The notes: a model not told the origin generated them from the letters alone. A stretch of DNA of 47,780 nt from a virus (IMGVR_UViG_3300042914_004527:1-47780), one strand, 5' to 3'; positions 1 through 47,780 are shown, counted from the first letter of the stretch. Numbers and translations: made by a program.

Positions 1-1
1 T

Positions 2-709
2 TTGTTTATGAGATCTAGTTTCAACATCCCAAAGTATGTAACCATGTCCTTTAACTTTTTCTCCGAAGTCTTGCATTATCATACTTCCAGGCATTACAAT
101 CGGTGTTTCTCTATTATACATAACGTCATATAAATGAATATCTCCACACATTACCACATCACAACCTTCAAATATAGTAACATCTTTGCCATCTTCAAAT
201 TCAAAACCTATGGCCGTTTTTAAACCAACCAAAGGATCATGATATAGTCCAATATAAGTTTTATCGTCACCATATTCTGCTCTTGCTTTTTCAATTTCAG
301 GTCTTTGGGATCCTTCCATATGCCCATAAACACACCAAACAACATTCTCATCTACATAACAACCAGTGTGTTTATAAAAAATAACATCTGGATTTTGCAT
401 ACTTTCAAATATAGGTGAAAGTGTGTCCATCCTGTCTAAATTGTTAACTAAAAAATCATGATTACCTAAAATAACAACTGTTTTTGCTATTTTAGTGCAT
501 TCATTAAAAAAATTAGTTACCATACTTATTAATTCTGGTGTTACGGTATTTTTAGAATGTACAATGTCACCAACAACAACAATACGTTCAGGTTTTTGTT
601 TTCGACATTCATCGAAAAATTTTTGAAATTGTTCCTTATATTCGTCATGCCTTTTGAAAAGACGAATGTGAAGGTCAGCGACGTGAATTATTTTTTGAAT
701 TTTATTCAT
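2..709 (-). CDS. 47: gp47/SbcD-like recombination nuclease, partial (C-terminus off the left edge)
   Basis: This is the phosphoesterase subunit of the phage Mre11/Rad50-type complex (T4 gp46/gp47), which resects DNA ends for recombination-dependent replication. It starts at ATG 709 and stays open for 236 codons to the window edge. The metallophosphoesterase motifs are visible in order: ADLH (Asp12, His14), GD at 47-48, GNHD at 82-85, His157 in YHDP, and GDIH at 189-192. The expected partner, gp46, would lie beyond the left edge. The start is separated from the divergent plus-strand operon by a 58-base AT-rich gap. The family call is secure because all metal-binding motifs are in order; the C-terminal capping region cannot be judged. 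Confidence 0.92.
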   Translation of the reverse strand, partial: MNKIQKIIHVADLHIRLFKRHDEYKEQFQKFFDECRKQKPERIVVVGDIVHSKNTVTPELISMVTNFFNECTKIAKTVVILGNHDFLVNNLDRMDTLSPIFESMQNPDVIFYKHTGCYVDENVVWCVYGHMEGSQRPEIEKARAEYGDDKTYIGLYHDPLVGLKTAIGFEFEDGKDVTIFEGCDVVMCGDIHLYDVMYNRETPIVMPGSMIMQDFGEKVKGHGYILWDVETRSHKQ

Positions 710-767
710 TTTTTTGTATATTTATGCAAATAATAAGAATTTAAAAATTAAGAGTAAATAATTTTAC
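710..767. promoter_or_regulatory. Divergent intergenic region between gp47 and the secreted-protein operon
   Basis: This 58-base AT-rich gap separates two divergently transcribed units and so must hold promoters for both, or be read through from outside. On the minus strand CATAAATATA lies about 9-18 bases before the gp47 start and resembles the T4 late promoter core TATAAATA. On the plus strand no clear element was identified. The role is inferred from position. Confidence 0.4.
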
Positions 768-1466
768 ATGTCAATAATTGATGATTACGATTGGGTACTA
801 AACCCCGAAGAAATTAAAAAAATAGATTTTGTTCCGGGTAGAAAATATGCAATCAAAAGCGGTAATAATTGGGATATTTTAATATTTCAGAAGTTTGACC
901 CTGAACACAGATTAGATTTTTATCAAAATAATAATAATGAAACTTATGAAGCTTACATTTTTAAAGATGAAGACGGTTACTCAACAAGTACTTTTGGTAA
1001 GTCACATCTTGAAGATTTAGCTTCCAAAGGCCTTGTTAAAGTTTTTAAAGAAGGTTTTTCTTGGAAAAATGAACTACATATTCAAAAAAGTTCTTTAGAT
1101 AGTAAAGGTTTACCGGTACTAAAAGGTAATTTTATTATTTTATTTTATAACGGTATTGATATTAAGGAAACCTATAAACTTCAAAAAAAATTATTTAAAT
1201 TAGGATTTTCTTGGTATGAACTTGGCCAAAATTTATTAACAAATAAAGAAGTTGATTCAAAAATTTTTACCATAGAATCTTTAAATTGGGATACTACAAA
1301 ATATACTTATGAAAAGATGGATGCCAACCAAAGAAATAAGAAATTATTATTAATATCAACTTTTAAAAACTTAGATGACGATAGAGATAAAGAAAGGCGT
1401 TTATCTTTTGTACATGATCACGATATTGAAGTTATTGATGGTTACGATTTATTATCCAAAATATGA
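768..1466 (+). CDS. Hypothetical cytoplasmic protein, first gene of the secreted-protein operon
   Basis: I do not recognise this 232-residue protein. It has no signal peptide or membrane segment and is acidic and lysine-rich like typical phage accessory proteins. The N-terminal part (residues 1-100) has a pattern of short beta strands. The C-terminal part ends in a charged stretch (KNLDDDRDKERRL) followed by hydrophobic strands. Its stop codon overlaps the start of the next gene in an ATGA junction, so it is probably translationally coupled to the secreted-protein genes downstream. That coupling suggests a shared operon but not a shared function. It differs from the following five genes in lacking an export signal. 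Confidence 0.75.
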   Translation: MSIIDDYDWVLNPEEIKKIDFVPGRKYAIKSGNNWDILIFQKFDPEHRLDFYQNNNNETYEAYIFKDEDGYSTSTFGKSHLEDLASKGLVKVFKEGFSWKNELHIQKSSLDSKGLPVLKGNFIILFYNGIDIKETYKLQKKLFKLGFSWYELGQNLLTNKEVDSKIFTIESLNWDTTKYTYEKMDANQRNKKLLLISTFKNLDDDRDKERRLSFVHDHDIEVIDGYDLLSKI

Positions 1467-2059
1467 AAAGATTTTTAGTAGTTATACTCATCTTAATTAG
1501 TAATTTTATTTACGGTCAATGTGTAGGTAACCAAACATTTACATTAAATCCACCTCCTCCAGCTGGTGGGTATACCCCAGGTACTGTAGTAACAGTGTGT
1601 TACACCATGAATGGTTGGCCAGGTTTAAATGTTGGTTCAAATTGGTTAGAAGGTTTCGATATTAACTTAGGCTCAGGTTGGACGAACCTACAGCAAATGG
1701 CAGCACCAGCAAATTGTGGGGGAGGTAGTGGGCAATGGGTATGGGTATTTAATAATCTAACACCAAATGGTGCGGTTGGGCCAGGTTGGTTTTTTGATTC
1801 TGGTATTAATGGCCCACTTAATGGCATCCCTTCCGATGATTGGGGAGATGAGGGAACAACTTGTGTTTGGAGTTTTTGCTTTCAAGTTACTGTTGCAAAT
1901 AGTTGTACACCACAAAGTTTGTTAATTCAAGTGACTGCAGGTGCTGACGGTACTTGGGGGAATTGGATTAATAACTCTTGTCCTACAGTGCCTTTTCCAA
2001 TTTACAATGGTGTAATAAACACTACATTACCTAATATAACAAATATAAGTCACAATTAA
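1463..2059 (+). CDS. Secreted protein with conserved C-terminal LPNITNISHN motif
   Basis: This 198-residue protein begins with a signal peptide (MKRFLVVILILISNFIYG, then QC). The mature part is glycine-, tryptophan- and cysteine-rich, with repeated GW and NW pairs and about seven cysteines that could form disulfides after export. Its composition resembles secreted proteins of free-living Bacteroidota, and its DNA looks richer in G and C than its neighbours, which suggests acquisition from a host. The last ten residues, LPNITNISHN, match the last ten of the protein at 3967-4527 (LPILSPIGHN). Both genes sit directly upstream of a gene encoding a T9SS sorting domain. Only three bases separate it from the next gene. 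The function is unknown; a surface or extracellular role is inferred. Confidence 0.8.
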   Translation: MKRFLVVILILISNFIYGQCVGNQTFTLNPPPPAGGYTPGTVVTVCYTMNGWPGLNVGSNWLEGFDINLGSGWTNLQQMAAPANCGGGSGQWVWVFNNLTPNGAVGPGWFFDSGINGPLNGIPSDDWGDEGTTCVWSFCFQVTVANSCTPQSLLIQVTAGADGTWGNWINNSCPTVPFPIYNGVINTTLPNITNISHN

Positions 2060-2062
2060 TTT

Positions 2063-3307
2063 ATGAAAAAGTTTTTACTATTTTTTTGCTTAATAACAAC
2101 CAATTTATTCGCCAATGAAATACCTAATCTATTGTGTATTGAACTACAAGGTAATAATAGTGCTGATGAAACTGTAATATATTTTGACCCATTAGGAAGT
2201 GATAGTTTCAATCTAAGCAGTGACGGTGTAAAGATGTTAGCGGCATTACCAGGTGTCCCAAGTATTTACACTATAATAGATAATGAAAAATTGGCCATCA
2301 ACGTTATGGGTCAATTAAATAAAGATTTTAAAATACCATTAGGCCTTTATATACAAACATTGGCAAATTACACAATAACAGTTTCTGACTTTAGTAGTTT
2401 TCCACCCAGTAGTATGATTTATATTGAAGATTCTATTACAGGTTTAAAACAAAACCTAAGAATAAACAACAGTGTTACTGTTTCACTAACTCCAGGTACA
2501 TTTAACAATAGGTTTTTTATACATATACACCCACCTCTTACTGTGGCGGGAATCGTAGAACCTTGCCAGGTACAATCTGTTTTACATGGTAGTGGTTTAA
2601 TTGTCACTCAATATTTAAGTAATTTTTTAGATGTTGATATCACTTTGATTAACTCAGAAAACGATACTTTGGGTACTGTTACCGATTTTAGTGGTGAATC
2701 TGATACGATATTTTTTTTATTGACATCTGGAAACTATAAAATGTTGTTACAAATAGATGGTTTTATAATAGAGGATTGGGTTACAATCCCAAATACTAAC
2801 TTTGTTAAAATACAATTTAATTACATAAATCCAATTATTGGAATAATAAATACCCCGATTATTTTTTATGCAACAATTATTAATGGAGTAAGTCAGATAT
2901 GGGATTTTGGTGATGGTTCAGCGGTTGACTCCACCATTTCAACAACGGTTTCACATGTTTATAACCAAGTTGGTACTTATGTTGTTAAATTAAAATCAAG
3001 CAATGGTATTTGTGTTTCCGAAGATTCGGTACTTGTTGAAATTTCGGATCCATCTGGTTTTTTTTCAGAAACAAATAAAACTGTAGATGTTTTTACTGAT
3101 AGAAATTTTATTTTTTTAAATTTTAAAAATGTCACAGAAAAAAGTGGTGATATTAAAATTTACAATATAACTGGCCAATGTGTTAAAAAATTTAACAATA
3201 TTTTATTTGTTGGTACACAAACTTTTGAAGTCGGTGACATTGTTTCTGGTAATTATATAGTTACAATAGGTAATAACATAACAAAACGTATTCTTATGAT
3301 AAATTAA
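2063..3307 (+). CDS. Secreted PKD-domain protein with type A T9SS C-terminal sorting domain
   Basis: This 414-residue protein has a signal peptide (MKKFLLFFCLITTNLFA). It contains a PKD-type beta-sandwich around residues 265-330, recognisable by WDFGDGS followed by the HVYNQVGTYVVKL strand. Residues about 340-414 look like a type A (Por secretion system) C-terminal sorting domain: a short strand, IKIYNITGQCVKKF, a VGxxTFEVGDIVSGNYIV segment and a terminal KRILMIN. Such domains direct export across the outer membrane through the T9SS of Bacteroidota and attachment to the surface. Phages do not encode a T9SS, so this product would depend on the host machinery. It lies in a tight operon with other secreted proteins. 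The domain call is confident; a role in adhesion or exclusion is inference. Confidence 0.85.
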   Translation: MKKFLLFFCLITTNLFANEIPNLLCIELQGNNSADETVIYFDPLGSDSFNLSSDGVKMLAALPGVPSIYTIIDNEKLAINVMGQLNKDFKIPLGLYIQTLANYTITVSDFSSFPPSSMIYIEDSITGLKQNLRINNSVTVSLTPGTFNNRFFIHIHPPLTVAGIVEPCQVQSVLHGSGLIVTQYLSNFLDVDITLINSENDTLGTVTDFSGESDTIFFLLTSGNYKMLLQIDGFIIEDWVTIPNTNFVKIQFNYINPIIGIINTPIIFYATIINGVSQIWDFGDGSAVDSTISTTVSHVYNQVGTYVVKLKSSNGICVSEDSVLVEISDPSGFFSETNKTVDVFTDRNFIFLNFKNVTEKSGDIKIYNITGQCVKKFNNILFVGTQTFEVGDIVSGNYIVTIGNNITKRILMIN

Positions 3308-3318
3308 AAAAAATAAAA

Positions 3319-3849
3319 ATGACAGCACTTAGAACTTTAATTACTACAATGTTTTTTCTGTGTTTAAATATGATTTATGCGCAATGTGACAGTGTACATG
3401 AAATTACTTCTACAAAATTAATTAGTGATAATGCTGAAGAAGTTGAGTTTTCATTATGTTATGAAGATAGCTCTGATTTTTTGATCGTAAAGCAATACTA
3501 TAAAAATAAATCAAGTTTATTAGAACCAAAATTAATTAAAAACACTTTTGAGGGTGACTATTTGTTACAAAACAAACGTCTTATTCTATTCACCACAGAC
3601 AAAAGTAAATTCCAATTAAAATTAGTTAAAGAAGAAAAAACTTTTAATTTTTTAGAAAACGATGATGTGGTTGTTTATTCCTATTATGAGGCCTCACGAA
3701 AAAAACTTAAATTTATTTTATTAAATAACGTAAATCTTATTGATATTGTAAAAGACAATGAAATACAAACTTTTGAGATAACATACCCAAAAGCAGTGGA
3801 ACTTTATCAAATGACTTATCAATATTTTAAATGGAAAGGATGGAAATAA
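3319..3849 (+). CDS. Secreted protein of unknown function
   Basis: This 176-residue protein has a signal peptide ending near MIYAQ (residues 18-22), followed by a single early cysteine (CDS). The mature part is mostly predicted beta strand, with alternating hydrophobic and charged residues (KLISDNAEEVEFSLCYED, KFQLKLVKEEKTFNFL). It has no T9SS sorting domain and lacks the C-terminal LPxxSxIxHN motif of its neighbours, so a periplasmic location is as likely as export. Because QC follows the signal, a lipoprotein was considered, but there is no clear lipobox. I do not recognise the family. Confidence 0.75.
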   Translation: MTALRTLITTMFFLCLNMIYAQCDSVHEITSTKLISDNAEEVEFSLCYEDSSDFLIVKQYYKNKSSLLEPKLIKNTFEGDYLLQNKRLILFTTDKSKFQLKLVKEEKTFNFLENDDVVVYSYYEASRKKLKFILLNNVNLIDIVKDNEIQTFEITYPKAVELYQMTYQYFKWKGWK

Positions 3850-3963
3850 ATGGCTAAAAAAAGAAAAATCAAAAAAATAAAAAGAAAGCTTTTAAAACTT
3901 TTATCGGAAGTGAGTAAGCAGCTTAAATTAATACCGCCTAAATATTGGAATAAACAATTTTAA
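3850..3963 (+). CDS. Small basic peptide, 37 residues
   Basis: An ATG immediately after the preceding stop opens a 37-codon frame ending at TAA 3961-3963, four bases before the next gene. The product begins MAKKRKIKKIKRKLLKLL and is strongly basic, with a possible amphipathic helix over residues 4-25. Tight packing between two genes of the operon supports it as real rather than chance. It has no signal peptide, unlike its neighbours. A cationic membrane-active or nucleic-acid-binding peptide is possible, but nothing in the sequence decides this. Confidence 0.55.
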   Translation: MAKKRKIKKIKRKLLKLLSEVSKQLKLIPPKYWNKQF

Positions 3964-3966
3964 AAT

Positions 3967-4527
3967 ATGAAAAAACTATTATTACTACTATTATTCTCAA
4001 AAACTGTTATGGCCCAATTAACAACGGTAAACCCAGATACAGTTTGTTACTCGTCAACCGGTGTTTCAATTTATGAGGTACCAAACACACCAGGACTTAC
4101 TTACAATTGGACTGTTGTTAGTCCTGGCGTTATTACATCAGGTCCTGGTACAAATCAAATAACAGTAGATTGGTCGACCGCTAACCCTGGTTTAATACCA
4201 AACGCTGTCCAAGTTCAAGCTAGTAATTCTGTCGGTTGTTTAAGCCCTTTAGTTACTTTGGATGTTTTTATTTATGACGTAAACCCAATAGTAGTTACTT
4301 TAAATGACATGTGTGAAGACGCTCCTTGCCAAAATTTAATAGCGAATCCAGCAGGTGGTACTTGGTCGGGAACTGGTGTTTTTGGTACAACATTTTGTCC
4401 TGTTAATAGTGGTGCTGGTTCTTTTAATATAACTTATACTTATAATAACGCTGGTTGTACCTTTACAACAATAATAAACGTAAATGTTATGCAATTACCG
4501 ATATTGTCACCAATAGGCCATAATTAA
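3967..4527 (+). CDS. Secreted PKD-like protein with C-terminal LPILSPIGHN motif
   Basis: This 186-residue protein has a signal peptide (MKKLLLLLLFSKTVMAQ). Residues about 20-100 form an Ig/PKD-like beta-sandwich typical of Bacteroidota surface proteins (YNWTVVSPGVIT, GTNQITVDWS, VQVQASNSVGC). A second repeat-like segment follows around 108-172 (CEDAPCQNLIANPAGGTWSG, GSFNITYTYNNAGC). The C-terminus LPILSPIGHN matches that of the protein at 1463-2059. One base separates its stop from the next gene, which carries a type B T9SS sorting domain. This repeats the arrangement seen upstream: motif-bearing secreted protein, then sorting-domain protein. The PKD-like call is confident; the meaning of the C-terminal motif is unknown. 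Confidence 0.8.
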   Translation: MKKLLLLLLFSKTVMAQLTTVNPDTVCYSSTGVSIYEVPNTPGLTYNWTVVSPGVITSGPGTNQITVDWSTANPGLIPNAVQVQASNSVGCLSPLVTLDVFIYDVNPIVVTLNDMCEDAPCQNLIANPAGGTWSGTGVFGTTFCPVNSGAGSFNITYTYNNAGCTFTTIINVNVMQLPILSPIGHN

Positions 4528-4528
4528 T

Positions 4529-5104
4529 ATGCGATTAATTTTATTACTTTTCTTATTTATAAATTTCAATCTTTATTCACAAAACCAAACAATAGAATTA
4601 TGTGAAGATAGTAACAATACTTTTACATACAATTCGATTGGTTCGCCTGATTGTGAATATTATTGGGAAATTAAATTAAACAATTGGCCAATCTTTTCTT
4701 TTACGGGTAAAGAAATGACATATACCTTTAAGGATGTTGGTGATTATAAAATAATTCTTTTTTCTGAAAACACATTATATTGTAGGTCTGAACCTGAAAT
4801 TTACGATGTTAAAGTAATAAATTGTAGAATCCCGATTATCACAATACCAAACGCTTTTACACCAAATAGTAATAATCTCAATGATATTTGGCAACCAATA
4901 TCTTCTTACATGGCAGAAATAAAAATTTTTGTTTACAATAAATGGGGTGGTTTGGTTTTTGCAACTGAAAATTTTAATGACTTTTGGGATGGAAAACTTA
5001 ACGGTGATGATTGCCCATCTGGTGTCTATGTTTATTATGTTGAATATAAAACAATTAAAGGTTTTAACGGATATAAAAGAGGTACCGTAACTTTATACCG
5101 TTAA
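4529..5104 (+). CDS. Secreted protein with type B (gliding-motility-associated) T9SS C-terminal domain
   Basis: This 191-residue protein has a signal peptide (MRLILLLFLFINFNLYSQ), one PKD-like domain (residues about 25-95) and a textbook type B T9SS sorting domain from about residue 105 to the end. The landmarks are IPNAFTPNSNNLNDIW, IFVYNKWGGLVF, FWDGKLNGDDCPSGVYVYYV and the terminal GTVTLYR. In Flavobacterium this domain class is found on SprB and related surface adhesins exported by the T9SS. The protein is short: little more than a carrier domain plus one PKD unit. Its 3' end overlaps the convergent minus-strand Mom-like gene by 12 bases. Surface display through the host T9SS is inferred from the domain. 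Confidence 0.9.
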   Translation: MRLILLLFLFINFNLYSQNQTIELCEDSNNTFTYNSIGSPDCEYYWEIKLNNWPIFSFTGKEMTYTFKDVGDYKIILFSENTLYCRSEPEIYDVKVINCRIPIITIPNAFTPNSNNLNDIWQPISSYMAEIKIFVYNKWGGLVFATENFNDFWDGKLNGDDCPSGVYVYYVEYKTIKGFNGYKRGTVTLYR

Positions 5105-5884
5105 TTTTTTATGTGAATTAACATTTTTCTGGTTATATTCAACAACACTTAAATCCATTTCAGGTTTTCCAATTAGATTGACATAAACACCTTTTCCTGT
5201 TTGTTCTTTCCACAATAAATCACCTTCTTTTGGGTATTTTTGTTGCCAATCAACTGTGGAATTTTTTTCTAATATTTTTTTCGCTTCTTTATTTAAAGGG
5301 TAAATATATCTAAATTGTTTGCCTCTAACTCTTCGAATGCCTTTAAATGCCATAAAATCTGGTGTCATCCAAAATAATTTATCTTTACCCACAAATTCTG
5401 CGTTTTCAATTAAAAGAGCTTTTGAACTTCTAGGATGTATTTTTTCACCAGTTGCTGAAATGTAAATATCAGTCCAAATAAAACCACCATAATTAAAATT
5501 AGACCCTTGGTAAACATATCCCACTTTTCCAACAATACCATCTGCCCAAGTATATAAAAACTTTTTTTCAGGCAGATTTTTCTTCATCCATTTAACAACT
5601 GCGGATAACATTTGAGATTCTGAATTTTTAGGCATTTTTTCATCCATACACATTTTACCAATCTCATAATAATCTTCTGACTTTAAATCAGGAAATAATT
5701 TTTTAATTGTTTGTAATGGTTGTGTTCCCCAACCTAATGTTATAACACCCACCAACTCTTCATCCAGAAAGCAACCCAACCAATGTTTGGTTAATTTTGG
5801 CATTACTTTTGAATAATGTCTTTCTTGAATAAAATCTGTCGCAATAACCCGATTAACTTCTTTTATTTGAAACTGATATTTCAT
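5093..5884 (-). CDS. Mom-like DNA adenine modification protein (GNAT-like fold)
   Basis: The product resembles the Mu Mom family, which converts adenine in DNA to a carbamoylmethyl-type derivative and so shields phage DNA from restriction. Family landmarks near the N-terminus are FIQERHYSKVMP and LVGVITLGWGTQP. Further on come YYEIGKMCMDEKMPKNSES, then FLYTWADG with KVGYVYQGSNFNYGG, the order found in Mom proteins. A basic C-terminal extension (HPRSS, RRVRGKQFRYIYPL) may contact DNA. An in-frame TTG lies at 5893, but ATG 5884, one base after the upstream stop, is the better start and gives 263 residues. It sits in a four-gene module with a P-loop ATPase and a DUF4338-like protein. The family call is fairly confident; activity is inferred. 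Confidence 0.65.
   Translation of the reverse strand: MKYQFQIKEVNRVIATDFIQERHYSKVMPKLTKHWLGCFLDEELVGVITLGWGTQPLQTIKKLFPDLKSEDYYEIGKMCMDEKMPKNSESQMLSAVVKWMKKNLPEKKFLYTWADGIVGKVGYVYQGSNFNYGGFIWTDIYISATGEKIHPRSSKALLIENAEFVGKDKLFWMTPDFMAFKGIRRVRGKQFRYIYPLNKEAKKILEKNSTVDWQQKYPKEGDLLWKEQTGKGVYVNLIGKPEMDLSVVEYNQKNVNSHKKLTV
5100..5130 (+). terminator. Possible weak terminator between convergent genes
   Basis: GTTAATT (5100-5106) can pair with AATTAAC (5116-5122), with a nine-base loop, followed by ATTTTTCT. The stem is AT-rich and lies inside the 3' end of the opposing gene, so it is only a weak candidate for stopping the plus-strand operon. Confidence 0.3.
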
Positions 5885-5885
5885 C

Positions 5886-6503
5886 TTAAACAAAACTATG
5901 TTTTTTAACCCACTTTAATATCCAATTTTCTTCTGGCCCCAAGACGTTAATACCTATTGTTTCCATGTATGATGCCCATTCATTAAGAACGTATTCTCTA
6001 GTATAAATTTCAAAACCTTCTTGTTCCCTAAGCCTAACTTCAGTCCAAGGGTTAAAAAATTTAATATTAATGTTATTATTTAAACAATGATTGGTTATCA
6101 TATTGATTGTCGATTTTTTTTGACAGGGTGTCGTACAATAGTAACCATTGGTAATTATATTATTGTTTAATAAAATTTTTTGTGGTTCCATTGATGAGAA
6201 ATCATCAAAAAAATAATAGTCTATATTACTACCAAATGTTGGCCTAACATCTGTTGTAACAATAATAGAACCTAAATAGTGGTCATTAATTAAAAGTTTA
6301 AATTTATCATCACTACCTACAAAATTTTGACTTAAAGTATTAAAAAATAATCTACCAATTTTTTCTTTTAAATTTTTACCTCTAGCTATATTTGGTGTTA
6401 CAATGGCAACTTTATTACCACAATTATTTCTTAAATAATCTATTACAGCTTCTATTAACCTACTACTTTTACCTGATTGTCTAGGAGAAATTTCAACGTA
6501 CAT
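5886..6503 (-). CDS. Small P-loop ATPase, terminase/helicase-like core
   Basis: This 205-residue protein has a Walker A motif at its start (PRQSGKSS, residues 7-14) and a Walker B-like motif at 96-101 (YYFFDD). It also has a conserved VAIVTPN strand near 32-38 and VTTDVRP near 82-88. This order resembles the ATPase core of large terminase subunits and of superfamily 2 helicases, but there is no nuclease domain, and at about 200 residues it is far shorter than either. It is the middle gene of the Mom-like/DUF4338-like module, with overlap or one-base spacing on both sides. A motor or switch serving DNA modification is possible; a captured terminase fragment is the alternative. Confidence 0.6.
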   Translation of the reverse strand: MYVEISPRQSGKSSRLIEAVIDYLRNNCGNKVAIVTPNIARGKNLKEKIGRLFFNTLSQNFVGSDDKFKLLINDHYLGSIIVTTDVRPTFGSNIDYYFFDDFSSMEPQKILLNNNIITNGYYCTTPCQKKSTINMITNHCLNNNINIKFFNPWTEVRLREQEGFEIYTREYVLNEWASYMETIGINVLGPEENWILKWVKKHSFV

Positions 6504-6753
6504 TTAAATTATGTTCTTTAATATTTTTTTGTAATATAAACGCACCATTAACACTAATACTACCTTCATCTAATAATGTTTTTAAATAGTGGTAATTTAC
6601 TGACCATTTATCTATTAAAACATCATCCTCACCTCTTAATAAAGTAACCCAACGGATGCTCTTTTCTTTTGGTGGGTCAATATCTAAAACGGTATGTACT
6701 TCCTTGAAGTCTTTCCATTTTAAAGTATCACCTATTTTAATCTCTAATTCCAT
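6493..6753 (-). CDS. Small hypothetical protein of the DNA-modification module
   Basis: I do not recognise this 86-residue protein. It is mostly beta strand at the start (LEIKIGDTLKWKDFKEVHTV), which resembles a small SH3-like or tudor-like barrel common in phage accessory proteins. Its start overlaps the stop of the upstream DUF4338-like gene in a TAATG junction, and its end overlaps the downstream ATPase gene by 11 bases. Translational coupling to both neighbours is therefore likely. Confidence 0.65.
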   Translation of the reverse strand: MELEIKIGDTLKWKDFKEVHTVLDIDPPKEKSIRWVTLLRGEDDVLIDKWSVNYHYLKTLLDEGSISVNGAFILQKNIKEHNLNVR

Positions 6754-7913
6754 TATCTTATCATATCAATTTTACCACCTTCAATAGTTTCAGGTGTATA
6801 AATTTCAAGTTCAGTTCTATTTTTCGACTCATCTTTTAGTTTTTGAAATCTATTTTGTGCTTTATTTTTCCACCACTCAATCAAATTGGTTAAATAATAT
6901 CTATCATAATTATCTTTTTTAACCAACTCAATTTCACCGTTACTTGCGATATATTGAAAGACATTCTCATAACCATAAGTACAATAATAATATCTTTTTT
7001 TGGTTTTCGCTTTCATATGACTTTGGGTAAAGTCTGAAAACTCTTTAAACTTTAAAGGATTTTGTACTTTTAAATGGTTTTTTAAAATTGAAAGTATTTT
7101 ATTAAATTCTCTCATCTTTGGGCCCGATGGACCTGGGTCAACAATTGAACCACCCCATTCAGGATTTCCATAATGTTGACGCATAAAAGATCTAATACTA
7201 TCATATACCTCATCACCTGGGAATAGAAAAATATCGGATTCAGTCATACTACCGTACTTTATAAAAGGTTTTAAACCATCATATTGGCTCATACCTTTGA
7301 TATCACCATAAAGTGATGTTGTTTCCATAAAAACGGTATCAATTTTGTCACCATACTTTTCCTTCAATAATTCCCTAATTTCATGAGAACAACAAATTAA
7401 ACTTAAAAGTTTACCACCAAGATAGTTATACCCAAAAGGTTGTGCTGGTACGATAATCGCACCGTTAATCATAAACTTATTAACTTCATTTGCCGTTACT
7501 TTCATACCTTCAAAAAGGTCATTTCTAGGTTTAATGGATAAAACTGGTGAAGCTAATCTAATAAAACCAATCCATTTGTTAGTGTTTGTTTCTCTAACAC
7601 CCAAAGTGACTTGACGCCCAATCTGAGATTCTAGCGGTAGTGAGGTTATAATTTGAACTGCCGGATTAAACAATTTACCATCGATAACTTCGATTGAAAA
7701 TTGCATATCTTTTGGTTCCATGTTAAAATCACTAAACATCATATCTGCATATTTTTCATGGTCAATATTTTCAACCTTTTCTTTTTTTCTTGCCAAAAAA
7801 TAATCTTGAATAGTATCTAGATTATCATAAAAACCCATTAATCTATTTGTTATCTCCAAAGTTTCTTCTGGGGTTAATTTTGTTTCAAAAACAACACTTT
7901 TCTTGTCGGCCAT
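6753..7913 (-). CDS. DUF4338/DruA-like protein
   Basis: This 386-residue protein resembles the DUF4338 family, which includes DruA of the Druantia defence system and relatives in marine T4-like phages. The visible landmarks, in order, are a conserved WIGFIRLASPVLSI strand, the hydrophobic core VNKFMINGAIIVPAQPFGYN followed by LGGKLLSLICCSHEI, and then FMETTSLYGDIKGMSQYDGL. The last third is basic and tryptophan-rich (LIEWWKNKAQNRF). The molecular function of this family is not established to my knowledge. It is the first gene of a minus-strand module that ends in the Mom-like gene, with a divergent promoter region upstream. A role in modifying or protecting phage DNA is inferred from neighbours only. 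Confidence 0.55.
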   Translation of the reverse strand: MADKKSVVFETKLTPEETLEITNRLMGFYDNLDTIQDYFLARKKEKVENIDHEKYADMMFSDFNMEPKDMQFSIEVIDGKLFNPAVQIITSLPLESQIGRQVTLGVRETNTNKWIGFIRLASPVLSIKPRNDLFEGMKVTANEVNKFMINGAIIVPAQPFGYNYLGGKLLSLICCSHEIRELLKEKYGDKIDTVFMETTSLYGDIKGMSQYDGLKPFIKYGSMTESDIFLFPGDEVYDSIRSFMRQHYGNPEWGGSIVDPGPSGPKMREFNKILSILKNHLKVQNPLKFKEFSDFTQSHMKAKTKKRYYYCTYGYENVFQYIASNGEIELVKKDNYDRYYLTNLIEWWKNKAQNRFQKLKDESKNRTELEIYTPETIEGGKIDMIR

Positions 7914-7986
7914 ATTTTTAATTATTTTACTTATTGAGCACTTTATCTTACTCTTGTAAGTATAAGTGAAATAAGTGAATCAGTAA
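7914..7986. promoter_or_regulatory. Divergent promoter region with a 9-base tandem repeat and a small hairpin
   Basis: This 73-base gap lies between divergent genes. It contains a perfect tandem repeat ATAAGTGAA (7962-7970 and 7971-7979), just upstream of the plus-strand start. It also contains an inverted repeat CTTAC-TCTT-GTAAG (7947-7960). Such paired elements are typical of operator sites, but no regulator was identified. Confidence 0.4.
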
Positions 7987-8550
7987 ATGGAGCAAGTAAG
8001 AAATAAAACAGGAATTACTTTTGAAAAATTGATATGTGAAGAAAAGGGGTGGAAACATAATTCTAAATCACCCAAAATTGTTTGGGCAGGTTTTGGCCGT
8101 AATAATTTTCAAAAAATAGCTTTTTTAGATTTTAAAGCAAATAAATTTATACCAACCTCAGATTCTATTTTTGAGAAATACGATGCTATTACAAAAGAAA
8201 ACGAAAAAATAGAAATTAAAAAATACGATTCCAAGTATTTAAAAAATTGGGTTTTATATTCAGAACCAATTATTAAAGTAACTCGTCAAAGGGATATTGA
8301 TAACGTAACCAAATATTTAGGTAACGGTGATGTTAGTTTAGGTAAAGAAAAATATAATAAATTTATAGAAGAATTACAACAATATATTGGTGATGATATC
8401 TTGAAAAAAATCATAACATCAAATATTGGAGTTCAATTAAAAGATAAATTTATACCACAATCAGAACTGGAGTATTGTTGGGTAATTAAAAGGGGTTGGA
8501 TGGGGTATAACCGTCTCTCAATAGAGTTTAAATTAAAAACCCCTTGTTAA
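7987..8550 (+). CDS. Hypothetical protein, possible PD-(D/E)XK-type nuclease
   Basis: This 187-residue protein is encoded alone on the plus strand between two minus-strand operons and ends in a terminator. An early helix (TGITFEKLICEEKGW) is followed near residues 60-80 by KYDAITKENEKIEIKKYD. That pattern, an Asp strand then a strand with Glu-x-Lys, is what the PD-(D/E)XK nuclease core shows, and it is common in small restriction or Holliday-type nucleases. No other motif confirms it. A lone gene with its own promoter and terminator suggests an independently regulated accessory gene. The assignment is tentative. Confidence 0.6.
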   Translation: MEQVRNKTGITFEKLICEEKGWKHNSKSPKIVWAGFGRNNFQKIAFLDFKANKFIPTSDSIFEKYDAITKENEKIEIKKYDSKYLKNWVLYSEPIIKVTRQRDIDNVTKYLGNGDVSLGKEKYNKFIEELQQYIGDDILKKIITSNIGVQLKDKFIPQSELEYCWVIKRGWMGYNRLSIEFKLKTPC

Positions 8551-8560
8551 GGGGGTTTTT
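8535..8560. terminator. Bidirectional rho-independent terminator
   Basis: AAAAACCCCTT pairs with AAGGGGGTTTTT around a short loop (one G is a bulge or wobble). The A-tract on one side and T-tract on the other allow termination of the plus-strand gene and of the convergent thioredoxin operon. It overlaps the last codons of the plus-strand gene. Confidence 0.8.
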
Positions 8561-8561
8561 G

Positions 8562-8870
8562 TTATTTCAAAGATTCTATTTTATTAACATAATTTAGTAA
8601 AGGTTGTAAACCAGATAATCTATCTAAAACATTTCCATTTTTATAAAAGATAACAGCAGGTACACCACGAATACCTTCTTTTTGAGCTAGTGAGATGTTT
8701 TGGTCGATATCTACTTCACCAAAATTAACATCTGGATAGTTACCAACAATACTTTCTAATGCCGGAGCAAGTACCTTGCAGGGACCGCACCAGACTCCAA
8801 AGAATTTAACCACAGTTAATTTATTCTCGTTAATCATTTCGTCGTAAGTTGTTTCGTTTAATTGTTGCAT
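8562..8870 (-). CDS. trxA: Thioredoxin
   Basis: This 102-residue protein is a complete thioredoxin: the redox motif WCGPCK is at residues 27-32, an FGEVDID strand follows, and the cis-proline loop GIRGVPAVIFYKNG follows that. It would reduce protein disulfides in the cytoplasm. Class II ribonucleotide reductase, encoded at 37632-39491, is recycled by thioredoxin, so this is its plausible reductant. It is the last gene of a minus-strand operon with nuclease, primase and RuvC-like genes, and is followed by a bidirectional terminator. Confidence 0.95.
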   Translation of the reverse strand: MQQLNETTYDEMINENKLTVVKFFGVWCGPCKVLAPALESIVGNYPDVNFGEVDIDQNISLAQKEGIRGVPAVIFYKNGNVLDRLSGLQPLLNYVNKIESLK

Positions 8871-8877
8871 AGTTTTT

Positions 8878-9633
8878 TTATTTATTTTTGTTATTAATTT
8901 CTAACCAATAATCCAGTACATCTTTAGCTTCTCTACCTAAATATATAACAGGGATTAATTCAAATTTGTCAGTTTCTGGGTTAAGATAAAACACACCCAT
9001 CCTTCCAACCTTTTTCTTAGTCTCCAATTGAAGCAAGTAGGCATAAATCGATAATTGTAGAGAATAAACACTATACTGACAGTCCGATAAGTGTGAAACA
9101 GGTTTATTTAACCAATGACCGTATTTAGAAATGTAATTAAATTTTTTATTAGTTTTCCAATCCCAAATATTAAAATGATCATCACACATCTCAACTATAT
9201 CAGCTGTGCCCGCCAATTTATGTTTTTCAGAAAATAGTATTGTTTCAGGATAAATGGTACCAGTTGTCATTGGATCAATTTCTTGAAACTTTAAGATAAG
9301 TTCACGTTCATAATCATTTTTTGGGATATAAATTTTATCGGCCAATAAATAACGTTCCATAATTTCATGAATTTCAGTACCGTATTCATTTGCTTCATCA
9401 TTGATTCGTTTCCATTCTGCAAGAATTTCTTCTTGTGACATGTTTTGATACTGTTCTTTCTTTTTGGTTGGGTCTTGGTTTTGAATTGCGAGGGCAATTT
9501 CTTCTGCATTAAATTTTGGTTCCAACATAGATAAAACTGTTGTAACACTTTTAAATTTTTCTTTCGTGAACTTATGTATGTAAACATGTTCTACTGGTTC
9601 AAGATAAACTTTGGATTCCCTTTTTTTTGACAT
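8878..9633 (-). CDS. PD-(D/E)XK (RecB/Cas4-like) nuclease
   Basis: The product carries the ordered motifs of RecB-type PD-(D/E)XK exonucleases: His89 in GTEIHE, Asp145 in LAGTAD, Asp158-Trp-Lys160 in NIWDWKTNKKF, and the Q motif YSLQLSIYAYLL with Gln193. It would cut or resect DNA during replication or recombination. Two starts are possible. ATG 9681 gives a hydrophobic, unlikely extension and overlaps the primase by 44 bases. ATG 9633 gives 251 residues beginning MSKKRES and no overlap, so I chose it. It lies between primase and thioredoxin in the replication operon. Confidence 0.85.
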   Translation of the reverse strand: MSKKRESKVYLEPVEHVYIHKFTKEKFKSVTTVLSMLEPKFNAEEIALAIQNQDPTKKKEQYQNMSQEEILAEWKRINDEANEYGTEIHEIMERYLLADKIYIPKNDYERELILKFQEIDPMTTGTIYPETILFSEKHKLAGTADIVEMCDDHFNIWDWKTNKKFNYISKYGHWLNKPVSHLSDCQYSVYSLQLSIYAYLLQLETKKKVGRMGVFYLNPETDKFELIPVIYLGREAKDVLDYWLEINNKNK

Positions 9634-9637
9634 TTTT

Positions 9638-10612
9638 TTAAATATTACTTTCTTTAATTTTAAAAGAAGAAGATAAAACATCGATTACACCCTGACGACC
9701 AAATTCTTCATTTACTTGTGAAATATCGTAACCGTCTGCCATTTTTATTATCTTAACCTTACCGTGTAATCGACCAACATTCAATTGACTGTATATTTGT
9801 TTTGCTCTATCCCATGCATCATCATCTAATAAAACAACAACCCAAGCATTAGCTTTCTTCATCAATGAATCGTATAATTTAGGGTGTAAATCTTTTCCCA
9901 ACATTGGTATTGAATTGTAAACCACAATGTGGTCAAAAGGTCCTTCAACAATATATATAGTAGAATCCCAATTAACTAATTTTTCATTAAAAATAATTTC
10001 TTCTCTTGGTAATTCAGGATTTTTATATTTTGGTTTTCTATGTTTTAACCAAGTTCTTGCTGTAAAATAATTTAATTTATCCTCAATATCATACGAAGGT
10101 AAAATAATTCTATGACTATATTCACCAATTTTAACAAAACCCATTTTATGTTTATAAATGGTTTCAGGTAGTAAACCTCTTTCTTTGGTTAAATAATTCC
10201 AAGATTCTTTATAAATTAAATCGTTTTTATTGCTGGTCTCAAAAAGTTGAAACTCTTCAGGTAAATGAATTTCTCTGATTTCTTGGATTTCTTTCTTTTT
10301 GGTTTTGGTTTCACTTAAAACAATACCTAATTGTTTTAGTTTTTTCTTATGTTCCTTTCGACCAAATTTTGTAATTAATTTCCCAATAGAACCATGTGTT
10401 TTATGTGTGCCCCCACAACTCCAGCAATTGTAAACACCTTTATTTAAATTAACCTCCATGTTACCCTTACCATCACCATCGGGCATATCTTTTTCGGCAG
10501 AACAAACCGGACAATCAAACGAATATTGATTTTTGGTTTTATTTTCTTTTCGAGGTTGTCCTAAAATTTCTTTTACAACATCCAATAATAAAGTGGATTC
10601 AATTTGCCCCAT
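9638..10612 (-). CDS. 61: DnaG-type primase (T4 gp61-like)
   Basis: This 324-residue protein makes RNA primers on the lagging strand together with the gp41 helicase. A zinc finger is visible: Cys34-x2-Cys37 and Cys63-x2-Cys66 (CPVC and CWSCG). A TOPRIM core follows with Glu223 in IVEGPFD and the acidic LLDDDAWD at 261-268. The length matches gp61. It is in an operon with a RuvC-like resolvase upstream and a nuclease downstream, far from the helicase gene at 39520-41650. Confidence 0.9.
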   Translation of the reverse strand: MGQIESTLLLDVVKEILGQPRKENKTKNQYSFDCPVCSAEKDMPDGDGKGNMEVNLNKGVYNCWSCGGTHKTHGSIGKLITKFGRKEHKKKLKQLGIVLSETKTKKKEIQEIREIHLPEEFQLFETSNKNDLIYKESWNYLTKERGLLPETIYKHKMGFVKIGEYSHRIILPSYDIEDKLNYFTARTWLKHRKPKYKNPELPREEIIFNEKLVNWDSTIYIVEGPFDHIVVYNSIPMLGKDLHPKLYDSLMKKANAWVVVLLDDDAWDRAKQIYSQLNVGRLHGKVKIIKMADGYDISQVNEEFGRQGVIDVLSSSFKIKESNI

Positions 10613-10679
10613 GAGCCAAATATAAGAAAAATAAATGTTTTAGTAAATTATGTAAAAATGGTAGGGGCTTTTATGCTGG

Positions 10680-11348
10680 TTATTTTTGGTTTTTTTCTTG
10701 ATTTTTAATTTTATCAAGGTTCATGGCTGCAAGGCAAACTGCATAGGCATCACTCATATCGAAGTTTTCCTTTTTAAGTCTCATATTCTTATCATACTCC
10801 CAAACTATCTGGGGTTCACGGTCAGCAACCTTTTCCCAGATAACTTGTTTTTTATCAACATCCCAAGAATAACCACCAAAAAGAACTGGTTTTTTATCTT
10901 TCAATTCTTTTTCTTTATATGGTTGTCCTTTTTTATCAACTGTTCTAATCGCCATCAATTCTGGAAAGGCAAAAGCACGAGCGTCGTAAGAAGAAATAAA
11001 ATCTGGAATAACACCCAAAACTTCTTCAACTATTTTAGATATCATACCATTAAATTTTAAAAGTGTTGCAACCGTTCTTACATTATTACTATTAAGTAAC
11101 GGTTCTTCAATAATAACTTTTTGGATATCTAATTCAACGTATCTGGTTAAGACTTTTTCAAAAGCATCAACCTTTCTAAACATTTCTTCTAGTTTATTCT
11201 CTGGTTGTGGTTTTATTTTAGGTGTGATGTGTGTTAATTCCAGTAATTTACCACTTTGTTCAAATAAAGCCATACCAATTGTTCGAGTAGAAATATCTAA
11301 GCCCATAACATAAGATTTTTCAATCTTTTTACTTTCTATTTGTGACAT
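10680..11348 (-). CDS. RuvC-like Holliday junction resolvase (RNase H fold)
   Basis: This 222-residue protein has the RuvC/RNase H pattern. The first acidic residue is Asp18 in YVMGLDISTRTIGMAL, Glu81/82 is in KVIIEEPLL, and the last acidic pair is Asp197/Asp200 in FDMSDAYAVCLAA. It would resolve branched DNA before packaging, the job done by endonuclease VII in T4. It is separated from the primase by 67 bases in which I see no clear hairpin. Its upstream neighbour is the end of the structural block. Confidence 0.85.
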   Translation of the reverse strand: MSQIESKKIEKSYVMGLDISTRTIGMALFEQSGKLLELTHITPKIKPQPENKLEEMFRKVDAFEKVLTRYVELDIQKVIIEEPLLNSNNVRTVATLLKFNGMISKIVEEVLGVIPDFISSYDARAFAFPELMAIRTVDKKGQPYKEKELKDKKPVLFGGYSWDVDKKQVIWEKVADREPQIVWEYDKNMRLKKENFDMSDAYAVCLAAMNLDKIKNQEKNQK

Positions 11349-11373
11349 AAAAAAACATTTTTATAATTTATTA

Positions 11374-12582
11374 TTAACAAGGTATACCACTAACATTACA
11401 ATCGGTTCTACCCACTGTAGTTGCTAAACTTTCAGCCAAAGGCCCAGATATCGGTAATTTTAAATCTAAAACTAAAGATTCACCTTCTTCTTTTATAATA
11501 GCCTTATCTGGTTTTGCTATCGCTAGACATTCACCATTTTGGTCGTGTAACGTTATTGTGGAAATCGCAATACCGCAATCTTGATTGGTACCTATGTAAG
11601 ATGAATTAGTTGAGCTGACCCAATCGTTAGGCCCTGCGACAATGTTAACATTTAGGAATTCCGCCAAATCATAATCCGCCGCAACAAAATTTGTAAATCC
11701 AGATGTTGTTGTTGCACCAGTAACTGTCGTCCAATCACCATTTAATTTTGTTGTATCGAAAGCTTGTACCAATTGTTTATCAAAAATAAAACCTAAACCA
11801 GAATTCAAAAAAAGAACTCCGGCTATTCTATCATAACCACCGGTACCTAAATATTGAGTGTTACTTGGATCAGTACTGATTTGCCTAGCTCCATTAGCGT
11901 ATTTATTTGTTTGGTTATACAGATAACTCCAACTATTACTAGAACCTGTTGCTCCAGAAAACGTGTTATAAACTTTATCTGACATTAAATAAACAACACC
12001 ACTTTCAAAATAAGGGTATTTAGTGTTATTAGTATTTGGGTTAGTTCCTGGTGTGTATTTAAAACCAATACCTTGGTCGTTAGTCCAAGTAACTGAAGCC
12101 TCACTTGAGTACGTATCAACGATACATCCAGCACAAATTGAGGTTGTGCTTTTATTTAGGTTCGCTGGAGAATAAACAAAAGAACTATAGAGAGTTGTTG
12201 CACTAAACCCTGAAGTAGATCCAGAAAATGAAGAATTTATCGGTATTGTCATTGCGACATTTTGGCCGTAAATTCTATTACGATATCTTTCATTATCAAC
12301 AACAAAAGCTATGGCACCAGAAGTATAAAAAGATTCGATTAGGCCGGCTAAAGCGGTATTTAACCAACCACCGTTACCGTATGATTGATTAATTACATTG
12401 TAATCACCCAAAGTTCTTAACGATAAATTACCCCAAAGATGACTAAGTGTACTTGTATTAAAATTAGCATCATTATAAGCGGGTAACTTATAGTAAGTAA
12501 TAAATTGTCCAGGTGCCATGGTGTAAACAGAAGAAATATTAGTTTCTTCTTTTTGATATACGTTTGTTACTGGTAAAGGCAT
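11374..12582 (-). CDS. Virion structural protein, probable tail fibre/baseplate component
   Basis: This 402-residue protein is rich in Ser, Thr, Asn, Gly and Tyr and poor in charge, a composition typical of phage fibres and decoration proteins. The C-terminal part (about 310-385) looks like a compact beta domain (DCGIAISTITLHDQNGECLA, then ESLVLDLKLPISGP). No enzyme motif is visible. It is the last gene of the structural block, just upstream of the RuvC-like gene. The family is not recognised. Confidence 0.7.
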   Translation of the reverse strand: MPLPVTNVYQKEETNISSVYTMAPGQFITYYKLPAYNDANFNTSTLSHLWGNLSLRTLGDYNVINQSYGNGGWLNTALAGLIESFYTSGAIAFVVDNERYRNRIYGQNVAMTIPINSSFSGSTSGFSATTLYSSFVYSPANLNKSTTSICAGCIVDTYSSEASVTWTNDQGIGFKYTPGTNPNTNNTKYPYFESGVVYLMSDKVYNTFSGATGSSNSWSYLYNQTNKYANGARQISTDPSNTQYLGTGGYDRIAGVLFLNSGLGFIFDKQLVQAFDTTKLNGDWTTVTGATTTSGFTNFVAADYDLAEFLNVNIVAGPNDWVSSTNSSYIGTNQDCGIAISTITLHDQNGECLAIAKPDKAIIKEEGESLVLDLKLPISGPLAESLATTVGRTDCNVSGIPC

Positions 12583-12617
12583 TTTTTATTTTTTTTATTT
12601 TTTTTAATTATTTCGGT

Positions 12618-12869
12618 TTATCTAGCACTTGTTTGTGATTGTGGTAGCGTTTTATATATTCCGTTGATTTTATAAGCGGAATCATTACCTAAAAAGTCTA
12701 TCGTAACTTGTGATACTGTATTATTTTCTTTTAAATAAAAGTTTTTTTGTGTACAAGTCAGAAAAAAATCAATGTTAGGTATTGCTGGTGGTGTACTAGT
12801 TGTTATTAAATCATCATATATTCTATAAGTAAGTTTTGTACTTGGTATTGTAGGAAATAATATTGGCAT
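12618..12869 (-). CDS. Small hypothetical protein in the structural block
   Basis: I do not recognise this 83-residue protein. It begins MPILFPTIPSTKLTYRIYDD and is beta-rich with one cysteine in the middle (FFLTCTQKNFYL). It lies between two structural genes on the same strand with short spacers of 10 and 35 bases, which supports it as a real minor virion or chaperone gene. Confidence 0.6.
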   Translation of the reverse strand: MPILFPTIPSTKLTYRIYDDLITTSTPPAIPNIDFFLTCTQKNFYLKENNTVSQVTIDFLGNDSAYKINGIYKTLPQSQTSAR

Positions 12870-12879
12870 AATTTAATTT

Positions 12880-13986
12880 TTAGATATAGATTATTGAGTT
12901 TGTCGATGTGTCATTTTCGTCATAAATAAAATTTAAAGTAACATGACCACCTATTGTATTTTGTATACTGTTAATACTATTATTAGCGACATTAACAGTT
13001 AATGAAATTGGTAGGCTATAAACTGAGTTGTTATTGGTGACGTATGTTTTGAAAAACAATTTACCCGCACTGATTAAGCCACTTAATAAAGTTTCCCCAC
13101 TACCATCGACATTAAACATATTAATTGCATAACCAATTAATCCTTCCGTTGTTGGATAAGGTGTTATGGTTCTTAACGTATAAATATTGTTACCGACTTT
13201 AGCGGCAGGATAAACGGTGTCAAAACTATCTAAGTTTGGTAAATTTTCAAGTACTTTAGCTGATACAAAAGCATTATTCGCGTAATAACCCCAGGTTGGT
13301 GCAAAAGAAAAATTAAGCCCAGTATTATTAACGTTTAAGCCGTTTATTTCATTTGTAACAAAAAGTAAAGCAAATGGTGAACCATTATTTATTCTTTCAT
13401 ATTTTTGTTCTTTTTGGGTTCCATTTAAAGTAACAAATATTGGGCTTAAAAAGCCGATATTTTCTTCATCTTGTGAAGTATTTAATTTCCAAGATAAAAG
13501 TAAATTATTTAAAACTTCTGAAACACCGTATTGTTGCGTTGCGGTATTTAAAGTTTCTTTATAAGCCGTAACATATGAAATTAAGTTTAAATTTAAACCA
13601 GGTGACATTGTTGTGCTATATGTTGTTAAGGCGTTTAAAGCGTTAAACCATCTGGATACATTTATATTTAAGACTAAATCAGCCTCTTCAAATGGTGTAC
13701 TACAACTATTATTAGTAAAAGTAATTCTTTTCCTACTGGTGACCTCAACCACTTGTGTTGGTGTTGGTGTTGTTGGAAACACTCCTCTGTAATCAGAAGC
13801 TGTGGCTTTTGAACTTGTTACTTGGTTATGTGAACCTATTAATGGTAAAATTAAACTTTCTTCAGCAGTATTTGTGTATATATGAGTGTTATCAGAAAAA
13901 TCATAAGCAACTATACTATTTAATAAACCAGATGTTATTAATTTTTTGTAACCAGATTCTGTTAATGTTGTTGTTATTGTTGACAT
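12880..13986 (-). CDS. Virion structural protein with LTxxGxxxL N-terminal domain
   Basis: This 368-residue protein opens with LTESGYKKLITSGLLNSIVA and YDFSDN. The same opening recurs in the next two genes upstream (13989-14219 and 14219-16309), so the three form a paralogous set. The rest is Asn/Thr-rich beta structure without catalytic motifs, consistent with a tail fibre or adaptor. A GSHNQVTSS segment after the shared domain matches CGSNKTITN in the 76-residue neighbour. Two bases separate it from that gene. Confidence 0.7.
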   Translation of the reverse strand: MSTITTTLTESGYKKLITSGLLNSIVAYDFSDNTHIYTNTAEESLILPLIGSHNQVTSSKATASDYRGVFPTTPTPTQVVEVTSRKRITFTNNSCSTPFEEADLVLNINVSRWFNALNALTTYSTTMSPGLNLNLISYVTAYKETLNTATQQYGVSEVLNNLLLSWKLNTSQDEENIGFLSPIFVTLNGTQKEQKYERINNGSPFALLFVTNEINGLNVNNTGLNFSFAPTWGYYANNAFVSAKVLENLPNLDSFDTVYPAAKVGNNIYTLRTITPYPTTEGLIGYAINMFNVDGSGETLLSGLISAGKLFFKTYVTNNNSVYSLPISLTVNVANNSINSIQNTIGGHVTLNFIYDENDTSTNSIIYI

Positions 13987-13988
13987 CG

Positions 13989-14219
13989 TTATGGTTTTAG
14001 TTCGTTTCTTAAAATTATATTATTATTTGTTATTGTTTTATTACTACCACAAATATCGACCTCTAATGAAGGGTATGCATCTACAACATAATTAAGTTCG
14101 TCATCATAAAAATTATAAGATACAATTGTATTTTCTAAACCCTTTTCAGATAATGTTTTTAGGCCTTTTTGGGTTAGTACTAAAATTAATTCGTTATTGT
14201 TACCACCTAAAAATGCCAT
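13989..14219 (-). CDS. Short paralogue of the LTxxGxxxL structural family
   Basis: This 76-residue protein consists of almost nothing but the N-terminal domain shared with its neighbours: LTQKGLKTLSEKGLENTIVS and YNFYDDELNY, then CGSNKTITNNN. Its start overlaps the stop of the upstream 696-residue gene in a TAATG junction. It could be a truncated duplicate of the 368-residue protein or a functional cap of the same complex. The reading frame is intact. Confidence 0.65.
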   Translation of the reverse strand: MAFLGGNNNELILVLTQKGLKTLSEKGLENTIVSYNFYDDELNYVVDAYPSLEVDICGSNKTITNNNIILRNELKP

Positions 14220-16309
14220 TATATATCAAAAGCTATTTCAATTATTATTGTTGAATTTGGTACTTTTTCAATAGGGTTGTTGGTTTTACCAATTGCGACT
14301 AATTTTTTATTAACATCATAAACACCGATCTCATCTATTCTAACGTTTTGATTGGCATTTGTGGTCCAAGTAGGGTTTGTGGATGTGTTAAAAATGTTTG
14401 GTGGTACCGTAAAAGAAAATTTGGTTCTGTATTTGTTACTAGAACCGATTGCTTCTATATTGCCATAAAAAAATCTTTCGTCACCAAAATTTAAATATTC
14501 ATTTTGTGCAACTTGTGGTATTTTAATGAAATCGTTTAAATTATAAGTACTACCTGAACTATTGTAAGCTGTATTTGTAACGGTGAAAGTTGTTGCCTCT
14601 AAGTTTGATGGTGTAATTCTAGTACCCGCCGTATGCCCGTTTATTTGTGAAGTGTAGTCTATTTTAACCCAAGAACTTGGGTTTGGATTTGTACCTAAAC
14701 TTTGTTTTTGTACTAATAAATAAAATTTGTCTGCGTACCAACCTTGACCACCACCTAAATTCATATACGGTAGTTGACCCAGAGGTAAATTAACATTAAC
14801 AGCTCTTTTGGTTAAAAGTGCGGAATTGGATGTATCTGTTGGTTTACAATCTAAAGTACTATTATCGTTATTTAAATAGTTAATACAAATAATGTTTTGA
14901 CAATGTAATCCTGTTGTATAACCTGAACTACTTTCTAAAAGATATGTCACAAAAAGATTTTCTGTTGAATCTACAACACCGTCAGTACTTACTATTGTTT
15001 GGCCTTGTATGGTCGGTAACGTCCAATTTCTGTTTGATTTATATGAAAGTGCTGCTACCAATTCTTGGTCATCAATAGTAAAAATCTGTAAATTAGGGAA
15101 AACCCTACCAACCTTATTACCGTAACCATCTACTAAATTGTAATAAGATACTGTTGTGTTTTGTCCAGAAAGTTTAACAAATAATTGAGCACTTGTATCG
15201 GCCGTAAAAGTTTGGCCTATTGTTGTACCCGTTAAATTTTTATGCCACATTAAAGTTGGCATTATTAATTTTGGTGAAACAGATGTTGCGTTGTCAATAT
15301 AAAGTTTTTGCCCGTATTTTAACTCACTTGTATTAGCACAAGAATCTACGTTGGTGTAATGTATAATACTAATTGCTGGTACTAAATTACAAGCCGTATT
15401 CGCGGTATATTGGTATGCAATTTCTGATGTGTAACCAAAATATTCTTTTGAACCTATGTAGGTTTCTGATCCGTAATTGTTAAATATTTCATATGTTGCA
15501 GGATTTACACCAGGCATTGGTTGACTCCAGACATTATTCATATTCCAAACACAACCACCACTAAAAAAACCACCACTACTAAATAAACTATTTTGGGTGC
15601 CACCGGTTCCTAATGGATAAAATATTACATTTGCATTATTACTAGTACTATAACCTGAAAAATTTGCAAAATTTCTATCAACGGTAACTAGTAAATTATT
15701 TGTAGATAAAGTACCTGATGTTCCTTGGACTTGGTACCACAAGTAAGGTACTGGTGTTGTTAAATCTACAACCGCAGGAGCTCCTTGTATACTTAACTCG
15801 TTATTACTCATTTTAACCATCATGATATCACCAATTTTTGGTTCATAACTATTTAACCCATATGTTGGTCCTTGTTTAACAGGTACGGTATTGCTACCAG
15901 TCATCCCTGTTACTGGTATTACGGTATCTGCTTGAAGCACATGACAAACAGTGTCAGTACTTGCAGTATATTGTATTGTAGTACCACTACCATATTCAAA
16001 AAACCCTAATTTAGGTGCAGTAATTAATGTATTTAAAATTACTGGGCTTAGCGTTGGTATTGATGAGTAAGTTGTTGTTGCGTTAGGTGTTGGCTTAATC
16101 GGTGTTTTAATATCAGGATTGTCTGCTTTGGCTCTAATAATATTTTCTAAACTAATATTGTAACTAGAACCAAGTGTAGTATAATCAATGTTTGAATCAC
16201 CTAATCTAAATGTATCAAAAGTCAATAAACCCAAAGAAAGTAATCGTTTACCTTCATCAGTTAATCTTGCTGAAATGACAGTACTGGAATTTTTATCTAT
16301 ATAACTCAC
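14219..16309 (-). CDS. Large virion structural protein with LTxxGxxxL N-terminal domain (GTG start)
   Basis: This 696-residue protein begins at GTG 16309 with ISARLTDEGKRLLSLGLLTF and RLGDSNIDY, an N-terminal domain I associate with tail-fibre-type structural proteins of large phages. The remainder is Asn/Thr/Gly-rich and probably beta-structured. The C-terminal 100 residues (NEYLNFGDERFFYGNIEAIG, later IVIEIAFDI-like strands) look like a closing domain. No enzymatic motif is seen. It is the longest of the three paralogues and is followed by the short one with a TAATG overlap. Confidence 0.72.
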   Translation of the reverse strand: MSYIDKNSSTVISARLTDEGKRLLSLGLLTFDTFRLGDSNIDYTTLGSSYNISLENIIRAKADNPDIKTPIKPTPNATTTYSSIPTLSPVILNTLITAPKLGFFEYGSGTTIQYTASTDTVCHVLQADTVIPVTGMTGSNTVPVKQGPTYGLNSYEPKIGDIMMVKMSNNELSIQGAPAVVDLTTPVPYLWYQVQGTSGTLSTNNLLVTVDRNFANFSGYSTSNNANVIFYPLGTGGTQNSLFSSGGFFSGGCVWNMNNVWSQPMPGVNPATYEIFNNYGSETYIGSKEYFGYTSEIAYQYTANTACNLVPAISIIHYTNVDSCANTSELKYGQKLYIDNATSVSPKLIMPTLMWHKNLTGTTIGQTFTADTSAQLFVKLSGQNTTVSYYNLVDGYGNKVGRVFPNLQIFTIDDQELVAALSYKSNRNWTLPTIQGQTIVSTDGVVDSTENLFVTYLLESSSGYTTGLHCQNIICINYLNNDNSTLDCKPTDTSNSALLTKRAVNVNLPLGQLPYMNLGGGQGWYADKFYLLVQKQSLGTNPNPSSWVKIDYTSQINGHTAGTRITPSNLEATTFTVTNTAYNSSGSTYNLNDFIKIPQVAQNEYLNFGDERFFYGNIEAIGSSNKYRTKFSFTVPPNIFNTSTNPTWTTNANQNVRIDEIGVYDVNKKLVAIGKTNNPIEKVPNSTIIIEIAFDI

Positions 16310-16359
16310 TTTTTATTTTTTTTTATAAATATCTAATTATTATTTTTTTTATTTAATTA

Positions 16360-19300
16360 TTATACTAATTCCTTATTTGTAAAGTATTTTTTACGTAATT
16401 TAACTATGGATGTTTTACCAGGTATTAAACCGAAATAGTAATAAGGTATGTTTGACCTTGTGTTTTTATTGTTTCTATTATTAGCGTCTGTTATAGTATC
16501 AAACGCTGAACTATTTGCTGATATTTCAGAATAATCACCAGGTACTGTTGACCCCATATCAGGCCATGCCAATCCACCATCCCAATTATGTAAGGAGTAA
16601 CAATTACCGTTTCTACCACCACAAGGACTAAATCTGTTAGCTAAATCTAATGTAACCTCAAAACCACTATAAGCGTTAGAAGCGGTTGGGTCATCATCTA
16701 TTTTTGGTGAATTAGCTATTGGATTGTCCTCGCTAAACGGTGAAAAATTTTCAATACCGTCATTATTTATATCACTCAAAATAACGTCATTATATATTTT
16801 AGAAACTTCTTTAATAAAAAAATAGTTTTCTGGTAATAACTCATATTCATGACAACCTTGTTGTGTTGTAAATAATCCTCGTAAACTACAATCTGATGTT
16901 AAAGCTAAATATTTTAAGACATCAGTTGGATCTTCGTAAGAAGATTCTTTCATTGAGTTTACCCATAAATTACTATCCCAACCACGTTCAAAATAAGTAC
17001 CTGTATAAAAATTAGGGTTTTGGGTTAACGGGTCTAAGGTCGAACTATTTATTATTGCGTTTTCAATGTCAGTTAATATATCTGGACACATTTCAATTCT
17101 ACCTAATGAAACTATTTTTGTCGACATTAAAGTGTTACAATAAATAACATCATCAACATCTACGGAACCAACTTTACCCGCCTCTACCGCTCCATTGTGC
17201 ATACTTGTTTGGTAATCTGGATTTGGATTTGTTAAAAGGTATTGTGCTACAAGTAACGAGAAGCCCACTGAACCACCACCTAAAAAGATTGGTATTCTAA
17301 CTGGATCGTCAAAAACCCATTGTATAAAACCAGGGTCATTACTTAAACCAGGGCCTCGTAACAAACATTTATTACATTTAGTACTCTTAGTGTCTAAACA
17401 ACAACTAACGTTTTTATAACCGTCAGCACCATTTTGATCCGCACCTGGTCCACAAAATTTTTCTTTTCTAACCTCTCCGGTACGTCTTTTAAATTTTGTT
17501 TTATATTTAAATTGAAATAAATAAGCGGTACCAATAATCCAAGAATCAGCAAAAACTCGTCTAATAACACTTCTATTTTCTGCTACTAATAATTTAGCAC
17601 AACATTCCCATTCTTTAAGTGCGGTTAAACAAGAATTACTGTCCACAAAATCATTAGGGTCTTGTGCGGGTAAAAAACTACTTGTGGAACCGTTTTGGCA
17701 ATTACAAGCTGATGAAGCTAACTTACCACACATAGCGTTTCCGATACCTACTTTTAATGTTATAAATTTTGGTCTGCCTCCACATCCAACACTTGTGCTG
17801 TTACAATTTTTTAAATTTATTGGTACTAAATCGGAACCCCCTGGACCGCAACCCTCACCCGGTAAATTTATAGTACCAATTAATTTACCTAACCAATTAA
17901 AAGGGCAAATACTAATACAAAAACCAATAATCGGTACTACTTTGTTAATTACTGGTATTGTTACTTCTACACGAAAACAAAAGCCAAAACAAAGTGATAT
18001 CAATGTGATTAAAAGCCTCAATAAAAAGGCAAAAACATCTATACCTGCGGCAAGTAAAAAATATAATATATCAAATTTAAATATTGCATTTGTATAAGGG
18101 AATAAATTATTATCGTCAGTAACATCGGTGTTTTTAATACCTACGAAACTAAATCTATTTTGGCCTTTTTTATATTTTTTTATATAATGAGCTATGGTAT
18201 AAACTTGTTTCCATTCAAAAAGATGAAAATCTAAATTTATTCTAGAATTTGTGTATTCAGTTAAACCATCGAATTCTGGTGATACAACAATAGATTGTGA
18301 ATCTACTTGGCCGTAATTATATTGTGTAATATCATCAGTAAATCTTTGGTCTTGTGTGCCGTTTGCGTCTTCGATCTTACCCGTATCCACAATACCTTCA
18401 GTACCCCCAAAATCTTTACCTAAACTCGGAAAAAACATAGTACCGGTTTTAAATTTTTGATTTTCATTACCTTCAGAAAATTTAACCGCAAAACGATACA
18501 TTCCTTTTGTTGCAATACCAATGCTAGGGTCGGGTGATGGTACTAATTCACCAAACTCATTGGTTACAACGTGGCAGATATTCATTGGTAACACGAAAGA
18601 AAAAGTACCATCCTCGTCTATTAATTGACCGCCTTCAATATCAAAAGTTTCTAATTTTATTGGTTGTATTTTAAACTCTTCCGTCCATTTTATTGGATTT
18701 ATTTCACTAGCTCTAATTATGTTTATTCTTCCTGGGCCAGTTCTTAATTTATTTTGATCACCCATGTCATTTCTTGGGTTACAATTTTTACCTAACGACA
18801 TTCTACCAGAGTCAGTAAATATTGAGCCAAAAAATAAAGAACTATATTTTAAATCAAGGCCAGTATCAAAATCTGCTCTTGTTATCCCAACGGTACAAGT
18901 ATCAGTGTCACCCCAAAAAGGTATTACATCTAATGATATATTTGTACTTTTAATCTGTGGTAAAACATCCAAATTAATTGAAGGTTTAAATTCAGTACTG
19001 GAATCAAACAATTTTTCAGGTGAACCTTCAGCAATTAAATCATAAGGTCTAACACTTGCGACACCAATATCACTAAGGTCAACATCTATATGTAATGTTT
19101 GCTGCCCTATTGGTACGCCGAATAACATAAAATCACCAGCCGCATTTGTTTTTGTTGTGTATTTATAATACTTTTCAAAAACTTCTAAAACTAAATCATT
19201 ATCTAAAACTTCTTCTTTTGTTGGAAAGGTTCCTACAATTCTATTTAAATTACAATTAGATTGGCTTGGTAATAAATTATATCTAATACCCTCTGAATTT

Positions 19301-19590
19301 TTATCTGTTGGTTGTTTAAAGGGGTATAAGCTATTTATTAAAGCGTTTCTTTGGTCTTCATCTGTGACAGGTATAAAAATAGAAACTTTTGCATTTGGGA
19401 TACCGAATCCTCTATTAGCAATTACACGGCCAACAACCGCACCGTAATTCGCACAAAAGGTTTGATAAACATTCTCTTGTGTAATTCTTAAACTTAAAAC
19501 CTCAAGAAAATCAAAATCCTGATTAATATTAACAGTAATGTTTTTGTTTTCTCCCGGTGTTGTTCGTAACCTTATAGATTTATTTGCCAT
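16360..19590 (-). CDS. Very large cysteine-rich virion protein with central hydrophobic region and carboxypeptidase-regulatory-like domain
   Basis: This 1076-residue protein is the largest in the window. Residues about 50-175 contain a carboxypeptidase-regulatory-like beta-sandwich (GRVIANRGFGIPNAKVSIFI, later TNAAGDFMLFGVPIGQQTLHI). Residues about 505-575 hold two or three strongly hydrophobic segments (ILYFLLAAGIDVFAFLLRLL, ISLCFGFCF, VVPIIGFCISICPF). These are followed by a cysteine-rich region (about 580-740) with CNCQNG, CCAK, CCLDTKSTKCNKC and similar clusters. Membrane segments are rare in baseplate or fibre proteins and could act during DNA entry. It overlaps its upstream neighbour in a TAATG junction, so it belongs to the structural operon. 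The function is unknown. Confidence 0.75.
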   Translation of the reverse strand: MANKSIRLRTTPGENKNITVNINQDFDFLEVLSLRITQENVYQTFCANYGAVVGRVIANRGFGIPNAKVSIFIPVTDEDQRNALINSLYPFKQPTDKNSEGIRYNLLPSQSNCNLNRIVGTFPTKEEVLDNDLVLEVFEKYYKYTTKTNAAGDFMLFGVPIGQQTLHIDVDLSDIGVASVRPYDLIAEGSPEKLFDSSTEFKPSINLDVLPQIKSTNISLDVIPFWGDTDTCTVGITRADFDTGLDLKYSSLFFGSIFTDSGRMSLGKNCNPRNDMGDQNKLRTGPGRINIIRASEINPIKWTEEFKIQPIKLETFDIEGGQLIDEDGTFSFVLPMNICHVVTNEFGELVPSPDPSIGIATKGMYRFAVKFSEGNENQKFKTGTMFFPSLGKDFGGTEGIVDTGKIEDANGTQDQRFTDDITQYNYGQVDSQSIVVSPEFDGLTEYTNSRINLDFHLFEWKQVYTIAHYIKKYKKGQNRFSFVGIKNTDVTDDNNLFPYTNAIFKFDILYFLLAAGIDVFAFLLRLLITLISLCFGFCFRVEVTIPVINKVVPIIGFCISICPFNWLGKLIGTINLPGEGCGPGGSDLVPINLKNCNSTSVGCGGRPKFITLKVGIGNAMCGKLASSACNCQNGSTSSFLPAQDPNDFVDSNSCLTALKEWECCAKLLVAENRSVIRRVFADSWIIGTAYLFQFKYKTKFKRRTGEVRKEKFCGPGADQNGADGYKNVSCCLDTKSTKCNKCLLRGPGLSNDPGFIQWVFDDPVRIPIFLGGGSVGFSLLVAQYLLTNPNPDYQTSMHNGAVEAGKVGSVDVDDVIYCNTLMSTKIVSLGRIEMCPDILTDIENAIINSSTLDPLTQNPNFYTGTYFERGWDSNLWVNSMKESSYEDPTDVLKYLALTSDCSLRGLFTTQQGCHEYELLPENYFFIKEVSKIYNDVILSDINNDGIENFSPFSEDNPIANSPKIDDDPTASNAYSGFEVTLDLANRFSPCGGRNGNCYSLHNWDGGLAWPDMGSTVPGDYSEISANSSAFDTITDANNRNNKNTRSNIPYYYFGLIPGKTSIVKLRKKYFTNKELV

Positions 19591-21320
19591 TAATAAGTAT
19601 TATTAATTAATCTACTAGTTGTGCTAAAAAATCCTTCGGAATGTGCACAAGTTTTTATTTTATTATTTAAATAAGCGGCATATACAGCTTCATTAATCAC
19701 TCTAAACCTATAATTATTATTTAAGGCTATTGAAGTTATGGTTGTTGAATAATCACCAACACCACTTATAAATGGTAATGTTTTTTGGTAATAAACTGAA
19801 GTGTATCCTGAATCACTTTTTAACGCGACTTCGACTTTAAAATTAGAAGTTACGTTTGTTGGTATTGTGGTTGGTACTGTCCAGTTTATGGTAAATTGAT
19901 TTGTTGGTATTTCGCCATAATCATTACTTGTTAGTACTGCGTTTTTTGATACCGTGAAAACCGAAACAACGTCACCAATAACAATTGGGTTTGTATATGT
20001 GTTATCAAAAATCAACATATTGTCGATAGAAGTGCTTTTAAAAAATTGTTGTCCCTCAACCATTTGTACACCATTTACGGTTAAGAAAACCGCATTATCT
20101 GGGTCTATGGGTTGAGTTAAATACATTTCTTGATTTCCAGTTATTGTATTGTAATTCATTGCCAAAACATAACCTGGGTTTGTATCTGTAGTTATTGTTG
20201 TAACTAATAAAGTATCCACAAACCATTGATTTAAAGCACCACCTAACGGGTTTGGTGGCCCAACCAAATAATTAGCAACTAACCAATCTGTTGATTTTAT
20301 AGGTGCTATATTAATTTCAACAACTGGTGGGCTTAATAACCCATTATAATATATTAAAATATAATCACTTCCTTCGGTTAATTTAACACCGTTAAGAAAT
20401 AACATTATGTTTTGACTAACAGGTAATTCACGAAGTAAAAAATAATTTAACTGATTGTTTATTGCCTGTGGGCCTTGTGGCCCTGGTAAACCATTGGCCA
20501 ATAAAACGTCTTGGAGAAAATTATATTCCTGTCTAGGGCCTTCTGCTGGCCCACTCAAAACAGGTGTTGGTGGGTTTATGGTTGTTGCAAAATAATAATC
20601 AGTATTGTTGTTAAATAAGTTTGTTTGGTTGGTAGAATTCCAAGTGTTAAAACTTTGTCCTGGGTTACAGGTTTTCGAATTAAATGTATAGTAAGGCCTA
20701 ACGAGATATTCGTTCCAATTTTTAGATATGTTATTAAACGCGGAAAAACTTTGTGTAACTGTTAACCCTGTAATTTCATTAAAAGGTATGCATTTATTAA
20801 TAAACTCTTGTCCGGGTAATAATGGACTTATAGGTGAGCTATCTTTAAAAAACTGTTTAGGAAATATTTTATAACAAAAATTACCAGTGTAAGATGTGAA
20901 ACTTGTATCACCAGTAAAAATAAATTTAAAATTAAAATTCGGTGTGTAATCTAAATTGTAATTAGCCAAATCAGTTATAATAACGTTTGTTGTTGCGGTA
21001 GTTGTTGCGGTAGTACTACCACTAACATAGTAACAAAAAGTAGTGCCTGCGGATATAGTATATCCAGTAGGGCATGTTAAAAAATTTAAAACATTGTAAA
21101 CAAAACCTGTTGTACAGGCCGTATTAGGTGTTAAGGTGTTTAGTTTTGTAATACCACTTGTATAATATTGTGGGCCAATAAAAGATTCTAAACATAAGTT
21201 TACCTCTGTGTTGACATTATAAACATTACTTAAGCCGATATCACGTAAAACAATTTCAGCCTCTTGTGTCTCTAACGGTACATTTTGCTTATTTTTAGTA
21301 TTTAAACATAGGAAACCCAT
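19590..21320 (-). CDS. Tail-fibre-like structural protein with repeated LNGVxLxEGxDY modules
   Basis: This 576-residue protein has two copies of a module common in T4-like fibre and whisker proteins: MLFLNGVKLTEGSDYILIYY and, about 100 residues later, VFLTVNGVQMVEGQQFF, each followed by hydrophobic strands. A short collagen-like stretch (GLPGPQGPQ) precedes them. A module TCPTGYTISAGTTFCY near residue 90 recurs in the upstream gene. The C-terminal 100 residues look like a fibronectin III-type domain (FTINWTVPT, NYRFRVINEA). It is a probable fibre subunit; the receptor is unknown. Confidence 0.75.
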   Translation of the reverse strand: MGFLCLNTKNKQNVPLETQEAEIVLRDIGLSNVYNVNTEVNLCLESFIGPQYYTSGITKLNTLTPNTACTTGFVYNVLNFLTCPTGYTISAGTTFCYYVSGSTTATTTATTNVIITDLANYNLDYTPNFNFKFIFTGDTSFTSYTGNFCYKIFPKQFFKDSSPISPLLPGQEFINKCIPFNEITGLTVTQSFSAFNNISKNWNEYLVRPYYTFNSKTCNPGQSFNTWNSTNQTNLFNNNTDYYFATTINPPTPVLSGPAEGPRQEYNFLQDVLLANGLPGPQGPQAINNQLNYFLLRELPVSQNIMLFLNGVKLTEGSDYILIYYNGLLSPPVVEINIAPIKSTDWLVANYLVGPPNPLGGALNQWFVDTLLVTTITTDTNPGYVLAMNYNTITGNQEMYLTQPIDPDNAVFLTVNGVQMVEGQQFFKSTSIDNMLIFDNTYTNPIVIGDVVSVFTVSKNAVLTSNDYGEIPTNQFTINWTVPTTIPTNVTSNFKVEVALKSDSGYTSVYYQKTLPFISGVGDYSTTITSIALNNNYRFRVINEAVYAAYLNNKIKTCAHSEGFFSTTSRLINNTY

Positions 21321-21331
21321 TTATTTTTTAT

Positions 21332-22504
21332 TTAAAATTGTGTTATAGTGTTAGGTGTTGTAAATCTACTCTGATATGACAACATGTCAATATTAGAATC
21401 TTCTTCAGTCACGGTATTTGGTGTGGAACTTGTATTACCTAAATCTAAAATTGTTATAGTATTGGCGTTAGAATTAGTAGGTAATTGTCCACTATAACCA
21501 CCAGAAGGTGCTGACGTTGCTGTTGACGAAAACACTTCTGGACTCGCGTAACTTGTAACTATGTTTGTGTTATTTGAAGTGTTTGTTGTTTCTTGAATTG
21601 TTACAAAAGATAGTTCACTTTCAGTTAAATCAAAAGCACAAGTATCAATAACGGTACAAGGGTCGTTACACCATCTTTCACCCGCAACCCATATAGTTGT
21701 TGCTGGTATAAATTGTTCCAAAAATGGCGTCCAAAAACTTTGAAACTGTTTTTTATAGTTTTCAAGTTCTAATAGACTTAAATAAGAAACTGTTACTACG
21801 GTCGTAGCCGTGGTTACCGAAACACCACTATAACAAAAATTGGTATTGGCTGACAAAGTATATCCTGTTGGACAAGTTAAACTTGTACCACTAATTGGGC
21901 AGTCAGCACACATATTAAAAATCAACCATAACTCTTTAGAGTTTAAGGTTAGATTACTGTGTTTTTCGTAGACACTTGATTGTAAAAAATAATTAGTATA
22001 ACGCCAAGGTATTTCAGCGTCAGGGCTAGGTGCGAAAATTCTATTTATTGTACCTTCACCACTTATTAAACCAAAACTACCATCTGCTCTTTCTATGTTA
22101 TCGTACTCAGAAATACCTATTTCCGCAATACCTGGATTATAAACCCAAGATTTTTTATTATCAATAACTTTTGTTATTCCATAACCTGGGCATTTTATAT
22201 CATTAACAATCGGTGATTCTGTATTTCCACTACATATTATTGATATCTTATCGACGTAGATTTCATATTGACAACAACAATTTAAACCGGTATCTATTTG
22301 TAAGTTAATATCAAAATTAACGGTATCAGTCGAAGGTGGTAATGTTGCCTTTAATTGTATCCAATTGTTAAAATTATTAACACTTGAATTATAAGTGTTT
22401 ACTTGTGTTAAAACACTATTTAAATCAGGTTCAGATAAATTTATTCTAGCCGTTATCGGATTTAAATTATCATAACAGTTAATTATACCAATTTCATTTG
22501 CCAT
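21332..22504 (-). CDS. Structural protein with CPTGYT module
   Basis: This 390-residue protein is probably a tail or fibre component. Near residue 210-235 it carries LTCPTGYTLSANTNFCY followed by a TTATT stretch, the same module as in the downstream 576-residue protein. The N-terminal half contains a beta-rich region with cysteine pairs (NCCCQYEIYVD). The C-terminal 60 residues are Ser/Thr/Asn-rich and look disordered. A TTTATAAATAT-type motif lies directly against its start codon. Confidence 0.68.
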   Translation of the reverse strand: MANEIGIINCYDNLNPITARINLSEPDLNSVLTQVNTYNSSVNNFNNWIQLKATLPPSTDTVNFDINLQIDTGLNCCCQYEIYVDKISIICSGNTESPIVNDIKCPGYGITKVIDNKKSWVYNPGIAEIGISEYDNIERADGSFGLISGEGTINRIFAPSPDAEIPWRYTNYFLQSSVYEKHSNLTLNSKELWLIFNMCADCPISGTSLTCPTGYTLSANTNFCYSGVSVTTATTVVTVSYLSLLELENYKKQFQSFWTPFLEQFIPATTIWVAGERWCNDPCTVIDTCAFDLTESELSFVTIQETTNTSNNTNIVTSYASPEVFSSTATSAPSGGYSGQLPTNSNANTITILDLGNTSSTPNTVTEEDSNIDMLSYQSRFTTPNTITQF

Positions 22505-22525
22505 GTTTATAAATATTCAAAATTG

Positions 22526-24025
22526 TTAAATTTGACATAATCCTGTTCGTGATTTTTGTTGGCCAAAAATAATATCATTAATAGCCCCATCAGGTAATGA
22601 AGTATCGGTGCCAGATGGTATTGTAGTAGTTGGGTTTGTTGGTGATGTGCCACTATTAGGTGGCGGTATCGGTACTATATTTGTATCACCAGCTAAAGTT
22701 GGCACTGTCGTACCTAAATCGGGGAGAGGTGTGGTATTGTTGTTAAAGTCTGGAAAAGGTATAATATCACCTGGTATCGTTATCGTGTTTTCGGTGTTGT
22801 TTTCATCTACAATGATATCTGGTTCTAATTCTGGTGTGTTAGGTAATGAGACCGCGTTTTCTGGTGTTTTAACATAAACCCACATATAAAGTTCAATATC
22901 ACTTTCACAAGGTTGTAATTCTATTTTACTTTCGTTTAATGTAAAAGTTGTAGGTAAACATTGATTCGTGGTTGTTTCGTTTGCGTAACAATAACTTTGT
23001 GACCAAAACCAATTTAAATTGTTTTCATTTTTTAATTTTAAACAACATTCTTGCGTTAATAATGTAGGGTTTGTTGTTGTATTATAATCTTTTGGGACAA
23101 CGATTTGTACTGGATTATTATTTAAATATACATTTATTATTTTTACATCAGTTAAATTACAAACATCTGAAGTTGGTGGTTCGCTAGTTGGTTGTTGGCA
23201 TAAACAGTTAGTACCATCCCAAAAAGAACCTGATATTCTATTACATTCAGCTTCAGATGGGCTAGTTAGATTTCCGGTTGTAGAACCAACATTTAAATAA
23301 ACGCCACCGTTAGAAGCTAAAGCATTACTTAATAAAGTTCTGGCCGTATTTCTATCGTTTTGATCTGACGACGTTAAATTATTTTTTACAAATAAACTAT
23401 CTGTATTAGATAACCCAATAGATAACCCAATAAAAATAAAATTATTAACAAAAAAAGATTCATTCGCGATATCGACAAAATCTTCTAAAGTGCCAAAACA
23501 AAATGGATTTTTGGGTTCATCAACCACACTGACATCACACTGACATATACCGTTGGTAAATGTGTAGTTTAAACTCGCACAACATATTTCATCAAGTAAT
23601 CCACCGGTATCAAAATAAACCGAAAATGATCCTGAATTATTTGTTAAATCTTGTAAGTTAGCAAATAATGTTGGGTTGGTAACTGATAAACTTTGGCCAA
23701 ATTCAGATGTATAAATGTTATTCCAAGTATTAAATCCGTTTGAATCAATACAAGTAACTTGACCACCGCCAGGACAAGTTTGCGTTGGTGGTGTGTAGTT
23801 TAAATAACATTTATTATCTATATATGTATAAGTGCCTGGGCCCGTATATTGTGACAAACTGTTAACAGTACAACAATTACCGTTTCTTATCGACTTACCT
23901 TGAAATAGTATTTCACCGCTTTGTGTTATAGTAAATCCTACTCCACTAGAGAAACAATTAGAAATATTATCGTCTTTTGAAATATTTGTGCTACCTATTA
24001 TATTTGTACTTCCTATTAATGGCAT
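22526..24025 (-). CDS. Structural protein with double-cysteine (CC) repeats
   Basis: This 499-residue protein has at least three copies of a short module in which a hydrophobic strand leads to a Cys-Cys pair and then to an aromatic-rich strand ending in Cys: NGNCCTVNSL, DEICCASLNYTFTNGICQC, and TQECCLKL ending in WSQSYCY. The same module occurs in the two upstream genes. The last 100 residues are Pro/Thr/Asn-rich with repeated acidic and proline segments and are probably an extended linker or stalk. No enzyme motif is seen. A surface-exposed, disulfide-stabilised tail component is likely. Confidence 0.68.
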   Translation of the reverse strand: MPLIGSTNIIGSTNISKDDNISNCFSSGVGFTITQSGEILFQGKSIRNGNCCTVNSLSQYTGPGTYTYIDNKCYLNYTPPTQTCPGGGQVTCIDSNGFNTWNNIYTSEFGQSLSVTNPTLFANLQDLTNNSGSFSVYFDTGGLLDEICCASLNYTFTNGICQCDVSVVDEPKNPFCFGTLEDFVDIANESFFVNNFIFIGLSIGLSNTDSLFVKNNLTSSDQNDRNTARTLLSNALASNGGVYLNVGSTTGNLTSPSEAECNRISGSFWDGTNCLCQQPTSEPPTSDVCNLTDVKIINVYLNNNPVQIVVPKDYNTTTNPTLLTQECCLKLKNENNLNWFWSQSYCYANETTTNQCLPTTFTLNESKIELQPCESDIELYMWVYVKTPENAVSLPNTPELEPDIIVDENNTENTITIPGDIIPFPDFNNNTTPLPDLGTTVPTLAGDTNIVPIPPPNSGTSPTNPTTTIPSGTDTSLPDGAINDIIFGQQKSRTGLCQI

Positions 24026-24048
24026 GTTATTATATTTTTAAAAATGAT

Positions 24049-25200
24049 TTAACAAGGTTGTGGCCCTAAAACCGGATTACCATTTGTGTCTATATAACAA
24101 GATGGAGCGTTTGGATCCACGTCAAATTTATTTGTTATTGTTAATTGTGAAGAACCGATAATATAGGAATTGGTTTCGTTTATAAAACCATTTAGATTAT
24201 TGGCCGGTACTTCATAAATTTCACTATATGAACCTAAAGAACCAGAATCTACACCACTGGTTGTGATTTTATATAGTGATCCACTGTTATGGTTAATTAA
24301 AGAAGTTATATTTGTATTATTTATAATACTATTAACATCTATATTAACGTTAAAAAGTAATTGTTTTCTAAACTCTAATCCACCTGTTTCAATGTTATCA
24401 ATATATTGGTTGTCAAAATTATATTGATTTATAAAAAATTGATTAGATAATTTTGTTATTGTTATTAATTTTTTTGGTTGACTATTTGTTATGGATATGT
24501 AACGTATTTCTTCGTTTGAATTAATTAAAGTATTTGTTGTTGCTTTTACCAGAGAAAATTCTTCGGTATAAGTTAAATTACCGTTTGCAACAGGTGATTG
24601 ATATCCATTTAGTTTTATTAATTTTCTTGTTGAACCAATTATAGCGACTGAATATAAATCATTACCGCTAATACTTAATCCGTATAACCTGTCAATGTTT
24701 GTTGGTTTATTAATTGTACCAACTAATGAATAGGTGAAAGGATTTAAAGTTATGTTGTAAATAAGTAATTGTGTACCTAACTGGTTTAAAATATAAAGTC
24801 TACTACTACTAAATGTAAGTGACATAAATCGCCAACCAAGTGTACTGTCATAGATAGGTGCAAATTGTGGTGGTAAATTAAATAAAAACGTTTTAGTACC
24901 AATAAAATTAAAATAATTACCGCCAATTGATGTTGTATTCAAAACAGAACTAAGATTACGTTTATAAATTTCACCGTTCTGAGTTATATAAATAACGTCT
25001 GTAGATCCAAAATTTATTTCTTGTGATTGTTGGCTCAATGTACATATGCCATTCAGGTAAGTAGTTGTTTGATTAGTTACCCCCGCATAGGATTGACAAC
25101 AAGTTTGTGAAAGGTTTTGGCCGGCATAAGTAATTACACCGTTATTAATTATTAAATCTTCACTATTAAAATTAGGACATACCCAACATTTAGCTGCCAT
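24049..25200 (-). CDS. Structural protein with one CC repeat and a probable beta-propeller
   Basis: This 383-residue protein starts with a CC module (CWVCPNF, SQTCCQSYAG, then LNGICTL). It continues with a series of four-stranded repeats typical of beta-propellers: FMSLTFSSSRLYILNQLGTQ, LYGLSISGNDLYSVAIIGS and IRYISITNSQPKKLITITKL. Propellers in phage tails often bind receptors or hold other subunits. The C-terminus ends in a cysteine-containing tail (CYIDTNG, QPC). The propeller call is from repeat pattern only. Confidence 0.65.
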   Translation of the reverse strand: MAAKCWVCPNFNSEDLIINNGVITYAGQNLSQTCCQSYAGVTNQTTTYLNGICTLSQQSQEINFGSTDVIYITQNGEIYKRNLSSVLNTTSIGGNYFNFIGTKTFLFNLPPQFAPIYDSTLGWRFMSLTFSSSRLYILNQLGTQLLIYNITLNPFTYSLVGTINKPTNIDRLYGLSISGNDLYSVAIIGSTRKLIKLNGYQSPVANGNLTYTEEFSLVKATTNTLINSNEEIRYISITNSQPKKLITITKLSNQFFINQYNFDNQYIDNIETGGLEFRKQLLFNVNIDVNSIINNTNITSLINHNSGSLYKITTSGVDSGSLGSYSEIYEVPANNLNGFINETNSYIIGSSQLTITNKFDVDPNAPSCYIDTNGNPVLGPQPC

Positions 25201-25219
25201 TAAACATTTATTTTTTTTA

Positions 25220-28177
25220 TTAACCAGATGTTGGGGCCGTTTCAGCCGTTTGATCTGTTATTGGTATATTACCATTGTTTGTTGTCTCCGCGTCATAATA
25301 ATAAAAACCAAGAGATGTACAACATTCTTCTACATTAGTATTCGGTGGGAACACAACCTCAAGTACAGGCCCTGATTGTGATAAAGAAGGTGTTGGGCAT
25401 TTTAAACATTTACCACTAGCACTATCATATGTAAAACCAAAATCAATACAACATGTTTGACTTAACGCTGTTGTTGTTTCAGTCTCTGGATTGTAAGCAA
25501 GTAAACCATCGGCACTTTCTTTAATGTTTTGTGGACAAGCCGAACAATAAAATTTACTGTTCGTTATAGATGTTACATATTGTTGAGCAACGTTATCGGT
25601 AAACGATCCTACTATTTGCCCACTTTCATTGTATATGTTTATTTTACTAGGTTCTAATAGACTACCATTCCAGTTAAAACCTAAAGAAATACAACAAGTT
25701 TCTGACATTAATTGCCCATCAATAGTATAAACATGTGATACCTCTTCGTAATTATTACAAGGGTCTTCAAGGGACTTAACGCAATAGTAAGAACCTTCAT
25801 ATTCAACTAAGTTACCACCCTTAGACTGGCAACATTGATTATTTCTTATTGTTATGACATTTTCGATATTTGTGGTATCTACCACTAAACAACCATTTTC
25901 AGTAAAAAAAGGTGTTAATATTTCTAATACAAAATCTTCCGCGGCTTTATTACTATTTAAATCCCATCCTAAACTTTCTGCATAAGCTTCTATTTGACTT
26001 TCCGAAAATAAATCAATGTATTCTTGTGGCGTACAAACCTCCGTAACAGTTTGTGGGCACCAATAACATAAACCATCTGGATCTACATAATGTTGGCAAC
26101 ACCTAGTATCGTCTAAAGGTTTGTTTGTTTCTGTTATGTAAACAAAACCATTTTCATTGTATGATAAATTATAAGTACAAGGGTTACAATTTTCTGAACC
26201 GTTACCTGGTTTAAATTTAATTTTTAATGAATCGTTATCATCTGAAGATACAGGTAGATTTGGGCCTTCAACATCACCATAAGTAACAAGGCCCGCTTCG
26301 ATTATAGTGGCATTACTAACTAATGTACCGTAATTAGGATATGTTGGCAAAGTTCCAACGGTAAAATTACCTTTATCAAAATCAGTAAAACTATTTTTTA
26401 TTGTGGTTACGGTTGTTAAACCAGTTATAAAATCATTAAAATTTGGTACGAAACATTTAAATTGGTTTAAATATTTGGTTCCTATATCGTAAGGCCCGTA
26501 ATGTGGATTGTTACCTTCAGTTTTCTCATTACCATTGTTATACCAATAACCGTCATTTTGAAAATAATTATCAATTGTTTCTGTTAAAGGCAAAGGAAAC
26601 CCTACGTCGTCCATGGGTATAGGGTTTACGTCTAAAAAAGAAAATGTCGGATCGTTATATATTTTTTGTAACTCATCAAATACGTTAGTTGTGTCTAACC
26701 TGTTAGAAGCTAAATAAACGTATTCATCCAGAGAAACCATACACTCTGGTATTTTAAATAAGTTTAGTAAAAATTCAATTACCTTTCTTGTACCTTTAGA
26801 TTTGTATAACCACCATGCGTTTATAACTAATCGTCGCCATAATTCAACATCTAATTCTTTTGCGGATAAACTTTTAGAATAACCACTAAAACTTGTTGCG
26901 TTTGTTGTTAAAATTTGTTGTTTAAGGTCAAAATCATTAGTTGTTACAGTTAATAAAACATCAAAACCTAAATTTTTTGCCAATATTTTAATTAATTCAT
27001 CGGATGTGTTGTCTAATTTATCGTAAGTTACAACATTTGCAAAAGAAATACCGTCAATATATTTTTTAACTTCATCAAATTCACGACCATAAATTTTTAA
27101 CAATTTAGTTACTTTCATACCATAAACTGGGTCACCGCCTCCGTTGGTATCAAACTCATGTATAGATTCTGAAACAAACCTTCTTGATACTAAATCAGTT
27201 TTATTGGCGTCAAAAGTTGAGGCCATTTCAAGTAAATTTTCAAGATATAAAGAATAATCACGAGTATTAATGTCAATATTATACCCATCAGTAGTTGGCC
27301 AAGTTAATGTTTTAGTAGACGTAAAAGTAACACCGTCAGATTCTACAGGAACATCAAAAGTAGAAGTGTATATTGGTGTTGTTAACCTATTTAAAAGTAT
27401 TCTTTCAAAATCATTTAATTCGTTAAAAAACAATTCAACTTCTAAATCGTTAGGTCTTAATAAATAACTTAAACCACCAAAAGTAGAAGCTGTTAAACTT
27501 GGGAACGGATTTCCTTTTGTTGTTACTTGTATATAAGGATTTGTGGTTGTTGAAGCAGTATAACCAATAACATCATATGTACCACTATCGGATTTTATTA
27601 CGTATTTATTAAAACTATAGTTTAAATTATATATTTCACCAGTTCCTGGTGGTGTTAAATCTTCATCTAAAATAAGTTGAAAAGGATTACTAACGATTGA
27701 TTTTGGTATAACAAAAGTACTTGTGTCGTTACCACTGTTAAAATTAAAACTTAAAACTGTATTTAAAGGTACATTAGAATTTAACGTCGGGTTTAAATAA
27801 ACACCTCCTTTCCATTTTGTAATTATACTTTCTACGGTAACCCTTGCATATTCATAAAAACTACCAAAATAAACATACCTATCTATTCTATTTGGGTTAA
27901 AATTTAATCTAACAAATATTTCATTTGACAAAAAATTTTCTGAATCTTCTTCAGTTAAATTTAAATTTGTTAAATTGTAGTAATTAGACCATTCACCACC
28001 TAGTACAAAATCTTTAACTAATCTACTTTCTAAGTTTGTTGTAATTTGAAAGTTACCAAAAGTAAAAAAAGCATTAGGGTCAGTAAACTGTAAGCCTACA
28101 AGATTTGGTGAAAAATCACCTTCTCTTTTTTTATAGGCTTCTGTTAAACTTCTTGGTACTACTTTAATTCTTGCCAT
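25220..28177 (-). CDS. Baseplate/tail protein with tail-protein-I-like domain and C-terminal CC repeats
   Basis: This 985-residue protein has an N-terminal and central part (about 1-620) that looks like a baseplate component. Around residues 395-490 it resembles phage tail protein I (DELIKILAKNLGFDVLL, then WRRLVINAWWLYKSKGTRKV and IEFLLNLFKIPECM), the domain that links baseplate to fibres in P2-type tails. The last third (about 660-985) carries at least five CC modules, for example TRCCQHYVDPDGLCYWCP, ETCCISLGFNW, QTCCIDFGFTYDS and EECCTSLGFYYYD. Its start overlaps the upstream stop in a TAATG junction. The fused layout suggests a fibre-attachment arm ending in a disulfide-rich stalk. Confidence 0.72.
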   Translation of the reverse strand: MARIKVVPRSLTEAYKKREGDFSPNLVGLQFTDPNAFFTFGNFQITTNLESRLVKDFVLGGEWSNYYNLTNLNLTEEDSENFLSNEIFVRLNFNPNRIDRYVYFGSFYEYARVTVESIITKWKGGVYLNPTLNSNVPLNTVLSFNFNSGNDTSTFVIPKSIVSNPFQLILDEDLTPPGTGEIYNLNYSFNKYVIKSDSGTYDVIGYTASTTTNPYIQVTTKGNPFPSLTASTFGGLSYLLRPNDLEVELFFNELNDFERILLNRLTTPIYTSTFDVPVESDGVTFTSTKTLTWPTTDGYNIDINTRDYSLYLENLLEMASTFDANKTDLVSRRFVSESIHEFDTNGGGDPVYGMKVTKLLKIYGREFDEVKKYIDGISFANVVTYDKLDNTSDELIKILAKNLGFDVLLTVTTNDFDLKQQILTTNATSFSGYSKSLSAKELDVELWRRLVINAWWLYKSKGTRKVIEFLLNLFKIPECMVSLDEYVYLASNRLDTTNVFDELQKIYNDPTFSFLDVNPIPMDDVGFPLPLTETIDNYFQNDGYWYNNGNEKTEGNNPHYGPYDIGTKYLNQFKCFVPNFNDFITGLTTVTTIKNSFTDFDKGNFTVGTLPTYPNYGTLVSNATIIEAGLVTYGDVEGPNLPVSSDDNDSLKIKFKPGNGSENCNPCTYNLSYNENGFVYITETNKPLDDTRCCQHYVDPDGLCYWCPQTVTEVCTPQEYIDLFSESQIEAYAESLGWDLNSNKAAEDFVLEILTPFFTENGCLVVDTTNIENVITIRNNQCCQSKGGNLVEYEGSYYCVKSLEDPCNNYEEVSHVYTIDGQLMSETCCISLGFNWNGSLLEPSKINIYNESGQIVGSFTDNVAQQYVTSITNSKFYCSACPQNIKESADGLLAYNPETETTTALSQTCCIDFGFTYDSASGKCLKCPTPSLSQSGPVLEVVFPPNTNVEECCTSLGFYYYDAETTNNGNIPITDQTAETAPTSG

Positions 28178-29073
28178 TACGTTGTTGATAAGTTTGTTAT
28201 AGTATTAAAATCTTTAGTAAAATCAATTGTAGCAACTTCTTCTCTAACTTCATAAAGTGGTTCATTGGTAAATTGATCTTGTATTTCATAAAGATTATAT
28301 TGTTTGTATATATTATTTTGGAAATCATAAATAGTGTACTTACCGTCTTGGATAGATTTTGTTTGATTACCAAAAATACCATAAGCCAATGTTTCAGTAT
28401 CGTATTCAACCATTTCTAATTCTATTAAAATTGGGTTAAAAAAAGTGTTACTGATAGATATTGCCTGACCCGGTGTTCCTATATTTGGAAATTGGTTAGG
28501 CACCACTGTTGGTGCGGAACTAGGTGTTAAGGTACAGAAAACTAAATTAGAACTGTTGTTAAAACGATATCTAACTGATGTTTGTGTTGTTGTAGAAATA
28601 TTAGCGTTTACCACTTCAGTACGATTTGCTGAAGTTATAATTCTAAAAAAATTAGGTATTCTATTTCCTGTGGTATCATAATATTCAACACGATAACCAA
28701 TTAAAGAAGTAACATCTTGTACGCCTAATTGTGTTGCGTCTAAAACTATTCCCCTAACATCTGGGAAAGCCGCTAAAACACCACAAGCAGTAATTACTGT
28801 TTTAATTTCTCTTGGTTTTATAACGATATTGTAAATACCTTTAGTTGAAAAATTAGAAACAGGTAATTGTAAATTATATAAACCATCAAATAAAGCGACA
28901 CCATTCGCATTTGGGTTTGGATCATTAAATCTTGATATAACTTGTGATGGTGATAATGATTGTAAAGGTAATGTTGGGGCAATATCTCTTGATGGTGAAT
29001 AAGTATAGTATATTTCCATATCGCTTGGTGAGACAGTTGCCGCTCTTATTGTTCCGTAATTTCCACTAGCCAT
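28177..29073 (-). CDS. Structural protein of the baseplate region
   Basis: This 298-residue protein is beta-rich (GVALFDGLYNLQLPVSNFS, IVIKPREIKTVI) with few charges in its first half and a more acidic, tyrosine-rich C-terminal part. I do not recognise the family. Its stop overlaps the start of the downstream 985-residue baseplate gene, which suggests coordinated synthesis and a shared assembly. Confidence 0.65.
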   Translation of the reverse strand: MASGNYGTIRAATVSPSDMEIYYTYSPSRDIAPTLPLQSLSPSQVISRFNDPNPNANGVALFDGLYNLQLPVSNFSTKGIYNIVIKPREIKTVITACGVLAAFPDVRGIVLDATQLGVQDVTSLIGYRVEYYDTTGNRIPNFFRIITSANRTEVVNANISTTTQTSVRYRFNNSSNLVFCTLTPSSAPTVVPNQFPNIGTPGQAISISNTFFNPILIELEMVEYDTETLAYGIFGNQTKSIQDGKYTIYDFQNNIYKQYNLYEIQDQFTNEPLYEVREEVATIDFTKDFNTITNLSTT

Positions 29074-29085
29074 TTTTATTTTTTT

Positions 29086-29517
29086 TTAAATACTTTTAAT
29101 CACATTGTAATAACCATTCCTGTATTCTTCCAAACTACCAATATTTTTTATTGTTGACAATCTGGAATGTTTTTCAAAAATAGCTAAACTGAATCTTTCA
29201 ATAAATAGTTGATTATTTATTTTTGGTGGAAAAATCATGCCCATTTTTGCTTCTTCTTTTATTGCATTTATATTTTGAGTAACATCGTTATTTACAAAAT
29301 ATTGAAACGTTGTTGGTAAGGAAGTAACAGTGTTATTGTTATCGGTTACTATTGTTGTTATATAATTTACACTATCTAATGTATAAAATATTTGGTTAAT
29401 AGAACCGTTGGTATTATAAGTAATGTTTGTAACACCATTTACGCCTACCTTATAAGGTTCTGTTGTACTATATCTTGATATTTCAGAAAGTCTGTTCGAA
29501 GTTGTACCAGTTATCAT
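29086..29517 (-). CDS. Small structural-block protein of unknown function
   Basis: This 143-residue protein has a beta-rich N-terminal half (YKVGVNGVTNITYNTNGS and a TLDSVNYITTIV strand) and a helical C-terminal half with basic residues (FIERFSLAIFEKHSRLSTIK). Two bases separate it from the SprB-repeat gene upstream. The composition and place suggest a baseplate or fibre-adaptor protein; nothing more specific can be supported. Confidence 0.6.
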   Translation of the reverse strand: MITGTTSNRLSEISRYSTTEPYKVGVNGVTNITYNTNGSINQIFYTLDSVNYITTIVTDNNNTVTSLPTTFQYFVNNDVTQNINAIKEEAKMGMIFPPKINNQLFIERFSLAIFEKHSRLSTIKNIGSLEEYRNGYYNVIKSI

Positions 29518-29519
29518 AA

Positions 29520-31106
29520 TTAAGGAATTTTAAATATTCTTTTAAAAGTACGCCATTTAGCGTCATTGGTGGGGTCCGCTGAGTCAACCCAAATTACCTC
29601 TAAAACAATTTGACTTCCAGAGGCGTGTGGGTTACTATCTAATATTTGACTTCCGCAAGGGCTACCAGTTAAAACCCCTGGGCAAACATAATTTTGACCG
29701 TCTGACCATTTTATTAAATAAAAATTATATCCAGTTGGATTTGATATACTGGCTCGTAATTTACCTCCACCTATGCTAGTAATTCCAACACTTGATGTAT
29801 AACTATGGTTTACGCAATTTTTTATTGTGGTTTCACATTCTAAATCTGACGCAACAACTTCATACCAACCACTAGATAAAGCATATAAAGTGGTTGAATT
29901 TGCCAAAGCATACCCACCGCCACCGACAGAGGAATTCTCGATTGTATACCCACAACCTGTATCAAAAACCGGGTCTGCAGAAACATTATAAACAACAGAA
30001 TTATTTTGTGTTATACCTCCACCACCAATAACACTAAAAGTAAATTGCCCGTCTGGGTCTGTTGGTGTGTCACCATCAAAACCATCTGTTTGGGCATTAC
30101 TAGTGCTATTAATTGTTATTGTTATCGCGGGTATCGGTTGTGTTATTGAAACGTATAAATCAAATTGCTGTCCCACAGCGTCTATAATTCTAACAATATA
30201 TGCACTGTTTATTTGTGTTATATTATTAAAAATACCAGTAATGTTTTGGTCTATTGGTACTGCTGGCGTACCAGACAACAATTGATAGGTATATCCTGTA
30301 CCGACGACACCACCAAAACCTTCAACTTCTATCTCACCAGGGGTACCTTGGCAGTCGATATCTGTTTTTGAAATTGTTCTGCCAGATAAAGGTTCTGGTA
30401 ATTCCAAGGTGAAAAACTCAGTCACAATCGTACCGTCAGAATCAGTGACAACTACATAATAACTACTACCCAAACAAATATTTGTTATTTGAGAGTTTGT
30501 ACTGATTATTGGTGTTGTTGTACCGGCTGAATACCAAGCATATGTATAAGGTGGTGCACCACCAGTGACCGTCACCGTTGCAGAACCGTTACATATATTG
30601 TTTGTTGCGTTAACTTGGCTGTTATCAACTAATAAATCACTATCTAAAGCAGGTGGTTGTTGTATATAATAACTTTTAAAAGTTCTATTACAATCTGCGT
30701 CTATTATTTTTAACGTATAATTACCAGAATAAAGGTTATTAATATTATAACTACCAGTGCTATTAAAATTAGGGCCTAACCATTCTATTTCTAATGGGCC
30801 TGGACAATCTGGTGTATTTAAATTTGTTACGTTTATAACAATACTGCCGTCGTTACCGTTATAACTTGTTACGTTAGTTATTGTTGGTGTTACCTGGCAT
30901 TTATTTGTTGTTTTACAGTTTTTTTGTAAACTTCCATCATAAGATAAATCCCAAGAAGATGTAAAACCAGTAATAACATCATTGTTTATATTCGCAACAT
31001 CGGTATAAATCCCCGTATTAAATAAATTTTGTGTTATAAAAATAGGGAAATTAAATGTTTCAGCACTTAAATTATGGTAACGATATTTTTTTTTAATTAT
31101 TTCCAT
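29520..31106 (-). CDS. Structural protein with SprB-like repeats
   Basis: Residues about 70-325 form three tandem units like the SprB repeat of Bacteroidota gliding adhesins. The first has YNGNDGSIVINVTNL then SGNYTLKIIDADC. The second has CNGSATVTVTGGAPPYTYAW then SYYVVVTDSDG. The third has DCQGTPGEIEVEGFGG then AYIVRIIDAVG. The protein starts at ATG 31106; the TTG one codon upstream is less likely. That ATG overlaps the upstream stop (ATGA). It lies in the baseplate block, so it is probably a virion protein. Either the domain came from the host and mediates surface binding, or the fold was recruited as a generic stalk. Length is 528 residues. Confidence 0.75.
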   Translation of the reverse strand: MEIIKKKYRYHNLSAETFNFPIFITQNLFNTGIYTDVANINNDVITGFTSSWDLSYDGSLQKNCKTTNKCQVTPTITNVTSYNGNDGSIVINVTNLNTPDCPGPLEIEWLGPNFNSTGSYNINNLYSGNYTLKIIDADCNRTFKSYYIQQPPALDSDLLVDNSQVNATNNICNGSATVTVTGGAPPYTYAWYSAGTTTPIISTNSQITNICLGSSYYVVVTDSDGTIVTEFFTLELPEPLSGRTISKTDIDCQGTPGEIEVEGFGGVVGTGYTYQLLSGTPAVPIDQNITGIFNNITQINSAYIVRIIDAVGQQFDLYVSITQPIPAITITINSTSNAQTDGFDGDTPTDPDGQFTFSVIGGGGITQNNSVVYNVSADPVFDTGCGYTIENSSVGGGGYALANSTTLYALSSGWYEVVASDLECETTIKNCVNHSYTSSVGITSIGGGKLRASISNPTGYNFYLIKWSDGQNYVCPGVLTGSPCGSQILDSNPHASGSQIVLEVIWVDSADPTNDAKWRTFKRIFKIP

Positions 31107-31846
31107 CAATCAATAACCAATTGTGTTAAAAGTATATTATTACTGCCGTTGTTAGGTGAGAAATTATAGTATCCCGTATTTAATTTTGGGTTTTTGATTA
31201 CTATGGGTACTCGTCGCCAATTTAAATTGTTAACATAATCTGAAATATCTATTTGCCCATATTGTAGTGGTAAATTTATAAAAGTTAATATCTTGCCTAT
31301 TTTTGCGTTAAAAAACTTTGCTTCCATATAGACAGTTCTATTTGTGTTATTTTTTATAAAAAAATCATCATTACGTAACCAATAAAGTTCATTAAAATCT
31401 ATTTTGGGTTTTTTAGTTTCTCCCACATCTAAATCTTCGGTAAACAATAATTCGCTATTTTCTGTATCATTACTATCATAAAAATATAACCTAAAAAAAC
31501 TATTTTTAAACCCTTTCCTCCTTATTCTAATATCAGTTTCATTAAAACCAGCTGAAACGTAATCACTAAAAAACCCAACACTGTCCCAGAATCTAAACTC
31601 AATGGTTAAATCTTTATCTGGGTATATATATTTTGTTGTTTCAGCATCAAAATAAGGGTTAATAGCTTTTTTAACTTCAGTCTCTATAACTTTATTCACG
31701 TCCTCAGCATAATCAACAGGTAAAAAAGTCATACCGATAGGTATAACAATTGATTTATAATCCTCAGTAAAAGTACCACCACTTACTACTATTGTATTTC
31801 CAGTGGTTTTAATAAAACTATTTTGTATTTGATACTTAATTAACAT
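31106..31846 (-). CDS. Baseplate-region structural protein
   Basis: This 246-residue protein contains alternating strands and charged loops (LTIEFRFWDSVGFFSDYVSA, then FRLYFYDSNDTENSELLFTE and VYMEAKFFNAKIGKI). It overlaps both neighbours (three bases with the SprB-repeat gene, seven with the upstream gene). I do not recognise the family. Position two genes after gp6 suggests a baseplate wedge or adaptor role, by analogy with the T4 order. Confidence 0.65.
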   Translation of the reverse strand: MLIKYQIQNSFIKTTGNTIVVSGGTFTEDYKSIVIPIGMTFLPVDYAEDVNKVIETEVKKAINPYFDAETTKYIYPDKDLTIEFRFWDSVGFFSDYVSAGFNETDIRIRRKGFKNSFFRLYFYDSNDTENSELLFTEDLDVGETKKPKIDFNELYWLRNDDFFIKNNTNRTVYMEAKFFNAKIGKILTFINLPLQYGQIDISDYVNNLNWRRVPIVIKNPKLNTGYYNFSPNNGSNNILLTQLVID

Positions 31847-33612
31847 TCTACGTTTAAATTATTTGGATCGATGTTTATGTCTTCAGTTGGTGTTACAATA
31901 TTTACTGGGTTTTGCCTTCTAACAAACAAATTATGGTTAAAATAAAAATAATGAGCATCATTAAGAAACGGATACTCAACACCATTGGTAAAATCCTGAT
32001 AAAACCCTATAGGTAGTAAATCACGCCAAGCAATGGTGCCATCGGTATAAGTTACAAAATCGGCCGGTAAATTTATAACCGCCTCATTTGGTTGTGCATA
32101 TTCTATAACATTTGAATATTTTCTAATTTCTAACCTTTTAAAAGGTTTATAATAGTAACCATCGACACTGTTTACTAAGGCAATTCTGTTAATAACTTCG
32201 GCAGATATTTTTTCGGTTATTTCTAAACTGTTATATTCAATAAAATCTCCAATATATTTACTACCAGGAAATGTAACAACTTCATTGTTTATTATTGTTT
32301 CAGTTCTGGCTGATAATTTTTCAATGGTACCTATTGTGTTGTTTTTTGCTTTTGAAATTCTTTCGATAAAATTTGTTGAATTCGCAGTGTTTCTGTTAAA
32401 ATCCCAATGGCTTGTTACATTACCCCAGGGATATGGTTTATCACCTGATCTTTTTATAATTCCATAATATAATTCAGATATTTCTGCATTATTATGATTT
32501 AATAATTTTTTAACATTTATATCTTGGTTGAATTGAAAAAGAAAAGTTTCATTTATAACCCCTGTTTTATAAATTGTTTCCGCGAAAGCACATGGATAGA
32601 CATCATAATCATTTGTGGTTAAGACTTCAAAACTTCTAACATAATATTCTGATGGTGTCGCGTCAAGTTTTCGCCATTTTGGCGTTTGGCTAAACCCAAT
32701 AAGTTGTCCTTTTGTGTTTGAACAATTTAATCTTATTATAAATTTATTTGGGCTAATAATGTTATAAACATGCCATAATCCATTAATCTTGTTAACAATA
32801 GGTACTCTTATATCAACAAAATTATTTTTTAACAAATTATGTGGCCCATTTGTGGTAACCATTGTATATTTTGTTTCACCAGGTAAGTAACTACCAGTTG
32901 TTGAACCACTAATATCGGTAGCTGCTATGTTAACAATGTTTGCGGCATTGTTAAACGCAACATCATCAAATGAAACATTAACAACTCTAAGAAATGAACC
33001 ACTACCTATTATTGGCCCACTACTTATTGTGTTTAAGGTTATATCTGTTGTTAAGTTTTTATTTTCAATACCTAACTCCAAAACTTCATGAAACCCTTGT
33101 ATGGGATTTATATTGTTATTACTATATAAATAAATAAAATCACCAATATTTAAATTGTGTTTTTGTTGTCCAGATATTGTATATTTTTGATCATTATTTA
33201 TTAAAGTCGACCCAATTGTTAAATAATCTAACCCTCTATATGCTTCGGCGTTTCCAACAATTAAATCATAATTTTTTTCAACTGGATATAAAATTTGCAT
33301 AACCCAATTAGCTGGTGACGGTTTAAAATTGTTTCTACCATAACCATAGAAAAGTGGATCCCAATAACTTGTTGTCGCACCAGTTGTTAGTTCATTACTT
33401 GTATAAATACTTAATTTACCGTTTATACGATATTTTTTAGAAGCTTCCCTTTCTTCTTGAAATACCGTTTCTTGGTCAACAATCTCTATAAAGTCGTATT
33501 CGTTTAAAGGTTTTTGATTGTTGGTTAATTCTACTTGTAAATTAGTATTAGAATTAGTTGCGGTTTTAAATCTTTTACTACCTATTATATTTGCATAATT
33601 ATTATTTTCCAT
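31840..33612 (-). CDS. Baseplate protein next to gp6 (gp7/gp8 position)
   Basis: This 590-residue protein lies directly after gp6, with its start overlapping the gp6 stop in a TAATG junction. In T4 the genes after gp6 encode the wedge proteins gp7 and gp8, so a wedge role is inferred from position. The sequence is beta-rich, with aromatic residues (SYWDPLFYGYGRNNFKPSPA, YRGLDYLTIGSTLIN) and mid-length hydrophobic strands. No motif proves the identity, and I found no clear similarity to gp7 by eye. Confidence 0.6.
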   Translation of the reverse strand: MENNNYANIIGSKRFKTATNSNTNLQVELTNNQKPLNEYDFIEIVDQETVFQEEREASKKYRINGKLSIYTSNELTTGATTSYWDPLFYGYGRNNFKPSPANWVMQILYPVEKNYDLIVGNAEAYRGLDYLTIGSTLINNDQKYTISGQQKHNLNIGDFIYLYSNNNINPIQGFHEVLELGIENKNLTTDITLNTISSGPIIGSGSFLRVVNVSFDDVAFNNAANIVNIAATDISGSTTGSYLPGETKYTMVTTNGPHNLLKNNFVDIRVPIVNKINGLWHVYNIISPNKFIIRLNCSNTKGQLIGFSQTPKWRKLDATPSEYYVRSFEVLTTNDYDVYPCAFAETIYKTGVINETFLFQFNQDINVKKLLNHNNAEISELYYGIIKRSGDKPYPWGNVTSHWDFNRNTANSTNFIERISKAKNNTIGTIEKLSARTETIINNEVVTFPGSKYIGDFIEYNSLEITEKISAEVINRIALVNSVDGYYYKPFKRLEIRKYSNVIEYAQPNEAVINLPADFVTYTDGTIAWRDLLPIGFYQDFTNGVEYPFLNDAHYFYFNHNLFVRRQNPVNIVTPTEDINIDPNNLNVEC

Positions 33613-35429
33613 TAAGATTTAGTTCTTACACGAATATCAGTTTCAGGAAATTTAATTTCAAACATTGTGTCAAACTCACCAAATAAAGCATAATCAGCTG
33701 TTAAATCAATTTGCCTGGTTGTTTCATCAATATAGGCTTGTGAGGTAACATTCGAGGAATAAACACCAGAAACTTTATTATAAACTTTAATATCCATAAC
33801 GTTTAAAACGCCGGCAACATTATTAATATCTTCTACTAAATTTGCCATAAAAATATTGTCACCCATTTGCCACTTTTGTATTGAGAAATAATTTTTAACG
33901 GTGTTGATAACATTATTTATAATCTCACCTTGATTTAGTGCTTTATCGGTGTAAAGATCAATATCTAAAGCTAAATTTATGATTCTACCATCTCGAACTA
34001 AAACGTAGTCATTTATCATTCGATATTCCGCCAACCAAGAAGCCATATTTTCTTTTAGTGTATTGGTTGATGAGTTGTTTAACTTACCAGCTGAATCTAA
34101 ACCTAATATTGCAAATTCTATTTTATTTCTATTTTCTGCAACTTGCATCCTAAAAGGAACACCGTATTTACCAGGCATTTTAAATATTGTTGCAATATAA
34201 TCTTTAATCGTTACCGCCCTGTTTTGTGATGCGAAGTTGTATTTTGTTATGTATCTTATTTCTTCTAAAGTTGGATCATCTGAACCACCGAAAGCTGGTA
34301 CTGGGTTATTAACCCTTAGTGACGACCTAACAAATTGATTATTAGTCGCATTTGGGCCATTAACAATCATCTCCACAAAACCAACTGCATTTATAACATT
34401 GGAACCGATATTTGCACCCGCACCACCACCGATACGATATCTAACAAACATAGTAGTATTTGGTTTTGGTATTTCACCTAATGCGGTGCTGTTAAAATAA
34501 TTAGCGATTTGTAAAACATAAGAGTCTTTAGTGTAGGCTTCTAAATACTGGGTGTCAGAAAATCCTGAACCAAATGTTAATTTACAAAAACCAGTATCGG
34601 TATATTCTTTTAAAAATTTCCTAGTAACTGATTTCCATTTACCAGGTGTAATACCGTTGTTATCGGTAGTTCTATTTGTATCTGGAATAAAAATTTTATC
34701 TTCCGCTAAGGAATCTACTTCATACCACCTTATTGCTTCATCTAAAAATTCCGATGTTGTTGGCGTTGCAGTAAAAGTAGTACCGTCTTTAATTATTATG
34801 GAATCAATTGAAACCACATTTGTATCTGGTAAAACAACTTCTAAAAAAGGTACCGCATCATTAGTACCAATAGACCTTCTATATATTTTTGTAACACCAT
34901 TACTAACTATCTCTCTTTTAACTAAGGTATAACTTGTTATTTGGTTGTTAGCATTTATATTAGGTAAAATTAATCTATTTGGTATTCCGCCTGCACTAAA
35001 TGGTGATGAAAAATCAATATCATCTAAAGTTTCAAAAGTTTGACCACCACCAATGACTTGGGTTCCAAATTTTAATATAGGAGCATATCTAATATCAAAA
35101 GTATCACCAAATACCGGTACCGTAACTGAAAAGTCAACAAGAGTTATAGAACTTCTTTTACCAGGGATTTTAAGACCTAAAGTTCTTGCAATGTTCATAA
35201 TAGAACGACGTTCTTGTGCATAATCAATTTGTGTTTCAGTAAACATTCTATCAGTATGATAAGATAACATATCTGATACTGCCGCATTTAACTCGATTAA
35301 CATTGTACCTATAGAGGCGTCGTTAAAATCATTGTAAAGTTCCGGATAAAAATGTTTTACGTAATTTATTAGTTCGGTACGTATATCTAGGAAATTCCTA
35401 GCAAAGTAGTTTATTTTTTTTTCAGCCAT
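33612..35429 (-). CDS. 6: Baseplate wedge protein, gp6-like (J-like family)
   Basis: This 605-residue protein matches the gp6/baseplate J-like family. The N-terminal signature is LYNDFNDASIGTMLIELNAA then DMLSYHTDRMFTETQIDYA and RRSIMNIARTLGL. The J-like core continues with a central strand-rich region (SLRVNNPVPAFGGSDDPTLE) and the C-terminal IRYITKYNFASQNRAVTIKD segment. gp6 forms the inner ring of the baseplate wedge and changes shape on contraction. It starts the long structural operon; its upstream side faces a homing endonuclease gene on the opposite strand. Confidence 0.88.
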   Translation of the reverse strand: MAEKKINYFARNFLDIRTELINYVKHFYPELYNDFNDASIGTMLIELNAAVSDMLSYHTDRMFTETQIDYAQERRSIMNIARTLGLKIPGKRSSITLVDFSVTVPVFGDTFDIRYAPILKFGTQVIGGGQTFETLDDIDFSSPFSAGGIPNRLILPNINANNQITSYTLVKREIVSNGVTKIYRRSIGTNDAVPFLEVVLPDTNVVSIDSIIIKDGTTFTATPTTSEFLDEAIRWYEVDSLAEDKIFIPDTNRTTDNNGITPGKWKSVTRKFLKEYTDTGFCKLTFGSGFSDTQYLEAYTKDSYVLQIANYFNSTALGEIPKPNTTMFVRYRIGGGAGANIGSNVINAVGFVEMIVNGPNATNNQFVRSSLRVNNPVPAFGGSDDPTLEEIRYITKYNFASQNRAVTIKDYIATIFKMPGKYGVPFRMQVAENRNKIEFAILGLDSAGKLNNSSTNTLKENMASWLAEYRMINDYVLVRDGRIINLALDIDLYTDKALNQGEIINNVINTVKNYFSIQKWQMGDNIFMANLVEDINNVAGVLNVMDIKVYNKVSGVYSSNVTSQAYIDETTRQIDLTADYALFGEFDTMFEIKFPETDIRVRTKS

Positions 35430-35525
35430 ACTATTATATAAGTTATTGTTTATAAATATAAATATTTTTATATTTATTTTTTTTTATATTTTTATTTACA
35501 TATTTATAGTTATACACCTAAAAGT
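35430..35525. promoter_or_regulatory. AT-rich divergent region between gp6 and the endonuclease gene
   Basis: This 96-base gap is almost wholly A and T, with repeated TATTTATA/TATAAATA-like and poly-T tracts. On the minus strand it contains ATATTTATAAAC about 20 bases before gp6, the motif seen upstream of several late genes. It must supply promoters for gp6 and possibly for the endonuclease. Confidence 0.45.
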
Positions 35526-37193
35526 ATGGTAAAAAAAACACAAGAACAATTTATCGAAGAGGCGAAAAAAATTCATGGTGATAAGTATGATTATTCACTA
35601 TCAAAATATAATGGTAATAGTGAAAAAATAAAAATTGTCTGTAATTTACACGGTATCTTTGAGCAAAGCCCGATTAAACATATTAACGCAAAACATGGGT
35701 GCCCTAAATGTGGTAAAATTAATATGGCGGATAAACAAAAAAAAACACAAGAACAATTTATCGAAGAGGCGAAAAAAATTCATGGTGATAAGTATGATTA
35801 TTCTTTATCCAATTACGTTTCTTATCGTGAAAAAGTTACATTAATTTGCCCAATACACGGTGTCTTTGAACAAATGGCCTCAAACCATTTAAAAGGTAAA
35901 GGTTGTAAATATTGTGGTGGTACATCAAAGATGGATAATAATATGTTTATTTTTAAATCAAAAAAAATTCATGGTGATACGTATGATTATAAAAAAACTG
36001 ATTATCAAATTGGTAAGGATAAAGTAATTATAACATGCCCAATACACGGAGATTTTGAATGTTTCCCTAGTAATCATCTATCGAAAAAAAGGGGTTGTCC
36101 TCATTGTAGTTTAAGGGTTTTTGATACCCCTTCATTTATTAAAAGATCAAAAATTTTATTTAACGATAAATTCACATATGAAAAAACTTTGTATAAAAGT
36201 AACTATGATGAGTGTATTATTAATTGCGTAGAACATGGTGAAATTAAAATCACCCCTAACTATCATTTTAACAGTGAGTGTGGTTGTAAATTATGTTGTA
36301 ATAGTTATTCTAGGCCACAAACAGAAATTAAAGAGTATATTGAAAATTTTGGGTTTGAGGTTATTTTTAATTCCAGAGATTTATTAAAAAAAATCGAAAT
36401 TGATATATATGTTCCGGAAAAAAAATTAGCAATAGAATTTAATGGTTTATATTGGCATTCCGATAAATTTAAAGATAAAAAGTATCATTTAAATAAAACG
36501 ATTGAATGTGAAAAATTAGGTGTAAAACTATTACACATTTTTGAGGATGAATGGGAGGAAAAAAAAGAAATAATAAAATCGATTATTAAACACAAATTAG
36601 GTGTTACAGATAATGTTATTTATGCCAGAAAATGTGAGGTAAAATTAATTACTTCAAAATTAAGTAATTGTTTTTTAGAAAAAAATCACATACAAGGTGT
36701 TACTAACGCAAAATATAAAATAGGTCTTTTCCATAAAGAAGAATTAGTTAGTTTATTAACCATAGGTAAACGTGGTATTTTAAAAAATAATGAATATGAA
36801 ATAATTAGATTTTGTAATAAAATAAACACTAGTGTTGTTGGTTCATTTTCTAAATTGTTAAAATATTTTATAAAAGAAACTGGGATAGAAAATTTAATAA
36901 CATATTCAGATAGAAGATTTAGTACCGGAGAGCTTTACTTAAAAAATGGTTTTAGCTTTCTTCAAGATACGGAAGTTAATTATTATTATATTTTAAATAA
37001 AAAAAGAGAAAACAGATTTAAATATCAAAAACATAAATTAGTGAAAATGGGTTATGATAAAAATAAAACAGAATCTGAAATATTATCTGAAATAGGTTTA
37101 GATAAAATATATGATTGTGGTAGTAAAAAATTTTTTTATATTTCTAATTCAACAAAATCTGCGGATTGTAAAGCTGAAACTGTTACTAAGTAA
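35526..37193 (+). CDS. Free-standing homing endonuclease: DUF723-type zinc-finger repeats, Vsr-like nuclease, GNAT-like domain
   Basis: This 555-residue protein has four zinc-finger repeats (residues about 5-63, 74-131, 141-194, 202-258), each starting like FIEEAKKIHGDKYDYS and ending in CPKCG or a variant; these resemble DUF723. Residues 262-358 form a Vsr-like endonuclease of the type seen in phage homing enzymes (EDxHD group): Glu267, Asp293 in IDIYVP, EFNGLYWHSD with His311 and Asp313. Residues about 365-539 resemble a GNAT/Mom-like domain (LIRF-like IIRFCNK, ITYSDRRFSTGELYLKNGF, IYDCGSKKFFYI). It lies on the opposite strand between gp6 and gp25, and its last 19 codons run antisense to gp25. 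DNA targets are not identified. Confidence 0.85.
   Translation: MVKKTQEQFIEEAKKIHGDKYDYSLSKYNGNSEKIKIVCNLHGIFEQSPIKHINAKHGCPKCGKINMADKQKKTQEQFIEEAKKIHGDKYDYSLSNYVSYREKVTLICPIHGVFEQMASNHLKGKGCKYCGGTSKMDNNMFIFKSKKIHGDTYDYKKTDYQIGKDKVIITCPIHGDFECFPSNHLSKKRGCPHCSLRVFDTPSFIKRSKILFNDKFTYEKTLYKSNYDECIINCVEHGEIKITPNYHFNSECGCKLCCNSYSRPQTEIKEYIENFGFEVIFNSRDLLKKIEIDIYVPEKKLAIEFNGLYWHSDKFKDKKYHLNKTIECEKLGVKLLHIFEDEWEEKKEIIKSIIKHKLGVTDNVIYARKCEVKLITSKLSNCFLEKNHIQGVTNAKYKIGLFHKEELVSLLTIGKRGILKNNEYEIIRFCNKINTSVVGSFSKLLKYFIKETGIENLITYSDRRFSTGELYLKNGFSFLQDTEVNYYYILNKKRENRFKYQKHKLVKMGYDKNKTESEILSEIGLDKIYDCGSKKFFYISNSTKSADCKAETVTK
35531..35596 (+). repeat. 66-base perfect direct repeat, copy 1 (first zinc-finger unit)
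   Basis: This stretch is identical to 35738-35803, 207 bases downstream (69 codons, in frame). Each copy encodes the start of a DUF723-type repeat. Identity at the DNA level indicates a recent duplication or gene conversion, because the third and fourth protein repeats have diverged. Confidence 0.92.
35738..35803 (+). repeat. 66-base perfect direct repeat, copy 2
   Basis: This is the second copy of 35531-35596, within the same reading frame. After the identical block the two units diverge (Ser-Lys-Tyr-Asn versus Ser-Asn-Tyr-Val). Confidence 0.92.
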
Positions 37194-37522
37194 TCAATTC
37201 TAACTACAACAGCGTATTCATTATTTTCTGATTTGGTAACTGTTAGTTGTGTTACATTTAAATTTGGTATAAATGTTTTTATTGCGTTGTTTATTTCGTT
37301 TCTAATAGCGTTAGCCGAAATTTCGTCATTTGGTTCAAATAAATACTGCCTTAAATTAGCACCAAAATCCGGTAAATAAAGTCTTTCACCTTTATTCGTT
37401 AAAAGTAAATGTACCAAATCGGCTTTAATAGCTCTTTTGGCATCTTGATTCATCTTTAAAAACTTACCATCTGGATCGTCTTGAAAGGGAAACTGTATAT
37501 TTATGTAAGCTTTTTGTGCCAT
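37136..37522 (-). CDS. 25: Baseplate wedge subunit gp25 (GPW/gp25 family)
   Basis: This 128-residue protein belongs to the gp25/lysozyme-like sheath-initiator family. Landmarks are AIKADLVHLLLTNKGERLYL, PDFGANLRQYLFEPND, and the C-terminal VVVRIDYLV strand. It joins the baseplate wedge to the sheath. The length fits T4 gp25 (132 residues). Its last 19 codons overlap the 3' end of the endonuclease gene on the other strand. A palindromic TATTTATAAATA lies immediately upstream of its start. Confidence 0.93.
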   Translation of the reverse strand: MAQKAYINIQFPFQDDPDGKFLKMNQDAKRAIKADLVHLLLTNKGERLYLPDFGANLRQYLFEPNDEISANAIRNEINNAIKTFIPNLNVTQLTVTKSENNEYAVVVRIDYLVTVSALQSADFVELEI

Positions 37523-37526
37523 TTTT

Positions 37527-37538
37527 TATTTATAAATA
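37527..37538 (-). promoter_or_regulatory. Palindrome TATTTATAAATA before gp25 (late-promoter-like)
   Basis: This 12-base perfect palindrome contains TATAAATA, the T4 late promoter core, on both strands. It lies five bases from the gp25 start, which would leave almost no leader. The same palindrome occurs before the helicase gene and before the gene at 47037-47225. In so AT-rich a genome this may be coincidence. Confidence 0.45.
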
Positions 37539-37587
37539 TCTGGTAATGAAATTTACTATTAAATTTTAAAAACTAAATGGCATAAAA

Positions 37588-37609
37588 AAAACCCTCCGAA
37601 GAGGGTTTT
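37588..37609 (-). terminator. Rho-independent terminator after the ribonucleotide reductase gene
   Basis: On the minus strand AAACCCTC-TTCG-GAGGGTTT forms an eight-base-pair stem with a stable TTCG tetraloop, followed by a T-tract. It lies about 24 bases after the reductase stop codon and separates the replication operon from gp25. Confidence 0.92.
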
Positions 37610-37631
37610 AATTAACCTTTATTTTTACTTA

Positions 37632-39491
37632 TTAAACTACAACACAACCGTCAGACCCACATGCAATTTCACCAGAAAGATTAGTATTGTCATCTAATTC
37701 AACAACTTTTGTTAAATCAATATTACTTAAAGACTTCATAAGTTCTTCATATTTTTCTTCAGTAACATCCTCAAAGGGGGCTTGCATATATGTATGGTTT
37801 GAATATGGTAGAACAGATAAACCGTTATAATAATCTCTATTTTCCCACATCCATTCACCTACTGATTGCCATTCGTCTTCTTTAATTGAAATAGTCGCGG
37901 AAACATTATGTGTGTTAGACCCAGTTCTATGGCCACCTTTGACCCAATCTTGTGAAACCTTTTTAACCCTTTCCAATATTTGAAATACTGATTCAGTTCT
38001 TAAAATGGAATTTTCTGGAGCTTTTTGTGGGATACTAATGACAGCAGTGTCGTGAGGACGGAAAAATTCATCTTCAATAAGTTCAGGATGGTAAATACTT
38101 AAATAACTATAGATAGATTCATTTTTACCAACACGAATACGTCTGATATAATAATCATTATGCCAAGCGTGAATACCTGATGAAGTACCAAGAACTAAAG
38201 ATGAAGTACCTGAAGGTTTAACTGTTGTAGTTCTTGCGGCTTTATTAATACCAATAAGATTTGCAACTCTTTCGTTTTCTTCTTTAACTGCTTTTGCGGC
38301 TTTTTTCATATCATAATTCAAAACAACACCAGAACCAATACCCGTCATACCAACACCAATAAGTGCTTCTTTTTCAGTTGTTTTTTTCCAGACATCACGA
38401 AGATAATGGAAATCAGTGTAACCAGCTTGTAATGTTCCAATAAAAGTTGCAGCTTTTACCCTTTCTTCAAAATCTTCCTGTGATTCAATATCACTTGCGT
38501 TAACCTCACATAGGTTACAAAACTGATTTGGACGTAAAGAAATTTCACAACATGGGTTGCTTCCCCAATCCTTATCATTGGTTAAAAAGATACCTGGTTC
38601 ACCAGCTCCACTTAATTCAATACGTTTCCACAAATCATTAAAAAATTCTTGTGTGATTTTATGTCTAACTAATACAGCTGAATTATTAGCTCTCCCTCTT
38701 TGTGGGTTTTGCTCCCACCAGTTACCTGATTTACAAGCAACCATTTCGTCGTCATCAGCTGAGAATAAACTAATCAAAGCTGCTCTCCGAATACCACCTG
38801 CCAATACTGCGTCAGCAATATAACAAACCATATCATGAACTTCAATAGGTGTTACTTTTTCACCGTCTTCTTTGTTATCCAAAACTTTTTTAATATTATG
38901 AAGACAATCTTTAAGTGGTTGTGGTCCTGGAGCTTTACCACCAGATGTTACTAATCTAGCTCCTTTTGGTCTGATGTCAGAAAAATCAAATACTGGTGTT
39001 GATGATTTACCACCAAAATAAGATTCCATAAGTACTTTAATTGCGTCAGCCCAACCTTCGATTGAATCTCCGATAAGATATCTTCTAGTTCTACTTGGAT
39101 TTGGTTTTTTAATTTCAGGTAACTTATCTACGTGATGTTTTTGTACTGAATACCCAACACCAGTACCACCTAACAATAAAAACATTGTTTCAGCAAAAGC
39201 ATCTGTATGGTCAATTGGCAAATAAGCGCAATTGTAGATCCTATTTGGGCTAATCTCAATTGGTTTACCACCAAATTGTAAGCTCCTCATTGATGGAAGA
39301 ACTTTTTTATCATAAACCAATTGATAAACTTTTTCTATTTCTTCTTTAAGTTGTGGGTATTTTTTTTGGTGCATTTCTTTATTTCTGGTCACCAATTCTT
39401 CCCAAGTTTCTCTTCTGTTTAACTCTGGAACATACTTTGCGTACTTCATATAGACAGTTATGTCTGAGAGTATTTTATTTGAAATCTCCAT
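37632..39491 (-). CDS. nrdJ: Adenosylcobalamin-dependent ribonucleoside-triphosphate reductase (class II)
   Basis: This 619-residue protein reduces ribonucleoside triphosphates for DNA synthesis. The layout matches the monomeric Lactobacillus-type class II enzyme: Cys88 in YNCAYLP with GGTGVGYS at 108-115; the radical cysteine in NPCCEI (Cys314, Glu316) with its redox partner Cys325, eleven residues on; and the C-terminal shuttle pair Cys611/Cys616 in CGSDGC. All five cysteines expected from the family are present, so it should be active. Class II enzymes need vitamin B12, so the host must make or import it. The phage thioredoxin at 8562-8870 is a plausible reductant. A strong terminator follows. 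Confidence 0.95.
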   Translation of the reverse strand: MEISNKILSDITVYMKYAKYVPELNRRETWEELVTRNKEMHQKKYPQLKEEIEKVYQLVYDKKVLPSMRSLQFGGKPIEISPNRIYNCAYLPIDHTDAFAETMFLLLGGTGVGYSVQKHHVDKLPEIKKPNPSRTRRYLIGDSIEGWADAIKVLMESYFGGKSSTPVFDFSDIRPKGARLVTSGGKAPGPQPLKDCLHNIKKVLDNKEDGEKVTPIEVHDMVCYIADAVLAGGIRRAALISLFSADDDEMVACKSGNWWEQNPQRGRANNSAVLVRHKITQEFFNDLWKRIELSGAGEPGIFLTNDKDWGSNPCCEISLRPNQFCNLCEVNASDIESQEDFEERVKAATFIGTLQAGYTDFHYLRDVWKKTTEKEALIGVGMTGIGSGVVLNYDMKKAAKAVKEENERVANLIGINKAARTTTVKPSGTSSLVLGTSSGIHAWHNDYYIRRIRVGKNESIYSYLSIYHPELIEDEFFRPHDTAVISIPQKAPENSILRTESVFQILERVKKVSQDWVKGGHRTGSNTHNVSATISIKEDEWQSVGEWMWENRDYYNGLSVLPYSNHTYMQAPFEDVTEEKYEELMKSLSNIDLTKVVELDDNTNLSGEIACGSDGCVVV

Positions 39492-39519
39492 TTTTTTAAT
39501 TTTTTACTAAATTTAATAA

Positions 39520-39981
39520 TTATTTTCCTTTTTGTAACTCTTTTGCTCGTTGAATTCTTTCTCGAACATGACTTTCTTTTCTTTCTTCTTGTTTCTTTTC
39601 ATAACCCAAGAAGGTTTGTGAACTTTCGGTGTCAATATATACTTTTCCGTTATCAAAAGTACAGTCATCAAAAATGACACCATCTTTACCGAAACGTGAT
39701 TTTAAAACTGCAAGTGTTGCTCTACCAGATTCTTTTTGTGGTAAAGTTCTTGCAATTGACATAATAAAATGACCGATTTGTGCTTTCTTAATAGAACCAC
39801 CCATTTGGTCACCTGTTACAACGTCAGCTGATATAGATGAATTGTGGGTATATATATCATTACCATAAAACATATGTGTATCCTCTACGGTAATGTCTAC
39901 CGTTTCTTCTTCACCAATAAATTCTATAGAAACTATTTCATCCATATCAAAATCGGTAATATTTAAATCGTGTTCTTTCAT
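39520..39981 (-). CDS. 41: gp41 helicase, C-terminal part, preceded by the C-half of a split intein
   Basis: Translated from ATG 39981, which overlaps the stop of the endonuclease gene (ATGA), the product has 47 residues of intein C-half followed by 106 residues of helicase. Intein landmarks are DEIVSIEFIGEEETVDITVE (block F region) and the terminal YTHN, whose Asn is the cleavage residue; the first extein residue is Ser. This resembles the C-half of the published gp41-8 split intein. The extein (SSISADVVTGDQMGG, IKKAQIGHFIMSIARTL) is the end of a DnaB-type helicase. An in-frame ATG at 40002 is an alternative start. Splicing to the product at 40313-41650 would give a 461-residue helicase. Confidence 0.88.
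   Translation of the reverse strand: MKEHDLNITDFDMDEIVSIEFIGEEETVDITVEDTHMFYGNDIYTHNSSISADVVTGDQMGGSIKKAQIGHFIMSIARTLPQKESGRATLAVLKSRFGKDGVIFDDCTFDNGKVYIDTESSQTFLGYEKKQEERKESHVRERIQRAKELQKGK
39841..39981 (-). other. Split intein, C-half (47 residues)
   Basis: This is the region encoding the intein C-half, from Met to the catalytic His-Asn; the next codon is Ser, the nucleophile at the +1 position. The length fits C-halves of this class (about 37-46 residues). Confidence 0.85.
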
Positions 39982-40304
39982 TGTGTTATAAATTTTAAAC
40001 ATTTTTCTGTAATTAATAAAGGGGTTTTACGAAATTCACCCTCTTTTATTCTAAGTAATTCATATCCTTTAGATAATAAAAACTCATTCCTTAATTTATC
40101 TTTTTCTATTTGTTCGGGTTTAGAATGCCAATAATCACCGTCAAACTCTATGATTTTATTACCAAACTTAAAATCTAGTTTAATAACTCTAGACCATTCT
40201 TCATGTGTGTAAATAACATACTCATCATTTAATTCAGCAAAATACATATCAGACACATCACCGTTCTTTATAAATAAATATCTAACGGGTGGACTGGAAT
40301 ACAA
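39978..40304 (-). CDS. Small Vsr-like homing endonuclease in the break of the split-intein helicase
   Basis: This ORF of up to 108 residues lies between the N- and C-halves of the helicase/intein gene, in a third reading frame. It has the Vsr-like core seen in phage homing enzymes: Asp44, then KIIEFDGDYWHSK with Glu53, Asp55 and His60, then Asp69 and a closing GYELLRIKEGEF strand. The only upstream start is TTG 40304; ATG 40247 (residue 20) is the alternative and would leave the core intact. Its stop overlaps the start of the intein C-half. This is the fractured-gene arrangement known for gp41 split inteins, where the enzyme spreads the break. Confidence 0.82.
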   Translation of the reverse strand: MYSSPPVRYLFIKNGDVSDMYFAELNDEYVIYTHEEWSRVIKLDFKFGNKIIEFDGDYWHSKPEQIEKDKLRNEFLLSKGYELLRIKEGEFRKTPLLITEKCLKFITQ

Positions 40305-40312
40305 ATTTTTTG

Positions 40313-41650
40313 TTATTTTTTTATAAATAATTCATCCCCAACAGATAAACCATTTTTAATAGATTTTAATTTACCATATTTAACTGGGAATTCGTGTTTA
40401 TTTGAAACTTTAATAACTTTACCGCTTTTGGTTGTTATCTTATAAACACCCTGTTTTTCTACAGGGAATTTTGTTATAACCTTTTTATAACCTTTATGGG
40501 TTAAAATTTCATCACCTTCAACAACGTCTTTAATTTGGATTTTACCTTTATTCAACACATCTATTTCGGTATCTAGGGTAACACATCTATTTCCCTGCAC
40601 AGCTGTCCAACCAACCAAACCAAATTCACTTAACATCGATTCAAAGCCTCTCATCACGTTACCTTCACCAGACCATTCATCAGAATATATTTTTGAAGAT
40701 TCAACACAATCAATATAATCTAAAACCACCAAATCTGGTTTAAAACCTTTTGATATCTCATGTCTAATAAAAGATTTAATGGCCTGAATTGTTACACCCT
40801 CAGAAGAAAACTTTTTAATTTTTAAATCGTTTGTTTTGTTAGTTGTTACTTCTTTGTGTTTTTGTAAAACTTCTTCTTTTCTGTCAGATAATTCATTTAA
40901 TTCAATTCCAGACCAACATGCTAAATGTTTTCTTTTAATAACATCTGGCATATCTTCAAAAACAATTTGTAAAACATTATAACCTTCATTGTAAGCACTG
41001 TTTGAGATTTTGGTTAGTATTGTGGTTTTTCCAGTTCCGTATGGAGCTAATACAACACCAAGTTCACCTCGTGATAAACCACCATCGGTTAACTCATCAA
41101 TACCATTTATTCCCGTAGGAATTGGATGTCTAAAATCCTTTTCTAAAACTGCTTCAATGTTTTCACTTATAGATGTTCCATCATCTTTTTCCGAACCAAC
41201 AGAAAGAGCTTCTCTTAAAATTTCAGCACATTTTTCATAACTATCAAAATCACCGTTATCAATGATTTTGTTTATTTTTTCGTTTGCCTTTTTAAGTTCT
41301 TGCTGACGACAAAAGTTTAAAGATTTTTGTTGGATAAATTCCCAATCCTGAACGGCAAGATTATTGATTTCTTTTAACATTTCAAAAACATAGTCCTGGG
41401 TGACTTTATCTTTAACTTCTATTCTAAGAATAGTTTCTAAAGTGTCAATTGTAGGAACCTTTTCGTATTTTTCATAGTAGTCCTTAATTTGGGCTACGAT
41501 GAGACGAAAATATTCATTGTCAAAATACCTTGCGTGTACGATATCAATAATCCTTTCGGAGAATTTTTTATTTGCCGGATGTAAAATTTGGTTTATAAGC
41601 TCCATTTGGAATTTATATCCCAGATAACCTAAAGTAACATTTTTTGTCAT
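40313..41650 (-). CDS. 41: gp41 helicase, N-terminal part, followed by the N-half of a split intein
   Basis: The 445-residue product has 355 residues of DnaB-family replicative helicase and then 90 residues of intein N-half. Helicase motifs: Walker A PYGTGKTT at 203-210, Walker B VVLDYIDC with Asp311, and the break just after VQGNR (residue 355), near the conserved Gln-x-Asn-Arg motif. The intein begins at Cys356 (CVTLDTEIDV, block A), with VSNKHEFPV at about 415-423 (block B), and stops after FIKK. No endonuclease or C-terminal intein block is present, so the intein must be completed in trans by the product of 39520-39981. T4 gp41 has 475 residues; the spliced protein would have 461. Confidence 0.92.
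   Translation of the reverse strand: MTKNVTLGYLGYKFQMELINQILHPANKKFSERIIDIVHARYFDNEYFRLIVAQIKDYYEKYEKVPTIDTLETILRIEVKDKVTQDYVFEMLKEINNLAVQDWEFIQQKSLNFCRQQELKKANEKINKIIDNGDFDSYEKCAEILREALSVGSEKDDGTSISENIEAVLEKDFRHPIPTGINGIDELTDGGLSRGELGVVLAPYGTGKTTILTKISNSAYNEGYNVLQIVFEDMPDVIKRKHLACWSGIELNELSDRKEEVLQKHKEVTTNKTNDLKIKKFSSEGVTIQAIKSFIRHEISKGFKPDLVVLDYIDCVESSKIYSDEWSGEGNVMRGFESMLSEFGLVGWTAVQGNRCVTLDTEIDVLNKGKIQIKDVVEGDEILTHKGYKKVITKFPVEKQGVYKITTKSGKVIKVSNKHEFPVKYGKLKSIKNGLSVGDELFIKK
40316..40585 (-). other. Split intein, N-half (90 residues)
   Basis: This is the region of the helicase gene encoding the intein N-half, from Cys1 to the stop. It is comparable in length and motif order to the N-halves of the gp41-1 and gp41-8 split inteins (about 88 residues each). 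Confidence 0.87.
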
Positions 41651-41664
41651 TTTTTAATCCTTGT

Positions 41665-41676
41665 TATTTATAAATA
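41665..41676 (-). promoter_or_regulatory. Palindrome TATTTATAAATA before the helicase gene
   Basis: This is the same 12-base palindrome as before gp25. It lies 15 bases upstream of the helicase start, with AAGGATT, a possible weak ribosome-binding sequence, between. The spacing would suit a T4-late-type core with a short leader. Confidence 0.45.
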
Positions 41677-41695
41677 TTCATTTGTTTCTTTTAGT

Positions 41696-42118
41696 TTAGC
41701 CTTCCACAGAAATATTTTCTAAACTTAAAGTACTTTGAATTTGGTTTATAATTTTAGGGATTAAATCTCTGATATCAACGCTATATCTTACTCTTTGTGG
41801 GTATACATTTCCTGTAAACCTTTTTGCTGCAACAACTTTTTCATCAATTCTAATTTCAAAATCAAAAATATCTTCTTTTTCGTAAATTGGGTTTCTATTG
41901 ATTTGATCAATTGTTTGTATTTCATATGGGTTAAACTGGCCCCAAAGATATTCAATTGATTTGCTTTTTAAACCATCTTGTATTAAATCAACACAATCAT
42001 TAGCACAATGCATAATATCTATTGAATTAGTTATTTTTTGGTTAAACCCTTTAACAGCGAAATATCTTTGGCAAATAATTTTAGAATTTATTTTAAGTAA
42101 AAATTCAAATTTTTTCAT
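41696..42118 (-). CDS. Hypothetical protein between exonuclease and helicase genes
   Basis: I do not recognise this 140-residue protein. It contains two similar segments: KFEFLLKINSKIICQRYFAV with TNSIDIMHCAND, and FDFEIRIDEKVVAAKRFTGN with RYSVDIRDLIPK. These suggest an internal duplication of a small alpha/beta unit of about 60 residues, each a beta hairpin ending in a helix. It lies in the replication operon with about 20-45 base spacers on each side and may be an accessory of the replisome. That role is inferred from position only. Confidence 0.65.
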   Translation of the reverse strand: MKKFEFLLKINSKIICQRYFAVKGFNQKITNSIDIMHCANDCVDLIQDGLKSKSIEYLWGQFNPYEIQTIDQINRNPIYEKEDIFDFEIRIDEKVVAAKRFTGNVYPQRVRYSVDIRDLIPKIINQIQSTLSLENISVEG

Positions 42119-42138
42119 AATTTTTATTTTTTAATGGT

Positions 42139-43167
42139 TTAATTTATATTTTTGATTTTTTTGTAATTTGTTTTTTCTTTTTTGGAGAGTTTAATAAAAG
42201 GTTCTAAGAAATTTACATACCCATGTTCACCGCCTGGTAAAGCATACATAACACCGTCTTCAAACATCATTTTTAAAACATTTTTATAATTTCGACCTTC
42301 AGGATTCAAAGGTAAATTTACTAGATTTAAAACTTCTTCTTTTGCATCATCAGTTAAAAGTGGTTGACTTAAATCAATGATTATTTTATTAACTTCGTAA
42401 ACATTACCTTTGTGTTTTCCTTTGGTTTTCCCTTCAAGTATTGCATCAAATATCTTTAAATTTTTTTCTTCTTTCAAGCCTTTTGTTCTTTCTAGGATTT
42501 CTTCTAAAGTAACTTTTTTTTCTTTAATTTCAGGGAAATAATTTAAGAGTGTTGTTTCAGATACACCCTCAATGCCTTTTATATTATCAGTCGAACAACC
42601 TTCTATTATTTTTACTAAACCAGCATTTTCATAGTAGTGTTCAAAATACCAATTATAGTTACCAATGCCTAATAGTATTTTTTTATCTGCTAAATAAAGG
42701 TTTACCTCTTCAGAAATTAACTGACAGAGATCTCTATCATTTGTGTATATAATAACATCTTCGTTTTCTTTTTTATTAAGAGCGTAATATGCCAACAAAT
42801 CATCAGATTCACAATCTGGGTTTTCATATTGCCGAAGAAATAAATCTTCTGCGTAAGCTTTAACTCTTAATTTTTGGATTTCGTAATTTTCATCAAAAAA
42901 GTTTGGCCGATTACCTTTGTATTCAGGGTAATAATTAAGCCTTAAATAACCAGCTCGTTCACCATCCCACATAATAATAACCTTATCAACCGTTAACTCT
43001 AAAATTAATTTTCTTAAAGTTGTATAAAATTGATAGATACCGCCAATGTGGACTTCTTTATAAAACAAGTTTTTAGCTCCGTTATAAGAACGTTTCATTA
43101 AAACATTGCCATCAATAAGTAGGGTTTTGGTGTTTTCTTTTTTCTTAACTTTCTTGAGACCCGTCAT
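42139..43167 (-). CDS. 5'-3' exonuclease / RNase H (PIN-like flap nuclease)
   Basis: This 342-residue protein belongs to the family of T4 RNase H and the DNA polymerase I 5' nuclease, which removes RNA primers and flaps. Asp19 in TLLIDGNVLM, then IIMWDGERAGYLR and YPEYKGNRP, then ESDDLLAYYAL, and IIYTNDRDLCQLI mark the acidic active site. The helix-hairpin-helix-like turn GIEGVSETTLLNYF follows. A TTG start at 43194 is possible, but ATG 43167 gives a more natural N-terminus (MTGLKKVKKK) and a shorter overlap (23 bases) with the upstream gene. It sits between UvsX and the helicase, as expected for a replication operon. Confidence 0.88.
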   Translation of the reverse strand: MTGLKKVKKKENTKTLLIDGNVLMKRSYNGAKNLFYKEVHIGGIYQFYTTLRKLILELTVDKVIIMWDGERAGYLRLNYYPEYKGNRPNFFDENYEIQKLRVKAYAEDLFLRQYENPDCESDDLLAYYALNKKENEDVIIYTNDRDLCQLISEEVNLYLADKKILLGIGNYNWYFEHYYENAGLVKIIEGCSTDNIKGIEGVSETTLLNYFPEIKEKKVTLEEILERTKGLKEEKNLKIFDAILEGKTKGKHKGNVYEVNKIIIDLSQPLLTDDAKEEVLNLVNLPLNPEGRNYKNVLKMMFEDGVMYALPGGEHGYVNFLEPFIKLSKKEKTNYKKIKNIN

Positions 43168-43372
43168 TAGCCACAAAATTAAAAGGTTTAACAATTTGTT
43201 TTGTGTCTTCTTCCGTTGGAATCAATATCTCTAAAGATTTAAGTTCAGTAACAGTTCTTTCTGTTGATTCGTGCCTTAAATAAGATTCAACCATCATATG
43301 TATCATATCTTCGATGCGAGTAGATTTCATAGTGGATGTAATATTCTGATATTTTGTCCAATCTATTTTCAT
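43145..43372 (-). CDS. Small hypothetical protein coupled to UvsX
   Basis: This 75-residue protein has one predicted helix in the middle (IEDMIHMMVESYLRHESTER) and an acidic, flexible end. Its start overlaps the UvsX stop (TAATG), and its end overlaps the exonuclease gene by 23 bases. Position suggests a UvsX or replisome accessory such as a mediator, but I see no similarity to UvsY by eye. Confidence 0.65.
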   Translation of the reverse strand: MKIDWTKYQNITSTMKSTRIEDMIHMMVESYLRHESTERTVTELKSLEILIPTEEDTKQIVKPFNFVANDGSQES

Positions 43373-44415
43373 TACTCTATATCTCCATAAATTTGAAAAT
43401 CGTTATTTTCTTCTTCTTCTAGAGAAAAATCGGCTCCACCAGTGATACCTAATTTTTCTTTCCAAAAACTAGAGTATTGTTTTTTATACTGTTCGACAGC
43501 TTCTGGTGTATCTTCAATATAACCATGTGGTACTGCAACTATTTTGCCGTCTTTATAACCTAAACCGTTGACATGGTTTTTAAGAACCGAGACCCTGGTG
43601 CGAATACCAAAACCAACTTTTCTTTTATCTTTAATTGCCATGATATGTGAAATACCTGATTTCTTTTGATTACCAAATAAGAAAACTAAGGTCGATGCCA
43701 ACCAAATGGCCTCACCACCTTTTGCTTTAATTTCAGGTTGTCCAAATGGGTTATCTGGTAGATCAACCCACGGTTGGTTTACAATAACTAAACTGTTTTC
43801 GTATGGGTAATCTTCTTTTTTAGATTTTGCAATCCTTCCACTAATACCCAAGCCGATTTTATCGGCCAGAGCTGACGCGTTATGCATCTTACCACCTTTA
43901 CCTTCAAAAGTCATTTTACAAGGTACAGAACCAACTGAATCCCAAAAAAAAGCCAAGCTATGTGGTAGTTCGCCTTTTTCTTGGAGATTCAAAAGTTCAT
44001 TCATGTAATCAGTGATTTCTTCAATGTAATCAAAATCATCACGGAAAAAGAAAAAGCCTTCCCATTCTCCATCTGCATTTTTTTCACATTGGAACCCTAA
44101 TTCTTTTGCGTGTTCAAAAGACCATTTTCTTTCGGTTATAATAAAAACAGGAAGATGTCCTTTTTTCTGGGCATCTGAAGCTGCTTTAATTAAAGCGGTT
44201 GTTTTAGATGAATTACTATGCCCCAAGAACATTGAAATACCACAAGTCACTGGCCCTGGAAGACCACAAGCTTTGTGGAAAGCTTCACCACAGTCAAAAT
44301 ATTGGGTTTCTTTATATTTGGTTTTAACACTAAATTTATTTTTTAAAGCATCTAGTGAAAACTCTTTTTTACCAATAGATTTCTTTTTTTCTGTTTTCTC
44401 TGTTTTTTCTGACAT
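43372..44415 (-). CDS. uvsX: UvsX recombinase (RecA family)
   Basis: This 347-residue protein is the phage RecA-type strand-exchange protein. Walker A is GHSNSSKT (65-72), with Ser in place of the usual Gly before Lys, as in T4 UvsX. Walker B is SLAFFWDSVGS with Asp159. A DNA-binding loop region follows (GKGGKMHNASALADKI, then VNQPWVDLPDNPFGQPE). The C-terminal 40 residues are acidic. It is encoded just after gp32 with a ten-base spacer, which fits their joint work on single-stranded DNA. Confidence 0.93.
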   Translation of the reverse strand: MSEKTEKTEKKKSIGKKEFSLDALKNKFSVKTKYKETQYFDCGEAFHKACGLPGPVTCGISMFLGHSNSSKTTALIKAASDAQKKGHLPVFIITERKWSFEHAKELGFQCEKNADGEWEGFFFFRDDFDYIEEITDYMNELLNLQEKGELPHSLAFFWDSVGSVPCKMTFEGKGGKMHNASALADKIGLGISGRIAKSKKEDYPYENSLVIVNQPWVDLPDNPFGQPEIKAKGGEAIWLASTLVFLFGNQKKSGISHIMAIKDKRKVGFGIRTRVSVLKNHVNGLGYKDGKIVAVPHGYIEDTPEAVEQYKKQYSSFWKEKLGITGGADFSLEEEENNDFQIYGDIE

Positions 44416-44425
44416 AACTTAAATA

Positions 44426-45277
44426 TTAAAATGGCATCTGGTCATCATCTTCCACTGTAGCATCAATATCTTCATCAACTACGGGAGCGACATATTTAGT
44501 GCTAGTGGTGGTTGTTTCTTTTTTTGCTGTTTCCTCACCTTTAGGAATAAACTTCTCAAGTTTTTTATCCCATATTGGTGTATCACCGTTTGCGATAATT
44601 TCAAGATAATCAATTGGTGAAGCTTTATAAACCGTCTTCCAAGTGGTTTCATCTTTCATCCAAACATTAGCTTTTGTTTTGTCGTTTGTTAACATAGATG
44701 GGTCTTCTGCCATAATAGAAGTTATTTTGGTGTTGTTTTTATCACCACGACCTAACATGATAACCAAATCACGACCTTCTCTTGGATCAGAAATGTCACC
44801 TTTTTTAGTGAAAAGTGGAATCATCTTATCAAGTTCACCCTCACCTTTGTAATTGTGTTTAAAACGCCAAATTTTAATACCATCTTCTTCTTTTGACCTA
44901 TCAATAACACGGGCCATGTAGAATTTAGATGCCTGGTAAGTTTTGGCTAACTTCTTGTCTTCTTCGTTACCTGTAGCTTTTAAGGCTTTTTCAACCTCAC
45001 ACAATGGACAAGTCTCACCATCATTGTGTTGTCTACAATAAAGTTTTCTCCATTCACCATTAACCTGTACCACATGAAAGTGACCTTCTTCAAAAGGTGA
45101 ACCACCTTTTGTTTTGGAAGGCATAAGACGAATGGTTACTTCACCATTTTTATCACCTTCTTCCAGTCGTGGGTTAAAGTATTTAGAGAAATCAGGCCCA
45201 TTAAATGATTTACCACCTGAAGCACTTTTGTTTTTTTCATACTGGGACATTATCGCCCCCAATACATCATTACTCAT
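44426..45277 (-). CDS. 32: gp32-like single-stranded DNA-binding protein
   Basis: This 283-residue protein has the gp32 layout. A basic N-terminal segment for self-association is followed by an OB-fold core with a zinc site (His66 or His68, Cys81, Cys90, Cys93), spaced almost exactly as in T4 gp32. The acidic C-terminal tail ends in DDDQMPF and recruits partners. It coats single-stranded DNA during replication and recombination. It is the first gene of the replication operon, so its promoter should lie in the 135-base gap upstream. Confidence 0.93.
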   Translation of the reverse strand: MSNDVLGAIMSQYEKNKSASGGKSFNGPDFSKYFNPRLEEGDKNGEVTIRLMPSKTKGGSPFEEGHFHVVQVNGEWRKLYCRQHNDGETCPLCEVEKALKATGNEEDKKLAKTYQASKFYMARVIDRSKEEDGIKIWRFKHNYKGEGELDKMIPLFTKKGDISDPREGRDLVIMLGRGDKNNTKITSIMAEDPSMLTNDKTKANVWMKDETTWKTVYKASPIDYLEIIANGDTPIWDKKLEKFIPKGEETAKKETTTTSTKYVAPVVDEDIDATVEDDDQMPF

Positions 45278-45412
45278 TTTACTTTTTTTAAATTGTTAAA
45301 CATTAAATTAATTATGTTAAGTATAATTTAAAAATTCTATTTGTAAATAGACTAGAAAAAAGAAACCCATCATTTCTGATGGGTCTGTTATAAAATACTA
45401 TTCTATGGGCGG
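45278..45412 (-). promoter_or_regulatory. Intergenic region upstream of gp32
   Basis: This 135-base gap lies between the acidic protein gene and gp32, both on the minus strand. It holds a terminator (45350-45386) followed by about 60 AT-rich bases that should contain the gp32 promoter. I see no convincing consensus. In T4 this mRNA is regulated by gp32 binding its own leader; a comparable A/T-rich leader is present, but the mechanism cannot be confirmed from sequence. Confidence 0.45.
45350..45386 (-). terminator. Rho-independent terminator after the acidic protein gene
   Basis: On the minus strand ACCCATCA-GAAA-TGATGGGT forms a perfect eight-base-pair stem with a four-base loop, followed by TTCTTTTTTCT. 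It lies about 28 bases after the stop of the gene at 45413-46612. Confidence 0.92.
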
Positions 45413-46612
45413 TTACTTTATTTTATAAATATCTCTGTCACGTTCAATACCTGTATCAGTCACTTTCATACCTTTCATTAAAATATCTTGTTGTTTTGGT
45501 GAAAATTTTGATGGGTCTTTATCAAATTCGGTATACGTCACATCATCTAATTTTTCTAATTCGTACATTAGTTCTTGTAGTTTAGATTTAAGCTCATGAT
45601 TAGGGTGTTTTTTGTATAATTTTTCAGCGTAACCGTGGATATCTTCTACTATTTTATCATACCCTTCTTCATCCCCTTTTTTCTTTAATGAATATAAAGT
45701 AGGTATTTTACCTAAAGTATAGCCCATTGATTTTGCTATAAAAGTTAAATCAAACCATTTATCACGTATTTTATCCCATAAAATATTTTCAACTAATATT
45801 TTTTGTTCTTCAGTTAAAACTTTTTTTTTTGACCTTGATTCAGGAACAAAAGATTTTTTAATGTCTGTTGAACTATAATCTTTAACTTCTTCTGGGTTTA
45901 ATTTCCAAACTTTAGTATTTCCATCTGGGCTTTTACCATCAGGTTTTCTAGAAGTTATTTCATAATTGTCTTTTAATTTTTCATCATCCCAATAATCAGT
46001 TAATTTAACATTAAAAGGATAAGAATCTAAAGAACGTAATTCTAATTTTTCTTTTGGTTTTTGTGCCTGAAGATCACTTTTAATTGTATTTAATTCATTT
46101 GCAACTGTGTCAATTTTTGATAATGACGTTTGTAAAGCATCAAATTTTGACATTAAATCTTGAATCATGTTTTTACCTTGTTCTGCCGCTGCAACTGCCT
46201 TTTCAGCATAACCTTTGGCGTCATCCGCTCTTTTAACAATATCAGTAACATCAATCTCTTCGGTTTCATCATCTTCGGATTCTAACTCGTCTGCCGCACT
46301 AAATTCATCCGCGGTACCAAATTCATCACCCTCTTCTTCACCTTCTTCAGTTGCTTCTTCCTCACCACCTTCTTCGGTTTCTTCTCCACCAAAATCAAAA
46401 TCAGCGTTATCCTCACCTTCGGTTTCTTCACCACCTTCTTCACCAAAACCCTCGGTTTCAGTTTCCTCAGTTTCTTCTTCATCACCTTCGGCATAATCAG
46501 TATCACCTGCATAACTGTGATATCTTTTTTCATTAATGGAGTCACCACCAATTCTTGGGTCATACCCCAATAATTGTTTATATCTTTTTAAATCTTCACT
46601 TAAATTTGTCAT
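45413..46612 (-). CDS. Acidic coiled-coil protein with duplicated N-terminal tag (prohead-core-like candidate)
   Basis: This 399-residue protein starts with NLSEDLKRYKQLLGYDPRIG, nearly the same 22 residues as the next gene. Residues about 40-125 are extremely acidic, built of EE, ETE and GEE repeats. Residues about 130-185 form a coiled coil (AKGYAEKAVAAAEQGKNMIQ, FDALQTSLSKIDTVANELNT). The C-terminal half is mixed and basic-acidic. Acidic, helical proteins with a shared N-terminal tag resemble prohead core or internal proteins of T4-like phages, whose tags direct them into the head; this is inference. A strong terminator follows. Confidence 0.7.
   Translation of the reverse strand: MTNLSEDLKRYKQLLGYDPRIGGDSINEKRYHSYAGDTDYAEGDEEETEETETEGFGEEGGEETEGEDNADFDFGGEETEEGGEEEATEEGEEEGDEFGTADEFSAADELESEDDETEEIDVTDIVKRADDAKGYAEKAVAAAEQGKNMIQDLMSKFDALQTSLSKIDTVANELNTIKSDLQAQKPKEKLELRSLDSYPFNVKLTDYWDDEKLKDNYEITSRKPDGKSPDGNTKVWKLNPEEVKDYSSTDIKKSFVPESRSKKKVLTEEQKILVENILWDKIRDKWFDLTFIAKSMGYTLGKIPTLYSLKKKGDEEGYDKIVEDIHGYAEKLYKKHPNHELKSKLQELMYELEKLDDVTYTEFDKDPSKFSPKQQDILMKGMKVTDTGIERDRDIYKIK
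46547..46612 (-). repeat. 66-base direct repeat encoding the N-terminal tag, copy 1
   Basis: This stretch matches 46969-47034 with three mismatches. It encodes the first 22 residues of the 399-residue acidic protein. The duplication is limited to the tag; the rest of the two proteins is unrelated. Confidence 0.88.
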
Positions 46613-46632
46613 AATTTATTTTATTTTGTTTT

Positions 46633-47034
46633 TTAATTTAAATTAAATTTATCGTTTGTATTAATATCTTTACTTTTAAACTTATTTTTTTCCTCCATGT
46701 TACTGTGATAAAGATAATCTCGATAAACAACGACAAAAGAGTTTTTTAAATCAGCATGTGATTTATCAAGGTTATCTATAAAATTTTTAACAGATTGTTT
46801 TAGTTTTTGATTAGGTATGTCATCAAAATTAATGTCTTCTAAAAGTCCTAATGAATCTGCGGATAAATTTAATGAATCTTTTATCTTTTCAAGATATTTT
46901 GCACCATGACTTACAAATATTTTAGGGTCATCATAGTTTTCATCTAAAACTTGTTTTTTAGATTGATCACCAATTTTTGGATCATACCCCAATAATTGTT
47001 TATATCTTTTTAAATCTTCACTTAAATTTGCCAT
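46633..47034 (-). CDS. Small protein with the same N-terminal tag as its neighbour
   Basis: This 133-residue protein begins NLSEDLKRYKQLLGYDPKIG, the tag shared with the 399-residue protein. The rest is helical (LSADSLGLLEDINFDDIPNQ, LKQSVKNFIDNLDKSHADLK) and has no recognised family. It lies 20 bases upstream of that gene and two bases after a 62-residue gene. The shared tag suggests that both proteins go to the same place, plausibly the prohead. Confidence 0.68.
   Translation of the reverse strand: MANLSEDLKRYKQLLGYDPKIGDQSKKQVLDENYDDPKIFVSHGAKYLEKIKDSLNLSADSLGLLEDINFDDIPNQKLKQSVKNFIDNLDKSHADLKNSFVVVYRDYLYHSNMEEKNKFKSKDINTNDKFNLN
46969..47034 (-). repeat. 66-base direct repeat encoding the N-terminal tag, copy 2
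   Basis: This is the second copy, encoding the first 22 residues of the 133-residue protein. The few differences are consistent with recent duplication or continued gene conversion. Confidence 0.88.
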
Positions 47035-47036
47035 GG

Positions 47037-47225
47037 TTAGATTGTGTATTCACTTAGTAATTGTCTACCATCACTGGTAATTATTTTTTTATGTTCCCTT
47101 TTAACAATTTCTTCCGGGTTTTTAATTTCACATTCTTCTCCGGAACATTCTTGATTTTTATTTGTATTCAAAAAAGAATTTAATCTTGCTTGAAGTTCGG
47201 TTTCTTGTTGTTTGTTATTGGTCAT
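47037..47225 (-). CDS. Small hypothetical protein, 62 residues
   Basis: This protein has a helical, Gln/Glu-rich start (QQETELQARLNSFLN), then a CSGEECEI segment with two cysteines, then a basic stretch (VKREHKKII). The family is not recognised. A palindromic TATTTATAAATA lies 11 bases before the start. Two bases separate it from the tagged 133-residue gene, so it is in the same operon. Confidence 0.6.
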   Translation of the reverse strand: MTNNKQQETELQARLNSFLNTNKNQECSGEECEIKNPEEIVKREHKKIITSDGRQLLSEYTI

Positions 47226-47235
47226 AATTTCTTTT

Positions 47236-47247
47236 TATTTATAAATA
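47236..47247 (-). promoter_or_regulatory. Palindrome TATTTATAAATA before the 62-residue gene
   Basis: This is the third copy of the 12-base palindrome, 11 bases before a start codon. It contains the T4 late core TATAAATA on both strands. Confidence 0.45.
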
Positions 47248-47250
47248 TCA

Positions 47251-47655
47251 TCATTTTATAAAAAATCTTTCAATAGGTAGGATTTCTAAATTTTCGTTTT
47301 TAATCAAAATTATTTTATTATCAAATTCTTGCCAATTTATTTTATACTCTTTATGTTCAAGATTTCCAGCAAGACCGCTTTTTTCTTCAATTAATTTATT
47401 CAAAGCATTAATTGTAAAAAATGTATTTAATTTTTTATGTACCTGGATTGTTTTTGGGAGTTCTTTTTTAAAATTAATCCTTCTTTCAATATCGATATAT
47501 ATTTTATAGGTTAAAAAAGTTTCACCGTTTAACATTTTAAAAAAAAATACATTTTCTTTTTTAACTTTAAAATTTTTTTGTATTCTTTCTAAAAATAAAG
47601 GTATTTCATTTTCGTTAATGAAGGATGCTAAAAGCAGAGTTTTTTGTTGTGTCAC
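47251..47655 (-). CDS. Hypothetical protein (GTG start)
   Basis: This 134-residue protein starts at GTG 47655. It is alpha/beta with basic and aromatic residues (IPLFLERIQKNFKVKKENVF, then FFKMLNGETFLTYKIYIDIE) and a C-terminal ILPIERFFIK. The pattern of one helix followed by strands suggests a small compact fold. It is not recognised. It overlaps the partial gene at the right edge by 41 bases. Confidence 0.6.
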   Translation of the reverse strand: MTQQKTLLLASFINENEIPLFLERIQKNFKVKKENVFFFKMLNGETFLTYKIYIDIERRINFKKELPKTIQVHKKLNTFFTINALNKLIEEKSGLAGNLEHKEYKINWQEFDNKIILIKNENLEILPIERFFIK

Positions 47656-47779
47656 AATATATTAAATATGGGATATATTTAATATCAAAATATTTAAGTT
47701 CCGTTTTAAATTCTTTTTCTTTGTTTTCAAAAAATTTAGTTTCTTTTTTTAAATACTCCAATATTTCATTTTCATCAAA
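47615..47779 (-). CDS. Partial hypothetical protein at the right edge (N-terminus missing)
   Basis: On the minus strand a frame is open from the window edge to TAA 47615-47617, 54 codons. It reads like a helical, Lys/Glu-rich segment (ENEILEYLKKETKFFENKEK) followed by YFDIKYIPYLIYCD. The composition matches neighbouring phage proteins, and the 41-base overlap with the next gene is long but possible. It is the last part of a gene that begins outside the window. Confidence 0.5.
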   Translation of the reverse strand, partial: FDENEILEYLKKETKFFENKEKEFKTELKYFDIKYIPYLIYCDTTKNSAFSILH

Positions 47780-47780
47780 A

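Follow-up and report, generated by a model that had tools for sequence, protein, structure and literature searches.

The window analysed here, a linear virus record of 47,780 bases, carries its genes mainly on the minus strand. Genes b to g (1463-5104) lie in an operon on the plus strand between minus-strand neighbours; gene a overlaps b by 4 nt (ATGA), and the final 12 nt of g lie within the mom-like gene. The features, in window coordinates, are:

2..709, minus strand: left flank, a phage gene for an SbcD-like phosphoesterase (phrog_100)
768..1466, plus strand: gene a, accessory and first in the operon, 232 aa, without a signal peptide
1463..2059, plus strand: gene b, core subunit 1, with a signal peptide, a beta-sandwich domain of ~170 aa and the C-terminal tail ...LPNITNISHN
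2030..2056, plus strand: C-terminal tail of b, PNITNISHN (I at -4, H at -2)
2063..3307, plus strand: gene c, optional, with a signal peptide, a PKD domain and a type A sorting domain (Por_Secre_tail)
3319..3849, plus strand: gene d, a signal-peptide protein of 176 aa that belongs to no family
3850..3963, plus strand: possible basic ORF of 37 aa between d and f (sequence only)
3967..4527, plus strand: gene f, core subunit 2, with a signal peptide, PKD_6, a second Ig-like region and the tail ...LPILSPIGHN
4498..4524, plus strand: C-terminal tail of f, PILSPIGHN
4529..5104, plus strand: gene g, core subunit 3 and T9SS substrate, with a signal peptide, an Ig-like region and a type B domain (CHU_C/TIGR04131)
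5093..5893, minus strand: right flank, a phage gene for a Mom-like DNA-modification protein (PF25680, 185 bits; phrog_1384), with synteny kept

By family searches, most of the genes are phage genes, which include SbcD-like, Mom-like, DruA-like, primase, RuvC, exonuclease and baseplate wedge genes and genes for a Hoc-like Ig protein, ribonucleotide reductase, DnaB, UvsX and SSB. The Mom-like protein has 55 viral relatives. The baseplate wedge protein is only 28-30% identical to those of the nearest annotated phages, one of which is the 160-kb Flavobacterium phage immuto, grown on Flavobacterium sp. LMO8. The phage of the window is large, and its host is probably a member of the Bacteroidota. 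The DruA-like protein (6753-7913; PF14236, 51 bits; phrog_19197, 304 bits; 77-91% in relatives) is a phage homologue of a defence-system protein.

The original prediction described five consecutive genes with signal peptides, two of them ending in type A and type B sorting domains of the type IX secretion system (T9SS) preceded by PKD-like domains, and proposed that the products are exported through the host's T9SS. All five proteins, b, c, d, f and g, indeed have signal-peptide-like N-termini, in which Lys/Arg is followed by a hydrophobic core and a cleavage site mostly of the A/S/G-Q type, and the hydropathy heuristic used here, which is not SignalP, also predicts signal peptides in 55 of 56 b, 58 of 61 f and 61 of 62 g homologues; the five genes are only nearly consecutive, with the 37-codon ORF lying between d and f. 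Both sorting domains reach curated cut-offs in Pfam and NCBIfam profile searches: marginally in c (PF18962, 27.0 bits against a cut-off of 27; TIGR04183, 26 bits against 23), with the same type A match in its homologues in L075 (27.0 bits) and L076 (29.4 bits), and in g with 60.6 bits for PF13585 (cut-off 27) and 55.5 bits for TIGR04131 (cut-off 35). The CHU_C domain is matched by all eight aligned homologues of g and by nothing in 14 control genomes; its presence in 17 of 18 phage records is no measure of prevalence, because most of these were chosen for holding the cassette. A PKD-like domain precedes the sorting domain in c (PKD/PKD_4; PKD 38 bits) but is only weak in g (E 0.08), and f contains PKD_6 (PF19408, 37.8 bits). 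By its domain, g is a genuine T9SS type B substrate, for which export to the cell surface is predicted. Pfam and NCBIfam searches find no type A or type B sorting domain in b, d or f, so that export through the T9SS has a known signal behind it for c and g and none for the other three.

The genes of the operon differ greatly in their distribution. Viral scans with the b query, the f alignment and the b alignment returned 15, 80 and 35 loci, respectively, and b and/or f are present in 71 non-redundant phage loci, nearly always adjoining g; the order is mostly b-f-g, with f-g-b in some loci. Many of the contigs are fragments. Gene b, which matches nothing in Pfam, NCBIfam or PHROG, has more than 50 phage homologues, and relatives of f occur on at least 98 viral stretches. 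Gene c has homologues only in L075 and L076 and no match among annotated phages; gene d is confined to this phage and a near-identical companion contig, G001; and gene a, which matches no family, is an accessory of the group with sbcD and mom (61-64% in L070 and L075; 41% in L018). The conserved unit is the b-f-g core with a, c and d as optional members, rather than the five genes first proposed. Median pairwise NG86 dN/dS is ~0.19 for b, 0.23 for f and 0.18 for g, values from a crude method with many non-independent pairs; judged by them, all three genes are under purifying selection.

The neighbourhood of the core varies: it lies between sbcD and mom, behind tail sheath and tube genes, or beside other conserved gene sets. 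L018 retains sbcD, a and mom in synteny, yet a profile search of all six frames finds no b, c, f or g there, which implies that the block from b to g has been gained or lost as a unit at this site. Comparison of these loci indicates that the cassette is conserved, selected and mobile in many large Bacteroidota phages. Among the nearest annotated phages, b has one weak match, and the matches of f and g are limited to huge phages known without culture and a single short contig from faeces; the best viral match of b is a GEVED-domain protein of Virus NIOZ-UU157 (37% identity).

The two core subunits that carry no sorting domain share a short C-terminal tail, [I/V/L]-x-H-[N/D/Y/F], with which all but one of the 56 b proteins (55) and all but one of the 61 f proteins (60) end. 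In the b alignment of 48 sequences, I at -4 and H at -2 are invariant in the 46 that reach the end, and in the f alignment both residues are present in 33 of 34; in each case the adjacent positions vary. In L247/L266/L273/L277, L235 and L255, the place of b beside f-g is taken by unrelated signal-peptide proteins (382-385, 455 and 490 aa) that bear the tail nonetheless (ISHD, ISHN and INHN). The core loci contain 1665 ORFs with a length of 100 aa or more, and only one further ORF ends in [IV]xH[NDYF]; it lies in the L235 phage and encodes a signal-peptide protein of 384 aa (IQHN). Because the tail is found on unrelated substitutes for b and is otherwise nearly absent from these loci, it is portable between folds and confined to secreted partners of g. 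The only tail-less b and f (ending SPIFH and SPIYKQ) share one contig (L312:8001-9149). A 428-aa variant of b in L274/L275 (6645-7931) has an extra N-terminal domain that resembles the one in host ORFs, and still ends NIIHN.

A role of the tail as a general host tag was considered and rejected: P-I-x-H-N-stop has 16 matches in 19 genomes against 15 for the reversed control pattern, and a stricter pattern has 2 against 4 in 61 genomes, with neither of the 2 at the end of a recovered ORF. As the tail is not enriched in these genomes, no host receptor for it is evident.

Natural fusions bear on what the tail may do. L078 and L082 encode a single 505-aa ORF with b at its N-terminus, g at its C-terminus, one signal peptide and one CHU_C domain, in the middle of which the f profile finds no match; a diverged 505-aa homologue in L316 matches the profiles of b, f and g in that order. 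The huge phage LR745206 encodes f and g as a single protein of 732 aa, and another, LR756502.1 (642 kb; L162:11395-16404), encodes a protein of 1670 aa with b, 13 SprB repeats, PKD and CHU_C. This last protein resembles a host gliding adhesin. None of the fused proteins has the tail, which suggests that the tail replaces a covalent link.

An AlphaFold2 model of b reaches a pLDDT of 89.7 when built from 48 sequences (66, a poor value, from 10) and predicts, with good confidence, an adhesin-, pilin- or cohesin-like beta-sandwich. The model has no PDB match below E 0.001, and its nearest folds, none of them significant, are pilin, adhesin and cohesin domains; by sequence, too, b has no match. A pattern scan of the genome collection finds no close relatives of b, and a profile search places its domain in 4 of 19 Bacteroidota genomes, within large ORFs. 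In three of the four, the domain shortly follows a signal peptide and another N-terminal domain, and host ORFs with the b domain near the N-terminus are 872-3700 aa long. Domains of the f type in the collection belong to Bacteroidota, apart from two weak matches.

The plan of the cassette recurs in two Flavobacterium chromosomes (UGB4466, L171:3-3186; nzgw149, L204:4220-7453), in three-gene operons whose first and second proteins have signal peptides and end ITHD and ISHD/ISYD, respectively, and whose third protein carries CHU_C. Like the phage cassette, these operons have PKD_6 in protein 2 and CHU_C in protein 3; they differ in being chromosomal and rare, with larger subunits and a first subunit that is unrelated to b and lacks its domain. 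Among 151 genomes of the family, the second gene has a full-length match only in its own genome.

Type B substrates pass through SprA, are collected by PorP/SprF and remain bound to it (PMC12618676, PMC9143113, PMC12635249). These shuttles are scarce; they behave stoichiometrically and are not recycled (PMC12618676). Orphan type B substrates have a shuttle in common, and some ride the gliding track (PMC12618676, PMC9143113, PMC12635249); in F. johnsoniae, the orphans Fjoh_1123, Fjoh_1720 and Fjoh_4934 go with Fjoh_1677 (PMC12618676, PMC9143113). The type B adhesins of F. johnsoniae (SprB-SprF) have the same class of C-terminal domain as g, which resembles the orphans in having no linked shuttle, and the domains of b and f occur in giant adhesin-like ORFs of hosts; in contrast to these adhesins, b, f and g are phage-encoded, far smaller, split and equipped with I-x-H-N/D tails. 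The expectation that the phage has no T9SS of its own held for the shuttle family, the only T9SS part searched: PorP/SprF (PF11751) was not found in 18 phage records, compared with 12-14 copies in each of three Bacteroidota host-type genomes taken as positive control, and in the same 18 records no cognate shuttle gene lies directly downstream of the type B gene, its usual though not universal place. Export from these phages would therefore need the T9SS of the host. Its predicted use for placing the operon's products on the cell surface is supported by the sorting domains, by the phage genome on both sides and by the failure to find a shuttle in the phage records; the absence of a known T9SS signal from b, d and f counts against it.

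We consider it rather probable that b, f and g form a split complex, similar to a host adhesin, that is displayed through the host's SprA with a borrowed SprF-type shuttle and alters the cell surface. All three proteins would reach the periplasm by Sec; g, as an orphan type B substrate, would cross the SprA pore, and a host PorP/SprF shuttle would then receive it, because the phage brings none. The tail of b and f would substitute for the covalent linkage found in the single type B proteins of other phages, and would thus most likely dock b and f on g, by piggyback export or by assembly at the surface, unless the tail is itself an export tag. Gene c would supply a separate type A cargo. This reading is favoured by the sorting domains, the near-constant adjacency of b, f and g across contexts, their purifying selection, the fusions, the tails, the b domain in giant host ORFs, the three-gene operons of hosts, the failure to find a shuttle in the phage records and the published behaviour of orphan type B substrates. 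It is opposed by the absence of a T9SS signal from b, d and f, by some ten relatives in which the core follows tail genes, a place that would fit a virion protein as well, by the lack of tail enrichment in host genomes and by the middle of the L078/L082 fusion, which the f profile does not match. A more general proposal, plausible yet somewhat short of an even chance, treats I-x-H-[N/D] as a portable signal, so far overlooked, that would dock secreted proteins without a T9SS domain on a type B substrate and have them co-exported or co-anchored with it; large Bacteroidota phages would thereby assemble a complex of several subunits on the infected cell by means of the host's pore and a borrowed shuttle.

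Once displayed, the complex could take up host shuttles as well as gliding or adhesion sites and cover the infected cell, with the result that further phages no longer bind or that gliding or adhesion is disturbed. Exclusion of other phages or takeover of the surface may tentatively be proposed as its purpose. If display is real, it may serve instead to improve or alter the host through adhesion, aggregation, gliding or polymer binding, rather than to exclude phages. Host homologues of the adhesin type, the 13 SprB repeats of the LR756502 protein and the pilin, adhesin and cohesin domains (none significant) that are nearest to b in the PDB speak for such a role, which we regard as somewhat unlikely: these are large phages, apparently of the lytic type, with no integrase seen in the window or the companion contig, and a long-term benefit to the host would be of limited use to them.

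Virions often bear Ig-like domains. The products of b, f and g might be virion parts, such as Ig- or PKD-like decorations of the tail or neck, with CHU_C as an attachment fold and not an export signal. The original prediction placed the operon apart from the virion structural block; that is true of the window, where it lies on the opposite strand to the block, but in relatives the core stands directly downstream of genes for the tail sheath (PF17482) and a tube-like gp19 protein (L077, L079, L080, L225, L227, L262, L263, L318 and L321) or beside them (L260). Other relatives have unrelated neighbours, and in hosts CHU_C and the same domains belong to exported proteins. Furthermore, b, c, d, f and g have no structural PHROG match, and about 95-98% of the homologues of all three core subunits have signal peptides, by which b, f and g would leave the cytoplasm, where the virion assembles. 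A virion role is accordingly improbable.

We give equally little credence to a role as decoys, in which an abundant orphan type B substrate titrates PorP/SprF and stops the display of host adhesins, while the exposed domains have no binding role. The low abundance and stoichiometric, non-recycled action of the shuttles (PMC12618676) would suit such a decoy, as would the lack of a detected shuttle in the phage; b and f, their conservation and their tails would be unneeded, however, and the ectodomains are under purifying selection.

Misassembly of a host fragment was the possibility raised with the original prediction. That the operon is host DNA, either misassembled or captured recently, and has no function in the phage, as domains of host (Bacteroidota) type might suggest, has virtually no likelihood, since the companion contig (122,591 bases) matches window positions 1-35,182 at 99.95%, differing by 2 mismatches and one gap, over 35.2 kb that span both ends of the operon; since diverged phages share the synteny at 55-90% protein identity (L070-L072, L075); and since the core recurs in 71 loci under purifying selection: misassembly is ruled out. 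The sbcD-like gene is kept beside the cassette in L070-L072 and L075, and also in the cassette-less L018.

The claim that no phage system of this kind had been described went too far. In Cryophage, Bellas et al. (2020) had already found three genes for T9SS cargo of type A, for which they suggested hijacking of the host's T9SS and superinfection exclusion (PMC7468147), and a paper on crAss-like phages noted T9SS sorting domains in 2019 (PMC6949934). Cryophage and the present phage both encode proteins with T9SS sorting domains, and for Cryophage too hijack of the host's T9SS was proposed; here, the sorting-domain genes are flanked on both sides by phage genome, and a search limited to the shuttle family found no shuttle. 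The cargo of Cryophage consists of individual type A enzymes that vary (endoglucanase, GH39, PA14), in contrast to the conserved three-subunit cassette described here, with one type B substrate and with tails on the partners that lack a sorting domain. The literature searched, a selection of journals that is far from complete, yielded no account of either the b-f-g cassette or its tail, and both the multi-subunit cassette and the tail appear to be new.

Single phage T9SS cargo genes were thus known earlier, and the cassette adds a precise, testable four-residue C-terminal tail. The recurrence of its three-gene core in dozens of phage contigs makes it look like a real but unstudied way of remodelling the host surface. 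If the proposed reading is true, phages use the host's own secretion pore to control which proteins its surface bears while infection proceeds, Bacteroidota have in the cassette a concrete candidate for exclusion at the surface, and type IX cargo of several subunits may be revealed. Phage T9SS cargo could be tested in the laboratory with the cultured Flavobacterium phage vB_FspM_immuto: immuto26A_15 (L343:2692-3420; MW353175.1 12691-13422), two genes after a C-type lectin gene, combines cohesin with a type A domain (PF18962, 34.6 bits). This is a type A gene and not a b-f-g cassette; no CHU_C was found in the immuto genome.

The companion contig (L006-L012) also encodes about nine different proteins that share the N-terminal leader MKNLIRKILREEFDDFDW (at 36385, 51021, 67551, 68667, 82510, 82936, 93897, 94336 and 94908) and five that share a second leader, MSKEMR..IDKFK..L.E (at 88939, 103483, 120431, 121197 and 121796). 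Both leaders look like the leader or capsid-targeting sequences of internal head proteins.
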